Shown one piece after another: positions 1 through 48,166 of a DNA stretch of 48,166 bases. Within the stretch, counting starts at the first letter, position 1; each line of letters begins with the position of its first letter. Source of the DNA: Terriglobales bacterium (GTDB lineage: Bacteria > Acidobacteriota > Terriglobia > Terriglobales > Acidobacteriaceae); the NCBI GenBank assembly GCA_025934735.1, contig JAICWP010000030.1:1-48166 (forward strand). The letters run 5' to 3'. The notes under the pieces were generated by a model. It made no database searches, was not told the DNA's origin, and saw nothing but the letters and a program-made list of their open reading frames with translations. Position numbers and translations under genes: made by a program.

Positions 1-121
1 ATACTCAAGGATTATGTGGAGGATGTTCTAGCGGACCATCCCCACGCGCGTGGGGAGAACGTGCCGGCCGGAATGGCGGTGCGGCCCGGAATCGGACCAT
101 CCCCACGCGCGTGGGGAGAAC
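1..121 (-). CRISPR. CRISPR array 1, leader-proximal end (type I-E)
   Basis: Two identical 29-bp repeats are seen at 32-60 and 93-121, separated by a 32-bp spacer (61-92). A 31-nt piece of a further spacer reaches the left edge. Compared with type I-E repeats, the sense strand is the minus strand: it starts GTTCTCCCCAC, has loop GCGC, then GTGGGGATGGTCCG. The leader end therefore faces cas2 and transcription runs off the window. Only 17 nt separate the first repeat from the cas2 stop codon. The two identical repeats contrast with the variable repeats of array 2 and suggest this is the more recently extended array (inference). Confidence 0.95.
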
Positions 122-138
122 TCTGGCTTTTAAAAGAC

Positions 139-468
139 TTAGCTGAAATCTGCGGAGAAAAAGTCGTCCGTTGGCCCAGTCCGGCTCTCCTCGTTCCATT
201 TCTCGGCCACCATCCACAGCCCGCTGACCTCAACACCCTTACGCTCGGTTGGGCCAATAGTTTCGATCTTGTATCCTTGACAATTTGGATAGCTGCTCAC
301 GATCAGAAGTCCGACGCCGAACGCATTGCGTCTGATGTACTCGACTGTTTTCTCATGCGTGCGGCGGTTGAGCGTACCCACAAAGACATTAGGGCGCGGC
401 TCGATAAACCAGCGTTTCAGCATTCCGCGAATGGCATCGGGCGTATCGTGAGCGACTATGACTGTCAC
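139..468 (-). CDS. cas2: CRISPR-associated endonuclease Cas2, type I-E
   Basis: Cas2 forms the central dimer of the Cas1-Cas2 integrase that inserts new spacers at the leader end of the array. The 109-residue protein opens MTVIVAHDTPDAIRG and has the RRWFIEP-like and VFVGTLNRRTHEKTVEY segments typical of the type I-E (CasB/CT1978) Cas2 branch. It is somewhat longer than the roughly 95 residues usual for I-E Cas2, with an extra polar C-terminal tail ending DDFFSADFS. It overlaps the end of cas1 by 4 nt (ATGA) and is the last gene of the operon. Because only 17 nt lie between its stop and the first repeat, the array leader must overlap the DNA for this tail. Confidence 0.95.
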   Translation of the reverse strand: MTVIVAHDTPDAIRGMLKRWFIEPRPNVFVGTLNRRTHEKTVEYIRRNAFGVGLLIVSSYPNCQGYKIETIGPTERKGVEVSGLWMVAEKWNEESRTGPTDDFFSADFS

Positions 469-1298
469 AGGAATAATTCCTCCAAGTCCTTCGGAATTCT
501 TTGTAGCAGCTTTTCGTGTTCCACTCGTTCCTTGAGCAGCGTGCGAACCACTTCTCCGTTGTCATCGGGATTTTGACTGATGGCCTGGAAAGCCGCTGGG
601 AAGGTGATGAACTCCTTGTAGAGATCAGCTACATCGTAAATGAAGGGCAGCGTACCACCTTCGTGAATGAAACCCAGGGACGGCAGGTAACCTAGGGAGC
701 AGAGCACTGCGGCGCACAAGGCATAGAGGCTGGCGTTGGCAACAGACAGCGCACGGTTGATATTGTCGGCCAAATTCCAATTTGACTTGTCGTAATTGCG
801 TCCCTTCCATGTAACGCCGTACTGCTGGCCAAGCTCAGCATACTTGGCGCGCACGCGCAGACCTTCCATGCCGCGCAACTCCGTAACGGAATACGCCTGT
901 ACATCTACACCGGGAAATCGTCGGACAAACATGCGGCGGGCTATATCGGCACGCCTCTTCTTGTCGGCCCAAGCGGCTGCGTGTTTGCGTGGCATTGAGT
1001 TGTTGTTATTGGGGGTGATCCCAAACGCATAGAACCGCATCCCATCTTGGCCAATCCAGCAGACGGGAGTATTGGAATCGGCGCAGGCTTTCATGGCCGC
1101 GTGTGTGACCGTCGTACCTGGCCCTAGCAATACTGCTGACAGCGTAGCGACTGGCAGACGGTACACAAGACGGTCCGCACCGATCCACTTAATGCTGGAA
1201 TCATCCACTTCCAGTCGCCCGTGTTCGAGGTAAATGGGTGTCCACCTATCCTTCGCCGGTGTCAAAGTCTCTAACGGTGGTTTCTCGAATATGGGCAT
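465..1298 (-). CDS. cas1: CRISPR-associated endonuclease/integrase Cas1, type I-E
   Basis: Catalytic subunit of the spacer-acquisition complex: a metal-dependent integrase that joins prespacers to the leader-repeat junction. The 277-residue length matches the I-E family. Metal ligands expected from the family are visible: E145 in RGMEGLR, H212 in LGFIHEG, and D222/D225 in YDVADLYKEF, each offset by four from the E. coli residues. The start ATG at 1298 follows the cas5 stop by 12 nt, and the gene overlaps cas2 by 4 nt, so it is co-transcribed with the interference genes. All catalytic residues are intact, so acquisition looks possible. Confidence 0.96.
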   Translation of the reverse strand: MPIFEKPPLETLTPAKDRWTPIYLEHGRLEVDDSSIKWIGADRLVYRLPVATLSAVLLGPGTTVTHAAMKACADSNTPVCWIGQDGMRFYAFGITPNNNNSMPRKHAAAWADKKRRADIARRMFVRRFPGVDVQAYSVTELRGMEGLRVRAKYAELGQQYGVTWKGRNYDKSNWNLADNINRALSVANASLYALCAAVLCSLGYLPSLGFIHEGGTLPFIYDVADLYKEFITFPAAFQAISQNPDDNGEVVRTLLKERVEHEKLLQRIPKDLEELFL

Positions 1299-1310
1299 GG
1301 CAAGGCGATG

Positions 1311-2018
1311 CTAGCTTACAACTGTCGCGTGCCCGGGTTTCAGGGCGATGCGGCGGACGGCAAATCGACGTCCGATGGGACCGCTGCTGCTGCCATCGCC
1401 GAAGCTGAGTGGCTGATCGCTAATCGAATCCGTGCCTTCAGCGAATTCTGTAACTTCGGTTACAGTGGTGAAGTCGTCAACCGATTTATTGGCAATTAGC
1501 TCTCGTTGAGCTTCGAGTTCCGTATTGAACAACCCACGAAAGATTGGCTCCGCCGGGATGCAACTCTTACGACCGAACCAAACACCCCATATCGGATTCT
1601 GGAGCGCCGTGGCGGCACGCTCCAGAACGAGTCGGTCACCTGTCAGAATTATTCCAAAACGGGCGTCAAGCAGGTACTGACGGTGGGTTACAACAGCATC
1701 TTTGCTAGGGACGCCACTTGCGCGGCGAGTGTTGAGCACCGTGTGGTAATCATCAAGGCGAGTGACAGGCGGCGGTTCGTCAGAACCGGGGGCCTCGCGC
1801 GGGATGGCGATACTGCTCATCCTAAGCGTCGCTAGTTGCTGAAGCATAGCGCGCTCTTCAACCGAGCCTTTGGCCAAGCCCATGGCAGCAGCGATTAAGC
1901 CGACAATGCCGCTCTTGGTCGGGTGTAACGCCGTGGTACGACGCTGAAAACGACTGGCGAACCCCCACGATTGCAGTGGGCCATCCAACAGCAGCGCCAC
2001 ATACGCCGTATCAGACAT
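1311..2018 (-). CDS. cas5e: Cascade subunit Cas5e (CasD)
   Basis: Cas5 caps the 5-prime handle of crRNA in the type I-E Cascade complex and contacts Cas8e and the Cas7 backbone. The 235-residue protein opens with VALLLDGPLQSWGFASRF, the Cas5 N-terminal strand and GPLQSWG signature, followed by the PTKSGIVGLIAAAMG helix found throughout the family. The gene overlaps cas7 by 8 nt and precedes cas1 by 12 nt. It encodes no endonuclease, as expected because crRNA cutting is done by Cas6e in this subtype. Confidence 0.95.
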   Translation of the reverse strand: MSDTAYVALLLDGPLQSWGFASRFQRRTTALHPTKSGIVGLIAAAMGLAKGSVEERAMLQQLATLRMSSIAIPREAPGSDEPPPVTRLDDYHTVLNTRRASGVPSKDAVVTHRQYLLDARFGIILTGDRLVLERAATALQNPIWGVWFGRKSCIPAEPIFRGLFNTELEAQRELIANKSVDDFTTVTEVTEFAEGTDSISDQPLSFGDGSSSGPIGRRFAVRRIALKPGHATVVS

Positions 2019-3075
2019 GGCTAAGTATCTCCCTGCAGAATTGGTCGAGCGGCTTATCTGGTATGGCGATTTCCAGGGACGGCTTGATGCTCCAGGTCTC
2101 CTTCAACTGTTTGTGATGCTCCTTTAGCGCCGCAATGGAGGCTTCCATCAGCCCGTTCTTGGGGCGAACCGGATTCTCAAAGGCATTTACCAACTGCAGT
2201 GGTTGGCCTTGCTCTTTCACAATGCCAAGCACATAGCCGGGTAACGTGTGGGCATTCATCGAGTTTTTTCGTGCGCCCGGAACCGCCAGAACTGCCGCGC
2301 GCATAAAGGTGTCTATCACCGTCTTGCGTTCCTCGGAGGACAACGCACCCAAGTGAGCGGCATCAGCCAAGAGATCGAGATTCAGAGCGACATAACGATA
2401 GTAGGTAGCCGAGGTGAACTCCAGCGTGCCAGTCATCCCCGCGCCAGCTTGTTCCTCTGGTTGGAGGTCATCCACTGCCGAGAAAAAATCAATGTCATTG
2501 TCGGCTTTATGGGTGGACAATGCATGGCTAAACAGCCCCGCCCCCTCCAAGGTCAGCGAGTGATCGCTGGCGACCATCCGCCCAAAGATGGCAATGTCGG
2601 CGGCATCTTTGAGCGCGGCCGACTTGCACGCTTTAGCGACACCGTTCTGCAACTCTTTCGGCTTGGGGTCCTTCTTTACAATCTGGGCCAGTTCTTTGGC
2701 AAGAGCATCCACCTCGGCCGGTGAGAGGAACATCAGAGTCTTAACTTTGAGTTCACCTTTTTTTTCTGCTGCCGGGTCCAAGGTAGCCAGATGGTCGCCC
2801 ACAGTCTTGGCGATCTCGGTGGTCCTTGCCGATGCCACACCGTGCTTCTTCAGCGCATCGGCCAACGGCTCGATAATCAGGCGGCTCCGGTTGCCGGCAA
2901 ATAGGTTTGGTGAGAGCTTTTGCGCTTGTTCGCGAATCGCTCGCTTCAGACACTGGCTGGAGATGCGGGCGCGAGTTGTGCCACCGAAAATAGCGGTTTT
3001 GGGTGCACCGACATCATCACGGTTTAAACACGAAACAGGGAATGACTGCAGGATATGCAGCTCTACAAGTTTCAT
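2011..3075 (-). CDS. cas7e: Cascade backbone subunit Cas7e (CasC)
   Basis: Cas7 forms the six-copy backbone that holds the crRNA spacer in Cascade. I start it at the ATG at 3075 (MKLVELHILQSFPVSCLNRD) because an AGGAG ribosome-binding site lies 7 nt upstream; an in-frame ATG at 3102 would only add a basic peptide overlapping the cas6e end. The 354 residues include the family segments VGAPKTAIFGG and RISSQCLKRAIR near the N-terminus and a C-terminal LPGYVLGIVKEQGQPLQLVNAFE. This is the only cas gene here with its own clear Shine-Dalgarno site separated from the gene upstream, fitting the need for excess Cas7 (inference). Confidence 0.95.
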   Translation of the reverse strand: MKLVELHILQSFPVSCLNRDDVGAPKTAIFGGTTRARISSQCLKRAIREQAQKLSPNLFAGNRSRLIIEPLADALKKHGVASARTTEIAKTVGDHLATLDPAAEKKGELKVKTLMFLSPAEVDALAKELAQIVKKDPKPKELQNGVAKACKSAALKDAADIAIFGRMVASDHSLTLEGAGLFSHALSTHKADNDIDFFSAVDDLQPEEQAGAGMTGTLEFTSATYYRYVALNLDLLADAAHLGALSSEERKTVIDTFMRAAVLAVPGARKNSMNAHTLPGYVLGIVKEQGQPLQLVNAFENPVRPKNGLMEASIAALKEHHKQLKETWSIKPSLEIAIPDKPLDQFCREILSHV

Positions 3076-3098
3076 GCATGCTCCTTTTTGTTTGTTCC

Positions 3099-3728
3099 TC
3101 ATGAAATTGGCGCAATCATCAGCAACCCGAAGCCGAATGCCTTTGCTGAGCCGATACCGCGCGTGAATGTTTGCTGAAATTTTGCCGCGTTGGTCACTGT
3201 CAACCCGCCCTGAAACTCTACCGCGCTGTGCAGCCCTGATATGCCATTTTTCTCAAAGTACTCGCGGCCACGCGAAAAGATACGCAGTCTTTCTTCATCT
3301 AGGGAAAACCCACCGTGCTCGCCTTTGCGGATAATCCAGGCAACCAGTTCATCCCGGGTGCGCAAAGGGATGCGCTTTCCGTTCTTCGTCGGACTGCCGT
3401 CGGGTTTCAGCCTGGTTACTTTCTTCGTCGGGTTTGCACAGAGCTGAAAAACATATTGGCGGCGGGTGAAATATGTATCGGGAATCGCTCTTGTTTTCCA
3501 GCTTTCTGGATCAGCCGGGCACCAGTCGGGCCGCACCGGCAGCACGGGAGAGACGATCAGCAGGCGAAAGCCCTCGCGGCATCGGTCGAGGCGGGTCAGA
3601 AAATCGCGTTGTTTACCGTCGTGTCCGGGAAAGGACTTCCAGACTGCCTGATGCCAGTCGTAACAATCTCGTAAGGGCAATCGTGCAGCGGTGGCAAAAT
3701 CTATGGTGACTTGGGTGAGATGTGTCAT
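3099..3728 (-). CDS. cas6e: crRNA-processing endoribonuclease Cas6e (CasE)
   Basis: Cas6e cuts the pre-crRNA at the 3-prime base of each repeat hairpin and stays bound to the 3-prime handle. The start is taken at the ATG at 3728 (MTHLTQVTIDF), which overlaps the cse2 stop by 4 nt. An upstream start at 3761 would run further into cse2. The 209-residue protein carries the early YDWHQAVWKSFPG segment, with H26 the likely general catalytic histidine, and the C-terminal glycine-rich loop GIGSAKAFGFGLL that binds the repeat stem. It lies between cse2 and cas7 rather than after cas5 as in E. coli. Confidence 0.94.
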   Translation of the reverse strand: MTHLTQVTIDFATAARLPLRDCYDWHQAVWKSFPGHDGKQRDFLTRLDRCREGFRLLIVSPVLPVRPDWCPADPESWKTRAIPDTYFTRRQYVFQLCANPTKKVTRLKPDGSPTKNGKRIPLRTRDELVAWIIRKGEHGGFSLDEERLRIFSRGREYFEKNGISGLHSAVEFQGGLTVTNAAKFQQTFTRGIGSAKAFGFGLLMIAPIS

Positions 3729-4207
3729 AGTGCGGCCACCGAATCCTCGACAACGCCCCAATATTCACGCGCCCAGCATGCTTTCACGTTATGGCTCCAG
3801 TAACAAAGATCGATGAATAACCGCTCGTAGTTGACCGGTATCGCTCTGGCCTTGGCAGCGAGGATAACTGGACGCAATCGCTCGCAAATCTCATGTCGGT
3901 CGCAGGAGAGCAATCGCCGGAACCGGCCATCGAAGCTGTTGTTCTCGGTGCTAAGGCGGCGGCAAGTCATTCCGAGACTACCGGTCTGGGTTTCGTCAGG
4001 ATGGTAAGCGAATAGGCCAGCGACTGTTTCCATCCGGCGATTGCCAATTCCTCCGACGTGCCCGAGCCACTGCCAAGCACGGGGCAATTTGGCCGGAGTC
4101 AGCGCGCAGCGCAGATCGGCCATTGCGCCCCGGTCGCTCTTGAGACGTCGCAGATAGGCCAGCAAGCGTACGGCGGCTTCCTGCGGATCTGGTCGATCGG
4201 CGCTCAT
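3725..4207 (-). CDS. cse2: Cascade small subunit Cse2 (CasB, Cas11)
   Basis: Cse2 dimers form the belly of type I-E Cascade and stabilise the target R-loop. The 160-residue, arginine-rich helical protein shows the family's early LRRLKSDRGAMADLRCALTP segment and the later NYERLFIDLCYW motif. It overlaps cas8e by 4 nt upstream and cas6e by 4 nt downstream, so translation of the three is coupled. Length and basic character are typical of the family. Confidence 0.92.
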   Translation of the reverse strand: MSADRPDPQEAAVRLLAYLRRLKSDRGAMADLRCALTPAKLPRAWQWLGHVGGIGNRRMETVAGLFAYHPDETQTGSLGMTCRRLSTENNSFDGRFRRLLSCDRHEICERLRPVILAAKARAIPVNYERLFIDLCYWSHNVKACWAREYWGVVEDSVAAL

Positions 4208-5754
4208 GTTTCAGCCACCTCTTCGTTTTCATCCTCAGCTTGTCCGGCCGGAACGGCGAATAATGCATTGAGGCCTAGCGCATACGCACGCATCTGGCGG
4301 GGTGTCTCGTGGGCGCAGGCGTGCTCATACGCGCGGCGGGCGGCTCTCCATACCGACTTGCCCCAGGCGGTGTTCTGCCACAAGTGTTTCAAGCCTAAGC
4401 TTGCGGGAGTAGCGGCGGCTTCTAGCAGGTACGGCACGCAAAGCTCCATTTCAGTCCAAAACTGTGCGGCGGCCTTCCCCTGGATTTGCTCCCGACGGCT
4501 CTTCATTTCGGGCCGGTCAAGATGGTCACCTAGTTCCTTGTGATAGACCGAGATGGCTCGCCTCACACGAAACTCCGTAGTCTCGGCCAGTCGCACACCG
4601 CGTTCGTAAGCCATCTGGCTTGTTTCCTCCAGCATTGCGGCTGGAACGTGGAACACGGACTCAACCGTGTCTACCGGTTTGGCTCGTTTCGCCACAAGGC
4701 CGCCCGTCCAAAGATCAAAAGCCGCCTCTCGGTCGGAGATGTTCTGCATCGCGGCAGGGCCGCCGGGCTTCTCGCCGACAGCTCTGACAGTCAACGAGTG
4801 TAGTTCACGCCACATGGCCTTTTCGAGGGATGCCGCCAACACAACACGCGTCGGTTGTCCGTTCTGCTGCCTAGTGACAATCGTAGCCGAGGGCTCGCGC
4901 CAACCATCGGCATCGGTCTCATACTCCAATCCATTCGCGAGAATGAGGCTCCTGCCATCTTCACTGAGCCAGATGGCGCGAGCCAGCGGAACAAGTCTTC
5001 CCACATAGGTTCGAGTTGAATTCTGCACCGATTCGGCATCATCCAGCGCCTGGGGCATCGATTCCCAGATCGGTCTGCCCCAGGAGTTAGCGCCTAAAAA
5101 GTTTTCGACCTGCTGTTTGGTGATGAGGTTTTTGTGGAGCGTGGCGAGCAGATTGTCGCCCCGGAGCAGCGCATGTAACATCCCGCCAGACAAACAAGGA
5201 GCATGCTCGCTCGACCCAGCTCCGAGTGTTTCCTTCCCATTCCACAATCCCACGCCAATGCGACCACTGGGCGAAAAGCACTGGAAAGTTATTAGCATTA
5301 ATGCGAGTTCGCCCGAGGCGAAGGCGCGTTCCGAGCCGCCCGAATTATCAAACAGTGTCGTATTGTTGCCCGTGGCCAACGCGATATCGAGCTTGCTTGT
5401 TGAGCTCCCTTCGTCGCCCTCTGCGTTCGGTTTGCTCGCACTTAGCTTGGCGACCTGCAAGAACCGCTGACCCCTACCGAACAACTCGAACGTGCGCTGC
5501 CAACGGGCCAAGTAATCAATGGCTGACGGCACTATGCGTTCCCGGCACACCTTCCAGTCATCATAATCAGGGGGGCCATCGAGTGCTGCCTGCCCGATGC
5601 AAATCAGCAGTCGCATCAGGGCGATGCGTTCATGCGGGCGGACCGCCAACTCGCGAACGTTCGCACCGTGCTCGAACGCCTCACGCAAACTGAGACTTCC
5701 CGGTTTGCCGTCATTCCAAATAACTGGTATCCACGCGTCAGTCGTAAGGTTCAT
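4204..5754 (-). CDS. cas8e: Cascade large subunit Cas8e (Cse1, CasA)
   Basis: Cas8e recognises the PAM, helps open target DNA and recruits Cas3. The start is taken at ATG 5754 because the protein then opens MNLTTDAWIPVIW, the usual first residues of the family; an ORF extension to 5805 lies wholly inside cas3. The 516 residues are normal for the subtype. The gene overlaps cas3 by 17 nt and cse2 by 4 nt. The C-terminus ends in an acidic tail (EDENEEVAET). Confidence 0.95.
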   Translation of the reverse strand: MNLTTDAWIPVIWNDGKPGSLSLREAFEHGANVRELAVRPHERIALMRLLICIGQAALDGPPDYDDWKVCRERIVPSAIDYLARWQRTFELFGRGQRFLQVAKLSASKPNAEGDEGSSTSKLDIALATGNNTTLFDNSGGSERAFASGELALMLITFQCFSPSGRIGVGLWNGKETLGAGSSEHAPCLSGGMLHALLRGDNLLATLHKNLITKQQVENFLGANSWGRPIWESMPQALDDAESVQNSTRTYVGRLVPLARAIWLSEDGRSLILANGLEYETDADGWREPSATIVTRQQNGQPTRVVLAASLEKAMWRELHSLTVRAVGEKPGGPAAMQNISDREAAFDLWTGGLVAKRAKPVDTVESVFHVPAAMLEETSQMAYERGVRLAETTEFRVRRAISVYHKELGDHLDRPEMKSRREQIQGKAAAQFWTEMELCVPYLLEAAATPASLGLKHLWQNTAWGKSVWRAARRAYEHACAHETPRQMRAYALGLNALFAVPAGQAEDENEEVAET

Positions 5755-8317
5755 CGGGCTCCTGGTAAGGTGAGCGCGCCACACCTCCGTTGTCGATGAT
5801 GACACCCTGGTCGGCCTGATAGGAGAGTCCGGTTTGCTGCCCCTGCCCTAGCCAGCCAATCTTGCCATCTCGCTGCAGCAGTCCAAGAGCGGTTGGCTGT
5901 TCAACCTGATTGGCCAACCAACCCGGGACGTGCGAGAGACCGGCCGCAACTGCCCAGCGCGGTATACGCACGAGATTGCGATAAATCGCTTTGACGGCCT
6001 TAAAGTTCCACTCACGGTCACGGTCATGCGCCGTGATTATAGTGCCGTCGAGCAGGGAAACACGTGCGGAATGCGAGTCGAGCGGCGTGACAGCAGTTGC
6101 TAGAACCACCTGTGCCGTCGGATATGAGCTCAAGCGGGTCTGAACGCCTTCTTCGTCGGGCAAGGGCGGGTTGTTCCAGATGTTTGTCGCATTCAGCGCT
6201 TGCTGGGCCATTTTGGCCTTTTGCTTCTCCAATTGTCGATGAAGTTCCTTCCACCCAGGCGGTTCGTCGGCAATTGGCTCGGCATAGGTCGCCTCGAGGA
6301 TCGGGCGGATTTCGCCCGGTAGAGTGATTGCCTCCTTGCCGCGCCACTGCTGGAGCGAGCGCAAAAGGACGTACGGCGCATAAATACGTGCGCTTTTACC
6401 CAAAGCCTTGCGGAGTTCCTTCTCGCTTGCATCACGCAGGCCGCCCTCATCTATCTCAGGCATCTGAATCCAAATTTCTGGCTGGGAACACGGACGTGTG
6501 TGCCGGTTGTGCCTCCATAACCGGCCGAGCCGTTGGAGCAGCATATCGGTGGGGGCTAGGTCCGTAATTAGCAGATCGGCATCGATATCCACGCTCTGTT
6601 CCGCCACCTGGGTTGCGACCAAGACGCAGCCCTCCGGACGCTTTCTGGAGTCTTTCCCGAGTCGGTTCATCCAGTCGTCCTCAAGTTGTTCGCGGCGAAA
6701 AAAGGGAAAACGCGAGTGGAGCAGCGCGATGCTTGGCCCCCCTTGGAAATTGCTGCTCCGAAGTGCCCGATAGGTCTCCTGCGCCTCATCTACAGTGTTG
6801 CGAATCCAGAGCACACATTCGCCATGGCACGCATGTTCCATGGCGGCTTCAGGTGAGAAAGAGCGAGAGGAGTTGCTTATCCTAATCGTCTTCGGAGGCG
6901 GCGGCGTGCACCCGTCTTCGATGATTGAGGCGGCTGCAGTCGAAACCAGCGGGTATGCCGAGCTAATTGGCTGCGTATCATCCAATCCGAGCAACTCGCG
7001 CCGCCGCTTCCCCGTCAGCGTGGCGGACAAGATGATGATCGAGCACTGCAACTCGCGCAGCCGTTTTACTAGCTCGCCAATGAGCGTGCCGGTGTAAAGA
7101 TCGTAGGTATGCACTTCGTCCAGGATCACCACCTTACCGGCAAGGCCGAACTGACGGACAAAAAAATGCTTAGCTGCCACGATACCGAGCAAGGCTTGGT
7201 CAATAGTGCCAACGCCAAATGCCGCGAGCAGTGATCTTTTAGCTGACGCGAACCAGGAGCGACCGGCACGCACATGCTCCTGTGCTTCAGCATCTGGGCT
7301 GGCCGGGTATAGCCTCGGCGGCGGCTCCGTCTCCACCAGCCAAGACGCGCTGTGAGCCAGCCGTACCTCCGCTGCATCTAGGCAAATCCGCCGAACGAAT
7401 GGCTCTACTCGCAGATGAACCCGGTTGCTGGTCACTTGTGTCGGCAAAGCAAAATAGAGCCCTGTCGCTTTCCCAGCACTCATGAGTTGATATGCCGCCG
7501 CCAGTGCTGCTTCAGTCTTCCCATAGCCCATCGGCGCTTCGATGATGTACACGCCGGGCTCACGGATCATCTGCACGGATGCAGTCTGGACGGTGTTTGC
7601 CTGAGGAATTTCCGGAAACAGGGAAGCGAATCCGTCCAGTTGCCTCATGCGGACGGACCTCCAATTGAGCATGTTTAGCACAATGGGTGCCCGCCTACGT
7701 CGCTCTTGCATATCCCAGCAGACATGTTGCGGGAAATGCGTCTCGTCTGAACCGATCCAGTCCGCCACCGTAATGAGCCCAGCCATGAACCAGTTTATTG
7801 CTCCACCCGGCGGCTGATCGGGTAAAGGCCCAAATTCATTGACGAGGGCTTGTGCCAAGCGGACGCGTTCTTGTTCCCATGGTTCGGACAAATGCACCCG
7901 TTCCCCTTTAATCTTTCCGTGATGTGCACCAACAGCCGCTGCCCATCGGCAAAGCTCGGTCCTGCGGAGTAGACCCTGAACCGTGAATTGACTGATCTTG
8001 GCGTGGTCAGAAACCCGCATGCCCCAACCTTCCGTCAGCGCCCGAGCCCTTAAGGCCCTCTCCACCAACCATGCCTCGCTCTTCACTTGAAATCCGGGCG
8101 ACACTTTGCCGATGTCGTGAAGGGCAGCGAGAGATGCGGCACCGGCTGGGATTAGTTTCAGGAGTTGCGGCGATACCAAGCGCAGAAGCGCTTCAGCCAT
8201 GCAGCCGACGTTCAGGCAGTGATCGCGGACACCGATCCCGGGCTTCCCATCCTTGGCCGTCTTCGCCCAACAATCCTCGTACCGCACAACATCGCCCGCC
8301 GTCGTCACCCTCGACAT
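5738..8317 (-). CDS. cas3: CRISPR-associated helicase/nuclease Cas3
   Basis: Cas3 is recruited to Cascade-bound targets, nicks and then degrades DNA. An N-terminal HD nuclease domain (H33, H67-D68 in ALHDIGK, later HHGK) is followed by a superfamily 2 helicase with Walker A PMGYGKT near residue 265, DEVH box near 399, SATL motif III, and QRLGRLWRH motif VI. The start is set at ATG 8317 (859 residues); a TTG at 8383 would add 22 residues without a ribosome-binding site. It is the first gene of the cas operon and is divergent from the exonuclease gene across about 210 bp that must hold both promoters. All motifs are intact. Confidence 0.95.
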   Translation of the reverse strand: MSRVTTAGDVVRYEDCWAKTAKDGKPGIGVRDHCLNVGCMAEALLRLVSPQLLKLIPAGAASLAALHDIGKVSPGFQVKSEAWLVERALRARALTEGWGMRVSDHAKISQFTVQGLLRRTELCRWAAAVGAHHGKIKGERVHLSEPWEQERVRLAQALVNEFGPLPDQPPGGAINWFMAGLITVADWIGSDETHFPQHVCWDMQERRRRAPIVLNMLNWRSVRMRQLDGFASLFPEIPQANTVQTASVQMIREPGVYIIEAPMGYGKTEAALAAAYQLMSAGKATGLYFALPTQVTSNRVHLRVEPFVRRICLDAAEVRLAHSASWLVETEPPPRLYPASPDAEAQEHVRAGRSWFASAKRSLLAAFGVGTIDQALLGIVAAKHFFVRQFGLAGKVVILDEVHTYDLYTGTLIGELVKRLRELQCSIIILSATLTGKRRRELLGLDDTQPISSAYPLVSTAAASIIEDGCTPPPPKTIRISNSSRSFSPEAAMEHACHGECVLWIRNTVDEAQETYRALRSSNFQGGPSIALLHSRFPFFRREQLEDDWMNRLGKDSRKRPEGCVLVATQVAEQSVDIDADLLITDLAPTDMLLQRLGRLWRHNRHTRPCSQPEIWIQMPEIDEGGLRDASEKELRKALGKSARIYAPYVLLRSLQQWRGKEAITLPGEIRPILEATYAEPIADEPPGWKELHRQLEKQKAKMAQQALNATNIWNNPPLPDEEGVQTRLSSYPTAQVVLATAVTPLDSHSARVSLLDGTIITAHDRDREWNFKAVKAIYRNLVRIPRWAVAAGLSHVPGWLANQVEQPTALGLLQRDGKIGWLGQGQQTGLSYQADQGVIIDNGGVARSPYQEPDEPYD

Positions 8318-8526
8318 TCCATTTCTGATTTTTGGTGCAGGCACGGGTCCAATATTACCAAGGATTGGGTCGACGGGGACCAAAATAGACAGTTCGGCGG
8401 TTCGGCGCTACAGTACGCAAGAGGTTCACACAGGATGCATGACTGCCCATTGAGAAACTGATGTAAGCGGACGTGCGAGCAATCGCCAGTCGTAGAACTA
8501 ATTGGAGGCGGTGGGAGGGAAGCTAC

Positions 8527-9102
8527 GTGACGATTGCCTACCTTGACATTGAAACTGACTATACTGGCCGCTTTAGCGACAAGCGGTTGTTCAAAGATCA
8601 CGCGAATCACCGCATCACTGTAATTGGCGTGCGGGTCGTTGACCGAACTAAAGACGTCTTCCTCCAACTCGTCTGCGAGAATATTTCAAAACACGCACTG
8701 CTGAACGCGCTCAATGGAACGGACCTAATTGTAACGTTTAATGGCCGTTCGATACCCGATCGATTCAAACTCTCCACCGGATTTGATTTTCCAGTGATAG
8801 CCTCGCAGCTTGGGGTCGTGCTAGATAGAGACTTCCAACATCTCGATCTGTGTCCACTTTGCTGGCGGCATGGATTGTGGGGAGGCCAAAAGGCAATCGA
8901 GCGGTCACTGAGACTGAAACGAAATCTGCCTAGGAGAAACGGCGACTGGGCAGCCATCACCTGGAAAAAATACGAAGCAACAAGAGACGAGAACCTCTTG
9001 AAAGCGCTATTAGAATACAACCGCGAGGACGTATTCATGCTGCGTCGGATACAAGAAGCTCTAGAGAAATGCCTCAGATCGTCGGCGCCCAAGACGAAAT
9101 GA
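8527..9102 (+). CDS. YprB-like RNase H-fold DEDDy exonuclease, CRISPR-linked
   Basis: The 191-residue protein matches the YprB/RNase_H_2 group of DEDD exonucleases. Exo I is YLDIETD near the N-terminus, Exo II is NGR...GFDFP with an insertion between N and FD, and Exo III is YNREDVF (Y-x3-D), marking it as a DEDDy enzyme. Between them a C-x-x-C segment (DLCPLCWRHGLWGG) precedes the substrate-side helix. GTG 8527 is chosen because GGGAGG lies 8 nt upstream; a GTG at 8473 is possible. It sits between cas3 and the leader end of array 2 and is read toward the array. A role in trimming prespacers or degrading fragments is inference; a standalone DNA-repair enzyme is the alternative. Confidence 0.8.
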   Translation: MTIAYLDIETDYTGRFSDKRLFKDHANHRITVIGVRVVDRTKDVFLQLVCENISKHALLNALNGTDLIVTFNGRSIPDRFKLSTGFDFPVIASQLGVVLDRDFQHLDLCPLCWRHGLWGGQKAIERSLRLKRNLPRRNGDWAAITWKKYEATRDENLLKALLEYNREDVFMLRRIQEALEKCLRSSAPKTK

Positions 9103-9132
9103 GGTGGTTTCTTTCCTTGGCTCGAAATCGCA

Positions 9133-9159
9133 GTTCTCGCCAGTCACGTGGGAAATGGC
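9133..9159 (+). repeat. Decayed CRISPR repeat abutting array 2
   Basis: GTTCTCGCCAG, loop TCAC and GTGGGAAATGG can be aligned with the repeat of array 2 with several mismatches. It lies directly against the first counted repeat, with no spacer between them. It may be a relic of a deleted repeat-spacer unit or part of the leader. Confidence 0.5.
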
Positions 9160-9850
9160 ATTCTCCCCACCAACGTAGGGATGGTCCGTGCCAGTTCGGG
9201 TCCACCGGTTGGAAAGAGGCGTTCTCCCCACGTGCGTGGGGATAGTCCGGGATTCTAGCCGGTGGTCGAAACGAAGGTTGCGTCTTCCCCATGGGTGTGG
9301 GATGGTTTACTTTCAGGTGGCACTCATGCTACGCGTCTTCCCCACGCTAGTGGGGATGGTCCGTTCGCATAGGGTACGGGGAAATCCTGCCCTGCCTTCT
9401 CCCCACCTGTGTGGGGATGGTCCGAACTGAATCTGGTTTTCCGACCGCAGAGGCAAACTCCCCACGCACGTGGGGATGGTGACGTTTTGTGCGGAGCCGT
9501 TTCCTGTGATGACGGCAAACTCCCCACGCACGTGGGGATGGTCCGGACAAAGGTGCCATTACCGAAGAAATCGGCCAGTTCTCCCCACGCGTGTGGGGAT
9601 GGTCCGGGCTTCAACGATTACCCCAGCCCTCCCTTCGCGTTCTCCCCACGCGTGTGGGGATGGTCCGGTTCTTGAGGTTATCGGCGGAGAGGTCGGCATG
9701 TTCTCCCCACGATGTGGGGATGGTCCGGCCTGCTTGTTCTCCTTGGTGTTCTGCATGTCGTTCTCCCCACTGTCGTGGGGATGGTCCCTGCTTCACTCGC
9801 GTATTGAGGAATGGCCACGGTGTTCTCCCCACTTGCGTGGGGATGATCCG
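9160..9850 (+). CRISPR. CRISPR array 2, 12 variable repeats
   Basis: Twelve repeats start at 9160, 9221, 9282, 9335, 9396, 9455, 9517, 9578, 9639, 9700, 9760 and 9822, mostly 29 bp with spacers of 30-33 bp; the third unit is shortened to 53 bp. The sense strand is plus (GTTCTCCCCAC-loop-GTGGGGATGGTCCG), so the leader is left, next to the exonuclease gene. The stem CCCCAC/GTGGGG is kept in ten of the twelve while the loop changes: CAAC, GTGC, GGGT, GCTA, CTGT, GCAC, GCAC, GCGT, GCGT, GAT, TGTC, TTGC. Neighbouring repeats 6-7 and 8-9 share variants. The same repeat family serves array 1, so both use the Cas proteins encoded between them. Confidence 0.95.
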
Positions 9851-10021
9851 TGCGGCTCGCTGACTCAAACAGGCCCCTTTGTTCGCGGGCATTTTATGGG
9901 CATTAGCGTGCGGGAGTTGCGGATGTTCAGGAAGTTGAATGCTGTAGAATCAATAAGTTGGCTGTTTACAATATCGATTGGGGGTTCCTCCGGGACTCGC
10001 GCCTACTGTATGGGACGCCGA

Positions 10022-10112
10022 CCCAGGACTCCCGTCCTGGGCTTTACCATGCTGCCCTCCGGGGCTGATCCGCATTCGGTTTCTCTGTGTCTCTGTGTCT
10101 CCGTGGTGAAAA
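10022..10112. repeat. Dispersed intergenic repeat elements upstream of gpmI
   Basis: An 8-bp perfect inverted repeat, CCCAGGAC-TCCC-GTCCTGGG (10022-10041), is followed by a CCCTCCGGGGCTG segment and then by a CTGTGTCTCTGTGTCTCCG / TGGTGAA tract (10085-10110). A related tract occurs at 27951-27983 in another intergenic space. Together with the preceding 170 bp (9851-10021), in which I see no gene, this fills the gap between array 2 and gpmI. Confidence 0.6.
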
Positions 10113-10130
10113 TGGTATTGGTGAATAGGA

Positions 10131-11756
10131 ATGCCGAATAGACCTAAACCTCTCATTCTGGTCATCCTCGACGGCTGGGGATACCGCGCAGAAACGAAAG
10201 CCAACGCCATCGCGCTGGCGCGCAAGCCCACCTACGACCGGCTGCTGCGCGAATATCCCAACACGCTTATCCACACCAGCGGGCGCTTTGTCGGGTTGCC
10301 CGAGGGGCAGATGGGCAACAGCGAAGTCGGCCACCTCAACATGGGCGCCGGGCGCATCGTGCACATGGACATTACCCGGCTGGACCTGATGATCCAGAAC
10401 GGGGAATTCTTTTCCGACCCCACGCTGCTGGGCGCGATGAAGCATGCGCGCAGCGCCGGGCGGCGACTGCACCTGTTTGGGCTGCTTTCCGACGGCGGAG
10501 TGCACTCCCACCAGAACCACCTCTGCGCGCTGCTGAAAATGGCCAAGCAGAGCGGCGTGGACCGCGTATTTGTGCACGCGTTCATGGATGGCCGCGACAC
10601 CCTGCCGACCAGCGGCGCTGGATATCTCGAGCAATTGCAGCAGAGAATGCGCGAGTACAACTCGGGCAAGATTGCCAGCGTGAGCGGGCGTTACTACGCC
10701 ATGGACCGTGACCGGCGATGGCCGCGCATTGCTAAGGCGTTCAACGTCATGGTGCAGGGCAATGGCGAGGCCGCGCGCTACGTGGACGCGGTGCAAGGCG
10801 TGAAGGACTCCTACAACAAGGGCGTGACGGACGAGTTCATCGTGCCTTTTGTTTGCACCGATAACCGGGGCGAGCCGCTGGCCACCATTCGCGACGAGGA
10901 CGCCTGCATCTGCTTCAATTTCCGCGCCGACCGGGCCCGGCAGATCACCCGGGCCTTGGCGCGCAACAGCGGGCTGAATGCACAGGGCGGAAGCGATCTT
11001 CCCGACGCCGCGGGCCTGGATGCGGAAATCCCGCGGGAGCGCGTGCCTAAGAACCTGCACTACGTGTGCATGACGCGCTACGACAAACAGTTCGCTTTGC
11101 CGGTGGTGCTGCCGCCGGAACCGCTCAGCAACATTCTCGCCAACGTCATGGCCAACCTGAACCTGCGCAACCTGCGGGTGGCGGAAACAGAGAAGTACGC
11201 GCACGTCACGTATTTCTTCAATGGAGGGGTGGAGCAGCCTTTTGCCGGCGAAGAGCGCGTTCTGGTGCCCTCGCCCAAAGTGGCCACCTACGACCTGAAG
11301 CCGGAGATGAGCGCCCAAGGCATCGCCGGCGAAGTGGTGAAGGCGGTGGAGAAAGGCGCCTTCGATGTGATGATTGTGAACTTCGCCAACGCGGACATGG
11401 TGGGACACTCCGGACAAATTGAGCCGACAGTGAAAGCCGTGGAAACCGTGGACGCCTGCCTGGCGGAGATCGAGCGCGCGGTGCGGCAGCGGGGCGGAGC
11501 CATGATTGTCACCGCGGACCACGGCAACGCGGAGCTGATGATTGATCTGGCCACCGGAGGCCCGCACACCGCCCACACCACCAATCCCGTGCCGTTGATT
11601 TTGGTGAGTGGCGAAGAGAAGAAATTTGCGCTGCGCTCTGATGGGTCGCTGCGCGACATTTCGCCGACGATGCTATCCCTGCTTGGAATTGAGCAGCCCA
11701 AGGACATGACCGGGCGCGACCTGCGCCAGGGGCTGGGCACGGCGGAAAGAAAATAA
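10131..11756 (+). CDS. gpmI: 2,3-bisphosphoglycerate-independent phosphoglycerate mutase
   Basis: Interconverts 3- and 2-phosphoglycerate in glycolysis/gluconeogenesis in the cytoplasm using two Mn ions. The 541-residue protein belongs to the alkaline phosphatase superfamily: metal-binding D14 in VILDGWGYR, the phospho-acceptor S64 in [16 protein letters not shown], and the C-terminal [10 protein letters not shown] metal site. Length is slightly above the usual 510-515. ATG 10131 is preceded only by a short AGGA. It stands alone, its neighbours being array 2 and a convergent pilin gene, so it is probably transcribed from within the repeat-rich upstream region. Confidence 0.97.
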
Positions 11757-11808
11757 TCAAAAAAATGGAGCGGGCAGGCTGCCAGGAGGGCTGGCGCCGT
11801 ACCCGCTC
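11757..11808 (-). terminator. Rho-independent terminator of the pilin gene
   Basis: GAGCGGG (11768-11774) pairs perfectly with CCCGCTC (11802-11808), with an inner stem GCCAG/CTGGC. On the minus strand the hairpin is followed by a run of seven T (plus 11759-11765, A7). It lies just after the pilin gene on the minus strand and between convergent genes, so the hairpin may also help end gpmI transcription. Confidence 0.75.
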
Positions 11809-11843
11809 AGCACTTGCGGAGAAAAGCCGAGACTTTCTTGTCG

Positions 11844-12008
11844 TTAGCTGATGGAGCTGGCAGTCTCGGAAAACACGGTGTTGGCGTTGGAGCCAATCAG
11901 CCGGATGGTGCCAACCACGATGACCAGGATGACGGCCAGCATCACCGCGTATTCGGCAATATCCTGACCTTCATCGTTCAACCACATACTGCGAATCAGA
12001 TTCACCAT
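11844..12008 (-). CDS. Flp/Fap-type pilin subunit
   Basis: A 54-residue protein, MVNLIRSMWLNDEGQ followed by DIAEYAVMLAVILVIVVG and a short polar C-terminal part. This is the Flp pilin pattern: a short basic leader, a conserved glycine, glutamate a few residues later (AEYAVML), then one hydrophobic helix. Prepilin peptidase would cut after the glycine of DEG. A GGAGGA site lies 6 nt before the ATG, and a strong terminator follows the stop. No Tad secretion genes (cpaA-F, tadA-C) are nearby, so any assembly machine is encoded elsewhere. Confidence 0.85.
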   Translation of the reverse strand: MVNLIRSMWLNDEGQDIAEYAVMLAVILVIVVGTIRLIGSNANTVFSETASSIS

Positions 12009-12118
12009 TGTTATCCTCCGTGCAAAAGTTTTAAGAGGGGGAGGCTTACAAAAGCGTCGCAGGCGGTTGACTCCTGGGCAGCTCAGCCCGAACCGGAAGG
12101 AGCGCCGCCGGCAAGATC

Positions 12119-12223
12119 TTATTTCAGCTTTTTACGCAGCCGCCGAACTTCCACGAAGGTCAGGGCTGTCGTCATGCAGACCACGCTGGCGAACAGAACT
12201 TCCAAGCCGAACATTGTTTGCAT
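12119..12223 (-). CDS. Small single-pass membrane protein, unknown
   Basis: A 34-residue ORF, MQTMFGLEVLFASVVCMTTA then LTFVEVRRLRKKLK: one hydrophobic helix followed by a strongly basic tail, giving a predicted N-out/C-in protein. A GAGGAGG Shine-Dalgarno site sits 8 nt before the ATG, which is the main reason to believe it. It lies 110 bp upstream of the pilin gene on the same strand and may share its transcript. No family is recognised. Confidence 0.55.
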   Translation of the reverse strand: MQTMFGLEVLFASVVCMTTALTFVEVRRLRKKLK

Positions 12224-12465
12224 TGCGTCGTCCTCCTCTAGGCGGCCAGAGAACGAAGCTCGTTCACTGCCCACGCGTGTAACTATGGGACCGGGGAGCC
12301 GTAAGGTAAACATTACGTTCGTCCAACTGCAAAGCGAGCATTCGCCAAGTGATTACCAGCGAGGGGACAAGCGATTACGAAAGCGTAAGCGGCGAGAATT
12401 CAGGCGCTTAGCGGGTATTCCGCGGGGAATCGTTGCGAACTGTGGATTTGCTGGGGACGGTTGAC

Positions 12466-12933
12466 TCACAAATGGCAGCTGCTTAGCCCCTTCTTCTCCA
12501 AATAACGCTGGTGGTATTCCTCAGCTCGATAAAAGGTTGTGGCAGGCACAATCTCGGTAACAATCGGCTGGCGGAAACGCGCCTGCCAGCGCTCACGGGA
12601 AGCCCGGGCCGCCTTCTCCTGTTCGGGAGTGTGGAAGAAAATGGCAGAACGATACTGCGTGCCGAAATCAGGACCCTGGCGGTTGGGCGTGGTGGGATCG
12701 TGCATCTGCCAGAAATGGTCGAGTAGTTGGTCATAGGAAATTTTGCTGGGATCAAAGGTGATTTGGATGGCTTCGGCGTGGCCGGTGCGGTCCGTACACA
12801 CATCCTGGTAGGTGGGATTGGCCAGACTGCCGCCGGTATAGCCCACCGCCGCATCCGCAACTCCCGGCAAGGCACGGAAGGAAGTCTCTACTCCCCAGAA
12901 ACAACCTGCTGCGAAAGTGGCGTGTTCCATCAT
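12466..12933 (-). CDS. msrA: Peptide-methionine (S)-S-oxide reductase MsrA
   Basis: Repairs methionine-S-sulfoxide in oxidised proteins using thioredoxin. The 155-residue protein has the catalytic GCFWG motif with C11 as nucleophile, the downstream GYTGG and [12 protein letters not shown] motifs, and a C-terminal SSC that supplies the resolving cysteine. AAAGGAG lies just before the ATG at 12933. It is a single-gene unit; the 158 bp upstream contain dispersed repeats and presumably its promoter. Confidence 0.97.
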
Positions 12934-13000
12934 GAGTTCTCCTTTAATAGACTTTGATTCAGTGCCACTAGGAAAGGTGCGAGCAGGTTGGACTTTAAGG

Positions 13001-13088
13001 CTTCAGATTTCCAGTTTCAAGTTTCGAGTGAGGGAATGCTGCAGGCCCAAGCTGCAGGCCTGACGCAGAAATCTGAAACTTGCAACTG
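13001..13088. repeat. Dispersed imperfect inverted repeat
   Basis: CAGATTTCCAGTTTCAAGTT (13003-13022) is imperfectly complementary to AGAAATCTGAAACTTGCAAC further on (13067-13086), with a CTGCAGGCC direct repeat (13039, 13054) between. The arrangement could form a hairpin between convergent or tandem minus-strand genes. I take it as an interspersed intergenic repeat. Confidence 0.5.
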
Positions 13089-13091
13089 GCG

Positions 13092-14087
13092 TTACTGAGT
13101 CATGCGAATAGCCAGCTGCTTTTCCTGGGCCGTCATCTGATTCCACAACATCTCCAGATCATGCGAGATATAGGAGTTATTAGGCTGCTGGCGCAGGGCG
13201 AGCGCAAACCAGCGGTAGGCGATGGCCCGATCCAGGGGCACACAGTGGCCGGTGGCGTAAAGGCCGCCTAAGGTGCTCTTGGCCTGAACGCTGCGGTTAT
13301 CGGAAGCCTGGCGCAAATAGCTGAGGGCGCGGTCGCAGCTCTGCGGCGCACCGGCACCGTTGAGGTATTTTTGCGCATCAGCGAGCAGCAGCGCGTTCTG
13401 CGCGTCAAGGGAAGGCGCAGCCGGCGCGGTTTCCGCGCGACGCGTTCGGGTTTTGGCCGCGGGGCTGGGCGGTTTGGCTACCGCTGCCGTCTCCTTAAGC
13501 GCGGCGGGAGGAGGAGCGTTCTGCTTGGCCGCTGCACTCTGAATTTGCGCAGGGCTGGGGGGCGGAGCCACCGCAGACCCGGGACCAGCAACTGAACCTG
13601 TGGCCGCGGGCGGCGGAGTTGGCGCGTTACTGTTCTCGGAGGCGCCGGGATTGGCATTAGGAGCGACCGCGGCTGCCTCCTGCTTCTCCTGGCCGATTCG
13701 GGCGCGCGCCTGCTGAACTAGTTGGGCCAAGCGGGCGCGGCTCAGGCCGCCATGGCCCGCCTGCAGCCACACCAGTCCACCCACAGCCGCCAGAAGCACA
13801 AGGAACAAATACAGGCCCCAATGGCTGGTGGAAGGTTCGTCATCCAACAGGTAGCTGCTGCTCAGGTCGGGTTCATCGCTCAGTCCCAAAAAGGAAGGGC
13901 CATGAATGGTCCGTTCGGGTTCAAACTCAGGTTCCGCGTCGGTGGGAGGGGGCTCCGAGCCGTTATTTCGTGCGGCAGCCACCGGCTCCTCCGGTTTGGG
14001 CTGGAGCAGGGCGGTGCCACACTTCCCGCAGAACTGATTATCGAACGGGTTTTCTCTTCCACAATGGGGACAAAAGGTGGTTATCAT
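13092..14087 (-). CDS. Zinc-ribbon membrane protein with C-terminal Sel1/TPR repeats
   Basis: The 331-residue protein begins with a zinc ribbon (C6-P-H-C9 ... C20-G-K-C23), then an acidic linker, one transmembrane helix at about 91-109 (LYLFLVLLAAVGGLVWLQAG), a long Ala/Pro-rich stretch (about 135-230) and a C-terminal Sel1-like repeat region (about 235-315, including AKSTLGGLYATGHCVPLDRA). Topology suggests a cytoplasmic zinc ribbon and an outward protein-binding domain tethered by a flexible linker. The specific role is unknown. It is divergent from rpsO across 171 bp. Confidence 0.7.
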   Translation of the reverse strand: MITTFCPHCGRENPFDNQFCGKCGTALLQPKPEEPVAAARNNGSEPPPTDAEPEFEPERTIHGPSFLGLSDEPDLSSSYLLDDEPSTSHWGLYLFLVLLAAVGGLVWLQAGHGGLSRARLAQLVQQARARIGQEKQEAAAVAPNANPGASENSNAPTPPPAATGSVAGPGSAVAPPPSPAQIQSAAAKQNAPPPAALKETAAVAKPPSPAAKTRTRRAETAPAAPSLDAQNALLLADAQKYLNGAGAPQSCDRALSYLRQASDNRSVQAKSTLGGLYATGHCVPLDRAIAYRWFALALRQQPNNSYISHDLEMLWNQMTAQEKQLAIRMTQ

Positions 14088-14258
14088 AACGCTGCAACAA
14101 AGCCAGCGACGGGGCGGCGCTCCTATTATCTCCCATTAGATGTGAGCTGATGAAATTAAGTTCTCCAGCAGTAGCTTGCCTTTACACTAAAGCTGGCAGC
14201 GTGTTAGTCTCGTAACTGGTTACAATAAAGACGAGAAGACAGGAGTGCGGCAGGTTCA

Positions 14259-14525
14259 GTGCTAGCCCGAGAGCAGAAGAAAACCCTCATTGACCAGTAT
14301 GGCACGCATGCCACGGACACCGGGAGCCCGGAGGTCCAGATCGCATTATTGAGCGAGCGAATTGGTCAGCTGACGGAACACTTTAAGACGCACAAGAAAG
14401 ACCACGCTTCCAGGCGCGGTCTGCTCATGCTGGTCAGCAAGCGGCGGCGCTTGCTGGACTACCTGAAGAAATACGACTCCGAGCGATACCAGACCGTCAT
14501 TCAGAAACTCGGCATTCGCAAGTAG
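14259..14525 (+). CDS. rpsO: 30S ribosomal protein S15
   Basis: Binds 16S rRNA at the central domain and forms bridges to the large subunit. The 88 residues show the signature [16 protein letters not shown] and the [20 protein letters not shown] helix. The start is GTG 14259, with CAGGAG about 13 nt upstream, a rather long spacing. The S15-polynucleotide phosphorylase order is the common bacterial arrangement; here 175 bp separate the two, long enough for an RNA processing site. Confidence 0.97.
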
Positions 14526-14700
14526 TTGTGTCTACGGGATACCCGCAGGGCGGGTCCGCCGGGCGCCGGCCTCAGTTCACCTGAACGGGCGAGTCCGGGG
14601 CACGTCCACCAGTTGCGTCGAATCGGCCACATTGGAACTACCCTCCTCGGCCTTGCCGTGTCCGTACGGCCTCGTCTCAGAATTCCTGGAAGGATGAAGC

Positions 14701-17061
14701 ATGACACAAGAAGTCACAGTAGAACTTAGCGGCGGCAAACAACTTACATTTGAAACCGGCAGGCTGGCCAAGCAGGCCCACGGATCGGCGGTGGTGCGCT
14801 CCGGAGATAACATGGTGCTGGCCACCGCGGTGGCCAATCAGGAGCCGCGGTTAGGAATTGATTTCTTTCCACTTACGGTGGATTACCGGGAATACACCTA
14901 CGCCGGCGGACGCATTCCCGGCGGCTTTATCAAGCGGGAAGGGCGGCCCAGCGAGCGCGAAATTCTGACCAGCCGTCAGATTGACCGGCCCATCCGGCCG
15001 CTGTTCCCCGATGGATTCCGCAACGAAACCCAGGTCATCTCCTTTGTGCTTTCGGCGGATACCGAAAACGATCCCGACGTGCTGGCCATCAACGGGGCCT
15101 CTTGCGCGTTAACGCTTTCCGATATCCCGTTCGAGGGCCCAGTGGGTGCCGTGCGGGTGGGGCTGGTCAATGGGCAGTTCGTGATCAATCCCAATTACGA
15201 GGAAATGCGGAGCGGGCTACTGCGCCTGATGGTGGTGGGGACTACCGAAGGCATCGTGATGATCGAAGCCGGCGGGAGCCAGGTTCAAGAACAGACCATC
15301 GTGGACGCCATTGAGTTCGGCCACAGCGAGATCAAGAAAATCTGCGCCGCCATCAACCAGCTGCGGGAGCGCGTGGGCAGACCCAAGCGGGCCTTTACGG
15401 CACCCGAGGTTGACGAGTCCTACTACAAACAGCTGCGCAAGAAGATTGAATCGCGGCTGTCGGACGCGCTCGATACGAAAAAGCATCCCAAGGCGGAAAG
15501 CCACGACCTAGTAAAGGCTTACAGGAAGGAATTAGTGGAAGCCCTGCCGGAAGAGGATACGGAAGGCCGGGAAAAGCTGGCCAAGTACTACGAGCTTGTC
15601 CGCGAACGGATTTTCCGCGACCAGGTGATCGCCAAGAAGCGGCGTCCGGATGGGCGGGCCTTTGACGAAATCCGCCCCATTTCCATTGAGGTTGGGGTTC
15701 TTCCGCGCACTCATGGATCGGCCATTTTCACCCGCGGCGAAACCCAGGCGCTGGTTACCACTACTCTAGGCACCTCCGAAGACATGCAGCGCCTGGAGGT
15801 TTTCGAAGGCGAAGCCAAGAAGCGCTTCATGCTGCACTACAACTTCCCGCCATTCTCAGTGGGCGAGGTAGCGTTCCTGCGGGGCGCGGGGCGGCGGGAA
15901 ATCGGCCACGGCGCCCTGGCGGAGCGCGCGGTCAGTGCCATGCTGCCGTCGGAGACGGACTGGCCATACGCCATGCGCGTGGTTTCCGACATTCTGGAAT
16001 CCAACGGTTCCTCCTCCATGGCCACGGTTTGCGGGGCCTCGCTATCGCTGATGGATGCGGGCGTGCCGCTGACCTCGCCGGTGGCCGGCATTGCCATGGG
16101 CCTCATAAAGGAGGATAACGACTACGCCATCCTCACCGACATCGCCGGCGCCGAAGACCACTACGGCGATATGGACTTCAAAGTAGCGGGCACCCGCGAG
16201 GGCATTACCGCGCTGCAGATGGACATCAAGGTCAGCGGCATCACCTCGGCAATCATGGCGGAGGCCCTGGCGCAAGCGCAGCGCGGCCGCATGTTCATCC
16301 TCGACAAAATGAACGAGGCCTTGCCGGAAGCGCGCTCCAAGGTTTCCACCTACGCCCCGCGCTTCTACACCCTGCAGATTCCGGTGGATAAGATCCGCGA
16401 CCTGATCGGGCCGGGCGGCAAGATGATCCGCAGCATTATCGAGCAGACCGGGGTCAAAATTGATGTGGAGGATTCGGGGCGGGTCAACGTGGCTTCCAGC
16501 GACCAGGCCTCAGCGGCCAAGGCGCTGCAGATTATCGGCGAACTGACCGCCACAGCGGAAGTGGGGAAGACCTACCTGGGCAAGGTTTCGCGGCTGGCGG
16601 ATTTTGGCGCGTTCGTCGAGATCATCCCGGGAACGGATGGCCTGCTGCACATCAGTGAGGTCGCTGAGCATCGCATCAAGGACATCCGCGACGAATTGAA
16701 GGAAGGCGACCAGGTGCTGGTGAAGGTGCTGTCCATAGAGGGCAACCGCATCCGGCTGTCGCGCAAGGCAATCCTCAAGGAGCAGCGGGCGAAGATGGGT
16801 GGAGGGGCCGCCGAGGCGCCGGAGGAGCAAGCCGCTGGCACCATGACCATTGAAGGCGGTGGCGAGTATCCGGAAACCACCGAAGAGCACGAGCCCAACT
16901 TCAACCGGGTTGAGGCGCATCATGAGGCGCCCCACTCAGAAGCCAGGCCGAGTGGCGGACGGGAAGGGCGTCCTAGCGGTGGCGACCGCGGGCGCGGGGG
17001 CCGGGGCCATAACGGCCGCGGAGGTCGTGGAGGTGGTGGCGGGGGCCGGCGGCGGCACTAA
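14701..17061 (+). CDS. pnp: Polyribonucleotide nucleotidyltransferase (PNPase)
   Basis: Phosphorolytic 3-to-5 exoribonuclease and RNA-tailing enzyme. The 786 residues contain the first RNase PH domain (to about 145), a helical linker, the second RNase PH domain (about 325-460, with RTHGSAIFTRGETQAL and the DIAGAEDHYGDMDFKVAGT catalytic region), the KH domain with IGPGGKMIRSI near 560, and an S1 domain (about 625-695). The C-terminus, after residue 700, is an acidic linker ending in a Gly/Arg-rich tail with several RGG units. That tail is longer than in the E. coli enzyme (711 residues). ATG 14701 follows GGAAGG. Confidence 0.97.
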   Translation: MTQEVTVELSGGKQLTFETGRLAKQAHGSAVVRSGDNMVLATAVANQEPRLGIDFFPLTVDYREYTYAGGRIPGGFIKREGRPSEREILTSRQIDRPIRPLFPDGFRNETQVISFVLSADTENDPDVLAINGASCALTLSDIPFEGPVGAVRVGLVNGQFVINPNYEEMRSGLLRLMVVGTTEGIVMIEAGGSQVQEQTIVDAIEFGHSEIKKICAAINQLRERVGRPKRAFTAPEVDESYYKQLRKKIESRLSDALDTKKHPKAESHDLVKAYRKELVEALPEEDTEGREKLAKYYELVRERIFRDQVIAKKRRPDGRAFDEIRPISIEVGVLPRTHGSAIFTRGETQALVTTTLGTSEDMQRLEVFEGEAKKRFMLHYNFPPFSVGEVAFLRGAGRREIGHGALAERAVSAMLPSETDWPYAMRVVSDILESNGSSSMATVCGASLSLMDAGVPLTSPVAGIAMGLIKEDNDYAILTDIAGAEDHYGDMDFKVAGTREGITALQMDIKVSGITSAIMAEALAQAQRGRMFILDKMNEALPEARSKVSTYAPRFYTLQIPVDKIRDLIGPGGKMIRSIIEQTGVKIDVEDSGRVNVASSDQASAAKALQIIGELTATAEVGKTYLGKVSRLADFGAFVEIIPGTDGLLHISEVAEHRIKDIRDELKEGDQVLVKVLSIEGNRIRLSRKAILKEQRAKMGGGAAEAPEEQAAGTMTIEGGGEYPETTEEHEPNFNRVEAHHEAPHSEARPSGGREGRPSGGDRGRGGRGHNGRGGRGGGGGGRRRH

Positions 17062-17099
17062 GCCGGTCGGCTACAGGCGATCGAACGCACATTATGAAG

Positions 17100-17130
17100 A
17101 AGCCGCGCCTAAAAGCGCGGCTTTCTTGTT
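17100..17130 (+). terminator. Intrinsic terminator after pnp
   Basis: A perfect 9-bp stem AAGCCGCGC / GCGCGGCTT with loop CTAAAA is followed by TCTTGTT. It lies 39 nt after the pnp stop codon, ending the rpsO-pnp unit. Confidence 0.9.
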
Positions 17131-17463
17131 GGCACGCCTGGGTTGCACTGTTTGCCGGGAGCATCACGGATTGAAAACAGAACCACACCTAATAAGCGGC
17201 GTCCAACGCAATTAAGCGCGTGCAACGCCCCATTCTGGCACCCTAGCGAGCAACTCACCTATCGCAGCATACCTAGAAAAATGGGCAATTTGCCGCCGCC
17301 AGGCTGCGGCTACTCTGCGGATTGCGGAAATCAGGATTACTTGTGATATCAGTTGATATGGGCAGGCAACCCCTTTAGGCAGGCACCCCGCATCGAACAG
17401 ACGAAATGGGTAAGTCTAGCGACAAAGAAGAAAATCCGTACCAGGCACCAGCAATGAGGAAAC
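17131..17463. other. Gene-poor interval
   Basis: No convincing gene or RNA is seen in this interval. A short direct repeat GGCAGGCA-CCC (near 17359 and 17378) lies at its right end, and GAGGA just before the next ATG serves as its ribosome-binding site. Promoters for the following small genes must be here, but I cannot place one. Confidence 0.4.
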
Positions 17464-17736
17464 ATGAGGCAACTCTCCTCCATCTGCCGCGAACTACGCA
17501 GCCTGCCCTCCAGCGTGGGGCTGGCGGTGGAATGCCTGGACGGCAGCTTTGCTTTCTACCGTATCCGCGGAAGCAAGCTGGAGAGAATCGAGCACCAGCA
17601 GAAGGACTGGACAGAGTTGTCCGCGCAAGACATTCTGCAACACCTCGTGTTGCAAACTCCGGTGGCGGCGTGGTTGGAAAACCGCATGGTACTGCGACCG
17701 GCCGAATGGGTGAAATCCTACTGCCACACTGAATAG
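17464..17736 (+). CDS. Hypothetical protein, 90 residues
   Basis: A soluble alpha/beta protein with no recognised family. It begins MRQLSSICRELRSLPSSVG, has an aromatic strand SFAFYRIRGSKLERI and ends PAEWVKSYCHTE. GAGGA lies 4 nt before the ATG. It is followed after 8 nt by a second small gene on the same strand, so the two are probably co-transcribed. Coding is supported only by length, ribosome-binding site and codon use. Confidence 0.5.
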   Translation: MRQLSSICRELRSLPSSVGLAVECLDGSFAFYRIRGSKLERIEHQQKDWTELSAQDILQHLVLQTPVAAWLENRMVLRPAEWVKSYCHTE

Positions 17737-17744
17737 GCGGGCTT

Positions 17745-17948
17745 ATGTACGATTATTTGCAGCCAGGAGTAGTCGTGAAAGATCGGGCCGGCATCCGCAA
17801 GGCAGTCACGCGGATCGAGGGCGCTAAAGTTTATTGGGTGTACAACGACCGTAGCGATCGGCGTCAGCACTCGGCTGATTACGAGCGCTTCATAGACACG
17901 CACTTCCTCATCGCCGACCCACGAATGGAGTTGCCGCAGGCGGCGTAA
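17745..17948 (+). CDS. Hypothetical protein, 67 residues
   Basis: A small soluble protein rich in charged and aromatic residues (MYDYLQPGVVVKDRAGI; VYWVYNDRSDRRQH). No family is recognised. It lies 8 nt downstream of another small hypothetical gene and lacks a strong ribosome-binding site of its own, suggesting translational coupling. Confidence 0.45.
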   Translation: MYDYLQPGVVVKDRAGIRKAVTRIEGAKVYWVYNDRSDRRQHSADYERFIDTHFLIADPRMELPQAA

Positions 17949-18160
17949 CACGCTGCCGCTGACTTCCGCGCCATGGTGGCAGGGAAGGGCCGACTTCACT
18001 ACAATTCTTTAATTCTTTGCGCATGCGCGAAGGTGAAACCCCTTCGTGACAGCCGGCGATGCCCCATCACGTTCATCAGGGCGTGGTGGGGACGCCGACG
18101 GCGGGTATGAGGCGAGGCGTATACTCATGCCGCCGTCTTGGTTTGACCGGAGGCGTGACG

Positions 18161-18472
18161 ATGGTGAAGGTCAGCGTGTTTTACCCCAACGGTAAATCCA
18201 CCCGGTTCGACATCGGCTATTACTGCGACCGCCACATCCCCCTGGTGCAACGATTGCTGGGATCGGCTCTGAAAAGCGTAAGTGTAGAGCACGGTATTTG
18301 CGGCGAACGGCCGGGAACGTCGCCCGCTTATGTGGCCATGGGACATCTGGTGTTTGATTCAGTGGAAGCCTTCCAATCCAGCTTTGGCCCGCATGCGCAG
18401 GAAATCATGGCCGACATTCCCCGCTACACCAATGCCCAGCCCATCCTTCAGATCAGCGATGTGAAGTTGTAA
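18161..18472 (+). CDS. EthD family protein
   Basis: A 103-residue EthD-type protein of the dimeric alpha/beta barrel fold. It opens MVKVSVFYPNGKSTRFDIGY, carries the characteristic CDRHIPLVQRLLG helix, and has a later FDSVEAFQSSFGPHAQEI segment. ATG 18161 is chosen because GGAGG lies 9 nt upstream; the ORF extends back to 18059 without support. EthD proteins accompany varied oxidations and their reaction is unclear; no cytochrome P450 or ferredoxin partner is nearby. Confidence 0.85.
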   Translation: MVKVSVFYPNGKSTRFDIGYYCDRHIPLVQRLLGSALKSVSVEHGICGERPGTSPAYVAMGHLVFDSVEAFQSSFGPHAQEIMADIPRYTNAQPILQISDVKL

Positions 18473-18505
18473 GAGCGCCACCGGGCTCATTGCACGCGGC
18501 GGTAG

Positions 18506-18540
18506 GTCAGGTAACGCCTGACAGCTGCCTGTTTTTTTCT
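18506..18540 (+). terminator. Putative terminator after the EthD gene
   Basis: The stem GTCAGG-TAACG-CCTGAC (18506-18522) is followed 9 nt later by a run of seven T (18532-18538). The gap between stem and T-run is longer than ideal, so this is a moderate call. Confidence 0.45.
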
Positions 18541-18663
18541 CCCCTTGCCTGATAGATTCCCGCAGCGGCCCGTGGTACGACTACTTAGGGGCGGCCGGGG
18601 GCTCACTTCCCGGTTCCAGGCAGGGAAAATGTGAGGAAGTTGTTGCAGGAGTGATTTGGGCCA

Positions 18664-18903
18664 ATGAAGAGTGTAGATGGCGAGCAGATGAAGAAGGAAA
18701 CCACCGAGAAACGGACAGCAATACTGATCCGCTGCACGGAAACGGAAGCGGCGCGTATCCGGGAAGCCGCCCAACTGGAACGCCGCACCGTAAGTGCTTA
18801 TATCCTACGCGCGGTAATGAACCGGATGCGAGTGCAGCAGACCTATCAACCCGCCGGTCTGGACGGGCAAGCGTCGCTGAAGCGCAAAGACGCTGGTTCA
18901 TAG
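18664..18903 (+). CDS. Ribbon-helix-helix protein (TacA/DUF1778-like)
   Basis: A 79-residue protein whose central part, KRTAILIRCTETEAARIREA then AQLERRTVSAYILRAVM, fits the ribbon-helix-helix pattern of DUF1778-type antitoxins: a beta strand after basic residues, then two helices. No acetyltransferase or other toxin gene follows; the next gene, murA, is convergent. It may be an orphan antitoxin or a simple regulator. An internal ATG at 18688 is an alternative start. Confidence 0.6.
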   Translation: MKSVDGEQMKKETTEKRTAILIRCTETEAARIREAAQLERRTVSAYILRAVMNRMRVQQTYQPAGLDGQASLKRKDAGS

Positions 18904-18939
18904 CACAACTTGCCGAGCTGGCAGCGGCGAGTTACTCGC

Positions 18940-18965
18940 AATTCTTGAAAAGAATTCTTGAAAAG
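18940..18965. repeat. 13-bp perfect tandem duplication
   Basis: The unit AATTCTTGAAAAG occurs twice head to tail between the RHH gene and the convergent murA stop. It is AT-rich compared with its surroundings. It may be a replication-slippage product; no function is apparent. Confidence 0.8.
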
Positions 18966-18987
18966 AAGGTGAAGTGAGGCGTACTGC

Positions 18988-20292
18988 TTAGACCGTCGCC
19001 ACGGTGGCGGCGGCCCGTTTAGGGAACAACTGGCCGATCCTCCGCATCTGCGCGCCCACCCCGCGCAGCTTCTCCTCGATGCGTTCGTAACCGCGGTCAA
19101 TGTGGTAAACGCGGTCAATGATGGTCTCACCGTCCGCCACCAGCGCCGCTAATACCAGCGAAGCCGAGGCGCGCAGGTCGGAGGCCTGTACCGCGGCGGC
19201 GCTCAGCGGGGTTTTTCCGCGCACGATGGCACGCCGCCCCTCCACCTTGATGTCGGCGCCCATGCGCACCAACTCCTGGGCGTGCATGAAGCGGTTCTCG
19301 AAGATGTTCTCTGTAATCACCGAGCTTCCGCTGGCTTGGGTGGCTAATGCCATGTACTGCGCCTGCATGTCGGTGGGGAAGCCGGGGTATTCTTCGGTGA
19401 TGATGTCGGAGGCCTTGAGCTCCCCATTGCCGATCACGCGCACCGCATCCACCGCGGGCATCAGCTTGACGCCCACGTCTTCCAGTTTCTGCAGCAAAGC
19501 CTGGAGATGACGCGGCTCGCAGCCGGCTACATTGAGGTCGCCGCCGGTGAGCACGGCGGCAATAATAAAGGTGCCGGCCTCGATGCGGTCAGGAATAATG
19601 CGGTGCCGGGCGCCATGCAGTTTCTCCACTCCCTGAATGCGAATAGTGGCGGTGCCGGCGCCTTCGATTTTGGCGCCCATCTTGTTGAGCAGGGCAGCGA
19701 GATCGGCCACCTCGGGCTCGCGAGCGCAATTGTGCATCAGTGTTTCGCCTTCCGCCAGGCAAGCCGCCATGAGCAGATCTTCAGTGCCGGTGACCGTGAT
19801 CTTGTCGAAGAAGATTTCGCCGCCGCGCAGGCGCTTGGCATGGGCCAGCACGTAGCCGTGTTCCTGCTCGATGGTGGCGCCCAGTTTCTCCAGCCCCTTG
19901 ATGTGCAGGTCAATGGGCCGTGCGCCAATGGCGCAGCCGCCGGGCAGGGAAACGCGGGCGCGTCCCATGCGGGCCACCAGCGGCCCCAGCACCAGAGTGG
20001 AGGCGCGCATGGTCTTGACCAGTTCGTAGGAGGCTTCCGGAGCAATCAAGTCGCGGCAGCAGAGCGTGGTGCGATGATGAGCGCGCCCATAGCCCAGTTC
20101 CACCTCCGCTCCCATGGCGGCCAGCAGCTTGCGAGTGGTCTCAATGTCCTGCACCTGGGGAATGTTCTCCAGGATGACAGGCTCTTCGGTCAGCAGAGCG
20201 GCGGCCATGGCAGGCAAGGCTGCGTTTTTCGCACCGCTGACGCGGATGGTTCCGAGCAGCGGATTCCCGCCGCGCACGACGAATTTATCCAC
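18988..20292 (-). CDS. murA: UDP-N-acetylglucosamine 1-carboxyvinyltransferase
   Basis: Catalyses the first committed step of peptidoglycan synthesis, transferring enolpyruvate from PEP to UDP-GlcNAc. The 434-residue protein has the N-terminal [14 protein letters not shown] motif, the fosfomycin-target cysteine C120 in [11 protein letters not shown], and the [13 protein letters not shown] catalytic segment with its aspartate. The start is GTG 20292. It lies 93 bp downstream of murQ on the same strand, so synthesis and recycling of MurNAc may be on one transcript (inference). The cysteine indicates the fosfomycin-sensitive form. Confidence 0.97.
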
Positions 20293-20385
20293 GGTTAAAT
20301 AAGCCCCATGTCAATTTTCCGGGTGTAGGTTTCCGGGATTCCGACCTCATTGTAGCCACAAGTATGAAGGTGGCGATCAGGAAAT

Positions 20386-21330
20386 TTACCTAGTTCCCCG
20401 ACCGTTAGTGCGATGACTGAGGGCGCTGGCAATGGCCTTCCGGACATGACCCTTGGCGGAGCGCAGATAACTTTCCGCCTGGGTCCGGCTGACTCCTGCC
20501 TCCAGCATGACCAGCGCGACCGGCACGCGATTGCCCGCCAACCCCAAGGCACGGCGGGCACTCTGCTCATCTACGGCGGCAGCGGTTTCCAGGATAGAGA
20601 TGCCACGCTGCACTAGCTTGCGGTTCTTCAGATGCACATTGACCATCAGGTTGCCGTACACGTAGCCAAGCCGGGCCATGGCGCCGGTGGAAAGCATGTT
20701 CAACACCATTTTTTGCGCTGTTCCTGCCTTCATCCGGCTGGAGCCGGCCACGACCTCGGGCCCCACCTCCACCACGATGGCAAGGTGGGCAGCCTTGCCC
20801 AGCGCCGAGTTGCGATTGCAGACCACGGCTACGGTCTTGGCGCCATGCTGTCGGGCGTATTGCACGGCGGCAATGGTATAGGGAGTGCGCCCGCTGGCGG
20901 CGATGCCCACCACCACATCGTTTTTGCCAGGCTTTTTTGCGGCCATGTCGCGCCGGCCGAGAGCGCGGGAATCCTCGTTGGCCTCAACTGCGGCGCCCAG
21001 GGCCTTTTGGCCGCCGGCCATCACAAACTGCACCATGCGCGGGTCAGTGTTGAAGGTGGGAGGGCATTCAGCGGCATCCAGGGCGGCAATGCGGCCGCTG
21101 GTGCCCGCGCCCACGTAAATCAGGCGCCCGCCGCGCTCCAGGGCTGCTGCGATCAGGTCAATGGCCCGGGCAATCTGAGGCAAAGCTCGCCCGACCGCTT
21201 GGGCGACCTTGGTGTCTTCCGTGTTGATGAGGCGGGCAATCTCCAACGAAGAGCTGGTGTCCAGCCGCGCAGCGGAGAGGTTGCGGCCTTCGGTGCCCAG
21301 ATGGGAAAGCTTGCTGGTAGGGCGCTTCAT
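20386..21330 (-). CDS. murQ: N-acetylmuramic acid 6-phosphate etherase
   Basis: Cleaves D-lactate from MurNAc-6-phosphate to give GlcNAc-6-phosphate in cell-wall recycling. The 314-residue SIS-domain protein shows LIYVGAGTSGRIAALDAAEC, VVGIAASGRTPYTI and the EVVAGSSRMKAGTAQK substrate-binding segment, all diagnostic of MurQ, and a C-terminal UBA-like helical region. It overlaps the membrane H-box gene by 4 nt. No MurP or AnmK, needed to make MurNAc-6-P, is seen in the window. Confidence 0.96.
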   Translation of the reverse strand: MKRPTSKLSHLGTEGRNLSAARLDTSSSLEIARLINTEDTKVAQAVGRALPQIARAIDLIAAALERGGRLIYVGAGTSGRIAALDAAECPPTFNTDPRMVQFVMAGGQKALGAAVEANEDSRALGRRDMAAKKPGKNDVVVGIAASGRTPYTIAAVQYARQHGAKTVAVVCNRNSALGKAAHLAIVVEVGPEVVAGSSRMKAGTAQKMVLNMLSTGAMARLGYVYGNLMVNVHLKNRKLVQRGISILETAAAVDEQSARRALGLAGNRVPVALVMLEAGVSRTQAESYLRSAKGHVRKAIASALSHRTNGRGTR

Positions 21331-21740
21331 TCCTTGGTTCCGCGCTCTGTACCGGACCGCAACTGCTTGCCGGTGAGTACCTCGCGTAGTGCCCAGTCAA
21401 TGCGGCCCAACGACTGTTCGATGCGCTGAATGTGTTCCTTATCCTTGGTCATATAAGCCGAATACTGGATTACCTGCAGGTCGTTGCGGACGTGGTGGTT
21501 CATGTCGGCGATGACTTCCAGCCGCTGGGCCAGGTAGCGGTTCTGCCGGCGCTGGTACACCCAGGCGATAGTTCCGGAGAGCACGCCGAGCACGATGGCA
21601 TCCACTATGGCGAATAAGGGCTGGGGGTGAAAGGAGAGCACGAGCAGGTCAGATAGATAACCCAGTACGGCGACCGTGACGATGACCAGGACGGCAACGC
21701 GCCAGGCGCTACGGCGGATGCGGGCGGTGCTGTCAGTCAT
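21327..21740 (-). CDS. Two-TM protein with histidine-kinase-like H-box, no ATPase domain
   Basis: A 137-residue protein with two transmembrane helices (about 13-35 and 43-62), then a cytoplasmic helix pair containing IADMNHHVRNDLQVIQYSAY, which resembles the HisKA dimerisation/H-box (H82 or H83 followed by RN.LQVI). The chain ends 45 residues later, with no room for a HATPase domain. The ATG overlaps the serine-hydrolase stop and its stop overlaps the murQ start (both 4 nt), so it is translated together with cell-wall recycling enzymes. It may be a membrane docking or phosphotransfer partner; function is not established. Confidence 0.7.
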   Translation of the reverse strand: MTDSTARIRRSAWRVAVLVIVTVAVLGYLSDLLVLSFHPQPLFAIVDAIVLGVLSGTIAWVYQRRQNRYLAQRLEVIADMNHHVRNDLQVIQYSAYMTKDKEHIQRIEQSLGRIDWALREVLTGKQLRSGTERGTKE

Positions 21741-22849
21741 GGCAGGGCTTCTACCACCGCGTCGTGAAAGGCGGGACGCACCTGCTTGATCGCCCGGCTG
21801 CTGTGGTCCGGCCAAGTTCGGTTGGTCAGCAGCGTAATCGCGAGGTGAAGTTCCGGATCGATCCATAAGGAAGTCCCAGTGTAGCCCAGGTGGCCGAAAG
21901 CAGATTGTGACAAATAGCGTCCCGATTGCGAAGGCTGGGAGGGCGTGTCCCAGCCCAGGGCGCAGGAGGTGCCGGGGGGCGAGGGCTGGCGCCGGGCGAA
22001 CAGCGCCACCGTTTCCGGGCGCAGGATAGGACGGCCACCGTTCAGCATGGCATGGGCGAAGAGCGCTACGTCCGCGGCCGGCGAAAAAACTCCGGCGTGG
22101 CCGGAGACGCCGCTCATGACGCTGGCGTTCTCGTCGTGTACCTCGCCTTGCACCACGCAATGGCGGAAGGCGCGGTCGTCCACCGTCGGCGGGATTTGCG
22201 CTCGCCATGTGGGAGGCGGGCAGAAGCAGGTACGCGCCATGCCCAAGGGGCCGAAGACCTCGCGCTGGCCGAAGCGGTCGAGCGGCTCATCGGAGAGGCG
22301 GGAGAGCAGCTCGCCCAGGATGATGAAGCCAATATCGCTGTATTCGGCGCGCGTGCCTGGGTCGGCGGTTAAAGGGATGGCGAGGGCTGCGTGGAGCAAA
22401 TCCTCGCGGCTGCGTGCTCGCTCGAACAGGCGTTCGTAGGCGGGCAGGCCGGAAGAGTGTGCCAGCAGCATGCGCACGGTTATCTGGTCGCGGCGCGGGT
22501 CGTCACCGGCGAATTCGGGCAGCAGGGAAGTGACCGGCGCTTCCAAATCGAGCTGTCCGCGCTCGTAGAGCAGCATGGCCATGGGCGTGGTGGCCACGAC
22601 CTTGGAGACCGAGGCCAGGTCGAAGATGGTGTCCGCCTGTACCGCGGGGGAATTGGGCTCGTAGGTGAAGTGGCCCAGGCCTTTCAGTGCTGCCAGCCGG
22701 CCACGATGCAGGATGGCAACGGCGCACCCAGGGAAAGCGCGGTTCTCGATTGCTTGTTGCAAAACGCCGAATGCACGGGCAAAACGTTCGTCCTGCCCGC
22801 TATAGTCGGCCTGGGGCAGCAGCGGCGAACTGTGGGCATTAGGAGGCAA
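21737..22849 (-). CDS. Serine hydrolase, beta-lactamase/AmiE-like family
   Basis: A 370-residue PF00144-type protein: SVSK tetrad (S-x-x-K) in IFDLASVSKVVATTPMAM, tyrosine motif YSD in AEYSDIGFIILGELL, and HLGYTG near the C-terminus. The family includes class C beta-lactamases, esterases and AmiE, the MurNAc-L-Ala amidase of Bacillus recycling clusters. Close similarity in motif context to the N-terminal half of the 23970-26360 fusion, and an operon with murQ, favour a muropeptide amidase (inference). There is no signal peptide in the chosen form; the only apparent start is TTG 22849, so the N-terminus is uncertain. Confidence 0.85.
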   Translation of the reverse strand: MPPNAHSSPLLPQADYSGQDERFARAFGVLQQAIENRAFPGCAVAILHRGRLAALKGLGHFTYEPNSPAVQADTIFDLASVSKVVATTPMAMLLYERGQLDLEAPVTSLLPEFAGDDPRRDQITVRMLLAHSSGLPAYERLFERARSREDLLHAALAIPLTADPGTRAEYSDIGFIILGELLSRLSDEPLDRFGQREVFGPLGMARTCFCPPPTWRAQIPPTVDDRAFRHCVVQGEVHDENASVMSGVSGHAGVFSPAADVALFAHAMLNGGRPILRPETVALFARRQPSPPGTSCALGWDTPSQPSQSGRYLSQSAFGHLGYTGTSLWIDPELHLAITLLTNRTWPDHSSRAIKQVRPAFHDAVVEALP

Positions 22850-22915
22850 GGTGGCTTGAGGCGATGTAGCACGCTTATAGCAAAGTGTGGTGAAGGAAGC
22901 AAAAGCGATGCCGTT

Positions 22916-22937
22916 GGTCGGGGGTCGGGGGTCGGGG
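22916..22937 (+). repeat. G-rich tandem repeat (possible G-quadruplex)
   Basis: GGTC followed by two GGGGGTC units and GGGG gives four G-tracts with 2-nt loops on the plus strand. It lies in the 262-bp divergent space between the serine hydrolase and the DUF2306 gene, where the promoters of both should be. Confidence 0.5.
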
Positions 22938-23111
22938 AGAGCGTGATTGCGAGAGAGGAGCCTTGCGGCCGTGCTGGTGAAAAGAGGAGTTCAGGCAGTG
23001 AACGCCGCCTCCGTTCGGCGGAAAGGGTCACTAGTGAAGAATTATTGCCTGTACGGGTTGTCGCCATCGCGGATTCTGCGTTATTCTCACCGCCGAAGAG
23101 GGAGGTGAAGC

Positions 23112-23771
23112 ATGTCCACTGCTGCTGCCGCGCCGGTGACGCGTGCGCGCTCTGGATCGCAGTCGAAGCTGGTCCTGTTCGTGATTTTCTTTGCGCTTAC
23201 CGCGTTCGTCACCTACATGAAAAACGCAAAGATATTCGACCCTTCGTCGGAGATCGCGCGGCATTTTGCGCCGGGAACGCTGTTTCTCATTCCACACGCG
23301 ATCTTTGCCAGCCTGGCGCTGGTGATGGGCGCCTTCCAGTTCTCGAATTGGCTGCGCAGCCGCTACCTGCGCGTGCATCGCGTCATGGGGTACATATACG
23401 TGGTGAGTGTGATGATTGGTGCCCCCATCGCGATTCCTCTGGCAGCGCGGGTCGATACGCCTTCGCTCGCGGCGGCCTCTGCTGTGCAGGCATTCGGCTG
23501 GATGTTCTGTACTGGAGTCGCGCTCTACTGCATCCGCATGGGCAACGTCCAGCAACACCGGCGCTGGATGATCCGCGGCTACCCATTTGCCATGGTCTTC
23601 ACCGTCGCGCGTCTATTGATTCCCATTCCCCCGATCCTGCGCAGCGGCTTCGTCGGGATCGAGATTGTCGTATGGACGTCAATCGCGCTCGCTGCCTTCC
23701 TGCCGAGCGTCATCCTGGAATGGCGGTCGGTCGTGCCGCGGCCCGCTCCTACGAAAGCATTGGCGAGGTAG
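23112..23771 (+). CDS. DUF2306-type integral membrane protein
   Basis: A 219-residue protein with about six hydrophobic helices. It has LFLIPHAIFASLALVMGAFQ and RVHRVMGYIYVVSVM, whose H and HR residues match the DUF2306 heme-b-like membrane family pattern, plus QQHRRWMIRGYPFA. GGAGG lies 6 nt before the ATG. It is a single gene, divergent from the murQ operon, with a 198-bp gap to the next gene. Electron-transfer function is suspected for the family but not shown. Confidence 0.75.
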   Translation: MSTAAAAPVTRARSGSQSKLVLFVIFFALTAFVTYMKNAKIFDPSSEIARHFAPGTLFLIPHAIFASLALVMGAFQFSNWLRSRYLRVHRVMGYIYVVSVMIGAPIAIPLAARVDTPSLAAASAVQAFGWMFCTGVALYCIRMGNVQQHRRWMIRGYPFAMVFTVARLLIPIPPILRSGFVGIEIVVWTSIALAAFLPSVILEWRSVVPRPAPTKALAR

Positions 23772-23969
23772 CTGCCGTTACGCAGAGTCGCTGGCCGTTA
23801 AGCGACACCGGACTGCGTCCTTTGCCTTTCTCGTCATTGATTTCATTCCAACTCTGCACACCGACCCCGCCTGAGTTGTCCCGATGGCCGCTGTCCGGCT
23901 GGTTACTTGAGAACTGGGCTGGGGTTGTGTAAAGTGCGCAGGTACTCCGTTTTCCACTATTGAACCGCT

Positions 23970-26360
23970 GTGAAATTGAACCCTAGGTTGTTGCGCTCCT
24001 ATCTCGCCATTGTTCTCTGCGTTATTACCGCTGGCCCTTTAGCAGCCGCCAAAGCCAGCAAGAAGGCGGCCGTTTCGCTGCCGCAGGTGGACGCCATCCT
24101 GCGTGACGCTATTGCCCAGCACCAGGTACCGGGAGCGGTGGTGCTCATCGGGCACCACGGGCACGTGATCTATCGTAAGGCGTTTGGCATGCGTTCCCTG
24201 GAACCGGGGCGCGAGCGCATGACCGTAGACACCATCTTCGACCTGGCCTCGCTCACCAAGGTGATCGCCACCACGCCCTGCGTGATGCAACTGATGGAAG
24301 AAGGTAAAATCCGGCTCAACGATCCGGTGGTGCGCTACATCCCCGAGTTCGGAGCCAACGGCAAGCAGGACATCACGGTGCGGCAGTTGCTGGTGCATTA
24401 TTCCGGGCTGGCCCCGGACCTGGACCTGACGCAGCCCTGGCAGGGCAAGGACACGGCCTACAATCTGGCATTTCAGGAGAAGCCGCTTAACCCGCCGGGA
24501 GCGCGCTTTGTCTACAGCGATATCAATTTCATCACGCTGGGAGCCCTGGTGGAACGCGTCAGTGGCGCCTCGCTGAATGATTACGCCGAAGAGCACATCT
24601 TCAAGCCCTTGAAGATGACGCACACGCGCTTCCTGCCGCCGCACTCGTGGGTCCACAACATCGCTCCCACGCAGTACGACGAAAACAATGTGATGCTGCG
24701 GGGCGTGGTCCATGATCCCACCGCACGGCGCATGGGCGGCGTCGCCGGACACGCGGGCCTGTTCTCCACCGCCGACGACCTCAGCAAGTACTGCCAGGCG
24801 CTGCTCAATGGCAAGCTGCTTTCGCCGCTGACCATCGAAAAAATGAGCACGCCGCAGCAGCCGCCCAATGCCACCGACGTACGTGGCCTGGGATGGGACA
24901 TTGACACACCATTTTCCACCAACCGCGGCGAGTTGCTGCCCGTGGGCTCCTTCGGGCACACCGGGTTCACCGGCACCTCAGTGTGGATTGATCCCATCAC
25001 GCAGACTTACATCATCATTCTGGCCAACGGCGTGCACCCCCGCGGCATGGGCACGGCGGTTCCGCTGCGCTCCAAGGTGGCCACCGCGGTAGCCGCCTCG
25101 TTGCACCTGACTGTTTCGGAAAAAGAGCAGCTGCGCCTGGCGCGGCTGACCGGCTACAACGAGGCGGATGCGGCGGCGCGCAACGTGCAGGTGCGCGAAG
25201 GTGACGCCAAGAGCGGTATTGACGTGCTGGAAGCCGGTAACTTCGCCCTGGATGTGTTCCAGAGCAAGGGCACGCAGAAGCGCATCGGCCTGCTGACCAA
25301 CCAAACCGGCGTGGACGCGCAAGGGCAGCGCACCATTGACGTGCTCGCCAAGGCGCCCGGCGTCTCGCTGGTGGCGATTTTCAGCCCCGAGCACGGGGTC
25401 ACCGGCAGCCTGGACACCACCGCCATCGGCAACACTGTGGATGCGGCCACCAAGATTCCGGTATACAGCGTTTATGGCGCCACGGACGATCAGCGCCGGC
25501 CCTCATTGGACATTCTTAAGACCCTGGATGCCGTATTCATTGACTTGCAGAATGCGGGCGCGCGCTACTACACCTTCGAAACCAGCATGGGCTATTTCCT
25601 GGAGGCGGCGGCCAAGGCCGGCGTCGAAATGGTGGTGCTGGACCGTCCCAATCCCATTACCGGGTCCGTCGTGCAGGGTCCGGTTTCCGATCCGGGTTCG
25701 GCCAGCTTCGTCAATTATTTTCAGGAGCCGGTGCGCCATGGCATGACCATGGGCGAACTGGCGCAGATGTTCAACTCCGAGCTCAACATCCATGCCAAGC
25801 TCACGGTCGTTCCTATGCAGGGCTGGATGCGGGGCGACTGGTATGACTCCACCTCGCTGCCTTGGATCAACCCTTCGCCTAACCTGCGCAGCCTGACCGA
25901 GGCCACGCTCTACCCCGGGGTGGGGCTGGTGGAAGGCACAAACGTTTCGGTGGGGCGGGGCACGGATACGCCGTTTGAGCTGCTGGGAGCGCCCTGGATC
26001 AAATCGCGCGAACTGGCCGACTATCTCAACACGCGGCAAATTCAGGGCGTGCGCTTTGTGCCGGTGGATTTCACCCCGGACTCCAGCATTTACGCCCACC
26101 AGCTTTGCCATGGGATCAACATCGTGCTGCTGGACCGCAGCGTGCTCGATGGGCCGGAAATGGGCGTGGAGCTGGCTTCGGCGCTGCACAAACTCTACGG
26201 CACAGCTTATGATATGCATCGCATGCCTGAGCTGCTGAAAAACAAGGCCGCGTTTGACGCCATCGTGGCCGGCGCTGATCCGCGGCGTATTGCCCAGGAT
26301 TGGCAGGAGCAGCTCAGCAAATTCCAGGACATGCGGCAGAAATACCTGATCTACAAATAG
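23970..26360 (+). CDS. Exported AmiE-like serine hydrolase fused to NamZ (DUF1343) exo-muramidase
   Basis: A 796-residue two-domain protein. Residues 1-27 form a signal peptide (LAIVLCVITAGPLAAAKA). Residues 35-395 are a PF00144 serine hydrolase (S94-LTK97, YSD, HTGFTG). Residues about 413-796 are DUF1343, with GLLTNQTGVD, IFSPEHGVTG, DLQNAGARYYTF, LDRPNPITG and NPSPNLRSL, the NamZ signatures. NamZ of Bacillus is an exo-beta-N-acetylmuramidase, and AmiE in the same cluster is a PF00144 protein removing peptide from MurNAc, so the fusion probably strips peptide and then releases MurNAc outside the cytoplasm (inference from family knowledge). Start is GTG. It stands 1.1 kb from the murQ operon. 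Confidence 0.88.
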   Translation: MKLNPRLLRSYLAIVLCVITAGPLAAAKASKKAAVSLPQVDAILRDAIAQHQVPGAVVLIGHHGHVIYRKAFGMRSLEPGRERMTVDTIFDLASLTKVIATTPCVMQLMEEGKIRLNDPVVRYIPEFGANGKQDITVRQLLVHYSGLAPDLDLTQPWQGKDTAYNLAFQEKPLNPPGARFVYSDINFITLGALVERVSGASLNDYAEEHIFKPLKMTHTRFLPPHSWVHNIAPTQYDENNVMLRGVVHDPTARRMGGVAGHAGLFSTADDLSKYCQALLNGKLLSPLTIEKMSTPQQPPNATDVRGLGWDIDTPFSTNRGELLPVGSFGHTGFTGTSVWIDPITQTYIIILANGVHPRGMGTAVPLRSKVATAVAASLHLTVSEKEQLRLARLTGYNEADAAARNVQVREGDAKSGIDVLEAGNFALDVFQSKGTQKRIGLLTNQTGVDAQGQRTIDVLAKAPGVSLVAIFSPEHGVTGSLDTTAIGNTVDAATKIPVYSVYGATDDQRRPSLDILKTLDAVFIDLQNAGARYYTFETSMGYFLEAAAKAGVEMVVLDRPNPITGSVVQGPVSDPGSASFVNYFQEPVRHGMTMGELAQMFNSELNIHAKLTVVPMQGWMRGDWYDSTSLPWINPSPNLRSLTEATLYPGVGLVEGTNVSVGRGTDTPFELLGAPWIKSRELADYLNTRQIQGVRFVPVDFTPDSSIYAHQLCHGINIVLLDRSVLDGPEMGVELASALHKLYGTAYDMHRMPELLKNKAAFDAIVAGADPRRIAQDWQEQLSKFQDMRQKYLIYK

Positions 26361-26368
26361 GAGGCCGG

Positions 26369-26650
26369 GTGAGCGAAACCAGCGAGCGGTCCCAAGTGAA
26401 TCCGGTTCAGCGTTGTGCCGGGCCCAACTGCGGCGTACTGCGGCACACGGGAGAGCAGTGGTGGCTGATGTGGCTGAGCTACCGTGACGAACGATTTCCT
26501 GTGCTTTCCATGTGTGCCTGGGAGGATCACGTCGCTCTGCAGGAGGGCGCCATGCCGGTTTGCGGCGAACTGTGCGCCCAGAAACTGCAATCGCAGTTCA
26601 TGGGCAATGTAATGCGCGAGCGGCGGCAGGCGCGGAGCCAGATCGCGTAA
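26369..26650 (+). CDS. Cysteine-rich small hypothetical protein
   Basis: A 93-residue protein with C16 and C21 (RCAGPNCGV), C48 in VLSMCAWEDH, and C63/C67 in PVCGELCAQK, plausibly binding a metal ion, as well as a WWLMWLSY aromatic patch. Start GTG 26369 is preceded by AGGAGG, which overlaps the stop codon of the upstream fusion gene, so translation is probably coupled. No family recognised. Confidence 0.65.
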   Translation: MSETSERSQVNPVQRCAGPNCGVLRHTGEQWWLMWLSYRDERFPVLSMCAWEDHVALQEGAMPVCGELCAQKLQSQFMGNVMRERRQARSQIA

Positions 26651-26672
26651 GTTGGCTGCGTGGGACGCGGTA

Positions 26673-26699
26673 TGCCCTTCGACAAGCTCAGGGCAGGCT
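26673..26699. repeat. Dispersed CCTTCGACAAGCTCAGG-type repeat
   Basis: TGCCCT and AGGGCA (26673-26678, 26690-26695) flank CGACAAGCTC, making an imperfect palindrome followed by GGCTT. I recognise this from experience as a short intergenic repeat found in many environmental bacterial genomes. It lies in the 130-bp gap before the next gene. Confidence 0.6.
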
Positions 26700-26780
26700 T
26701 TCGGGGCTGGAGCACCTCAGCATGACTCCACATCGAGAGTGCAGGGCGGCGCAAGGCTCACTTGCCGCGCTGGAGATCAG

Positions 26781-27743
26781 ATGAAACAGGTCCTGGTTTT
26801 TATCCTGCTGGCCACAAACGCTTGGGCGGCCGATCTGCAGAAGCAGCTCAACAAGATGGCGGCGCACTTCCACGGCAAAGTTGGCCTGTACGCCATCAAC
26901 ATGCAAACCGGCGAAACGGTTGCGCTGCACCCCGATCAGCCCGTGGCCACCGCTTCCGTGATCAAGCTCCCCATCATGGTAGAGACATTCGCCCAAGTGG
27001 CGGCAGGGAAGCGCAGCCTGCAGGACAAGCTGGTGCTGACCAAGGATAACCAGGTGCCGGGCTCCGGGATTTTGGCCCAGTTGCAGCCCGGCTTGCCATT
27101 GACCCTCTATGACACGGTGGTGCTCATGATGGACCTGAGCGACAACACCGCCACCAACATGATTATTGATGAGATCGGGATTGCCCCCGTCAACGCGCGC
27201 ATCACGTCCATGGGATTGAAGGATACCTACCTTTACAAGAAAGTATTCAAGCCGGCTGAGGGCATCATGCCGCCGGACCAGCAGAAATTTGGGCTGGGAA
27301 AGACCACGGCACGAGAGATGGCGGAAGTGATGGAAAGCATCGAGGGTTGCGCCGCCGGGGCCAAGCCGCCGTCACATGCGCCGGCCAACTGGAATGGCAT
27401 CAACGATCCCGGGCTGTGCCGGCAGATGATCGAGATCATGCGCAACCAGCAGTACCGCAACATGATTCCGCACTATCTGGAGACGATTGACACTTCGGAC
27501 CAAGGTTCCGCCATTGCCGATAAGATCGGCGACCTCGACGATGTGCGCAATGATGTAGCGCTGGTCTATAGCAAAGCTGGTCCAATCGTAATTTCCGCCT
27601 TCACTTATGACAACAAGGACCAGACCTGGATCGCGGAAAATGAGGCCGAACAGTTGATTGCGCACATGGCCAAGCTGATTGTGGACACCTGGTCTCCCGC
27701 CGGTCTGCAGCCACCGAAAGCGCCGCCCAGCGCGAAACCGTAA
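26781..27743 (+). CDS. Class A beta-lactamase-fold serine hydrolase, exported
   Basis: A 320-residue PF13354-type protein with a 17-residue signal peptide (MKQVLVFILLATNAWA). S59-VI-K62 and S120-D-N122 are spaced as S70/S130 of class A beta-lactamases. However, no E-x-x-L-N motif is seen where E166 should lie, and the usual K-T-G is KIG (ADKIGDLDD). Without the deacylating glutamate, drug resistance is unlikely; a peptidase, amidase or binding role on cell-wall peptides fits the neighbourhood better (inference). GGAGA lies 6 nt before the ATG. Confidence 0.85.
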   Translation: MKQVLVFILLATNAWAADLQKQLNKMAAHFHGKVGLYAINMQTGETVALHPDQPVATASVIKLPIMVETFAQVAAGKRSLQDKLVLTKDNQVPGSGILAQLQPGLPLTLYDTVVLMMDLSDNTATNMIIDEIGIAPVNARITSMGLKDTYLYKKVFKPAEGIMPPDQQKFGLGKTTAREMAEVMESIEGCAAGAKPPSHAPANWNGINDPGLCRQMIEIMRNQQYRNMIPHYLETIDTSDQGSAIADKIGDLDDVRNDVALVYSKAGPIVISAFTYDNKDQTWIAENEAEQLIAHMAKLIVDTWSPAGLQPPKAPPSAKP

Positions 27744-28051
27744 GCAAGACCTTAAGGCTGAGGACGCGGGGGTTATTGAGTAATTGTCTGATTGAGTAGT
27801 TGTGTAATCGGGTAATTGCAGACACGGTGCGGCACTGGTCGTGCGGAGCAGATGCAGGCCCTTCGAACTTCGCGGGTTGATTCGCGAGCCATCAACCGGT
27901 TCCGCTCTCATGAGTTTCTGTAGATTCGCTATCCTTACGACGCCCGTACGTCTTCTCTGTATCTCCGTGCCTCCGTGGTGAATCGGTTTTACACCGATAC
28001 TTCCTCTCTCCCGCCGGGTTCTATACTGGAAGCGTACGGGCGGAGGTATTT
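27744..28051. other. Intergenic region rich in dispersed repeats
   Basis: No gene is seen. At 27773-27818 a loosely repeated TTGAGTAATTG / TTGAGTAGTTG / GGGTAATTG tract occurs. At 27951-27983 a TCTGTATCTCCGTG / CCTCCGTGGTGAA tract resembles the one upstream of gpmI (10085-10110). CGGAGG at the right end is the ribosome-binding site for the next gene. Confidence 0.6.
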
Positions 28052-28756
28052 GTGCGTATCCTCACTTTTGTTTTGTTATGTGCCGCTCTGGGCCAGGCCA
28101 ACACCCAGGCTGCCTCCAGCGCTTCGCCATCCGACAACCCGAGCGCAAGCGCCGAGCAGCGTACCGGCAGCAAGTTGACGATTCCCGCCGGAACCAAGAT
28201 TCCGCTGTCATTGGTGCAGGCAATCTCGACCAAGAATGCGCGCCAGGGCGATCCGGTGTACGCGTCCACCAGCTTTCCCGTTGCGATTGGCGGGCGGTTG
28301 TTGGTTCCTGCCGGCACCTACGTGCAGGGTGTGATTGACCGTGTGCAGCGGCCCGGCCGGGTCAAAGGTAAGGCCGAAATCCTCATGCACTTCACCAGCC
28401 TGGTATTCCCCAACGGATACACGGTGGTAATGCCCGCTGGGGTAGAAAACGTTCCCGGAGCCGAGCATGAGAAAGTCAAAGGCCACGAAGGCGCCATACA
28501 GGGAGAAGGGAACAAAGGCGAAAAGGTGAAGACGGCCGCCGGCACGGCGGCCACCGGCGCGGTGATCGGGGCTGCCACAACCGGCAGCGGCAAAGGCGCG
28601 CTCATCGGCGGGGGGATTGGGGGCGCCGCCGGCCTGGCTATCGCCATGCTTAGCCGCGGACCCGATGTGCGCCTGCAGCCCGGCACCAGCATTGAGATGG
28701 TCATCCAGCGTCCGCTCGCACTCGATGCCGCTCGCGTCCACGCGCCCGCGGAATAG
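28052..28756 (+). CDS. Exported protein with glycine-zipper region, unknown
   Basis: A 234-residue protein: N-terminal signal peptide (RILTFVLLCAALGQANTQA), a low-complexity Ser/Ala stretch, a beta-rich domain starting KLTIPAGTKIPLSLVQAIST with a second PAGTYVQGVI strand pair, and a glycine-zipper segment near 170-200 (GAVIGAATTGSGKG; GGGIGGAAGLAIAM). The IPAGT repeats resemble the outer-membrane/TrbI-like barrel domains seen in acidobacterial exported proteins. Likely periplasmic or outer membrane. Start GTG 28052 with CGGAGG 6 nt upstream. Confidence 0.6.
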   Translation: MRILTFVLLCAALGQANTQAASSASPSDNPSASAEQRTGSKLTIPAGTKIPLSLVQAISTKNARQGDPVYASTSFPVAIGGRLLVPAGTYVQGVIDRVQRPGRVKGKAEILMHFTSLVFPNGYTVVMPAGVENVPGAEHEKVKGHEGAIQGEGNKGEKVKTAAGTAATGAVIGAATTGSGKGALIGGGIGGAAGLAIAMLSRGPDVRLQPGTSIEMVIQRPLALDAARVHAPAE

Positions 28757-28810
28757 AGACGAGTTTTAGTATCCTGTAATATCCGGTCGAGATGCCGGGA
28801 TATTTCTTCC

Positions 28811-29611
28811 ATGGCCATAAGAACTGTTTTTCTGATGAAAGAGGACTGCGCCCGAGGCGAGCGCCAGGGCTGGTATGAGTTTGTCCGGGACTATGCTCCG
28901 CTGGTTAGAACCCTTCTCCAACAGTATTTCCCCACGTTGTCGCCGGAGATGGATACACATGTCCGCTCCATATTCAAGCGCGCCCGGGCCAACCAGAACG
29001 AGTGGTTCCGTAACGTCAGCTTCGCCAACGAGCGCGAGTTCCTGATGGCGTTCCGCCAGCTGCTTTTCCAATACGGCCGCGAGACGGAGCGGGTTCCCGT
29101 GCCCCAGCTTTCCCTCGATCAGGTGCGGGAGATCGTGAAGGACCTGCCGGTCACGGAACGAGAGATGCTGTGGCTGTTCATCAAAGGGTACACCGCGCCG
29201 CAGATCGCGCGCATGATGCGCGACGCCGAGCACACCGCGGAACAGGTGAAGCGCATTGCCGATGAGCGGCTGAAACAGCTGTTGCCCGCGACTACGGCCG
29301 ACGCCTTCAGCATCTCCGCGCGGGTCTTGATGGAAGAGGCAGAAAAGTCCGTTTCCGAGCGGTGTGTTGCGCTCAAGACTTTTAACAACATCATCAATGG
29401 GCAGATTTCGTGGCGGGAGCGGGAATTGGCCGAGGAGCACATCCGTGACTGCTTCAACTGCCTGGACCGCTTTACCGGCTTTCAGGAAATGATCCGGCTA
29501 CGCCAGGACGCTCAGCCTTTGGCGGAAGCGGAAATCGAACCCATCCTGGAAAACCTCAGCCTTCCCGCCGCTAAGGGTAAGGGAGTGTTGGCCCGGCTGT
29601 TCGCGCGGTGA
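28811..29611 (+). CDS. Sigma-factor-like protein fused to ZAS-type zinc-binding segment
   Basis: A 266-residue cytoplasmic protein. The first half resembles region 2 of sigma-70 family factors in helix pattern (WYEFVRDYAPLVRTLLQQYF); residues about 100-155 form a helix-turn-helix like region 4 (LPVTEREMLWLFIKGYTAPQ; IARMMRDAEHTAEQVKRI). The C-terminal part contains EEHIRDCFNCLDRF, an H-x3-C-x2-C motif like ZAS anti-sigma domains. Fused sigma and ZAS elements would let one chain sense and respond, but DNA-binding competence is not proven. It follows the exported zipper protein by 54 bp on the same strand. Confidence 0.6.
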   Translation: MAIRTVFLMKEDCARGERQGWYEFVRDYAPLVRTLLQQYFPTLSPEMDTHVRSIFKRARANQNEWFRNVSFANEREFLMAFRQLLFQYGRETERVPVPQLSLDQVREIVKDLPVTEREMLWLFIKGYTAPQIARMMRDAEHTAEQVKRIADERLKQLLPATTADAFSISARVLMEEAEKSVSERCVALKTFNNIINGQISWRERELAEEHIRDCFNCLDRFTGFQEMIRLRQDAQPLAEAEIEPILENLSLPAAKGKGVLARLFAR

Positions 29612-29636
29612 ACCTGGAGTTAACGACTTACGACCT

Positions 29637-31277
29637 TCAGACTCCCGACACGGTTGGTAGTACTTGCTCCTCCCAGGGCCAATCCTTGAATTCCTGCCGC
29701 AGCTTGCTTTTCAGCAGTTTTCCCGTGGAAGTGTGGGGGAGCTCGCCGACGAAGACAAAAGCGTCTGGCACCTGCCAACGGGCGAAGCGCTGCTCCAGGA
29801 AAGCGCGCAGTGCGCAGGCATCCACTTTCAGGCCATCTTTCAGAACCACCACGGCCAGCGGCCGCTCCTGCCATTTGGAGTGCGGAACCGCAATCACCGC
29901 CGCTTCCTTGATGGCTTCATGCGCCACCAGGGCGTTTTCCAGGTCCACCGAGCTGATCCACTCGCCGCCGGACTTGATCAGGTCCTTGACCCGGTCGGTG
30001 AGTTTTACGTAGCCTTCCGCATCAATCGTGGCCACGTCGCCGGTGCGCAGCCAGCCATCGGGCGTCCACTTATCGCTCTGGTCGAGGCGGTAATAGCTGT
30101 TCGCTACCCACGGCCCGCGGATCTGCAATTCGCCGGCGGTTTGGCCGTCCCAAGGCACTTCGACATCGTCACCGACCGAGCGCACCTCGATAAACGGCGA
30201 AGGCAGGCCCTGTTTGGCACGCAGGGCGTAACGCTCGTCTTCGGACCAACCGTGCATGTGCGGCTTAAGGTTGCAGGTGGTGGCCAGGGGACTGGTCTCC
30301 GTCATGCCCCAGGGTTGAATCACGCGCACACCTAGTTTGTCGAAGCGGCGGAACATGGATTCGGGCGCGGCCGAGCCTGCCACCACGACGCGCAGGCCCG
30401 GTGCCAGCGTCCAGCGGCCAGGATGGCAATCGAGCGCGTTCAGCACCGCCAGCCAAATGGTGGGCACTCCTCCGGTCAGGGTGACGCGCTCGTTCTGCAG
30501 CAGGTCAAGCAAGGCTTCGGGCTGCAGGTTGCGCCCGGGCAGAACCTGCTTGCAGCCGTTCATGGTGGCGGCGTAGGGAAATCCCCAGGCGTTGGCGTGG
30601 AACATGGACATGGCGGGCAAAACCGTGTCATAGCAGCTGATGCCCAGCTGATCCGGCAGAGAGATTGAGAACGAATGAAGCGCCAGGGCGCGATGGGAGT
30701 ACACCACGCCCTTGGGGCTACCGGTGGTGCCCGAGGTGTAGCACATGGCAGCGGCATCATTCTCGGCCAGCTCAGGGTATTCGGGCTCTCCGCCCGCCTC
30801 GGCGAGAAAGCTTTCGTAGGATTCGCAGCCCGGCGGCAGATGGCCGCTGCCGTGGTCAATCACGAAGATGCGCTCAAACTTGACGCTAGGACGAACCTGC
30901 TCGAACACGTCCAGCAGCACGTCATCCACAATCAGGAACCGGTCCTCGGCGTGGTTCACGATGTAGGCGATCTCGTCCGGGTGCAGGCGCAGGTTCAGGG
31001 TATGCACCACGGCTCCTACAGCGGGCACGCCGAAGTAGGCTTCCAGGTGCTGATGCTCGTTCCACATCAGGGTAGCCACGCGGTCGCCCCTGGCGATGTT
31101 CGCGCGCTGCAAGGCGGCCGAGAGCTGACGCGAGCGCCCGTACAGGTCGCGGTAGGTGTAGCGGTGCACGGAGCCGTCGGGACCTGCCGACACAATTTCC
31201 ACGTCGGGGAAGAGCTTGCCCGCCCGCTCCACCATGCAGGTGAGCAGCAGCGGGGATGACATTATGGTGGACTTCAT
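29637..31277 (-). CDS. Acyl-CoA synthetase, AMP-forming (AlkK/FadD family)
   Basis: Activates a carboxylic acid, probably a medium- or long-chain fatty acid, to its CoA thioester via an acyl-AMP. The 546 residues contain the phosphate-binding YTSGTTGSPKG motif, the QPWGMTETSP motif, DGWLRTGDVA, and the C-terminal LPHTSTGKLLKSKLR with catalytic lysine. The MSMFHANAWGFPYAA segment is typical of the AlkK-like branch. GGAGG lies 4 nt before the ATG. It is convergent with the sigma-like gene. Substrate cannot be fixed from sequence. Confidence 0.92.
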   Translation of the reverse strand: MKSTIMSSPLLLTCMVERAGKLFPDVEIVSAGPDGSVHRYTYRDLYGRSRQLSAALQRANIARGDRVATLMWNEHQHLEAYFGVPAVGAVVHTLNLRLHPDEIAYIVNHAEDRFLIVDDVLLDVFEQVRPSVKFERIFVIDHGSGHLPPGCESYESFLAEAGGEPEYPELAENDAAAMCYTSGTTGSPKGVVYSHRALALHSFSISLPDQLGISCYDTVLPAMSMFHANAWGFPYAATMNGCKQVLPGRNLQPEALLDLLQNERVTLTGGVPTIWLAVLNALDCHPGRWTLAPGLRVVVAGSAAPESMFRRFDKLGVRVIQPWGMTETSPLATTCNLKPHMHGWSEDERYALRAKQGLPSPFIEVRSVGDDVEVPWDGQTAGELQIRGPWVANSYYRLDQSDKWTPDGWLRTGDVATIDAEGYVKLTDRVKDLIKSGGEWISSVDLENALVAHEAIKEAAVIAVPHSKWQERPLAVVVLKDGLKVDACALRAFLEQRFARWQVPDAFVFVGELPHTSTGKLLKSKLRQEFKDWPWEEQVLPTVSGV

Positions 31278-31449
31278 GGAACCTCCACGAGCAAGAGTAC
31301 GGATAAGGCGAGCCTTTTTGCCGTCGGCGGCATGGGCAGAGCCAGCCGGAACGACAAATTGGGTGGGAATTATAGCCGTGGAATATGGCCGGCGCTATGG
31401 CAGAGTTGCAGTGCCAGAGCGCCGTCACGAAAGACTTGATTCGCAGAAC

Positions 31450-31872
31450 TTAGACTGCTTTGGTGGGCGCCTGCCTGCGCCGTTGCCACTCGGCGCTGGA
31501 AAAGATGCGAGGCGCGAGCTCGATCAGCCGCGGCAGCATCTCGAAGACAGAAACCGGGCCCCATTTTGTGCCCCGCCGGGTGCGGTGGCCGCGCCGGTTC
31601 AATTCTTCTGCAATTCGCCAGTACGGGCCTTCGTCAATCATCAACTCCAGCATGTCCACCAGGGCCGTCGTCTCCGCGGTGTTCTCATGCAGGGCGCCGC
31701 TGGCCACCTGCAAACCGAAGGGCACTTCCGCGGCGGCCGCAGCTTCCTCCTGTGTCACTTCACGCTCCCATTCCATGGCCACCAGAGTCCATCCCTGGTC
31801 CCGCAGGGTTTGGAGGGTCTCCGGCTCGACTGGCCCCGAGATTGGTTGGCGCATGCGCTGCATCTTGGGCAT
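31450..31872 (-). CDS. Small protein derived from a serine-recombinase domain
   Basis: A 140-residue protein. Its C-terminal half, PFGLQVASG...IAEELNRRGHRTRRGTKWGP then VSVFEMLPRL, resembles the recombinase domain (PF07508) of large serine recombinases, where a PFG.. motif and LN..G..T..G..W precede the DNA-binding end. The catalytic resolvase domain with its serine is absent. The N-terminal 60 residues are acidic and unlike a recombinase. It may be a domesticated DNA-binding remnant. GAGGTG lies 4 nt before the ATG. Nothing nearby suggests an active element. Confidence 0.65.
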   Translation of the reverse strand: MPKMQRMRQPISGPVEPETLQTLRDQGWTLVAMEWEREVTQEEAAAAAEVPFGLQVASGALHENTAETTALVDMLELMIDEGPYWRIAEELNRRGHRTRRGTKWGPVSVFEMLPRLIELAPRIFSSAEWQRRRQAPTKAV

Positions 31873-32035
31873 AGCACACCTCGTGTGAAGCAGCCTGGTT
31901 CGGAGCACGTCAATTTCCAGGGGGCAGGAACTAAGGTATTCGCTCTCAAGGACTTTACATTGACTATCCCGGAAGCGCATGAGCTCCGGTGTCCGTTCCT
32001 GGGACGAAGCGTGCGAATTCGAGCAGTAGGGCGGC

Positions 32036-33922
32036 CTACAGGTGTTGGACGATCTGATTGGCCAGCAGGGCCGAACCATAGGCCAGGGCCGCCATGTAGG
32101 AAAACTGCAGCAGCGGCCATTTCCAGCTGTTGGTTTCCCGGCGCACCACGGCCAAGGTGGAAGTGCACTGCAGGGCAAAAGCAAAGAAGAGCAGCAGAGC
32201 CACCGCCCCTCCGGGAGAGAGATCCGCATGCAGGGCGCCTTGCAGGGTCATGGCGTGGGTGCCCGGATCCATCCCATAGAGAGTGCCGAGCGTGCCTACG
32301 ATCACCTCGCGCGCGGCAATGGAAGTGAGCAGGCCGACGCCAATCTTCCAGTTAAAGCCCAGGGGAGCGATGACCGGCTCCATGGTTTGTCCGACGCGGG
32401 CCAGCACGCTTTTCTGCAGGCCAGCCTGCCCGGGATGAGCGGGCAGATTGATGAGCAGGGCTAAGCCCAGCGATACCGCCAGCACCACGGTTCCTACCCG
32501 CGAGACAAAGGCCCAGGAACGGTCCGCCAGGCGCAGGCCCAGCGAGCGCAGGGTCGGCCAGCGATAAGTGGGCAGTTCCATTACAAACGGGCTGCTGTGG
32601 GATTTGAGCACCGACGATTTCAACAGGCGAGCGGTGGCCACCGCGGCGAGAAATCCCACAATGTAGAGCCCGAGCATGGCGGCCGCACGCGTTCCCAGAA
32701 AGATGCCGGCCAGCGGCCGGTCGGGCACGAAGGCGGCAATGATCATTGTGTAAACCGGCAAACGTGCGGAGCAGGTCATCAGTGGCGCGATCAGGATGGT
32801 GGCCATGCGGTCGCGCTTGTTCTCAATAGTGCGCGTGGCCATAATGGCAGGCACGGCACAGGCATAAGCAGAGAGCAGAGGTATGAAGGCTTTCCCGTTC
32901 AGCCCCAGCTTGGCCATGCTGCGGTCGGTGATAACGGCCGCTCGCGCCAGGTAGCCGGAATCCTCGAGCACGCCGATCAGCAGGAACAAGAGAAGAATCT
33001 GCGGCAGGAAGACCAGGACCGAGGTCATTCCCTTCCAGGCGCCGTCCAGCAGCAGCGAGCGCACGATGCCGGCGGGAATGTGCGCCGCCAGCGGCTGTGC
33101 CGATGCCAGCAAAACATCCTGCAGCAGGTTGGAAAGGGGCTGTCCTAGGCGAAAGATCGCCTGAAACGCGCCGACAACAATGGCGAGAAAAATGGCAGGG
33201 CCGCAGTAGCGGTGCAGGAAGATGGCGTCCAGGCGCTGCGACCAGGCCGGAGGCAGGGGCCGGCGGTAGGCAGCGCGGATTGCCACGCGCGCTGCCCACT
33301 CGCGGCAGTGGCTTACATCCTGCAAGACCGGCAACTCGGCGGGCGCGGGCGGAGCGCCCACCGAATTCACAAAGTTCCGCACCGTGGACAAACCTTCTCC
33401 CCGGGCTGCGCTGATCAGGGCTACGGGCGTGCCCAGCTGCCCGGCCAGCGCCACCAGGTCCACATCGCCGTGCTGCTGGCGCAGAGAGTCCGCCATGTTG
33501 AGCAGAACCACGGTGGGCAGCCCCAGGGCGATGATCCTCGCCGCGAGCACCAGGTGGCGGTTCAGGTGAGTGGCGTCCAGGATGAGCGCAATGGCGTCAG
33601 GCTGAGCCGTACCCGGCATGCACCCGTGAAGCACGTCGGCGGCAACGCGCTCGTCTTCCGAGTGCGGAGACAGGCTGTGGATTCCCGGCAGGTCGAGCAC
33701 GGTAACGGTTTCGCCGTGGCCTCCGCGTAAGCGGCCGGCGCGCTGCTCCACGGTCACACCGGGGAAATTTGCCACCTTTTGCCTCATCCCGGTCAGATTA
33801 TTAAAGAGCGTGGACTTGCCACTGTTGGGCGGACCCACCAGGGCGAGCGTGCGAATCCCTTTGCGCGCAGTTTCGGACAAGCCGCACATTAGCTCCGGCG
33901 CGTCGGCGGTGAGAGTGGTCAT
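32036..33922 (-). CDS. feoB: Ferrous iron transporter FeoB
   Basis: GTP-dependent Fe(II) import across the inner membrane. The 628-residue protein has an N-terminal G domain with G1 GPPNSGKST, the FPGVTVEQR switch segment, G3 DLPGIHSL and NMAD G4, then Gate/Core membrane domains with about eight helices (such as VLVFLPQILLLFLLIGVLED and LLSAYACAVPAIMATR). Start ATG 33922 overlaps the feoA stop by 4 nt. It is shorter than the 770 residues of E. coli FeoB, mainly at the N-terminal linker, but complete in motifs. Confidence 0.96.
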   Translation of the reverse strand: MTTLTADAPELMCGLSETARKGIRTLALVGPPNSGKSTLFNNLTGMRQKVANFPGVTVEQRAGRLRGGHGETVTVLDLPGIHSLSPHSEDERVAADVLHGCMPGTAQPDAIALILDATHLNRHLVLAARIIALGLPTVVLLNMADSLRQQHGDVDLVALAGQLGTPVALISAARGEGLSTVRNFVNSVGAPPAPAELPVLQDVSHCREWAARVAIRAAYRRPLPPAWSQRLDAIFLHRYCGPAIFLAIVVGAFQAIFRLGQPLSNLLQDVLLASAQPLAAHIPAGIVRSLLLDGAWKGMTSVLVFLPQILLLFLLIGVLEDSGYLARAAVITDRSMAKLGLNGKAFIPLLSAYACAVPAIMATRTIENKRDRMATILIAPLMTCSARLPVYTMIIAAFVPDRPLAGIFLGTRAAAMLGLYIVGFLAAVATARLLKSSVLKSHSSPFVMELPTYRWPTLRSLGLRLADRSWAFVSRVGTVVLAVSLGLALLINLPAHPGQAGLQKSVLARVGQTMEPVIAPLGFNWKIGVGLLTSIAAREVIVGTLGTLYGMDPGTHAMTLQGALHADLSPGGAVALLLFFAFALQCTSTLAVVRRETNSWKWPLLQFSYMAALAYGSALLANQIVQHL

Positions 33923-34209
33923 GAGCAGGTCTCCGCGTCCGTCTCGATGCGCAAAATGGAAATGTGGCACGTGGTTTCGCGGCGCAGGGCGATTTCAGCT
34001 CCGTCCACGCGGTAGACCACGGGATCACCGCCCGGAGCGCGGCGCACCGCCAGCACTCGCGATCCGGCTACCAGGCCCAGGTCCATGAGGGGCTCGGCGG
34101 TGGCCGCAGGCAGGGTCAACTCGGAAATAAGGGCACTCTGCCCGGGAGCGAGGTCGGCAAGCTGGCGGGGAAGAAGGGAAGCGGGCGGCTTTTTGAAATT
34201 GAAAATCAT
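33919..34209 (-). CDS. feoA: Ferrous iron transport protein FeoA
   Basis: Small SH3-like partner required for FeoB activity. The chain of 96 residues has a basic N-terminal extension (MIFNFKKPPASLLPRQLAD) then the family pattern ALISELTLP...LMDLGLVAGSRVLAVRRA and PVVYRVDGAEIALRRE. ATG 34209 lies inside the Fur box; a TTG at 34215 would add two residues. No Shine-Dalgarno site is seen and the predicted transcript start lies only about 8 nt upstream, so translation may be near-leaderless. It is coupled to feoB by ATGA. Confidence 0.9.
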   Translation of the reverse strand: MIFNFKKPPASLLPRQLADLAPGQSALISELTLPAATAEPLMDLGLVAGSRVLAVRRAPGGDPVVYRVDGAEIALRRETTCHISILRIETDAETCS

Positions 34210-34214
34210 TTTCA
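34200..34214 (-). promoter_or_regulatory. Fur box over the feoA start codon
   Basis: TGAAAATCATTTTCA is a perfect 7-1-7 inverted repeat matching the core Fur consensus TGANAATNATTNTCA. It covers the feoA ATG and sits just downstream of the predicted transcript start, a position suited to iron-dependent repression. Confidence 0.8.
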
Positions 34215-34223
34215 ACTAGCACG

Positions 34224-34252
34224 ATTATGGGCCCACTGCCTCTCCCGGTCTA
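34224..34252 (-). promoter_or_regulatory. Predicted feoAB promoter
   Basis: On the minus strand TAGACC (34252-34247; 4 of 6 matches to TTGACA) and CATAAT (34229-34224; 5 of 6 matches to TATAAT) are separated by 17 nt, giving a start near 34217. The weak -35 fits a promoter needing the activator site upstream. Confidence 0.45.
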
Positions 34253-34271
34253 TCGCCGCCATCACGCTCGT

Positions 34272-34289
34272 TTGTGACGCAGCTCACAA
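34272..34289. promoter_or_regulatory. CRP/FNR-family operator upstream of feoAB
   Basis: TTGTGACGCAGCTCACAA is an inverted repeat containing TGTGA-N6-TCACA, the CRP-type consensus. Its centre is about 63 bp upstream of the predicted feoAB transcript start, close to the -61.5 position typical of class I activation. Confidence 0.6.
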
Positions 34290-34657
34290 CCGGGCCTGGC
34301 TCTATAGCCTGCCGAATCCGATGGAAACCGACCGCGCCCGCTTCTTGCTCGCGGCGTGCTGGTGGGCTCAGTGATTTATCTATTTTTCTACGGGATCGGA
34401 GATTCTGCCTGATGGTGGCTTGGGTTTTGGGCGGGAGCATGGAAAGTCGAGTTCTTCACCACACTGTTCGACAGGGACAGTATCCTGCCGTGCTCGGGGA
34501 CGCGAAGTGCAGAGGCGACTTGCTGCCTAACCGGACGAGGGAAAGGGAACACTCAGCAGGACCCGAGAACGCTTACTCTGCAAGGCTGAAACCGCCGCGA
34601 ATCGAATCGTTCCCGATTCGTCGAGGGACGCTGCTGGCCCGGTGTCTGCTGGATAGC
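34290..34657. other. Intergenic interval without a visible gene
   Basis: I see no supported gene, RNA or repeat here. Possible ORFs on both strands lack ribosome-binding sites and recognisable sequence. An imperfect palindrome CGAATCG-TTC-CCGATTCG (34606-34622) is the only structure noticed. Confidence 0.35.
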
Positions 34658-34753
34658 CTACTTGCGTAAATAGAGGAACGCCGCCACGAGCACCAAGACG
34701 ACGGCCAGGACCCACATGAAAGTCTGGCGGCTTCCGCTTTGCTGTTCGGCCAT
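34658..34753 (-). CDS. 31-residue single-pass membrane protein
   Basis: A tiny ORF, MAEQQSGSRQTFMW then VLAVVLVLVAAFLYLRK: polar N-terminus, one hydrophobic helix, short basic end. A GGGAGGG Shine-Dalgarno-like site lies about 6 nt before the ATG. It is not part of a recognised operon: feoA starts 450 bp downstream on the same strand. Function unknown; it resembles other tail-type microproteins only in general form. Confidence 0.5.
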   Translation of the reverse strand: MAEQQSGSRQTFMWVLAVVLVLVAAFLYLRK

Positions 34754-34887
34754 GAGTCACCCTCCCACAGGGGGAAAGATAGTAGCCGGAAAGATAACAG
34801 ATTACAGCCGCAGAAGGGCAATTTTTCTCGGTCACAGACCGGCCTAACACAGGTGGCGATCACGAACTGGGAAAAGGGACAAGGTGC

Positions 34888-35181
34888 TCAGGCGACGGCC
34901 TGATAGTCCCCATCGGAGAGGTCGTACAGCAGATCCGCAGCCACGCGCAGCGCCGAGGCCAGATTGTCGGTGACTCCCTGGCGCAGGGTTTTTCCATCGG
35001 GTCCCTTAAGAACGTAGGAACAGACGTCGTCCTCTTCGTGCTCATGCACCTCGGCGCTCAAACCGCCGCCGAACACACGCCAGCAGGAACTGTGGGCCGA
35101 GGGCGGAGCCAGCAGGATGCGTCCCCGCCGGTAGAGCTCGGGAGATAGCAGACGAGCGGTTTGCTGAACTGCGTCTATCAT
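34888..35181 (-). CDS. Hypothetical protein, 97 residues
   Basis: A soluble protein, MIDAVQQTARLLSPELYRRG then GRILLAPPSAHSSCWRVFGG, with an acidic/His patch (HEHEEDD) and a C-terminal helix ASALRVAADLLYDLSDGDYQ. No family recognised. It is divergent from the response-regulator gene across 92 bp. No clear ribosome-binding site, so the start is uncertain. Confidence 0.5.
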   Translation of the reverse strand: MIDAVQQTARLLSPELYRRGRILLAPPSAHSSCWRVFGGGLSAEVHEHEEDDVCSYVLKGPDGKTLRQGVTDNLASALRVAADLLYDLSDGDYQAVA

Positions 35182-35273
35182 CGTAGATACGACGGGTTTG
35201 AGGCGCAGGCTGTTGCCTGTATAAATAGGTTTGTGAGTTCGTGATCAAGAGCGCAACTAGCATCGAAGAGAAG

Positions 35274-35636
35274 ATGACTGCTCGCATCCTGCTGGTGGAC
35301 GATGAGCGATCTATCGTGATGACGCTCACCGCCATCCTGCAGAGGAACGGATTCCAGGTGACCAGTGCCGGCTCCGCGCGCGAAGCCAAAGAGAAGCTGG
35401 CGGGCAACAAGTTCGACCTGGTGATCACAGACCTCAAAATGGAAACGGAAGGCGCGGGGTTTGACGTAGTCAAGTCAGCCTTGCAACAACCGTATAAACC
35501 CGCCACGCTCTTGCTCACGGCCTATCCCGTTCCCCAGCAGGAGTGGGCGGCCCACGGCGCCGATGGCCTGCTGGAAAAACCTACAGAAATGTCAGCCCTG
35601 CTGGAAACGATTTCGCACTTGCTGTCCGCCAGCTGA
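35274..35636 (+). CDS. Stand-alone response regulator receiver protein
   Basis: A 120-residue CheY-like receiver without an output domain: acidic pair D9-D10 in LLVDDERS, phospho-acceptor D53 in LVITDLKM, T in LLLTAYP, and K in LLEKP. It may pass phosphate to a partner or act by protein binding. ATG 35274 (after GAAGAGAAG) is preferred; a GTG at 35241 is possible. No kinase adjoins it; the PAS sensor kinase at 38643 is the nearest. Confidence 0.88.
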   Translation: MTARILLVDDERSIVMTLTAILQRNGFQVTSAGSAREAKEKLAGNKFDLVITDLKMETEGAGFDVVKSALQQPYKPATLLLTAYPVPQQEWAAHGADGLLEKPTEMSALLETISHLLSAS

Positions 35637-35693
35637 GCGCTCTCCGCGCTCCAACTCGGAAGATAGCTGATGACCTCCTGGTCCGCAGCCGTC

Positions 35694-35722
35694 TTGACAG
35701 GGGCGGGAGGGCAGGGTAGGTT
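35694..35722 (+). promoter_or_regulatory. Possible sigma-70 promoter for the AhpD-like gene
   Basis: A perfect TTGACA (35694-35699), 17 nt, then TAGGTT (35717-35722; 3 of 6 matches). The predicted start would fall at the left arm of the terminator-like hairpin, so the promoter may be chance or part of an attenuator. Confidence 0.3.
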
Positions 35723-35728
35723 AGCCGA

Positions 35729-35761
35729 GCAGCGGTAATACCATAATACCGGCTGCTTTTT
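35729..35761 (+). terminator. Terminator-like hairpin upstream of the AhpD-like gene
   Basis: GCAGC-GGTA pairs with TACC-G-GCTGC (one bulged G), with a 9-nt loop, followed by TTTTT. It lies 93 nt after the response-regulator stop and 25 nt before the next ATG. The simplest reading is termination of the response-regulator transcript. Confidence 0.6.
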
Positions 35762-35785
35762 CCAGACCCGAGGTGATCAACCGGC

Positions 35786-36361
35786 ATGGCACGCATCAGC
35801 TATTTGACTCCGGAAGAGATCTCCGATCCGCAAGCCCGGCAATGGCTCGAGGATTCCATTCGCGTGGGGCGGCCCGGGCCCGAGAACCAGGCCATTCGAG
35901 CCCACCAGCCTGATGTTATGCGCTCTTTCACTATGACCTTCGACATGCTGTTCAAGCGCGGCAAGGGAACCGTGGAGTGGGACTTGAAGGAGTTGCTGCG
36001 GGCTTACATCGCCCTCAGCATGTCGTGCAGTTATTGATCGCACCAGGGAATCGCGCAGGCTGCGCGATCCAAAGAAGACCGGATGTCGGAGGTAAAGCGC
36101 TACCAGGAGTCCGAACGCTTCACGCCGCGGGAAAAGCTGGCCCTGGCTTATGCCGATACCATCATCTGGAATCCCGAGCAGGCGGATGATGCCCTGTGGG
36201 AGCGGCTGCACGCCGAGTTCACCGAGCCGCAACTGGTGGAGATCGGCTACTGGATCGGTTTCATCTCCGGAGGGCAGCGCTGGCTGATGACCCTGAAGAC
36301 CAAAAAGGGTGAACTGGCGACCGTGCTGGCCGAAAAGCAAGCCGCAAAAGCGCAGCCGTGA
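35786..36361 (+). CDS. AhpD/carboxymuconolactone-decarboxylase-like selenoprotein (CxxU), TGA read as Sec
   Basis: Two ORFs (35786-36037 and one including 36083-36361) are in the same frame, split only by TGA at 36035-36037. Read through, they form a 191-residue protein with Sec84. Around the stop the chain reads LLRAYIALSMSC-SY-U-SHQGIAQAAR, where AhpD-like proteins have C-x-x-C followed by QG. Downstream, YQESERFTPREKLALAYAD and ALWERLHAEFTEPQLVEIGY match the rest of the family. U replaces the second redox cysteine, and a hairpin suited to a SECIS follows. Likely a thiol/selenol peroxidase or disulfide-reducing protein (inference). Stop overlaps the transporter start by 4 nt. GAGGTG lies before the ATG. 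Alternative: a nonsense-mutated pseudogene. Confidence 0.8.
36050..36068 (+). promoter_or_regulatory. Candidate bacterial SECIS element
   Basis: ATCGCGCA-GGC-TGCGCGAT forms a perfect 8-bp stem with a 3-nt loop, all within the coding region. The loop starts 21 nt after the TGA and contains G at its first two positions; both features fit the usual description of bacterial SECIS hairpins (loop 16-37 nt downstream, early G). Binding by SelB is not shown. Confidence 0.65.
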
Positions 36362-37710
36362 AACGGCGTCCCTGGTACACCGGCCTCTACGCCCAGACGA
36401 TGATCGGCATCGTTCTGGGCATCGCCGTCGGACATTTCTTCCCCAAAGCTGGCGTGGCCCTGAAGCCCCTGGGCGACGCCTTCATTTCCCTCATACAGAT
36501 GATGATCGGCCCTCTGATCTTCGGGATCCTGGTGCAGGGTATCGCTTCCATGACCGATATGAAGAAATTGGGGCGGCTGGGGCTCAAGACGCTTGCCTAC
36601 TTTGCGGCGGTTTCGGCCATTACGTTGATCATGGGCATGCTGGCGGCGCAGATTAGCCATGCCGGCAGCGGTTTGAGCCTTCTCACGGGCTCGCTCAGCG
36701 CGCACCAGGCGGCCCACTTTGCGGTCCATGCCGGGACTCCGGGTTTCGACAGCTGGCTGCTGGAACTCATTCCTCAAACTTTTGTCGGCGCCTTCGTGCA
36801 TGTGAGTGTCCTGCCCATAGTGCTGGTGGCGGTGCTGTGCGGGTTCGCCATGGCGCGCATGGGAGAGGCCGGCAAGCGCGCGGGAGAAGCGGTCGAGCTA
36901 GCCACCAAAGTATTTTTTGGCATCGTGCGCATCATTGTCCGGCTGGCGCCCATCGGGGCGTTCGGCGCCATGGCCTTCACGGTGGGGGCGTACGATCTGG
37001 CATCGCTCTCGAGCCTGGCCAAACTGGTAGTAGCGTTCTATGCGGTGGCCATCCTGTTCGTCGTGCTGGTTTTGGGAATCATCGCCCGGCTTTCGGGATT
37101 TTCTCTGTTCCGTTTTCTTGCTTACATTAAGGACGAATTGATGATCGTAGTGGGCACCAGTTCGTCGGAAACCGTGATTCCCGACATGATCCGCAAGTTG
37201 CGGAATCTGGGCTCGGCCGATTCTACGGTGGGCCTGGTGTTTCCCATGGGATACAGCTTCAACAATGCGGGCGCGAACATCTACATGACTCTCGCGGTGT
37301 TCTTCCTGGCTCAGGCCAATAGTGTTCACTTTACCTTCGGCCAGGAGATGCGCATCCTGCTGGTTTCTTTAGTGGCTTCGACCGGGGGCGCCGGTGTGCC
37401 CGGCGGGGTTTTCGTTAAAGTGGCGGCCATGCTCAGCGTGGTCCCACAGATTCCTCTGGCGTCACTGGCTCTGCTGCTGGGAGTAGACAAGCTGATGAGC
37501 GAGTGCCGCGCCCTGGCGAATGTGATTGGCAACGGGGTGGCAACCCTGGCGGTGAGCCGCTGGGAAGGCGAGGTGGATGCGCCCCAACTGCGCCGTGCTT
37601 TGCGCGGTGAGCCGAATCCAGAAGCTGGCGACCAGTTTTCACAACCTGCAACCACCCAGGTTCAGGAGCAGACTGTTATCGCTTCGCGGTCAACCCGAAG
37701 TTCTGGGTGA
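36358..37710 (+). CDS. Dicarboxylate/amino acid:cation symporter (DAACS family)
   Basis: Takes up C4-dicarboxylates or glutamate/aspartate with H+ or Na+ across the inner membrane. The 450-residue protein has about eight helices plus hairpins: IGPLIFGILVQGIAS, the serine-rich hairpin GTSSSETVIPDMI, the FPMGYSFNNAGANIYMT helix (family NLDG region), ASTGGAGVPGG, and DKLMSECRALANVIGNGVA, typical of DctA/GltP. Start GTG 36358 overlaps the selenoprotein stop, so the two are translationally coupled. Substrate not determined. Confidence 0.93.
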   Translation: MKRRPWYTGLYAQTMIGIVLGIAVGHFFPKAGVALKPLGDAFISLIQMMIGPLIFGILVQGIASMTDMKKLGRLGLKTLAYFAAVSAITLIMGMLAAQISHAGSGLSLLTGSLSAHQAAHFAVHAGTPGFDSWLLELIPQTFVGAFVHVSVLPIVLVAVLCGFAMARMGEAGKRAGEAVELATKVFFGIVRIIVRLAPIGAFGAMAFTVGAYDLASLSSLAKLVVAFYAVAILFVVLVLGIIARLSGFSLFRFLAYIKDELMIVVGTSSSETVIPDMIRKLRNLGSADSTVGLVFPMGYSFNNAGANIYMTLAVFFLAQANSVHFTFGQEMRILLVSLVASTGGAGVPGGVFVKVAAMLSVVPQIPLASLALLLGVDKLMSECRALANVIGNGVATLAVSRWEGEVDAPQLRRALRGEPNPEAGDQFSQPATTQVQEQTVIASRSTRSSG

Positions 37711-37734
37711 ACTCGGCGTCTCGCGCTTCACAGG

Positions 37735-38511
37735 CTACTCCAGCAGGTCTGGTTGCTCGCGCGTAATCCGCGCCCATAACGGCTGGAATTGAAACCATCC
37801 TGCCTGGTGGTTGCCCAGCAATTCACGAGTGGCGCGGGCATGGGCGGGGTCAATTTTCACGGGCGTGCCGGCGGCTTCGGCCAGCAACTGCGAGTGACAG
37901 CTGCGCTCCATCGTAATAAACCACCAGGCCGCTTCCTCCACCGTCTGCCCCACCGTGAGCAAGCCGTGGTTGCGCAGGATCACCGCCTTGTAATTGCCCA
38001 GCGCCTGAGCGATGCGCTCGCCTTCGGAGGTTTCATAAACCACGCCGGTAAAGTCGGCGAACAGCCCGTGGTCCTCATAAAACGCGCAGGCGTCCTGAGT
38101 GAGCGGCTCGAGCAGGCGGCCCAGGGTGGACCAGGTCCTGCCGTAGAGAGAATGGGAATGCGCCGCCGCCACCACATCTGGCCGGGCGGCATGCACACGC
38201 GAGTGAATGGCAAACGCGGCCGCGTTCACGGAATACTTGCCCTCAACCACCTCGCCATGGTGGTTGACCAGGATCAGGTCGGAGGCGCGAATCTGCCCGA
38301 AGTGAACGCCGAAGGGATTCACCCAGAAGTGGTCGAGGCGCTCCGGATCGCGCGCGGTAATGTGTCCGGCCACGCCTTCGTCGAATCCGTAGGCGGCGAA
38401 CAGGCGGAAGGCCGCGGCCAGGCGCTGCTTGCGGTGGCGCCGCTCCTCTTCTGCATTTGCAAAGGCGGGCTGCTGGGGCAGGCGAAACACATCGGCAGGG
38501 GCCGTGGCCAT
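37735..38511 (-). CDS. Class II aldolase/adducin family protein
   Basis: A 258-residue zinc-dependent aldolase-fold protein: GVAGHITARDP near the N-terminus, the metal-binding AAAHSHSLYGRTWSTLG, and AVILRNHGLLTVGQTVEEA with the third metal histidine. Members act on sugar phosphates such as fuculose- or ribulose-phosphate, but this branch (with NPFGVHFGQIRASDLILV) has no assigned substrate. AGGA lies 5 nt before ATG 38511. It is convergent with the transporter gene. Confidence 0.9.
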   Translation of the reverse strand: MATAPADVFRLPQQPAFANAEEERRHRKQRLAAAFRLFAAYGFDEGVAGHITARDPERLDHFWVNPFGVHFGQIRASDLILVNHHGEVVEGKYSVNAAAFAIHSRVHAARPDVVAAAHSHSLYGRTWSTLGRLLEPLTQDACAFYEDHGLFADFTGVVYETSEGERIAQALGNYKAVILRNHGLLTVGQTVEEAAWWFITMERSCHSQLLAEAAGTPVKIDPAHARATRELLGNHQAGWFQFQPLWARITREQPDLLE

Positions 38512-38642
38512 AAAAATCCTCCAGTTCGACGAGGCAGAATATAGCTCTGCAATCGCCCCAGGGCAAGCGCCTCGACGCCCCTTCTGCTCAAGCGCCGATC
38601 CGGTGTAAACTCGCAGCCTCGCTCCGAACGGCGGCCATCTCC

Positions 38643-40118
38643 ATGAGCACCTCAGCAGCGATAAAAGCCCTGGTCAACGCCCGCCGCCGGCCGTGGTATT
38701 TGCGTTACGGCGCTGCGGTGGTGTTTTCGGCTGCGGCTCTAACCTTAACCGTTGCGTTAGCGCCCTTCCGCCCTTCGGCGGAGACTCCAGTCTTCCTGCT
38801 GGCCGTGGCCCTGGCTGCCTGGTTCGGAGGCGCGGGGCCGGCGCTGGTGGCCACGTTGCTGACCTCCTTCAGCCTCGATTACTTTGTTTTTGGCCCGCGC
38901 TACGGCTGGTATTTCCGGGGACAAGACTTCATTGGCTTGGGCTGGTTCATCATCTGTTCGCTGGTGATTGCCCGCATTGCCAATCGCAGATCGCGGGCTC
39001 TGGAAGCCCTGCAGGCCAGCGAAAGCTTGCTACGCCAGTTTGTGGAATATGCGCCGTTGCCCATCGCCATGCTCGACGATCAGCTGCGCTACGTGGCTGT
39101 CAGCCGCAGCTGGTGCACTGCTTACAAAATTCAAAATCGCAACATCGAAGGCAAATCGCAGGACGAGGTCCTGCCGGCGAGGCCGGAAACCTGGAGATTG
39201 GCGCAGTCGCGTTGCCTGGGCGGAGCGGTGGAGCGAGGGGCGGAAGACGAGATGCGCTGGCCGGATGGCAATGAGGATTATGTGCGTTGGGAAATGCAGC
39301 CCTGGCGGCGGGCCGATGGCGCTATTGGCGGCATCATTCTTTTTTCCGAGATCGTCACCGAGCGCAAGCGCGCCGAGCAGTCCTTTCGGCAGGCGGAAAA
39401 GCTGGCGGCTGCCGGGCGCCTGGCCGCCACCGTGGCCCACGAAATCAACAACCCGCTGGAAGCCGTCACCAATCTGCTGTACCTGGCCAGGACGGCGCCC
39501 GATCATCAAGCCCATGATTATCTGGATCAGGCCGACAGCGAGCTGAAGAGGATCACGCACATTGCCCAGCAAACCCTGGGCTTCTATCGCGACACCGGCA
39601 AGCCCAGCCTGGTGAATGTGGCCGAAGTATGCGAGGAGGTTCTATACCTGTATGAGGCGAAGCTGAAGAGGAAGCGCATCGTGGTGGAAAAGAGGCTCGC
39701 ACCAGCGCGAATGCTGGCTTCAGCGGGAGAGCTGCGGCAGATTCTTTCGAATGTTGTCGCTAACGCCATTGATGCCTTGCCGTCGGGCGGACGGCTGGCG
39801 CTGAAATTATCGCAAGCCAGGGATCACGGCGAGAGCCGCCGCCAGGGGATCCGCATTACTGTGGCCGATTCGGGATGCGGCATTCAGCCGTCCGATCAGC
39901 AGAAAATATTCGACCCCTTCTGGACTACGAAGCAAGACGTGGGCACGGGGCTGGGCCTATGGGTTACGCGCTCTCTGGTGGCAAAAAATGGCGGCACCAT
40001 TCGGCTGCGCAGCCGCGTGACCCCGGGCCGCAGCGGAACGATTGTTTCGATCTTCTTCCCCAACAGCAACGCCTTGGGGGAGGGTAAAGGCGTAGAGAAT
40101 TTCAGCGCCGCAGGCTAG
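38643..40118 (+). CDS. Membrane PAS sensor histidine kinase (DUF4118 type)
   Basis: A 491-residue kinase. Residues 20-112 hold three to four helices of the KdpD-like DUF4118 membrane domain (GPALVATLLTSFSLDYFVFG). A PAS domain follows at about 125-245, then HisKA with H266 in VAHEINNPLEAV, and HATPase with N box NVVANAIDALPSGG, G1 DSGCGI, and GTGLGLWV. Its ligand is unknown. The partner regulator could be the receiver at 35274, but they are not adjacent. It is the last chromosomal gene before the tRNA attachment region. Confidence 0.93.
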   Translation: MSTSAAIKALVNARRRPWYLRYGAAVVFSAAALTLTVALAPFRPSAETPVFLLAVALAAWFGGAGPALVATLLTSFSLDYFVFGPRYGWYFRGQDFIGLGWFIICSLVIARIANRRSRALEALQASESLLRQFVEYAPLPIAMLDDQLRYVAVSRSWCTAYKIQNRNIEGKSQDEVLPARPETWRLAQSRCLGGAVERGAEDEMRWPDGNEDYVRWEMQPWRRADGAIGGIILFSEIVTERKRAEQSFRQAEKLAAAGRLAATVAHEINNPLEAVTNLLYLARTAPDHQAHDYLDQADSELKRITHIAQQTLGFYRDTGKPSLVNVAEVCEEVLYLYEAKLKRKRIVVEKRLAPARMLASAGELRQILSNVVANAIDALPSGGRLALKLSQARDHGESRRQGIRITVADSGCGIQPSDQQKIFDPFWTTKQDVGTGLGLWVTRSLVAKNGGTIRLRSRVTPGRSGTIVSIFFPNSNALGEGKGVENFSAAG

Positions 40119-40149
40119 CTACGGCCTGGGAATGCTAGCGGAACGAGGA

Positions 40150-40179
40150 TGGCGCTCCCTGAGAAATTCGAACTTGAGG
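40150..40179 (-). other. Decayed tRNA 3-prime end (old attachment site)
   Basis: On the minus strand this reads AGTTCGAATTTCTCAGGGAG then CGCCA: a T-loop TTCGAAT and a 3-prime acceptor ending G-CCA, close to the fragment at 40253 but with broken T-stem pairing. It looks like a relic of earlier integration at the same tRNA. Confidence 0.55.
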
Positions 40180-40252
40180 CGATTAGCAGGCGTGAACGCA
40201 GCGGAAGCCTGCTGCCGAAATCCTGAGCGCAGCGAAGGATCTCAAAAAATAA

Positions 40253-40299
40253 TGGCGCGCCCTGAGAGATTCGAACTCCCGACCTTCTGGTTCGTAGCC
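40253..40299 (-). other. tRNA-Arg(ACG) 3-prime fragment, attachment site
   Basis: The minus strand gives anticodon loop CTACGAA (anticodon ACG), variable arm, T-stem GGGAG / CTCTC with loop TTCGAAT, acceptor strand AGGGCGC, G73 and encoded CCA. The 5-prime half is missing and the sequence beyond the loop does not pair with CCAGA, so this is not a working tRNA. It marks the chromosome-element junction 84 nt from the integrase start. Confidence 0.85.
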
Positions 40300-40382
40300 G
40301 TAAACCCAATATCTTGCTACTCTTAGACGTACATAGATTATCCTTGACACAGCAATAACTTAAAGCCTATTCTGGGCTTGCC

Positions 40383-41720
40383 ATGATTGCTGAAAATGCA
40401 CCGAAAGTGCTCGATTTTGCTACCAAAGGTAGCAAGCCGGTAGCAAAGTCCAACCCTCTGGCTTCGCGCAAAAGGTTCAACTTCATCAAGAAAACTCTGG
40501 ACACCTTGCTACCGCCGAAGGGTGAGCAACGCGCCTACTACTACGACACGAAGGTGCGCGGCCTGGCGCTGGCGGTGAGCCCTGCGGGGCGTAAGACGTT
40601 TGTGCTGTACCGAAAGGTGAACGGAAAGCCGGAACGCATCAACATTGGAGTTTATCCCGACCTGAGCATTGAGCAGGCACGTGGCAAGGCCGAAGAGATG
40701 AATAGCGCCATTGCCAGTGGTGGGAATCCGGCCGCCAACAAGCGCACGGTTCGCGCGGAGGATACGCTTGGCACTCTCTGGACTCGCTACTGGGAGGAAT
40801 ACGCGAAGCACAAGCGCACCGCCGACAAAATCGAGGGCATGTACGAGCTACACCTGAGCGGCTGGCAGCTGCGCAAGCTTTCCACCATCACGCATAGCGA
40901 TGTGGTCCGGCATCACGCCCACCTGGGTCGCACTCACGGCAAGTACGCGGCCAACCGCGCCATCGAACTGCTTTGCAGCATGTTTAACCAGGCGAAGGAA
41001 CGCTGGAATTGGCAGGGCGAGAATCCGGCGGAAGATGTTCGCGCCTTCCCCGAGAAAAAGCGCAAGCGCTTTCTACAGCCCGACGAACTGCCTCTGTTCT
41101 TTAAATCGCTGGCAGAAGAGGAAAACGAAACTGTCCGCGATTACATCCTCATGAGCCTGGTCACCGGCGCCCGTCGCGGCAATGTGCAGGCTATGCGCTG
41201 GGAGGAAATCAATTTTGAGCGGGCGACTTGGGTGATCCCCCGAACGAAGAACGGGGAAGAGGTTACGGTGCCGCTGACCGAGCCAGCGCTCGGCATCCTC
41301 GAAAGGCGCCAGGCGAAATCGAAGGGCGAATGGGTATTCCCTGGTTCTGGCGAGAGCGGCCATCTGATGGAGCCGAAGACGGCCTGGAAGCGCATTCTGG
41401 CCCGTGGCCGCGAGATCGAAGAGAAGGAATGGCTCAAGGCCAATCGTGGCAAAACGTCTGAGGACTTCAAGAAATCCAAACCGGTGCCGAGTCTGACGGA
41501 CCTGCGCTTGCATGATCTGCGCCGCACCTTCGGCGCCTACCAAGCCTGTGCCGGCACCAGCCTGCCCATTATCGGGGAATCGCTGGGACACAAGAGCCTG
41601 GCGGCAACGCAAATCTATGCCCGGCTGAACCTGGACCCGGTACGCGCCAGCGTTACCAAGGCGGTGGACACCATGATGCTGGCGGCGGGCGCACAAGCAT
41701 TGCTGGAGGGCGGGAAATGA
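40383..41720 (+). CDS. int: Tyrosine recombinase (phage/island integrase)
   Basis: Site-specific integrase of 445 residues. The N-terminal DUF4102-like arm-binding domain (YYYDTKVRGLALAVSPAGRK) is followed by a SAM-like core-binding region and the catalytic domain: first arginine in VTGARRGNVQAMRW, LHDLRRTFGAYQ (H-x-x-R), LGHKSLAATQIYARL with the tyrosine nucleophile after the H/W site. All are intact, so the element may still be able to move. It lies next to the tRNA-Arg fragment and overlaps the next gene by 4 nt. Confidence 0.95.
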   Translation: MIAENAPKVLDFATKGSKPVAKSNPLASRKRFNFIKKTLDTLLPPKGEQRAYYYDTKVRGLALAVSPAGRKTFVLYRKVNGKPERINIGVYPDLSIEQARGKAEEMNSAIASGGNPAANKRTVRAEDTLGTLWTRYWEEYAKHKRTADKIEGMYELHLSGWQLRKLSTITHSDVVRHHAHLGRTHGKYAANRAIELLCSMFNQAKERWNWQGENPAEDVRAFPEKKRKRFLQPDELPLFFKSLAEEENETVRDYILMSLVTGARRGNVQAMRWEEINFERATWVIPRTKNGEEVTVPLTEPALGILERRQAKSKGEWVFPGSGESGHLMEPKTAWKRILARGREIEEKEWLKANRGKTSEDFKKSKPVPSLTDLRLHDLRRTFGAYQACAGTSLPIIGESLGHKSLAATQIYARLNLDPVRASVTKAVDTMMLAAGAQALLEGGK

Positions 41721-42352
41721 CTGAACGTGAACAGCTGGAACGGACTGCCAAACTGATCCTGGAGAGCGGCAAGGTGGAGAGGCCGCTGCTTGCTCGGCTG
41801 GAAAGGCGTCTTGAGGCGTCAAACCGCCCGCTTCACATTATCGTGGTGCGGGCTTGGGCTGCATGCTGGAATCGTATGGAGGAAGCGGCTGTTGCCGGCG
41901 CGGATGGGCTATCCCAGTTGGACATGCAGCGGCCTGCGCTGCGCGAAGACTTGGCTTACCTCAGAAAGCTGGTAATAGGGAGAAGGCCAGCGGCTGGCGC
42001 AGATCAGATTGACCAGATTGGCGACATATACCTGCGGGTGGGGGGCTTTTCCTATCGTGAGCTGCGCGGAGTAGCGGAAAAAGCGTCAAAGGCGGAAAGG
42101 GGCGCGCCCGTGGCGACCACAACGATCACGGTGCTGCAGATGAGTCTCGACGGTAAATCGGACACTGAAATTGCAGATGTTCTCTGTGACAGGTCCGGCC
42201 CTCCCCACATTCGTGGCGAACAAACCCGGCCGCACGAAATGGGCCATGAGTGCTCAGAAAAATTCCGCAAGCAAAGGGAGAAACTTGAACGGCTCCTCGA
42301 TGCCTACACTCCAGGATGGCGCGCTTCCGGAGATAAATCCCAGGTCGTTTAA
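41717..42352 (+). CDS. Hypothetical element protein, 211 residues
   Basis: A mostly helical, charged protein of unknown family, starting MTEREQLERTAKLILESGK. A C-terminal part, VLQMSLDGKSDTEIADVLCD, looks like a helix-turn-helix (repeat of DGKSDTEIADVL), followed by a His/Cys segment and a basic helix. It overlaps the integrase stop (ATGA), so the two are translationally coupled; a regulator of integration or immunity is possible but unproven. Confidence 0.6.
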   Translation: MTEREQLERTAKLILESGKVERPLLARLERRLEASNRPLHIIVVRAWAACWNRMEEAAVAGADGLSQLDMQRPALREDLAYLRKLVIGRRPAAGADQIDQIGDIYLRVGGFSYRELRGVAEKASKAERGAPVATTTITVLQMSLDGKSDTEIADVLCDRSGPPHIRGEQTRPHEMGHECSEKFRKQREKLERLLDAYTPGWRASGDKSQVV

Positions 42353-42418
42353 TCTCCGCTGACATACCTCTACGCCGTTCGATACTGTTGCTCCAGATTC
42401 ACTCAGGAGCGACAGAAC

Positions 42419-42622
42419 ATGACTACTGAAACACCGATTCAGCGCCTCCCCCGCAAGCTGGATAGCGACGCGGCGGCGGATTACCTCGGGGTATCCCACA
42501 GCACGCTTCCCACCTGGCGTTCCAATAAACGCTATGACCTCCCGTACGTCAAAATCGGGCGGAAAGTTTTTTACATGGTGGCCGACCTGGATGCCTGGCT
42601 CGAAGCGCGGACGGTGCGTTAA
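42419..42622 (+). CDS. Excisionase/AlpA-like helix-turn-helix protein
   Basis: A 67-residue protein of the winged MerR-like excisionase type: LDSDAAADYLGVSHSTLPTW, then RYDLPYVKIGRKVFYMVADL. The order helix-turn-helix, basic loop, beta wing (VKIGRKVFY) is the standard form. It could direct excision or control promoters of the element. AGGAG lies 9 nt before the ATG. It overlaps the next gene by 1 nt (TAATG). Confidence 0.85.
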   Translation: MTTETPIQRLPRKLDSDAAADYLGVSHSTLPTWRSNKRYDLPYVKIGRKVFYMVADLDAWLEARTVR

Positions 42623-42852
42623 TGGCCTACAAACAGTACACAAGCCGAGAGCAAATGGAACGTGACGGCTGGAAATTCTCATCCGGTCCCGAATTGGCTC
42701 CCTGCCGCGAGTGCAGCAATCCCGTGGAATGGGCGAAAAGCCCGAAGGGCAAAAACATTCCGATGGTGCCGGGCAGCACCCAAGTCCACTTCGATGTCTG
42801 CGGCGAGCAACCGGCGCCCCGGCCGCACGGCCGCGCTCAAGCAAAGCATTGA
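42622..42852 (+). CDS. Zinc-finger protein, probably frameshifted at its end
   Basis: A 76-residue protein with C28-x2-C31 (APCRECSNP) and H57-x3-C60-like ligands (VHFDVC), a likely zinc finger; the rest is polar. After the last ligand the frame ends in a low-quality tail (GEQPAPRPHGRAQAKH). The +1 frame there carries a good helix and a DEDIPF terminus that is coupled to the next gene, so a shift in the C-run near 42818 could join them. Function unknown. Confidence 0.65.
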   Translation: MAYKQYTSREQMERDGWKFSSGPELAPCRECSNPVEWAKSPKGKNIPMVPGSTQVHFDVCGEQPAPRPHGRAQAKH

Positions 42853-42964
42853 CGATCTGACGGTCGCCGTGCGCGCGCTCACCCGGGTGCTCACCGAGCG
42901 CAGGTCGCCGCGGACCAACGGAGCAGATTCCACCATGATCACCGACGAGGATATTCCCTTCTGA
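42794..42964 (+). CDS. Helical peptide ending DEDIPF (SSB-tip-like)
   Basis: A 56-residue ORF from ATG 42794, overlapping the zinc-finger gene in another frame. It has a regular amphipathic helix (LKQSIDDLTVAVRALTRVL) and ends MITDEDIPF, like the acidic tip of single-strand DNA-binding proteins that recruits repair partners. It has no clear ribosome-binding site. Its TGA overlaps the next ATG (TGATG), which supports translation of this frame. Either a separate small gene or the true C-terminus of the upstream protein after a frameshift. Confidence 0.55.
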   Translation: MSAASNRRPGRTAALKQSIDDLTVAVRALTRVLTERRSPRTNGADSTMITDEDIPF

Positions 42965-43884
42965 TGGCTGACGACGCCCGCGTATCGTGCTCGCTGCCCG
43001 AGCACCCGAAAACGCTTAAGCTGCTGCGCCGCTTGCAGGATGCGGCCGGCTGGTCGCTGGTCTGCCTGATTCTCTGGACCGCAGCAAACCGGCCCGATGG
43101 CGACCTCGCTGGACTCGACGCGGAGGAAATCGAACTGGCCGCCAAATGGCACGGCGAAACCGGTGCTTTTGCGGATGGGCTCTCTGAAGTCAGATTTCTT
43201 GACGGCGAAGCGGGCTCTTTCCGCATCCATGACTGGGCCTACTGGCAACCTTGGGTCTGCCAACGCGGTGAACGCATCGAAAAGGCCAGACATGCTGCGA
43301 ATGCTCGCTGGGAAAGGCGCGATGGGCGCGGCAATCATGCTACAAGCACTGCGCCGAGCATGCTAACAGCAATGCCCACCACCCAACCCAACCCAACCAC
43401 ACCCAAACCAAAGTCAAAAGCAAAGGCACCTGCTCCCGCTAACGCGGTCGCTTTGCCTGGGTGGGTTCCTACTGAGGCGTGGGCTGGATTCGTGGAAATG
43501 CGGACCCAAAAGCGCAAACCGCTCACACCGCGGGCAATTCAACTCATCGTGAAGGAACTCGGCAAACTGCGCGAGGAAGGGGAGGACGTAGGCGCAATAC
43601 TCGACCAATCCACCCGTAACAGCTGGCAAGACGTTTTCCCCCTCAAGGAAAACGGCAAGAATGGCAAGCGAGAGAGCGCCTTTGACAGAGTGGCGGCGGA
43701 AGATCGGCAAAGTGACTTCCGCTCGAAAGTACGCCGCGTGGTGCAGCAACAGTTCGAGGAAAGCCCGCCCGAAGCGGCACCCGACCCCAACTGCCCGACA
43801 TGCAAAGGCACCGGCAACGCGCCCCACGCTGGACACCCCGGAAACTTCTTTCGCTGCGCCTGCACATACCCCGCGAACGCGTAA
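42964..43884 (+). CDS. Phage replication-initiator-like protein with C-terminal zinc ribbon
   Basis: A 306-residue protein. The first 90 residues resemble a winged-helix module of phage replication proteins (HPKTLKLLRRLQDAAGWSLV). A Thr/Pro/Lys linker follows (about 135-160), then a helical WVPTEAWAGFVEMR...LTPRAIQLIVKELGKLREEG domain with NSWQDVFPL, common in phage initiator/DnaD-like proteins. The C-terminus has a CPTCKGTGNAPH...FRCACT ribbon. It probably binds the element's origin or loads helicase (inference). Coupled by TGATG to the preceding gene. Confidence 0.7.
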   Translation: MADDARVSCSLPEHPKTLKLLRRLQDAAGWSLVCLILWTAANRPDGDLAGLDAEEIELAAKWHGETGAFADGLSEVRFLDGEAGSFRIHDWAYWQPWVCQRGERIEKARHAANARWERRDGRGNHATSTAPSMLTAMPTTQPNPTTPKPKSKAKAPAPANAVALPGWVPTEAWAGFVEMRTQKRKPLTPRAIQLIVKELGKLREEGEDVGAILDQSTRNSWQDVFPLKENGKNGKRESAFDRVAAEDRQSDFRSKVRRVVQQQFEESPPEAAPDPNCPTCKGTGNAPHAGHPGNFFRCACTYPANA

Positions 43885-44256
43885 CGCTCCCGACGCGTAA
43901 TTGTGAAGCGCAAACAGCGTAGCGGCAATGCAAGTACCGCGAGCTGAAGCCTTTCTTTCAATCTCGGGACAGGCGAGGTTTCGCGTAAAGCATAGGGCCC
44001 GAGGTGATAGCTTCCCGAGCGACCATGCGGTTAATAGCCAGAAGCCCGCACGATTCAAGTAGCTGATAACACAGCATGTTGATTCGCTGCTCTCTGCTGC
44101 TTGCTACCCACTTGCTACGCCAGGAGCAAATCGGGGCCCGCCCGGCTACGTTCTGGCGGCGGAATGCAGACCGCAACCTGTGTAACAAGCCGGAAATTAT
44201 TCCGCCGCGATTTTTCTCCGTTCACGGATCACTGTGCGGTAGGCGAAATTACAACC
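43885..44256. other. Control-region interval of the phage element
   Basis: No convincing gene is seen. On the minus strand a 39-residue reading from 44077 (MLCYQLLESCGLLAINRMVA) is conceivable but lacks a good ribosome-binding site. Direct repeats CTTGCTAC-CCACTTGCTACG are present (44100-44119). This is the longest gap in the otherwise packed element and may hold an operator, an origin or a promoter. Confidence 0.4.
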
Positions 44257-44523
44257 ATGGATGCCGGGACTTACGACTTCCTGCTGCACGCCCTGGACCG
44301 GCTGAGAAAGCGCATGCGCATGAGCTTGTTGGATGTGGCCCAGGGCACGGGGATCAACCGCTCTACTGTGTGGCTGATCTTCAGCGAGCACCAGAAAGCC
44401 TCGGACGCGCAGCTGGAGGCGATTCGCAAGCACTTATTCGCGGAGTGGAACGCCCTGCGCAATCCTGCCGTGCCGTCTGGATGCGAGCAGCCGATTTCAC
44501 AAGCGGCGGCGGTGAGCGAATGA
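44257..44523 (+). CDS. Helix-turn-helix DNA-binding protein
   Basis: An 88-residue protein. MRMSLLDVAQGTGINRSTVW followed by LIFSEHQKASDAQLEAIRKH is a Cro/CI-like helix-turn-helix: a five-helix pattern with the recognition helix around NRSTVWLIF. Likely a phage regulator. ATG 44257 is used because upstream in-frame residues are in the control region; its stop overlaps the next ATG by 4 nt. Confidence 0.7.
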   Translation: MDAGTYDFLLHALDRLRKRMRMSLLDVAQGTGINRSTVWLIFSEHQKASDAQLEAIRKHLFAEWNALRNPAVPSGCEQPISQAAAVSE

Positions 44524-44822
44524 ACGGGCCCGAGCAGTTTGCCGAGTTAATGCGCCAGGTGATGACCCCAGAGGCCCACCTGAGCCCTGCGGACGCGCCA
44601 GAACGCCCGCAAACGGGCTTAGCGGGGCATCCTGGCGAACAATCTTCCCCGGAGTTGTTTGAAACACGAATAGCCGAGAATGTTTCGCGCATCTACGCCG
44701 AACTGCGCCTGGAGTCAATCGGCAGGGATGTGGAAGCAGAAATCAACGCTTGGTTCGCAGAATGCCGCCAGCAGGAAATAGAGCGGGCCTCAGGGCCGGA
44801 AATGGAGCAGGAAAGCCAGTGA
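44520..44822 (+). CDS. Hypothetical phage protein, 100 residues
   Basis: Unrecognised, strongly acidic protein starting MNGPEQFAELMRQVMTPEAH, with a Pro-rich middle and a C-terminal helix RLESIGRDVEAEINAWFAEC. Both ends overlap their neighbours by 4 nt (ATGA and GTGA), so it belongs to the coupled series. Confidence 0.55.
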   Translation: MNGPEQFAELMRQVMTPEAHLSPADAPERPQTGLAGHPGEQSSPELFETRIAENVSRIYAELRLESIGRDVEAEINAWFAECRQQEIERASGPEMEQESQ

Positions 44823-45067
44823 GCGAACTGTTGCATTATCCGAGACACCTCTATGGCGATCAGGGCCGCGTTTTCGTGGTCAAGGATGCGGCAGAGGAAA
44901 ACGCAGCCCTGGCGAGCGGGTGGCACCAACTCCCTGGCGAAACCCGCATTTTGGCGCTGTTGGAGCAGGTCTCAGAGCAGCAAGCGCAAATCTTAGCCAG
45001 GCTGGCCGAACTCGCGCAGCCGTGGTGGAAACGAATTTTGAGGAAAGGACTGGAGACTATCCAATGA
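44819..45067 (+). CDS. Hypothetical phage protein, 82 residues
   Basis: Unrecognised. It starts at GTG 44819 (MSELLHYPRHLYGDQGRVFV), overlapping the upstream TGA, and has a C-terminal coiled-coil-like helix (LLEQVSEQQAQILARLAELA) ending in a basic segment PWWKRILRKG. The next gene overlaps its stop by 4 nt. Confidence 0.6.
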   Translation: MSELLHYPRHLYGDQGRVFVVKDAAEENAALASGWHQLPGETRILALLEQVSEQQAQILARLAELAQPWWKRILRKGLETIQ

Positions 45068-45558
45068 CTGAAGACGAACGGCAGTGGCTCGCTGAGTCTC
45101 GGCGGGCCGGTACGCACTCAGTTGCCGACGATGCTGCCGCCCAGCGCAACCTGCAGGAGCGCGGGCGAGTGGTCATGAATTCCATGGCAGGCCCGCGTGA
45201 TTGGCAGTTCGGCCCGGACCCACTGATTGAAAGTGAAAGGACGCGCCGCATGTTCGACATCAATAACCCGCCCAAACAGGTGACTGATACGGCTGGCCTG
45301 CGCACTGACGGCGGATTTCCGCGACTTGTTTACCACGAAGATGGCCGCTTTCAGCCCGTTGCCAATCAGGCAGAGCTAACCCAGGCGCGCGCTGATGGTT
45401 TTGGCCTAGAGCCGTTCCCGCAGTTCGATTATTCGCACTACCACCAGCTGACAGAACGGATTGCCGTGGCTTCGACCCACGAGCGGGCCCACTACGAGCG
45501 TCACCTGGCAGGCGACAGTCGCCGCCTTGTCAATTTCGTTAATCAGGAAAGGAAATAA
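45064..45558 (+). CDS. Hypothetical phage protein, 164 residues
   Basis: Unrecognised, polar protein beginning MTEDERQWLAESRRAGTHSV, rich in Arg, Asp and aromatic residues; it includes FPRLVYHEDGRFQPVANQAE and a His-rich DYSHYHQLTER segment. No membrane segment. It is coupled to the gene before it by ATGA and separated by 2 nt from the next one, before which AGGAAAGG serves as a ribosome-binding site. Confidence 0.6.
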   Translation: MTEDERQWLAESRRAGTHSVADDAAAQRNLQERGRVVMNSMAGPRDWQFGPDPLIESERTRRMFDINNPPKQVTDTAGLRTDGGFPRLVYHEDGRFQPVANQAELTQARADGFGLEPFPQFDYSHYHQLTERIAVASTHERAHYERHLAGDSRRLVNFVNQERK

Positions 45559-45560
45559 CC

Positions 45561-45746
45561 ATGGCAACTACGATCCTCGATTCTGGCACCCGGAACGCGC
45601 TGATCGCCGCGCTTACGAACATGCTGCAGGCCGCGCAGACAAACAACTTTGGCCAGACCGCAGCCGGCTCCAGCGCCTACAACTTTGGCGCGAACTACGC
45701 CCAGGTTGTCGCCCTGGTCGCGGCCAACGGGCTTCCCACGAGCTAA
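45561..45746 (+). CDS. Small phage protein, 61 residues
   Basis: A small Ala/Asn-rich protein, MATTILDSGTRNALIAALTN then QAAQTNNFGQTAAGSSAYNF, with a hydrophobic C-terminal helix. Composition resembles short virion or decoration proteins, but no family is recognised. Strong ribosome-binding site AGGAAAGGAAATAACC just before the ATG suggests high expression. Stop and next start overlap (TAATG). Confidence 0.55.
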   Translation: MATTILDSGTRNALIAALTNMLQAAQTNNFGQTAAGSSAYNFGANYAQVVALVAANGLPTS

Positions 45747-46168
45747 TGGGCTACTTCCTCGACAACGACCAAATTCCCGGGCTCACCGCGTCCTTGCTAC
45801 CCAGCGGCCTCGTGGATCCGAAGTACGAAAACCGCTTCGCCCACGGCGGCCCCCAGCAGGGGAACCCCTCGGGCGTGAGTAGTCTCGCGTCTGGCCCCCG
45901 GCAAGTGTGGGGCAACCAGCTTCTCCAGTTCCCGCGAACGCTGGCTCTGAATGGTGGAGCGCGAGCAGTGGCGCAGACGGCCCTGGATCAGGTGAGGCTG
46001 GAAAGGCTGGGCTACGTGGATTTGACAGGCGTTGTTTTGAGCAAGAGCACGTTCCCTCGCGGGCTGGTGCGGGCGTCGGACGGCACTCAGGTCGTGGCCA
46101 GCGACCAAAACGCATATTTCGAATATCTGAATGCGGGCTTTACGGACGCCACCGCAAATTTGCCATGA
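45746..46168 (+). CDS. Hypothetical phage structural-type protein, 140 residues
   Basis: Unrecognised, with low-charge Gly/Leu/Ser-rich sequence beginning MGYFLDNDQIPGLTASLLPS and ending with LNAGFTDATANLP. The aromatic and Gly-rich pattern is common in virion proteins, but no specific role can be assigned. It overlaps both neighbours: TAATG upstream, ATGA downstream. Confidence 0.6.
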   Translation: MGYFLDNDQIPGLTASLLPSGLVDPKYENRFAHGGPQQGNPSGVSSLASGPRQVWGNQLLQFPRTLALNGGARAVAQTALDQVRLERLGYVDLTGVVLSKSTFPRGLVRASDGTQVVASDQNAYFEYLNAGFTDATANLP

Positions 46169-46389
46169 CCGAAACTGCCCAAGCCGAAGCCGTACCCCGG
46201 AAGAAGGGCGCAGAGGGACGCATCAAGGAACTGATTGCCGAACGCTACCAGGCACGCGAACAGTGTGAGGCGCTGATAGCGGAAAACAATCGGCTGCGCA
46301 GCGAATTGCGGGAATTCCACTACCGCGAACAACTGCGGAAAATATTTCAGAAAGGCAGACTAAATGGAACAGACAAGCACAGTTATTGA
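46165..46389 (+). CDS. Small coiled-coil phage protein, 74 residues
   Basis: A charged protein with one long helix: RIKELIAERYQAREQCEALI then AENNRLRSELREFHYREQLR, with heptad-like spacing. It overlaps the upstream stop by 4 nt and the next, larger gene by 26 nt. It could be a small scaffold or chaperone. Confidence 0.6.
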   Translation: MTETAQAEAVPRKKGAEGRIKELIAERYQAREQCEALIAENNRLRSELREFHYREQLRKIFQKGRLNGTDKHSY

Positions 46390-47365
46390 ACGGCCGCAGG
46401 CCCCGCCGGCAGCGGAACCCGCCCAGCCCGACCACGGTTGGCCGAAAGAGGCGCTGGTCTCAGAAAAAGAAGGTTACGACCACCGCGATCCCGCCAAGAA
46501 GGCGGAACAAACGAGCATTGATGCCAAGAAATACCTGGAGGCCAGCCGGCGCGAGGAGCTAGCCAAACAGAAGGCTGAACGCGAAGCCCGGCTTAACCCC
46601 GACTTGCGCATCGAGCAATTCCAGAAACAAAACGAAGAAGCCCTTCGCCAATCCGTTCGCTCCCGGCCCGAAGTGACCGAGGCCCTGTCCAAGGCGGAGG
46701 ACGGGGAGACGCTGTGGGAGGCGATTTCCGAGCATCCCAGCTTGGTAAAGGAGTTCGAGGATGCGAACGCGGAACAAATTGAAAAGCTGTTGCAGGCCAC
46801 CCGCGAGGAGTTGCAGGGCACGGCCAAGCAGGCAGTGGAGGAGAAGCCCGCCCCGGAGCCCGCGAACGACTATGAGCGCATCCTGAAAACGGCGACAGAG
46901 AAGGGTGAGGAGCACTTCGCCCGCGTCAGTGAGACGCTGGACCGCTTCATGAATCCAGAAAGCGACCGTCTAGCCGCCGTCAACGTGACGATGGCTGCAG
47001 TTCTCGCCAACGAAGTAGCGCCCGAACTCCGGGCGGCGGTGGTTCACTCACTCCTCAGCGATCCCAAGAGTGCAATGGCGCTGGAGAACGCAGACTCAGC
47101 CGAAGCCATCGTGAAAGCGGTGCGAGCGGCGGCCAAAGCCGAGCGCCTGGCGCAATCCAAGTCGTTCTACTCGCGCTTCGGGATGAAGCAGGCGGCCGAA
47201 GTGAAAGAGAAACCGGTCACCTCAGCGCCCCCGCCGCCCACGGAAATTGGAGGCAAGCTGCAAAAAGCCGCCGACCCGCTGGACCAGGCGCTGAAGGATG
47301 GCGACGTACAGGCTTACCGCCGCGAACTGAATCGCCAGATGGCGAAATCACGGAGAGGATACTAA
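46364..47365 (+). CDS. Scaffold-like phage protein, 333 residues
   Basis: A highly charged helical protein with low aromatic content: acidic/Pro-rich N-terminus, long Glu/Lys/Arg helices (KYLEASRREELAKQKAEREA) and a C-terminal basic end (ELNRQMAKSRRGY). Size, composition and a basic C-terminal tip fit capsid scaffolding proteins, which are usually encoded just upstream of the major capsid gene. No protease motif seen. Assignment is by composition and position, not by homology. Confidence 0.55.
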   Translation: MEQTSTVIERPQAPPAAEPAQPDHGWPKEALVSEKEGYDHRDPAKKAEQTSIDAKKYLEASRREELAKQKAEREARLNPDLRIEQFQKQNEEALRQSVRSRPEVTEALSKAEDGETLWEAISEHPSLVKEFEDANAEQIEKLLQATREELQGTAKQAVEEKPAPEPANDYERILKTATEKGEEHFARVSETLDRFMNPESDRLAAVNVTMAAVLANEVAPELRAAVVHSLLSDPKSAMALENADSAEAIVKAVRAAAKAERLAQSKSFYSRFGMKQAAEVKEKPVTSAPPPPTEIGGKLQKAADPLDQALKDGDVQAYRRELNRQMAKSRRGY

Positions 47366-47367
47366 AA

Positions 47368-47505
47368 ATGGAACACGAGCTCCAGGAATTACGCGAGGAA
47401 AACGCGCTCTTGCGCCAGCGGCTGGCGGAAGCGGAAGCACTGCTCTACCTGCAGGACAGGATGATCCGCGGCGACCTGCCGGCGATTGCGAAGGGGGCCA
47501 ACTAA
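47368..47505 (+). CDS. 45-residue coiled-coil protein
   Basis: A short helical protein, MEHELQELREENALLRQRLA then EAEALLYLQDRMIRGD, with leucine/alanine heptads. GGAGAGG lies 8 nt before the ATG. It sits 2 nt after the scaffold-like gene and ends 1 nt before the next. It resembles the 74-residue coiled-coil protein upstream in pattern. Confidence 0.65.
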   Translation: MEHELQELREENALLRQRLAEAEALLYLQDRMIRGDLPAIAKGAN

Positions 47506-47506
47506 T

Positions 47507-48166
47507 ATGGCAGCATTTGCACCCGCAATCGGCGCCGGCATCGGAATGATAGGCGACCTGCTCGGCGGATTCATGGGATCCAGCGCCGCCAAACAGGCCG
47601 CAGCCACAGAGGCAGGAGTTTTCGGCCAAAACAGTAATCAACTCATCGGCGTGGGCCAGCAGATGATGGGCCAGGAGCTGGGACGGCTCAAGCCCTATAT
47701 TCAGGGCGGCCAGCAAGGCTTTCAGACACTCGCCGGCCTGCTGAAAACCCCGGGACAGGGCCTGCTTCAGGGCTACGGCTCTTTTCAGGCTCCCACCGGC
47801 CTCAATTACCAGAACGATCCCGGCTATCAAGCCCGTTTGCAATTAGGGACCGACGCGATTGACAACTCAGCAGCCGCGAGAGGCGATTTGCTCAGCGGCA
47901 ACACCCTCAAGGCGCTCACCGATTACGGCCAGACTTTCGGCTCCAACGAATACCAGAACGTGTACAACCGCGCATTGCAGAATTACCAGACCAACGCCGG
48001 GAACTTCTACCAGACCCAGGCGAACACGTTCAACCGTCTGTCCGGTCTGGGCGGGATGGGCCTTCAGGCGGGCGGCATGGCCAACAACGCCAATCAGTTC
48101 TACAACCAGATTTACGACCAGGCGATGAATATGAGCAACCTTGGCGGACTCGCGGCGGCAGGCGGA
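47507..48166 (+). CDS. Virion/DNA-ejection-type protein, cut by window edge
   Basis: At least 220 residues, open at the right edge. It begins with a Gly-rich hydrophobic helix (GAGIGMIGDLLGGFMGSSAA), then continues with Gln/Asn/Gly-rich repeats such as GLNYQNDPGYQARLQLGTDA and YQNVYNRALQNYQTNAGNFY, a composition seen in phage DNA-transfer (internal virion) proteins. The open frame continues through the last base without a stop. Confidence 0.65.
   Translation, partial: MAAFAPAIGAGIGMIGDLLGGFMGSSAAKQAAATEAGVFGQNSNQLIGVGQQMMGQELGRLKPYIQGGQQGFQTLAGLLKTPGQGLLQGYGSFQAPTGLNYQNDPGYQARLQLGTDAIDNSAAARGDLLSGNTLKALTDYGQTFGSNEYQNVYNRALQNYQTNAGNFYQTQANTFNRLSGLGGMGLQAGGMANNANQFYNQIYDQAMNMSNLGGLAAAGG

Follow-up and report, generated by a model that had tools for sequence, protein, structure and literature searches.

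A probable AhpD-like selenoprotein lacking the catalytic histidine in Acidobacteriota and Burkholderiales

The window (the whole stretch of DNA analysed here, 48,166 nucleotides of contig JAICWP010000030.1 from the Terriglobales assembly GCA_025934735.1) contains a gene that starts with ATG at 35786, runs through a single internal TGA (36035-36037) and ends in the same frame with a terminal TGA at 36359-36361 (Table 1). The preliminary description had placed the internal TGA at the second position of a CxxC-type motif in a 191-codon frame, with family-like sequence continuing in the same frame beyond it, and both points were borne out: the motif reads C81-S-Y-U84, and the 3´ part is conserved. 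In comparisons with four close homologues of 76-86% identity, the sequence 3´ of the TGA showed Ka values of 0.11-0.21 against Ks values of 0.64-0.89, thus it is under purifying selection. For the part before the TGA, Ka was 0.08-0.12 and Ks ranged from 0.98 to saturated; a lower Ks after the TGA than before it would be expected of a stretch that is constrained as RNA.

Table 1. Positions of the gene, its motifs and its downstream neighbour in the window.
Feature	Position	Strand	Basis
Probable selenoprotein gene, AhpD-like fold, 191 residues	35786..36361	+	homologues, predicted fold
Shine-Dalgarno-like GAGGTGA	35770-35776	+	5´ of the selenoprotein gene
In-frame TGA, probable selenocysteine, residue 84	36035..36037	+	TGA in 20/20 clade A genes versus Cys in 24/24 clade C genes
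CxxU redox motif C81-S-Y-U84	36026..36037	+	frame translation, alignment
Codon of E69, counterpart of the AhpD proton-relay Glu	35990..35992	+	invariant in 86/86; relay according to the accessible text of PMC3141380
Codon of G88, place of the catalytic His in AhpD-type enzymes	36047..36049	+	alignment
Probable bacterial SECIS hairpin, 8-bp stem, GGC loop	36050..36068	+	fixed register, covariation, single-sequence fold
DctA-like sodium:dicarboxylate symporter gene	36358..37710	+	PF00375, 310.5 bits

Codon 84 was compared in 86 aligned homologues. These comprise the 48 places found in a Burkholderiales sample (for three of which the identical genes L011, L013 and L014 were used), homologues from GTDB contigs and from class and phylum samples, 30 of the far more numerous places in 100 relatives (less one repeat) and three further matches in the window's own genome; the repeats L024, L058, L066, L068 and L074 were excluded. 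TGA is present at this codon in 48 homologues, Cys (TGC or TGT) in 37 and Phe (TTT) in one. An alignment looking for Cys at residue 84 had been proposed as a check, and the position is indeed Cys or TGA in 85 of the 86 homologues. Together with the conserved downstream part, this is a different picture from the truncated homologues, unrelated codons or degenerate 3´ part that had been named as evidence against a selenoprotein.

Of the 86 homologues, 56 fall into several clades, here called A to E. All 20 members of clade A that we found, which come from Acidobacteriota and Burkholderiales and include the window's gene, carry the TGA, whereas all 24 members of the sister clade C carry Cys. In a quick tree with long branches, drawn with midpoint rooting, the 56 rows of clade A and its sister clades form one side of a branch with an SH-aLRT support of 96. 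Clade A itself (20 rows) is supported with 92, clade A together with seven clade B rows (27) with 97 and the same group with G547b added (28) with 81, all of them of the Sec type, while the support for clade C is 98. Several arrangements of related genes were seen besides. In L094, a Cys-type gene (2661-3167) adjoins a Sec-type gene (3315-3863), possibly reflecting a heteromer or a duplication, and in L106 a clade D TGA gene (4001-4510) is followed by a paralogue (4615-5130) in which Asp and Phe replace Cys and Sec. The window's own genome contains a second AhpD-like gene (G000:C9:54996-55472, equivalent to L112:2497-2973), in which TGA occupies the CxxU position and a SECIS-like stem is present and which keeps the usual His and is convergent with selB, and a third AhpD-like match with a TGA at CxxU and a matching stem (G000:C46:88313-88612, L113). 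Of the 100 relatives, the own genome counted, 38 have one or more AhpD-like matches that contain an internal TGA, its position being checked just in the aligned matches.

Six close homologues (58-85% identity) were identified in the GTDB r220 contigs, all with TGA at codon 84. We furthermore searched three genome samples, drawn from the class (399 genomes), the phylum (396) and the order to which the Burkholderiales relative belongs (399). Six genomes matched in the class sample at E 1e-30: besides the own genome, four have TGA, L009 and L010 among them, and the sixth has Cys. At 1e-18, the phylum sample gave two matches, the own genome and a Cys-type one, and the Burkholderiales sample yielded 26 genomes with 48 places, some of the Sec type and others of the Cys type. 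Among the sampled Acidobacteriota the gene is thus rare, and it is shared with a second phylum, which suggests transfer. Viral contigs contained no relative of the selenoprotein gene, and relatives were found in 15 plasmid records, every one of them below 60% identity.

Downstream of the TGA, the stem arms AUCGCGCA (36050-36057) and UGCGCGAU (36061-36068) enclose the loop GGC. The perfect 8-bp stem and the loop start 21 nucleotides past the TGA are exactly as first described. Among the 1287 TGA triplets that the two strands of the window contain, only that at 36035 combines seven Watson-Crick pairs with a G in the loop at this register. Another TGA, at 45532 on the minus strand, has a 7-bp stem at the SECIS register, made up of six pairs and one G-U, and a loop G as well. 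Folding the hairpin stretch singly gave a z value of -1.14, with 31 of 200 shuffled sequences equally stable, and a search with Rfam over 35900-36300 returned no match at E 1. The proof for the SECIS element is a comparative one. Here, the proposed fit to a bacterial SECIS held up well: at the fixed distance, six to seven pairs of the 7-bp stem are formed in 47 of the 48 TGA genes versus 2 of the 37 Cys genes, and compensatory changes are present, with the fifth pair being G-C, C-G, T-A or A-T among the homologues. The one exceptional TGA gene, L046, forms just two of seven pairs at the fixed register. The loop position is a G in 48 of 48 TGA genes. Many rows are close kin, with 34 distinct stem stretches in the 48 TGA genes and 36 in the 37 Cys genes. 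Pairing reaches 95% of the cells in the 34 distinct stem sequences; in 2000 shuffles it averages 71% and never exceeds 77%. This control ignores kinship, and the Cys genes serve as the better one. When the helix as a whole or its 3´ arm is displaced by 1 to 6 bases, pairing drops to 26-52%.

The suggested search for selA, selB, selC and selD found all four genes in the window's genome (4.94 Mb, 99.8% complete). The tRNA-Sec has the anticodon TCA and scored 70.6 bits, SelB (C9:55610-57481) 351.5 bits, SelA 554.4 bits and SelD 365.9 bits. The selD gene of this genome (G000:C5:142434-143372, L054) itself has an in-frame TGA near its start; Sec-containing SelD proteins are already known. Of 21 genomes that carry TGA genes of clade A or B, 20 have SelB above the cut-off, the exception being G803, which has TGA genes of both clades. 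No SelB above the cut-off was found in the clade D TGA genomes G457 (the genome of L106) and G499, while the third one, G768, has SelB. SelB above the cut-off is also present in 7 of 11 genomes in which the Cys type alone was found; by itself SelB therefore discriminates little, though it is needed for the Sec reading. Among the 38 relatives with a TGA homologue, a tRNA-Sec of at least about 58 bits was detected in 32, versus 36 of the 62 without one (Fisher p 0.008), where the 38 genomes are those with a match holding a TGA, its position checked only in the aligned ones. The limit of about 58 bits leaves out six genomes with matches of 49-54 bits alone, and applying the Rfam cut-off itself changes the count to 34 of 38. 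Of the six TGA-bearing relatives in which no tRNA-Sec was detected at this limit, four have SelB above the cut-off, and the other two, which are 73% and 54% complete, do not.

The comparative data have to be set against the simpler ways to read a TGA in a gene. If the TGA were a plain nonsense codon, resulting from a pseudogene or a sequencing error, the modest fold of the single sequence would be no surprise, but all 20 clade A genes, from two phyla, carry the TGA at this very codon, the part behind it is under purifying selection and the SECIS stem covaries, making this explanation highly improbable. The UGA could in principle also be read as a residue other than Sec, by a Trp code or by plain readthrough. 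This would be very surprising as well, since 37 of the 38 homologues without TGA have Cys at the position, the genome encodes a tRNA-Sec with the anticodon TCA, the gene uses TGA as its own terminal stop and the stem accompanies TGA and not Cys. Judged from these sequence comparisons, 35786-36361 very probably encodes a selenoprotein with Sec at residue 84. SelB would bind the hairpin, which starts 12 nucleotides 3´ of the in-frame UGA, and thereby bring the Sec-tRNA (anticodon TCA) to this codon, and Sec would be inserted at residue 84, the reactive position of the CxxU motif in an all-helical fold of the AhpD type.

The assignment to the AhpD/CMD family, also made in the preliminary description, stands as far as the predicted fold is concerned, whereas the protein stays below the cut-offs of the AhpD/CMD models that it matches and is devoid of the catalytic His at +4. 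It scored 20.3 bits with PF02627 (CMD; gathering cut-off 23) and 36 bits with TIGR01926 (cut-off 81.8), and its best NCBIfam match was NF053654 (GroundWater_YciW) with 44.6 bits (cut-off 310), which was also the best NCBIfam match for 9 of 10 relatives scanned. No match to NF041047, NF041238 or NF041537 was found for the window protein at E 1, a search in which the HMMER filters drop many weak matches. Of the 20 clade A members two were scanned, the window protein and L011, and both stay below every Pfam and NCBIfam cut-off, L011 scoring 17.2 bits with PF02627 (cut-off 23). This model is passed by L094 (clade B´, 26.4 bits), L106 (clade D, 30.2 bits) and the L112 paralogue (56.7 bits). None of the ten relatives, which cover all clades, reaches the cut-off of a full-length NCBIfam family, and the two His-bearing paralogues from the own genome pass the AhpD core model TIGR00778 with 36.3 and 42.1 bits (cut-off 27.8). 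The AlphaFold2 model of the protein (pLDDT 90, pTM 0.82) shows an all-helical AhpD fold. It matched 6k40 (Z 18.3, 171 residues, 2.3 A), with Z values of 18.1 for 2oyo, 17.8 for 2prr and 15.8 for the debrominase Bmp8; Sestrin-2 entries gave 12.2 and 10.3 and carboxymuconolactone decarboxylase 9.4. By this model, the protein is predicted to have an AhpD-like fold.

According to the accessible text of PMC3141380, the relay of AhpD-like enzymes consists of Glu, Cys, Tyr or His, Cys and a His at +4 from the second Cys, with Cys48, Cys51 and His55 being invariant and the most essential residues. In the window protein, the counterparts E69, C81, Y83 and U84 are present but the +4 His is absent. E69 is also invariant in separate alignments of 35 and 36 sequences. 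The loss of the His is a feature of the whole branch: the residue is found in 0 of 56 proteins from clade A and its sister clades versus 30 of 30 other aligned homologues. Instead, all 20 clade A proteins have Gly at +4 and all 8 of clade B either Asn or Arg; Arg occupies the position in all 24 proteins of clade C, all 3 of clade D and the single clade E protein. Gln87 is fixed in the clade, as are RAH (38-40) in clades A, B and C and GQRW (163-166) in clades A and B.

The gene directly 3´ of the selenoprotein gene encodes a DctA-like symporter in five of five Acidobacteriota loci, the other four symporters being 60-72% identical to that of the window. Start and stop codon overlap in the window (GTGA), and spacing ranges from this 4-nucleotide overlap to a 3-nucleotide gap in L010, as calculated from stop positions and offsets. 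The window's symporter scored 504.5 bits on the DctA subfamily model and is thus just below the cut-off of 513, which the L009 copy reaches with 520.6. From this arrangement we infer an operon and a link to carboxylate uptake, the symporter probably being co-transcribed with the selenoprotein gene. A symporter homologue was not found in the examined flanks of the 15 Burkholderiales clade A loci. Upstream in the window lies a response-regulator gene (35241-35636), for which no homologue was found in the examined flanks of the four other Acidobacteriota loci and which was therefore set aside. Past the symporter, a class II aldolase gene (PF00596) is located at 37735-38511 on the minus strand, and weak relatives of it (26-28% identical) occur near five of eight clade B selenoprotein genes. 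Homologues of a TctC-type receptor (PF03401) are present in 13 of 15 Burkholderiales clade A flanks at distances from less than 0.1 kb to 4 kb; as such genes are very numerous in Burkholderiales, no weight was given to them. Mutase, B12-binding, carboxylase and HMGL-like neighbours were seen in G078 and G280 only, and these proteins are 95-98% identical between both loci.

Our functional proposal draws on the missing and the conserved residues and on one neighbouring gene. With the +4 His replaced by Gly and Gln87, RAH and GQRW fixed, the balance tips towards a reaction that differs from that of AhpD. The chances seem about even that the enzyme catalyses a selenol-dependent reduction unlike the peroxidase/adaptor reaction of AhpD, possibly with a substrate connected to the uptake of carboxylates by the neighbouring symporter. 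In such a reaction, U84 would be the nucleophile that attacks the substrate and C81 the resolving thiol, giving a selenenyl-sulfide that a thiol reductant or thiol system would recycle, and E69 and Y83 may tune the active site. Going further, we tentatively consider that the proteins could form a distinct class of His-less AhpD-fold selenoenzymes in Acidobacteriota and Burkholderiales, carrying out a non-peroxide reduction and having the DctA-like symporter as partner in Acidobacteriota; equally tentatively, one example of such chemistry might be that a leaving group is cleaved reductively from an organic acid taken up by the cell.

Two other functions have to be weighed, both of which concern the function alone. 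It is possible, though less likely than not, that the protein is an ordinary selenol peroxidase or adaptor of the AhpD type, in which the more acidic selenol and Gln87 offset the lost His. This explanation shares the selenoprotein reading, the predicted fold is the same and the positions of Glu, Cys, Tyr and U are retained; moreover, Sec commonly raises the rates of peroxidases. Yet the His is one of the most essential residues of the family (PMC3141380, accessible text), and it is missing in 24 of 24 clade C proteins that all have Cys, thus Sec is not the reason why the His is dispensable there. A dehalogenase-like or other reductive lyase activity resembling that of Bmp8, a member of the CMD family, is unlikely. 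Bmp8 belongs to the relatives of solved structure (profile E 4.3e-19, in addition to the structural match), its motif is CMYCKSHF by alignment, with His at +3 and Phe at +4 and thus without a +4 His, and it can remove bromine according to the accessible part of PMC7918430. The identity is just 18%, however, the window protein has Gln at +3 and not His, and no halogen-related gene is present among the few neighbours typed. As a precedent, Bmp8, which can remove bromine and by alignment has no +4 His, shows that a CMD fold may support other reductive chemistry.

AhpD-like and CMD-like selenoproteins with a CxxU motif have been on record since 2005 (PMC1088965, PMC1794560, PMC2398784, PMC9312934, PMC13188914, as far as their accessible texts go), and the kind is thus already known, the His-less branch being a variant of it. 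The statement in the preliminary description that such proteins are rarely reported has to be corrected, since the accessible texts list 27 in the Sargasso Sea set (PMC1088965) and 299 and 70 in the GOS set (PMC2398784). A 2026 review, in its accessible part, gives five entries of the AhpD/CMD type (NF041047, TIGR01926, PF02627, NF041238 and NF041537). For Acidobacteria, three families with four selenoproteins (PMC1794560) and, in Occallatibacter riparius, three known selenoprotein genes (PMC12013277) have been reported; in the accessible texts they are counted without family names, so that a relative of the gene may have been recorded earlier. A His-less AhpD selenoprotein was not seen in the titles and abstract openings of the open-licence literature on AhpD/CMD or Acidobacteria selenoproteins. 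With the known AhpD-like CxxU selenoproteins (COG2128/YciW, TIGR01926), the window protein has in common the predicted fold, the CxxU motif with Sec at the second position, the downstream SECIS and the existence of Cys homologues; it differs in its low TIGR01926 score, the lack of the +4 His and a clade of its own with RAH and GQRW. NF053654, a YciW-related (seleno)protein family, provides the best NCBIfam match but has a cut-off far above the score of the window protein. M. tuberculosis AhpD and P. aeruginosa PA0269 have the same Glu and CxYC/U residues (with Tyr in PA0269 and His132 in AhpD), whereas their essential His55 and His137 are missing here, as far as the accessible descriptions show. 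Bmp8 (6ohi, 6ohj) shares the CMD/AhpD fold, the CxYC motif and the lack of the +4 His by alignment; unlike the window protein it has Cys in place of Sec, and it belongs to a bromopyrrole pathway (PMC7918430, accessible part).

Our analysis adds a well-supported branch of selenoproteins, of which both members scanned score below the curated models, so that annotation may split or miss such genes. The branch poses the question of how an AhpD fold uses a selenol without the catalytic histidine. The Cys proteins of clade C and the Sec clade offer a comparison of Sec and Cys within one scaffold, and the genome G547 has a Cys-type gene next to its Sec-type sister.
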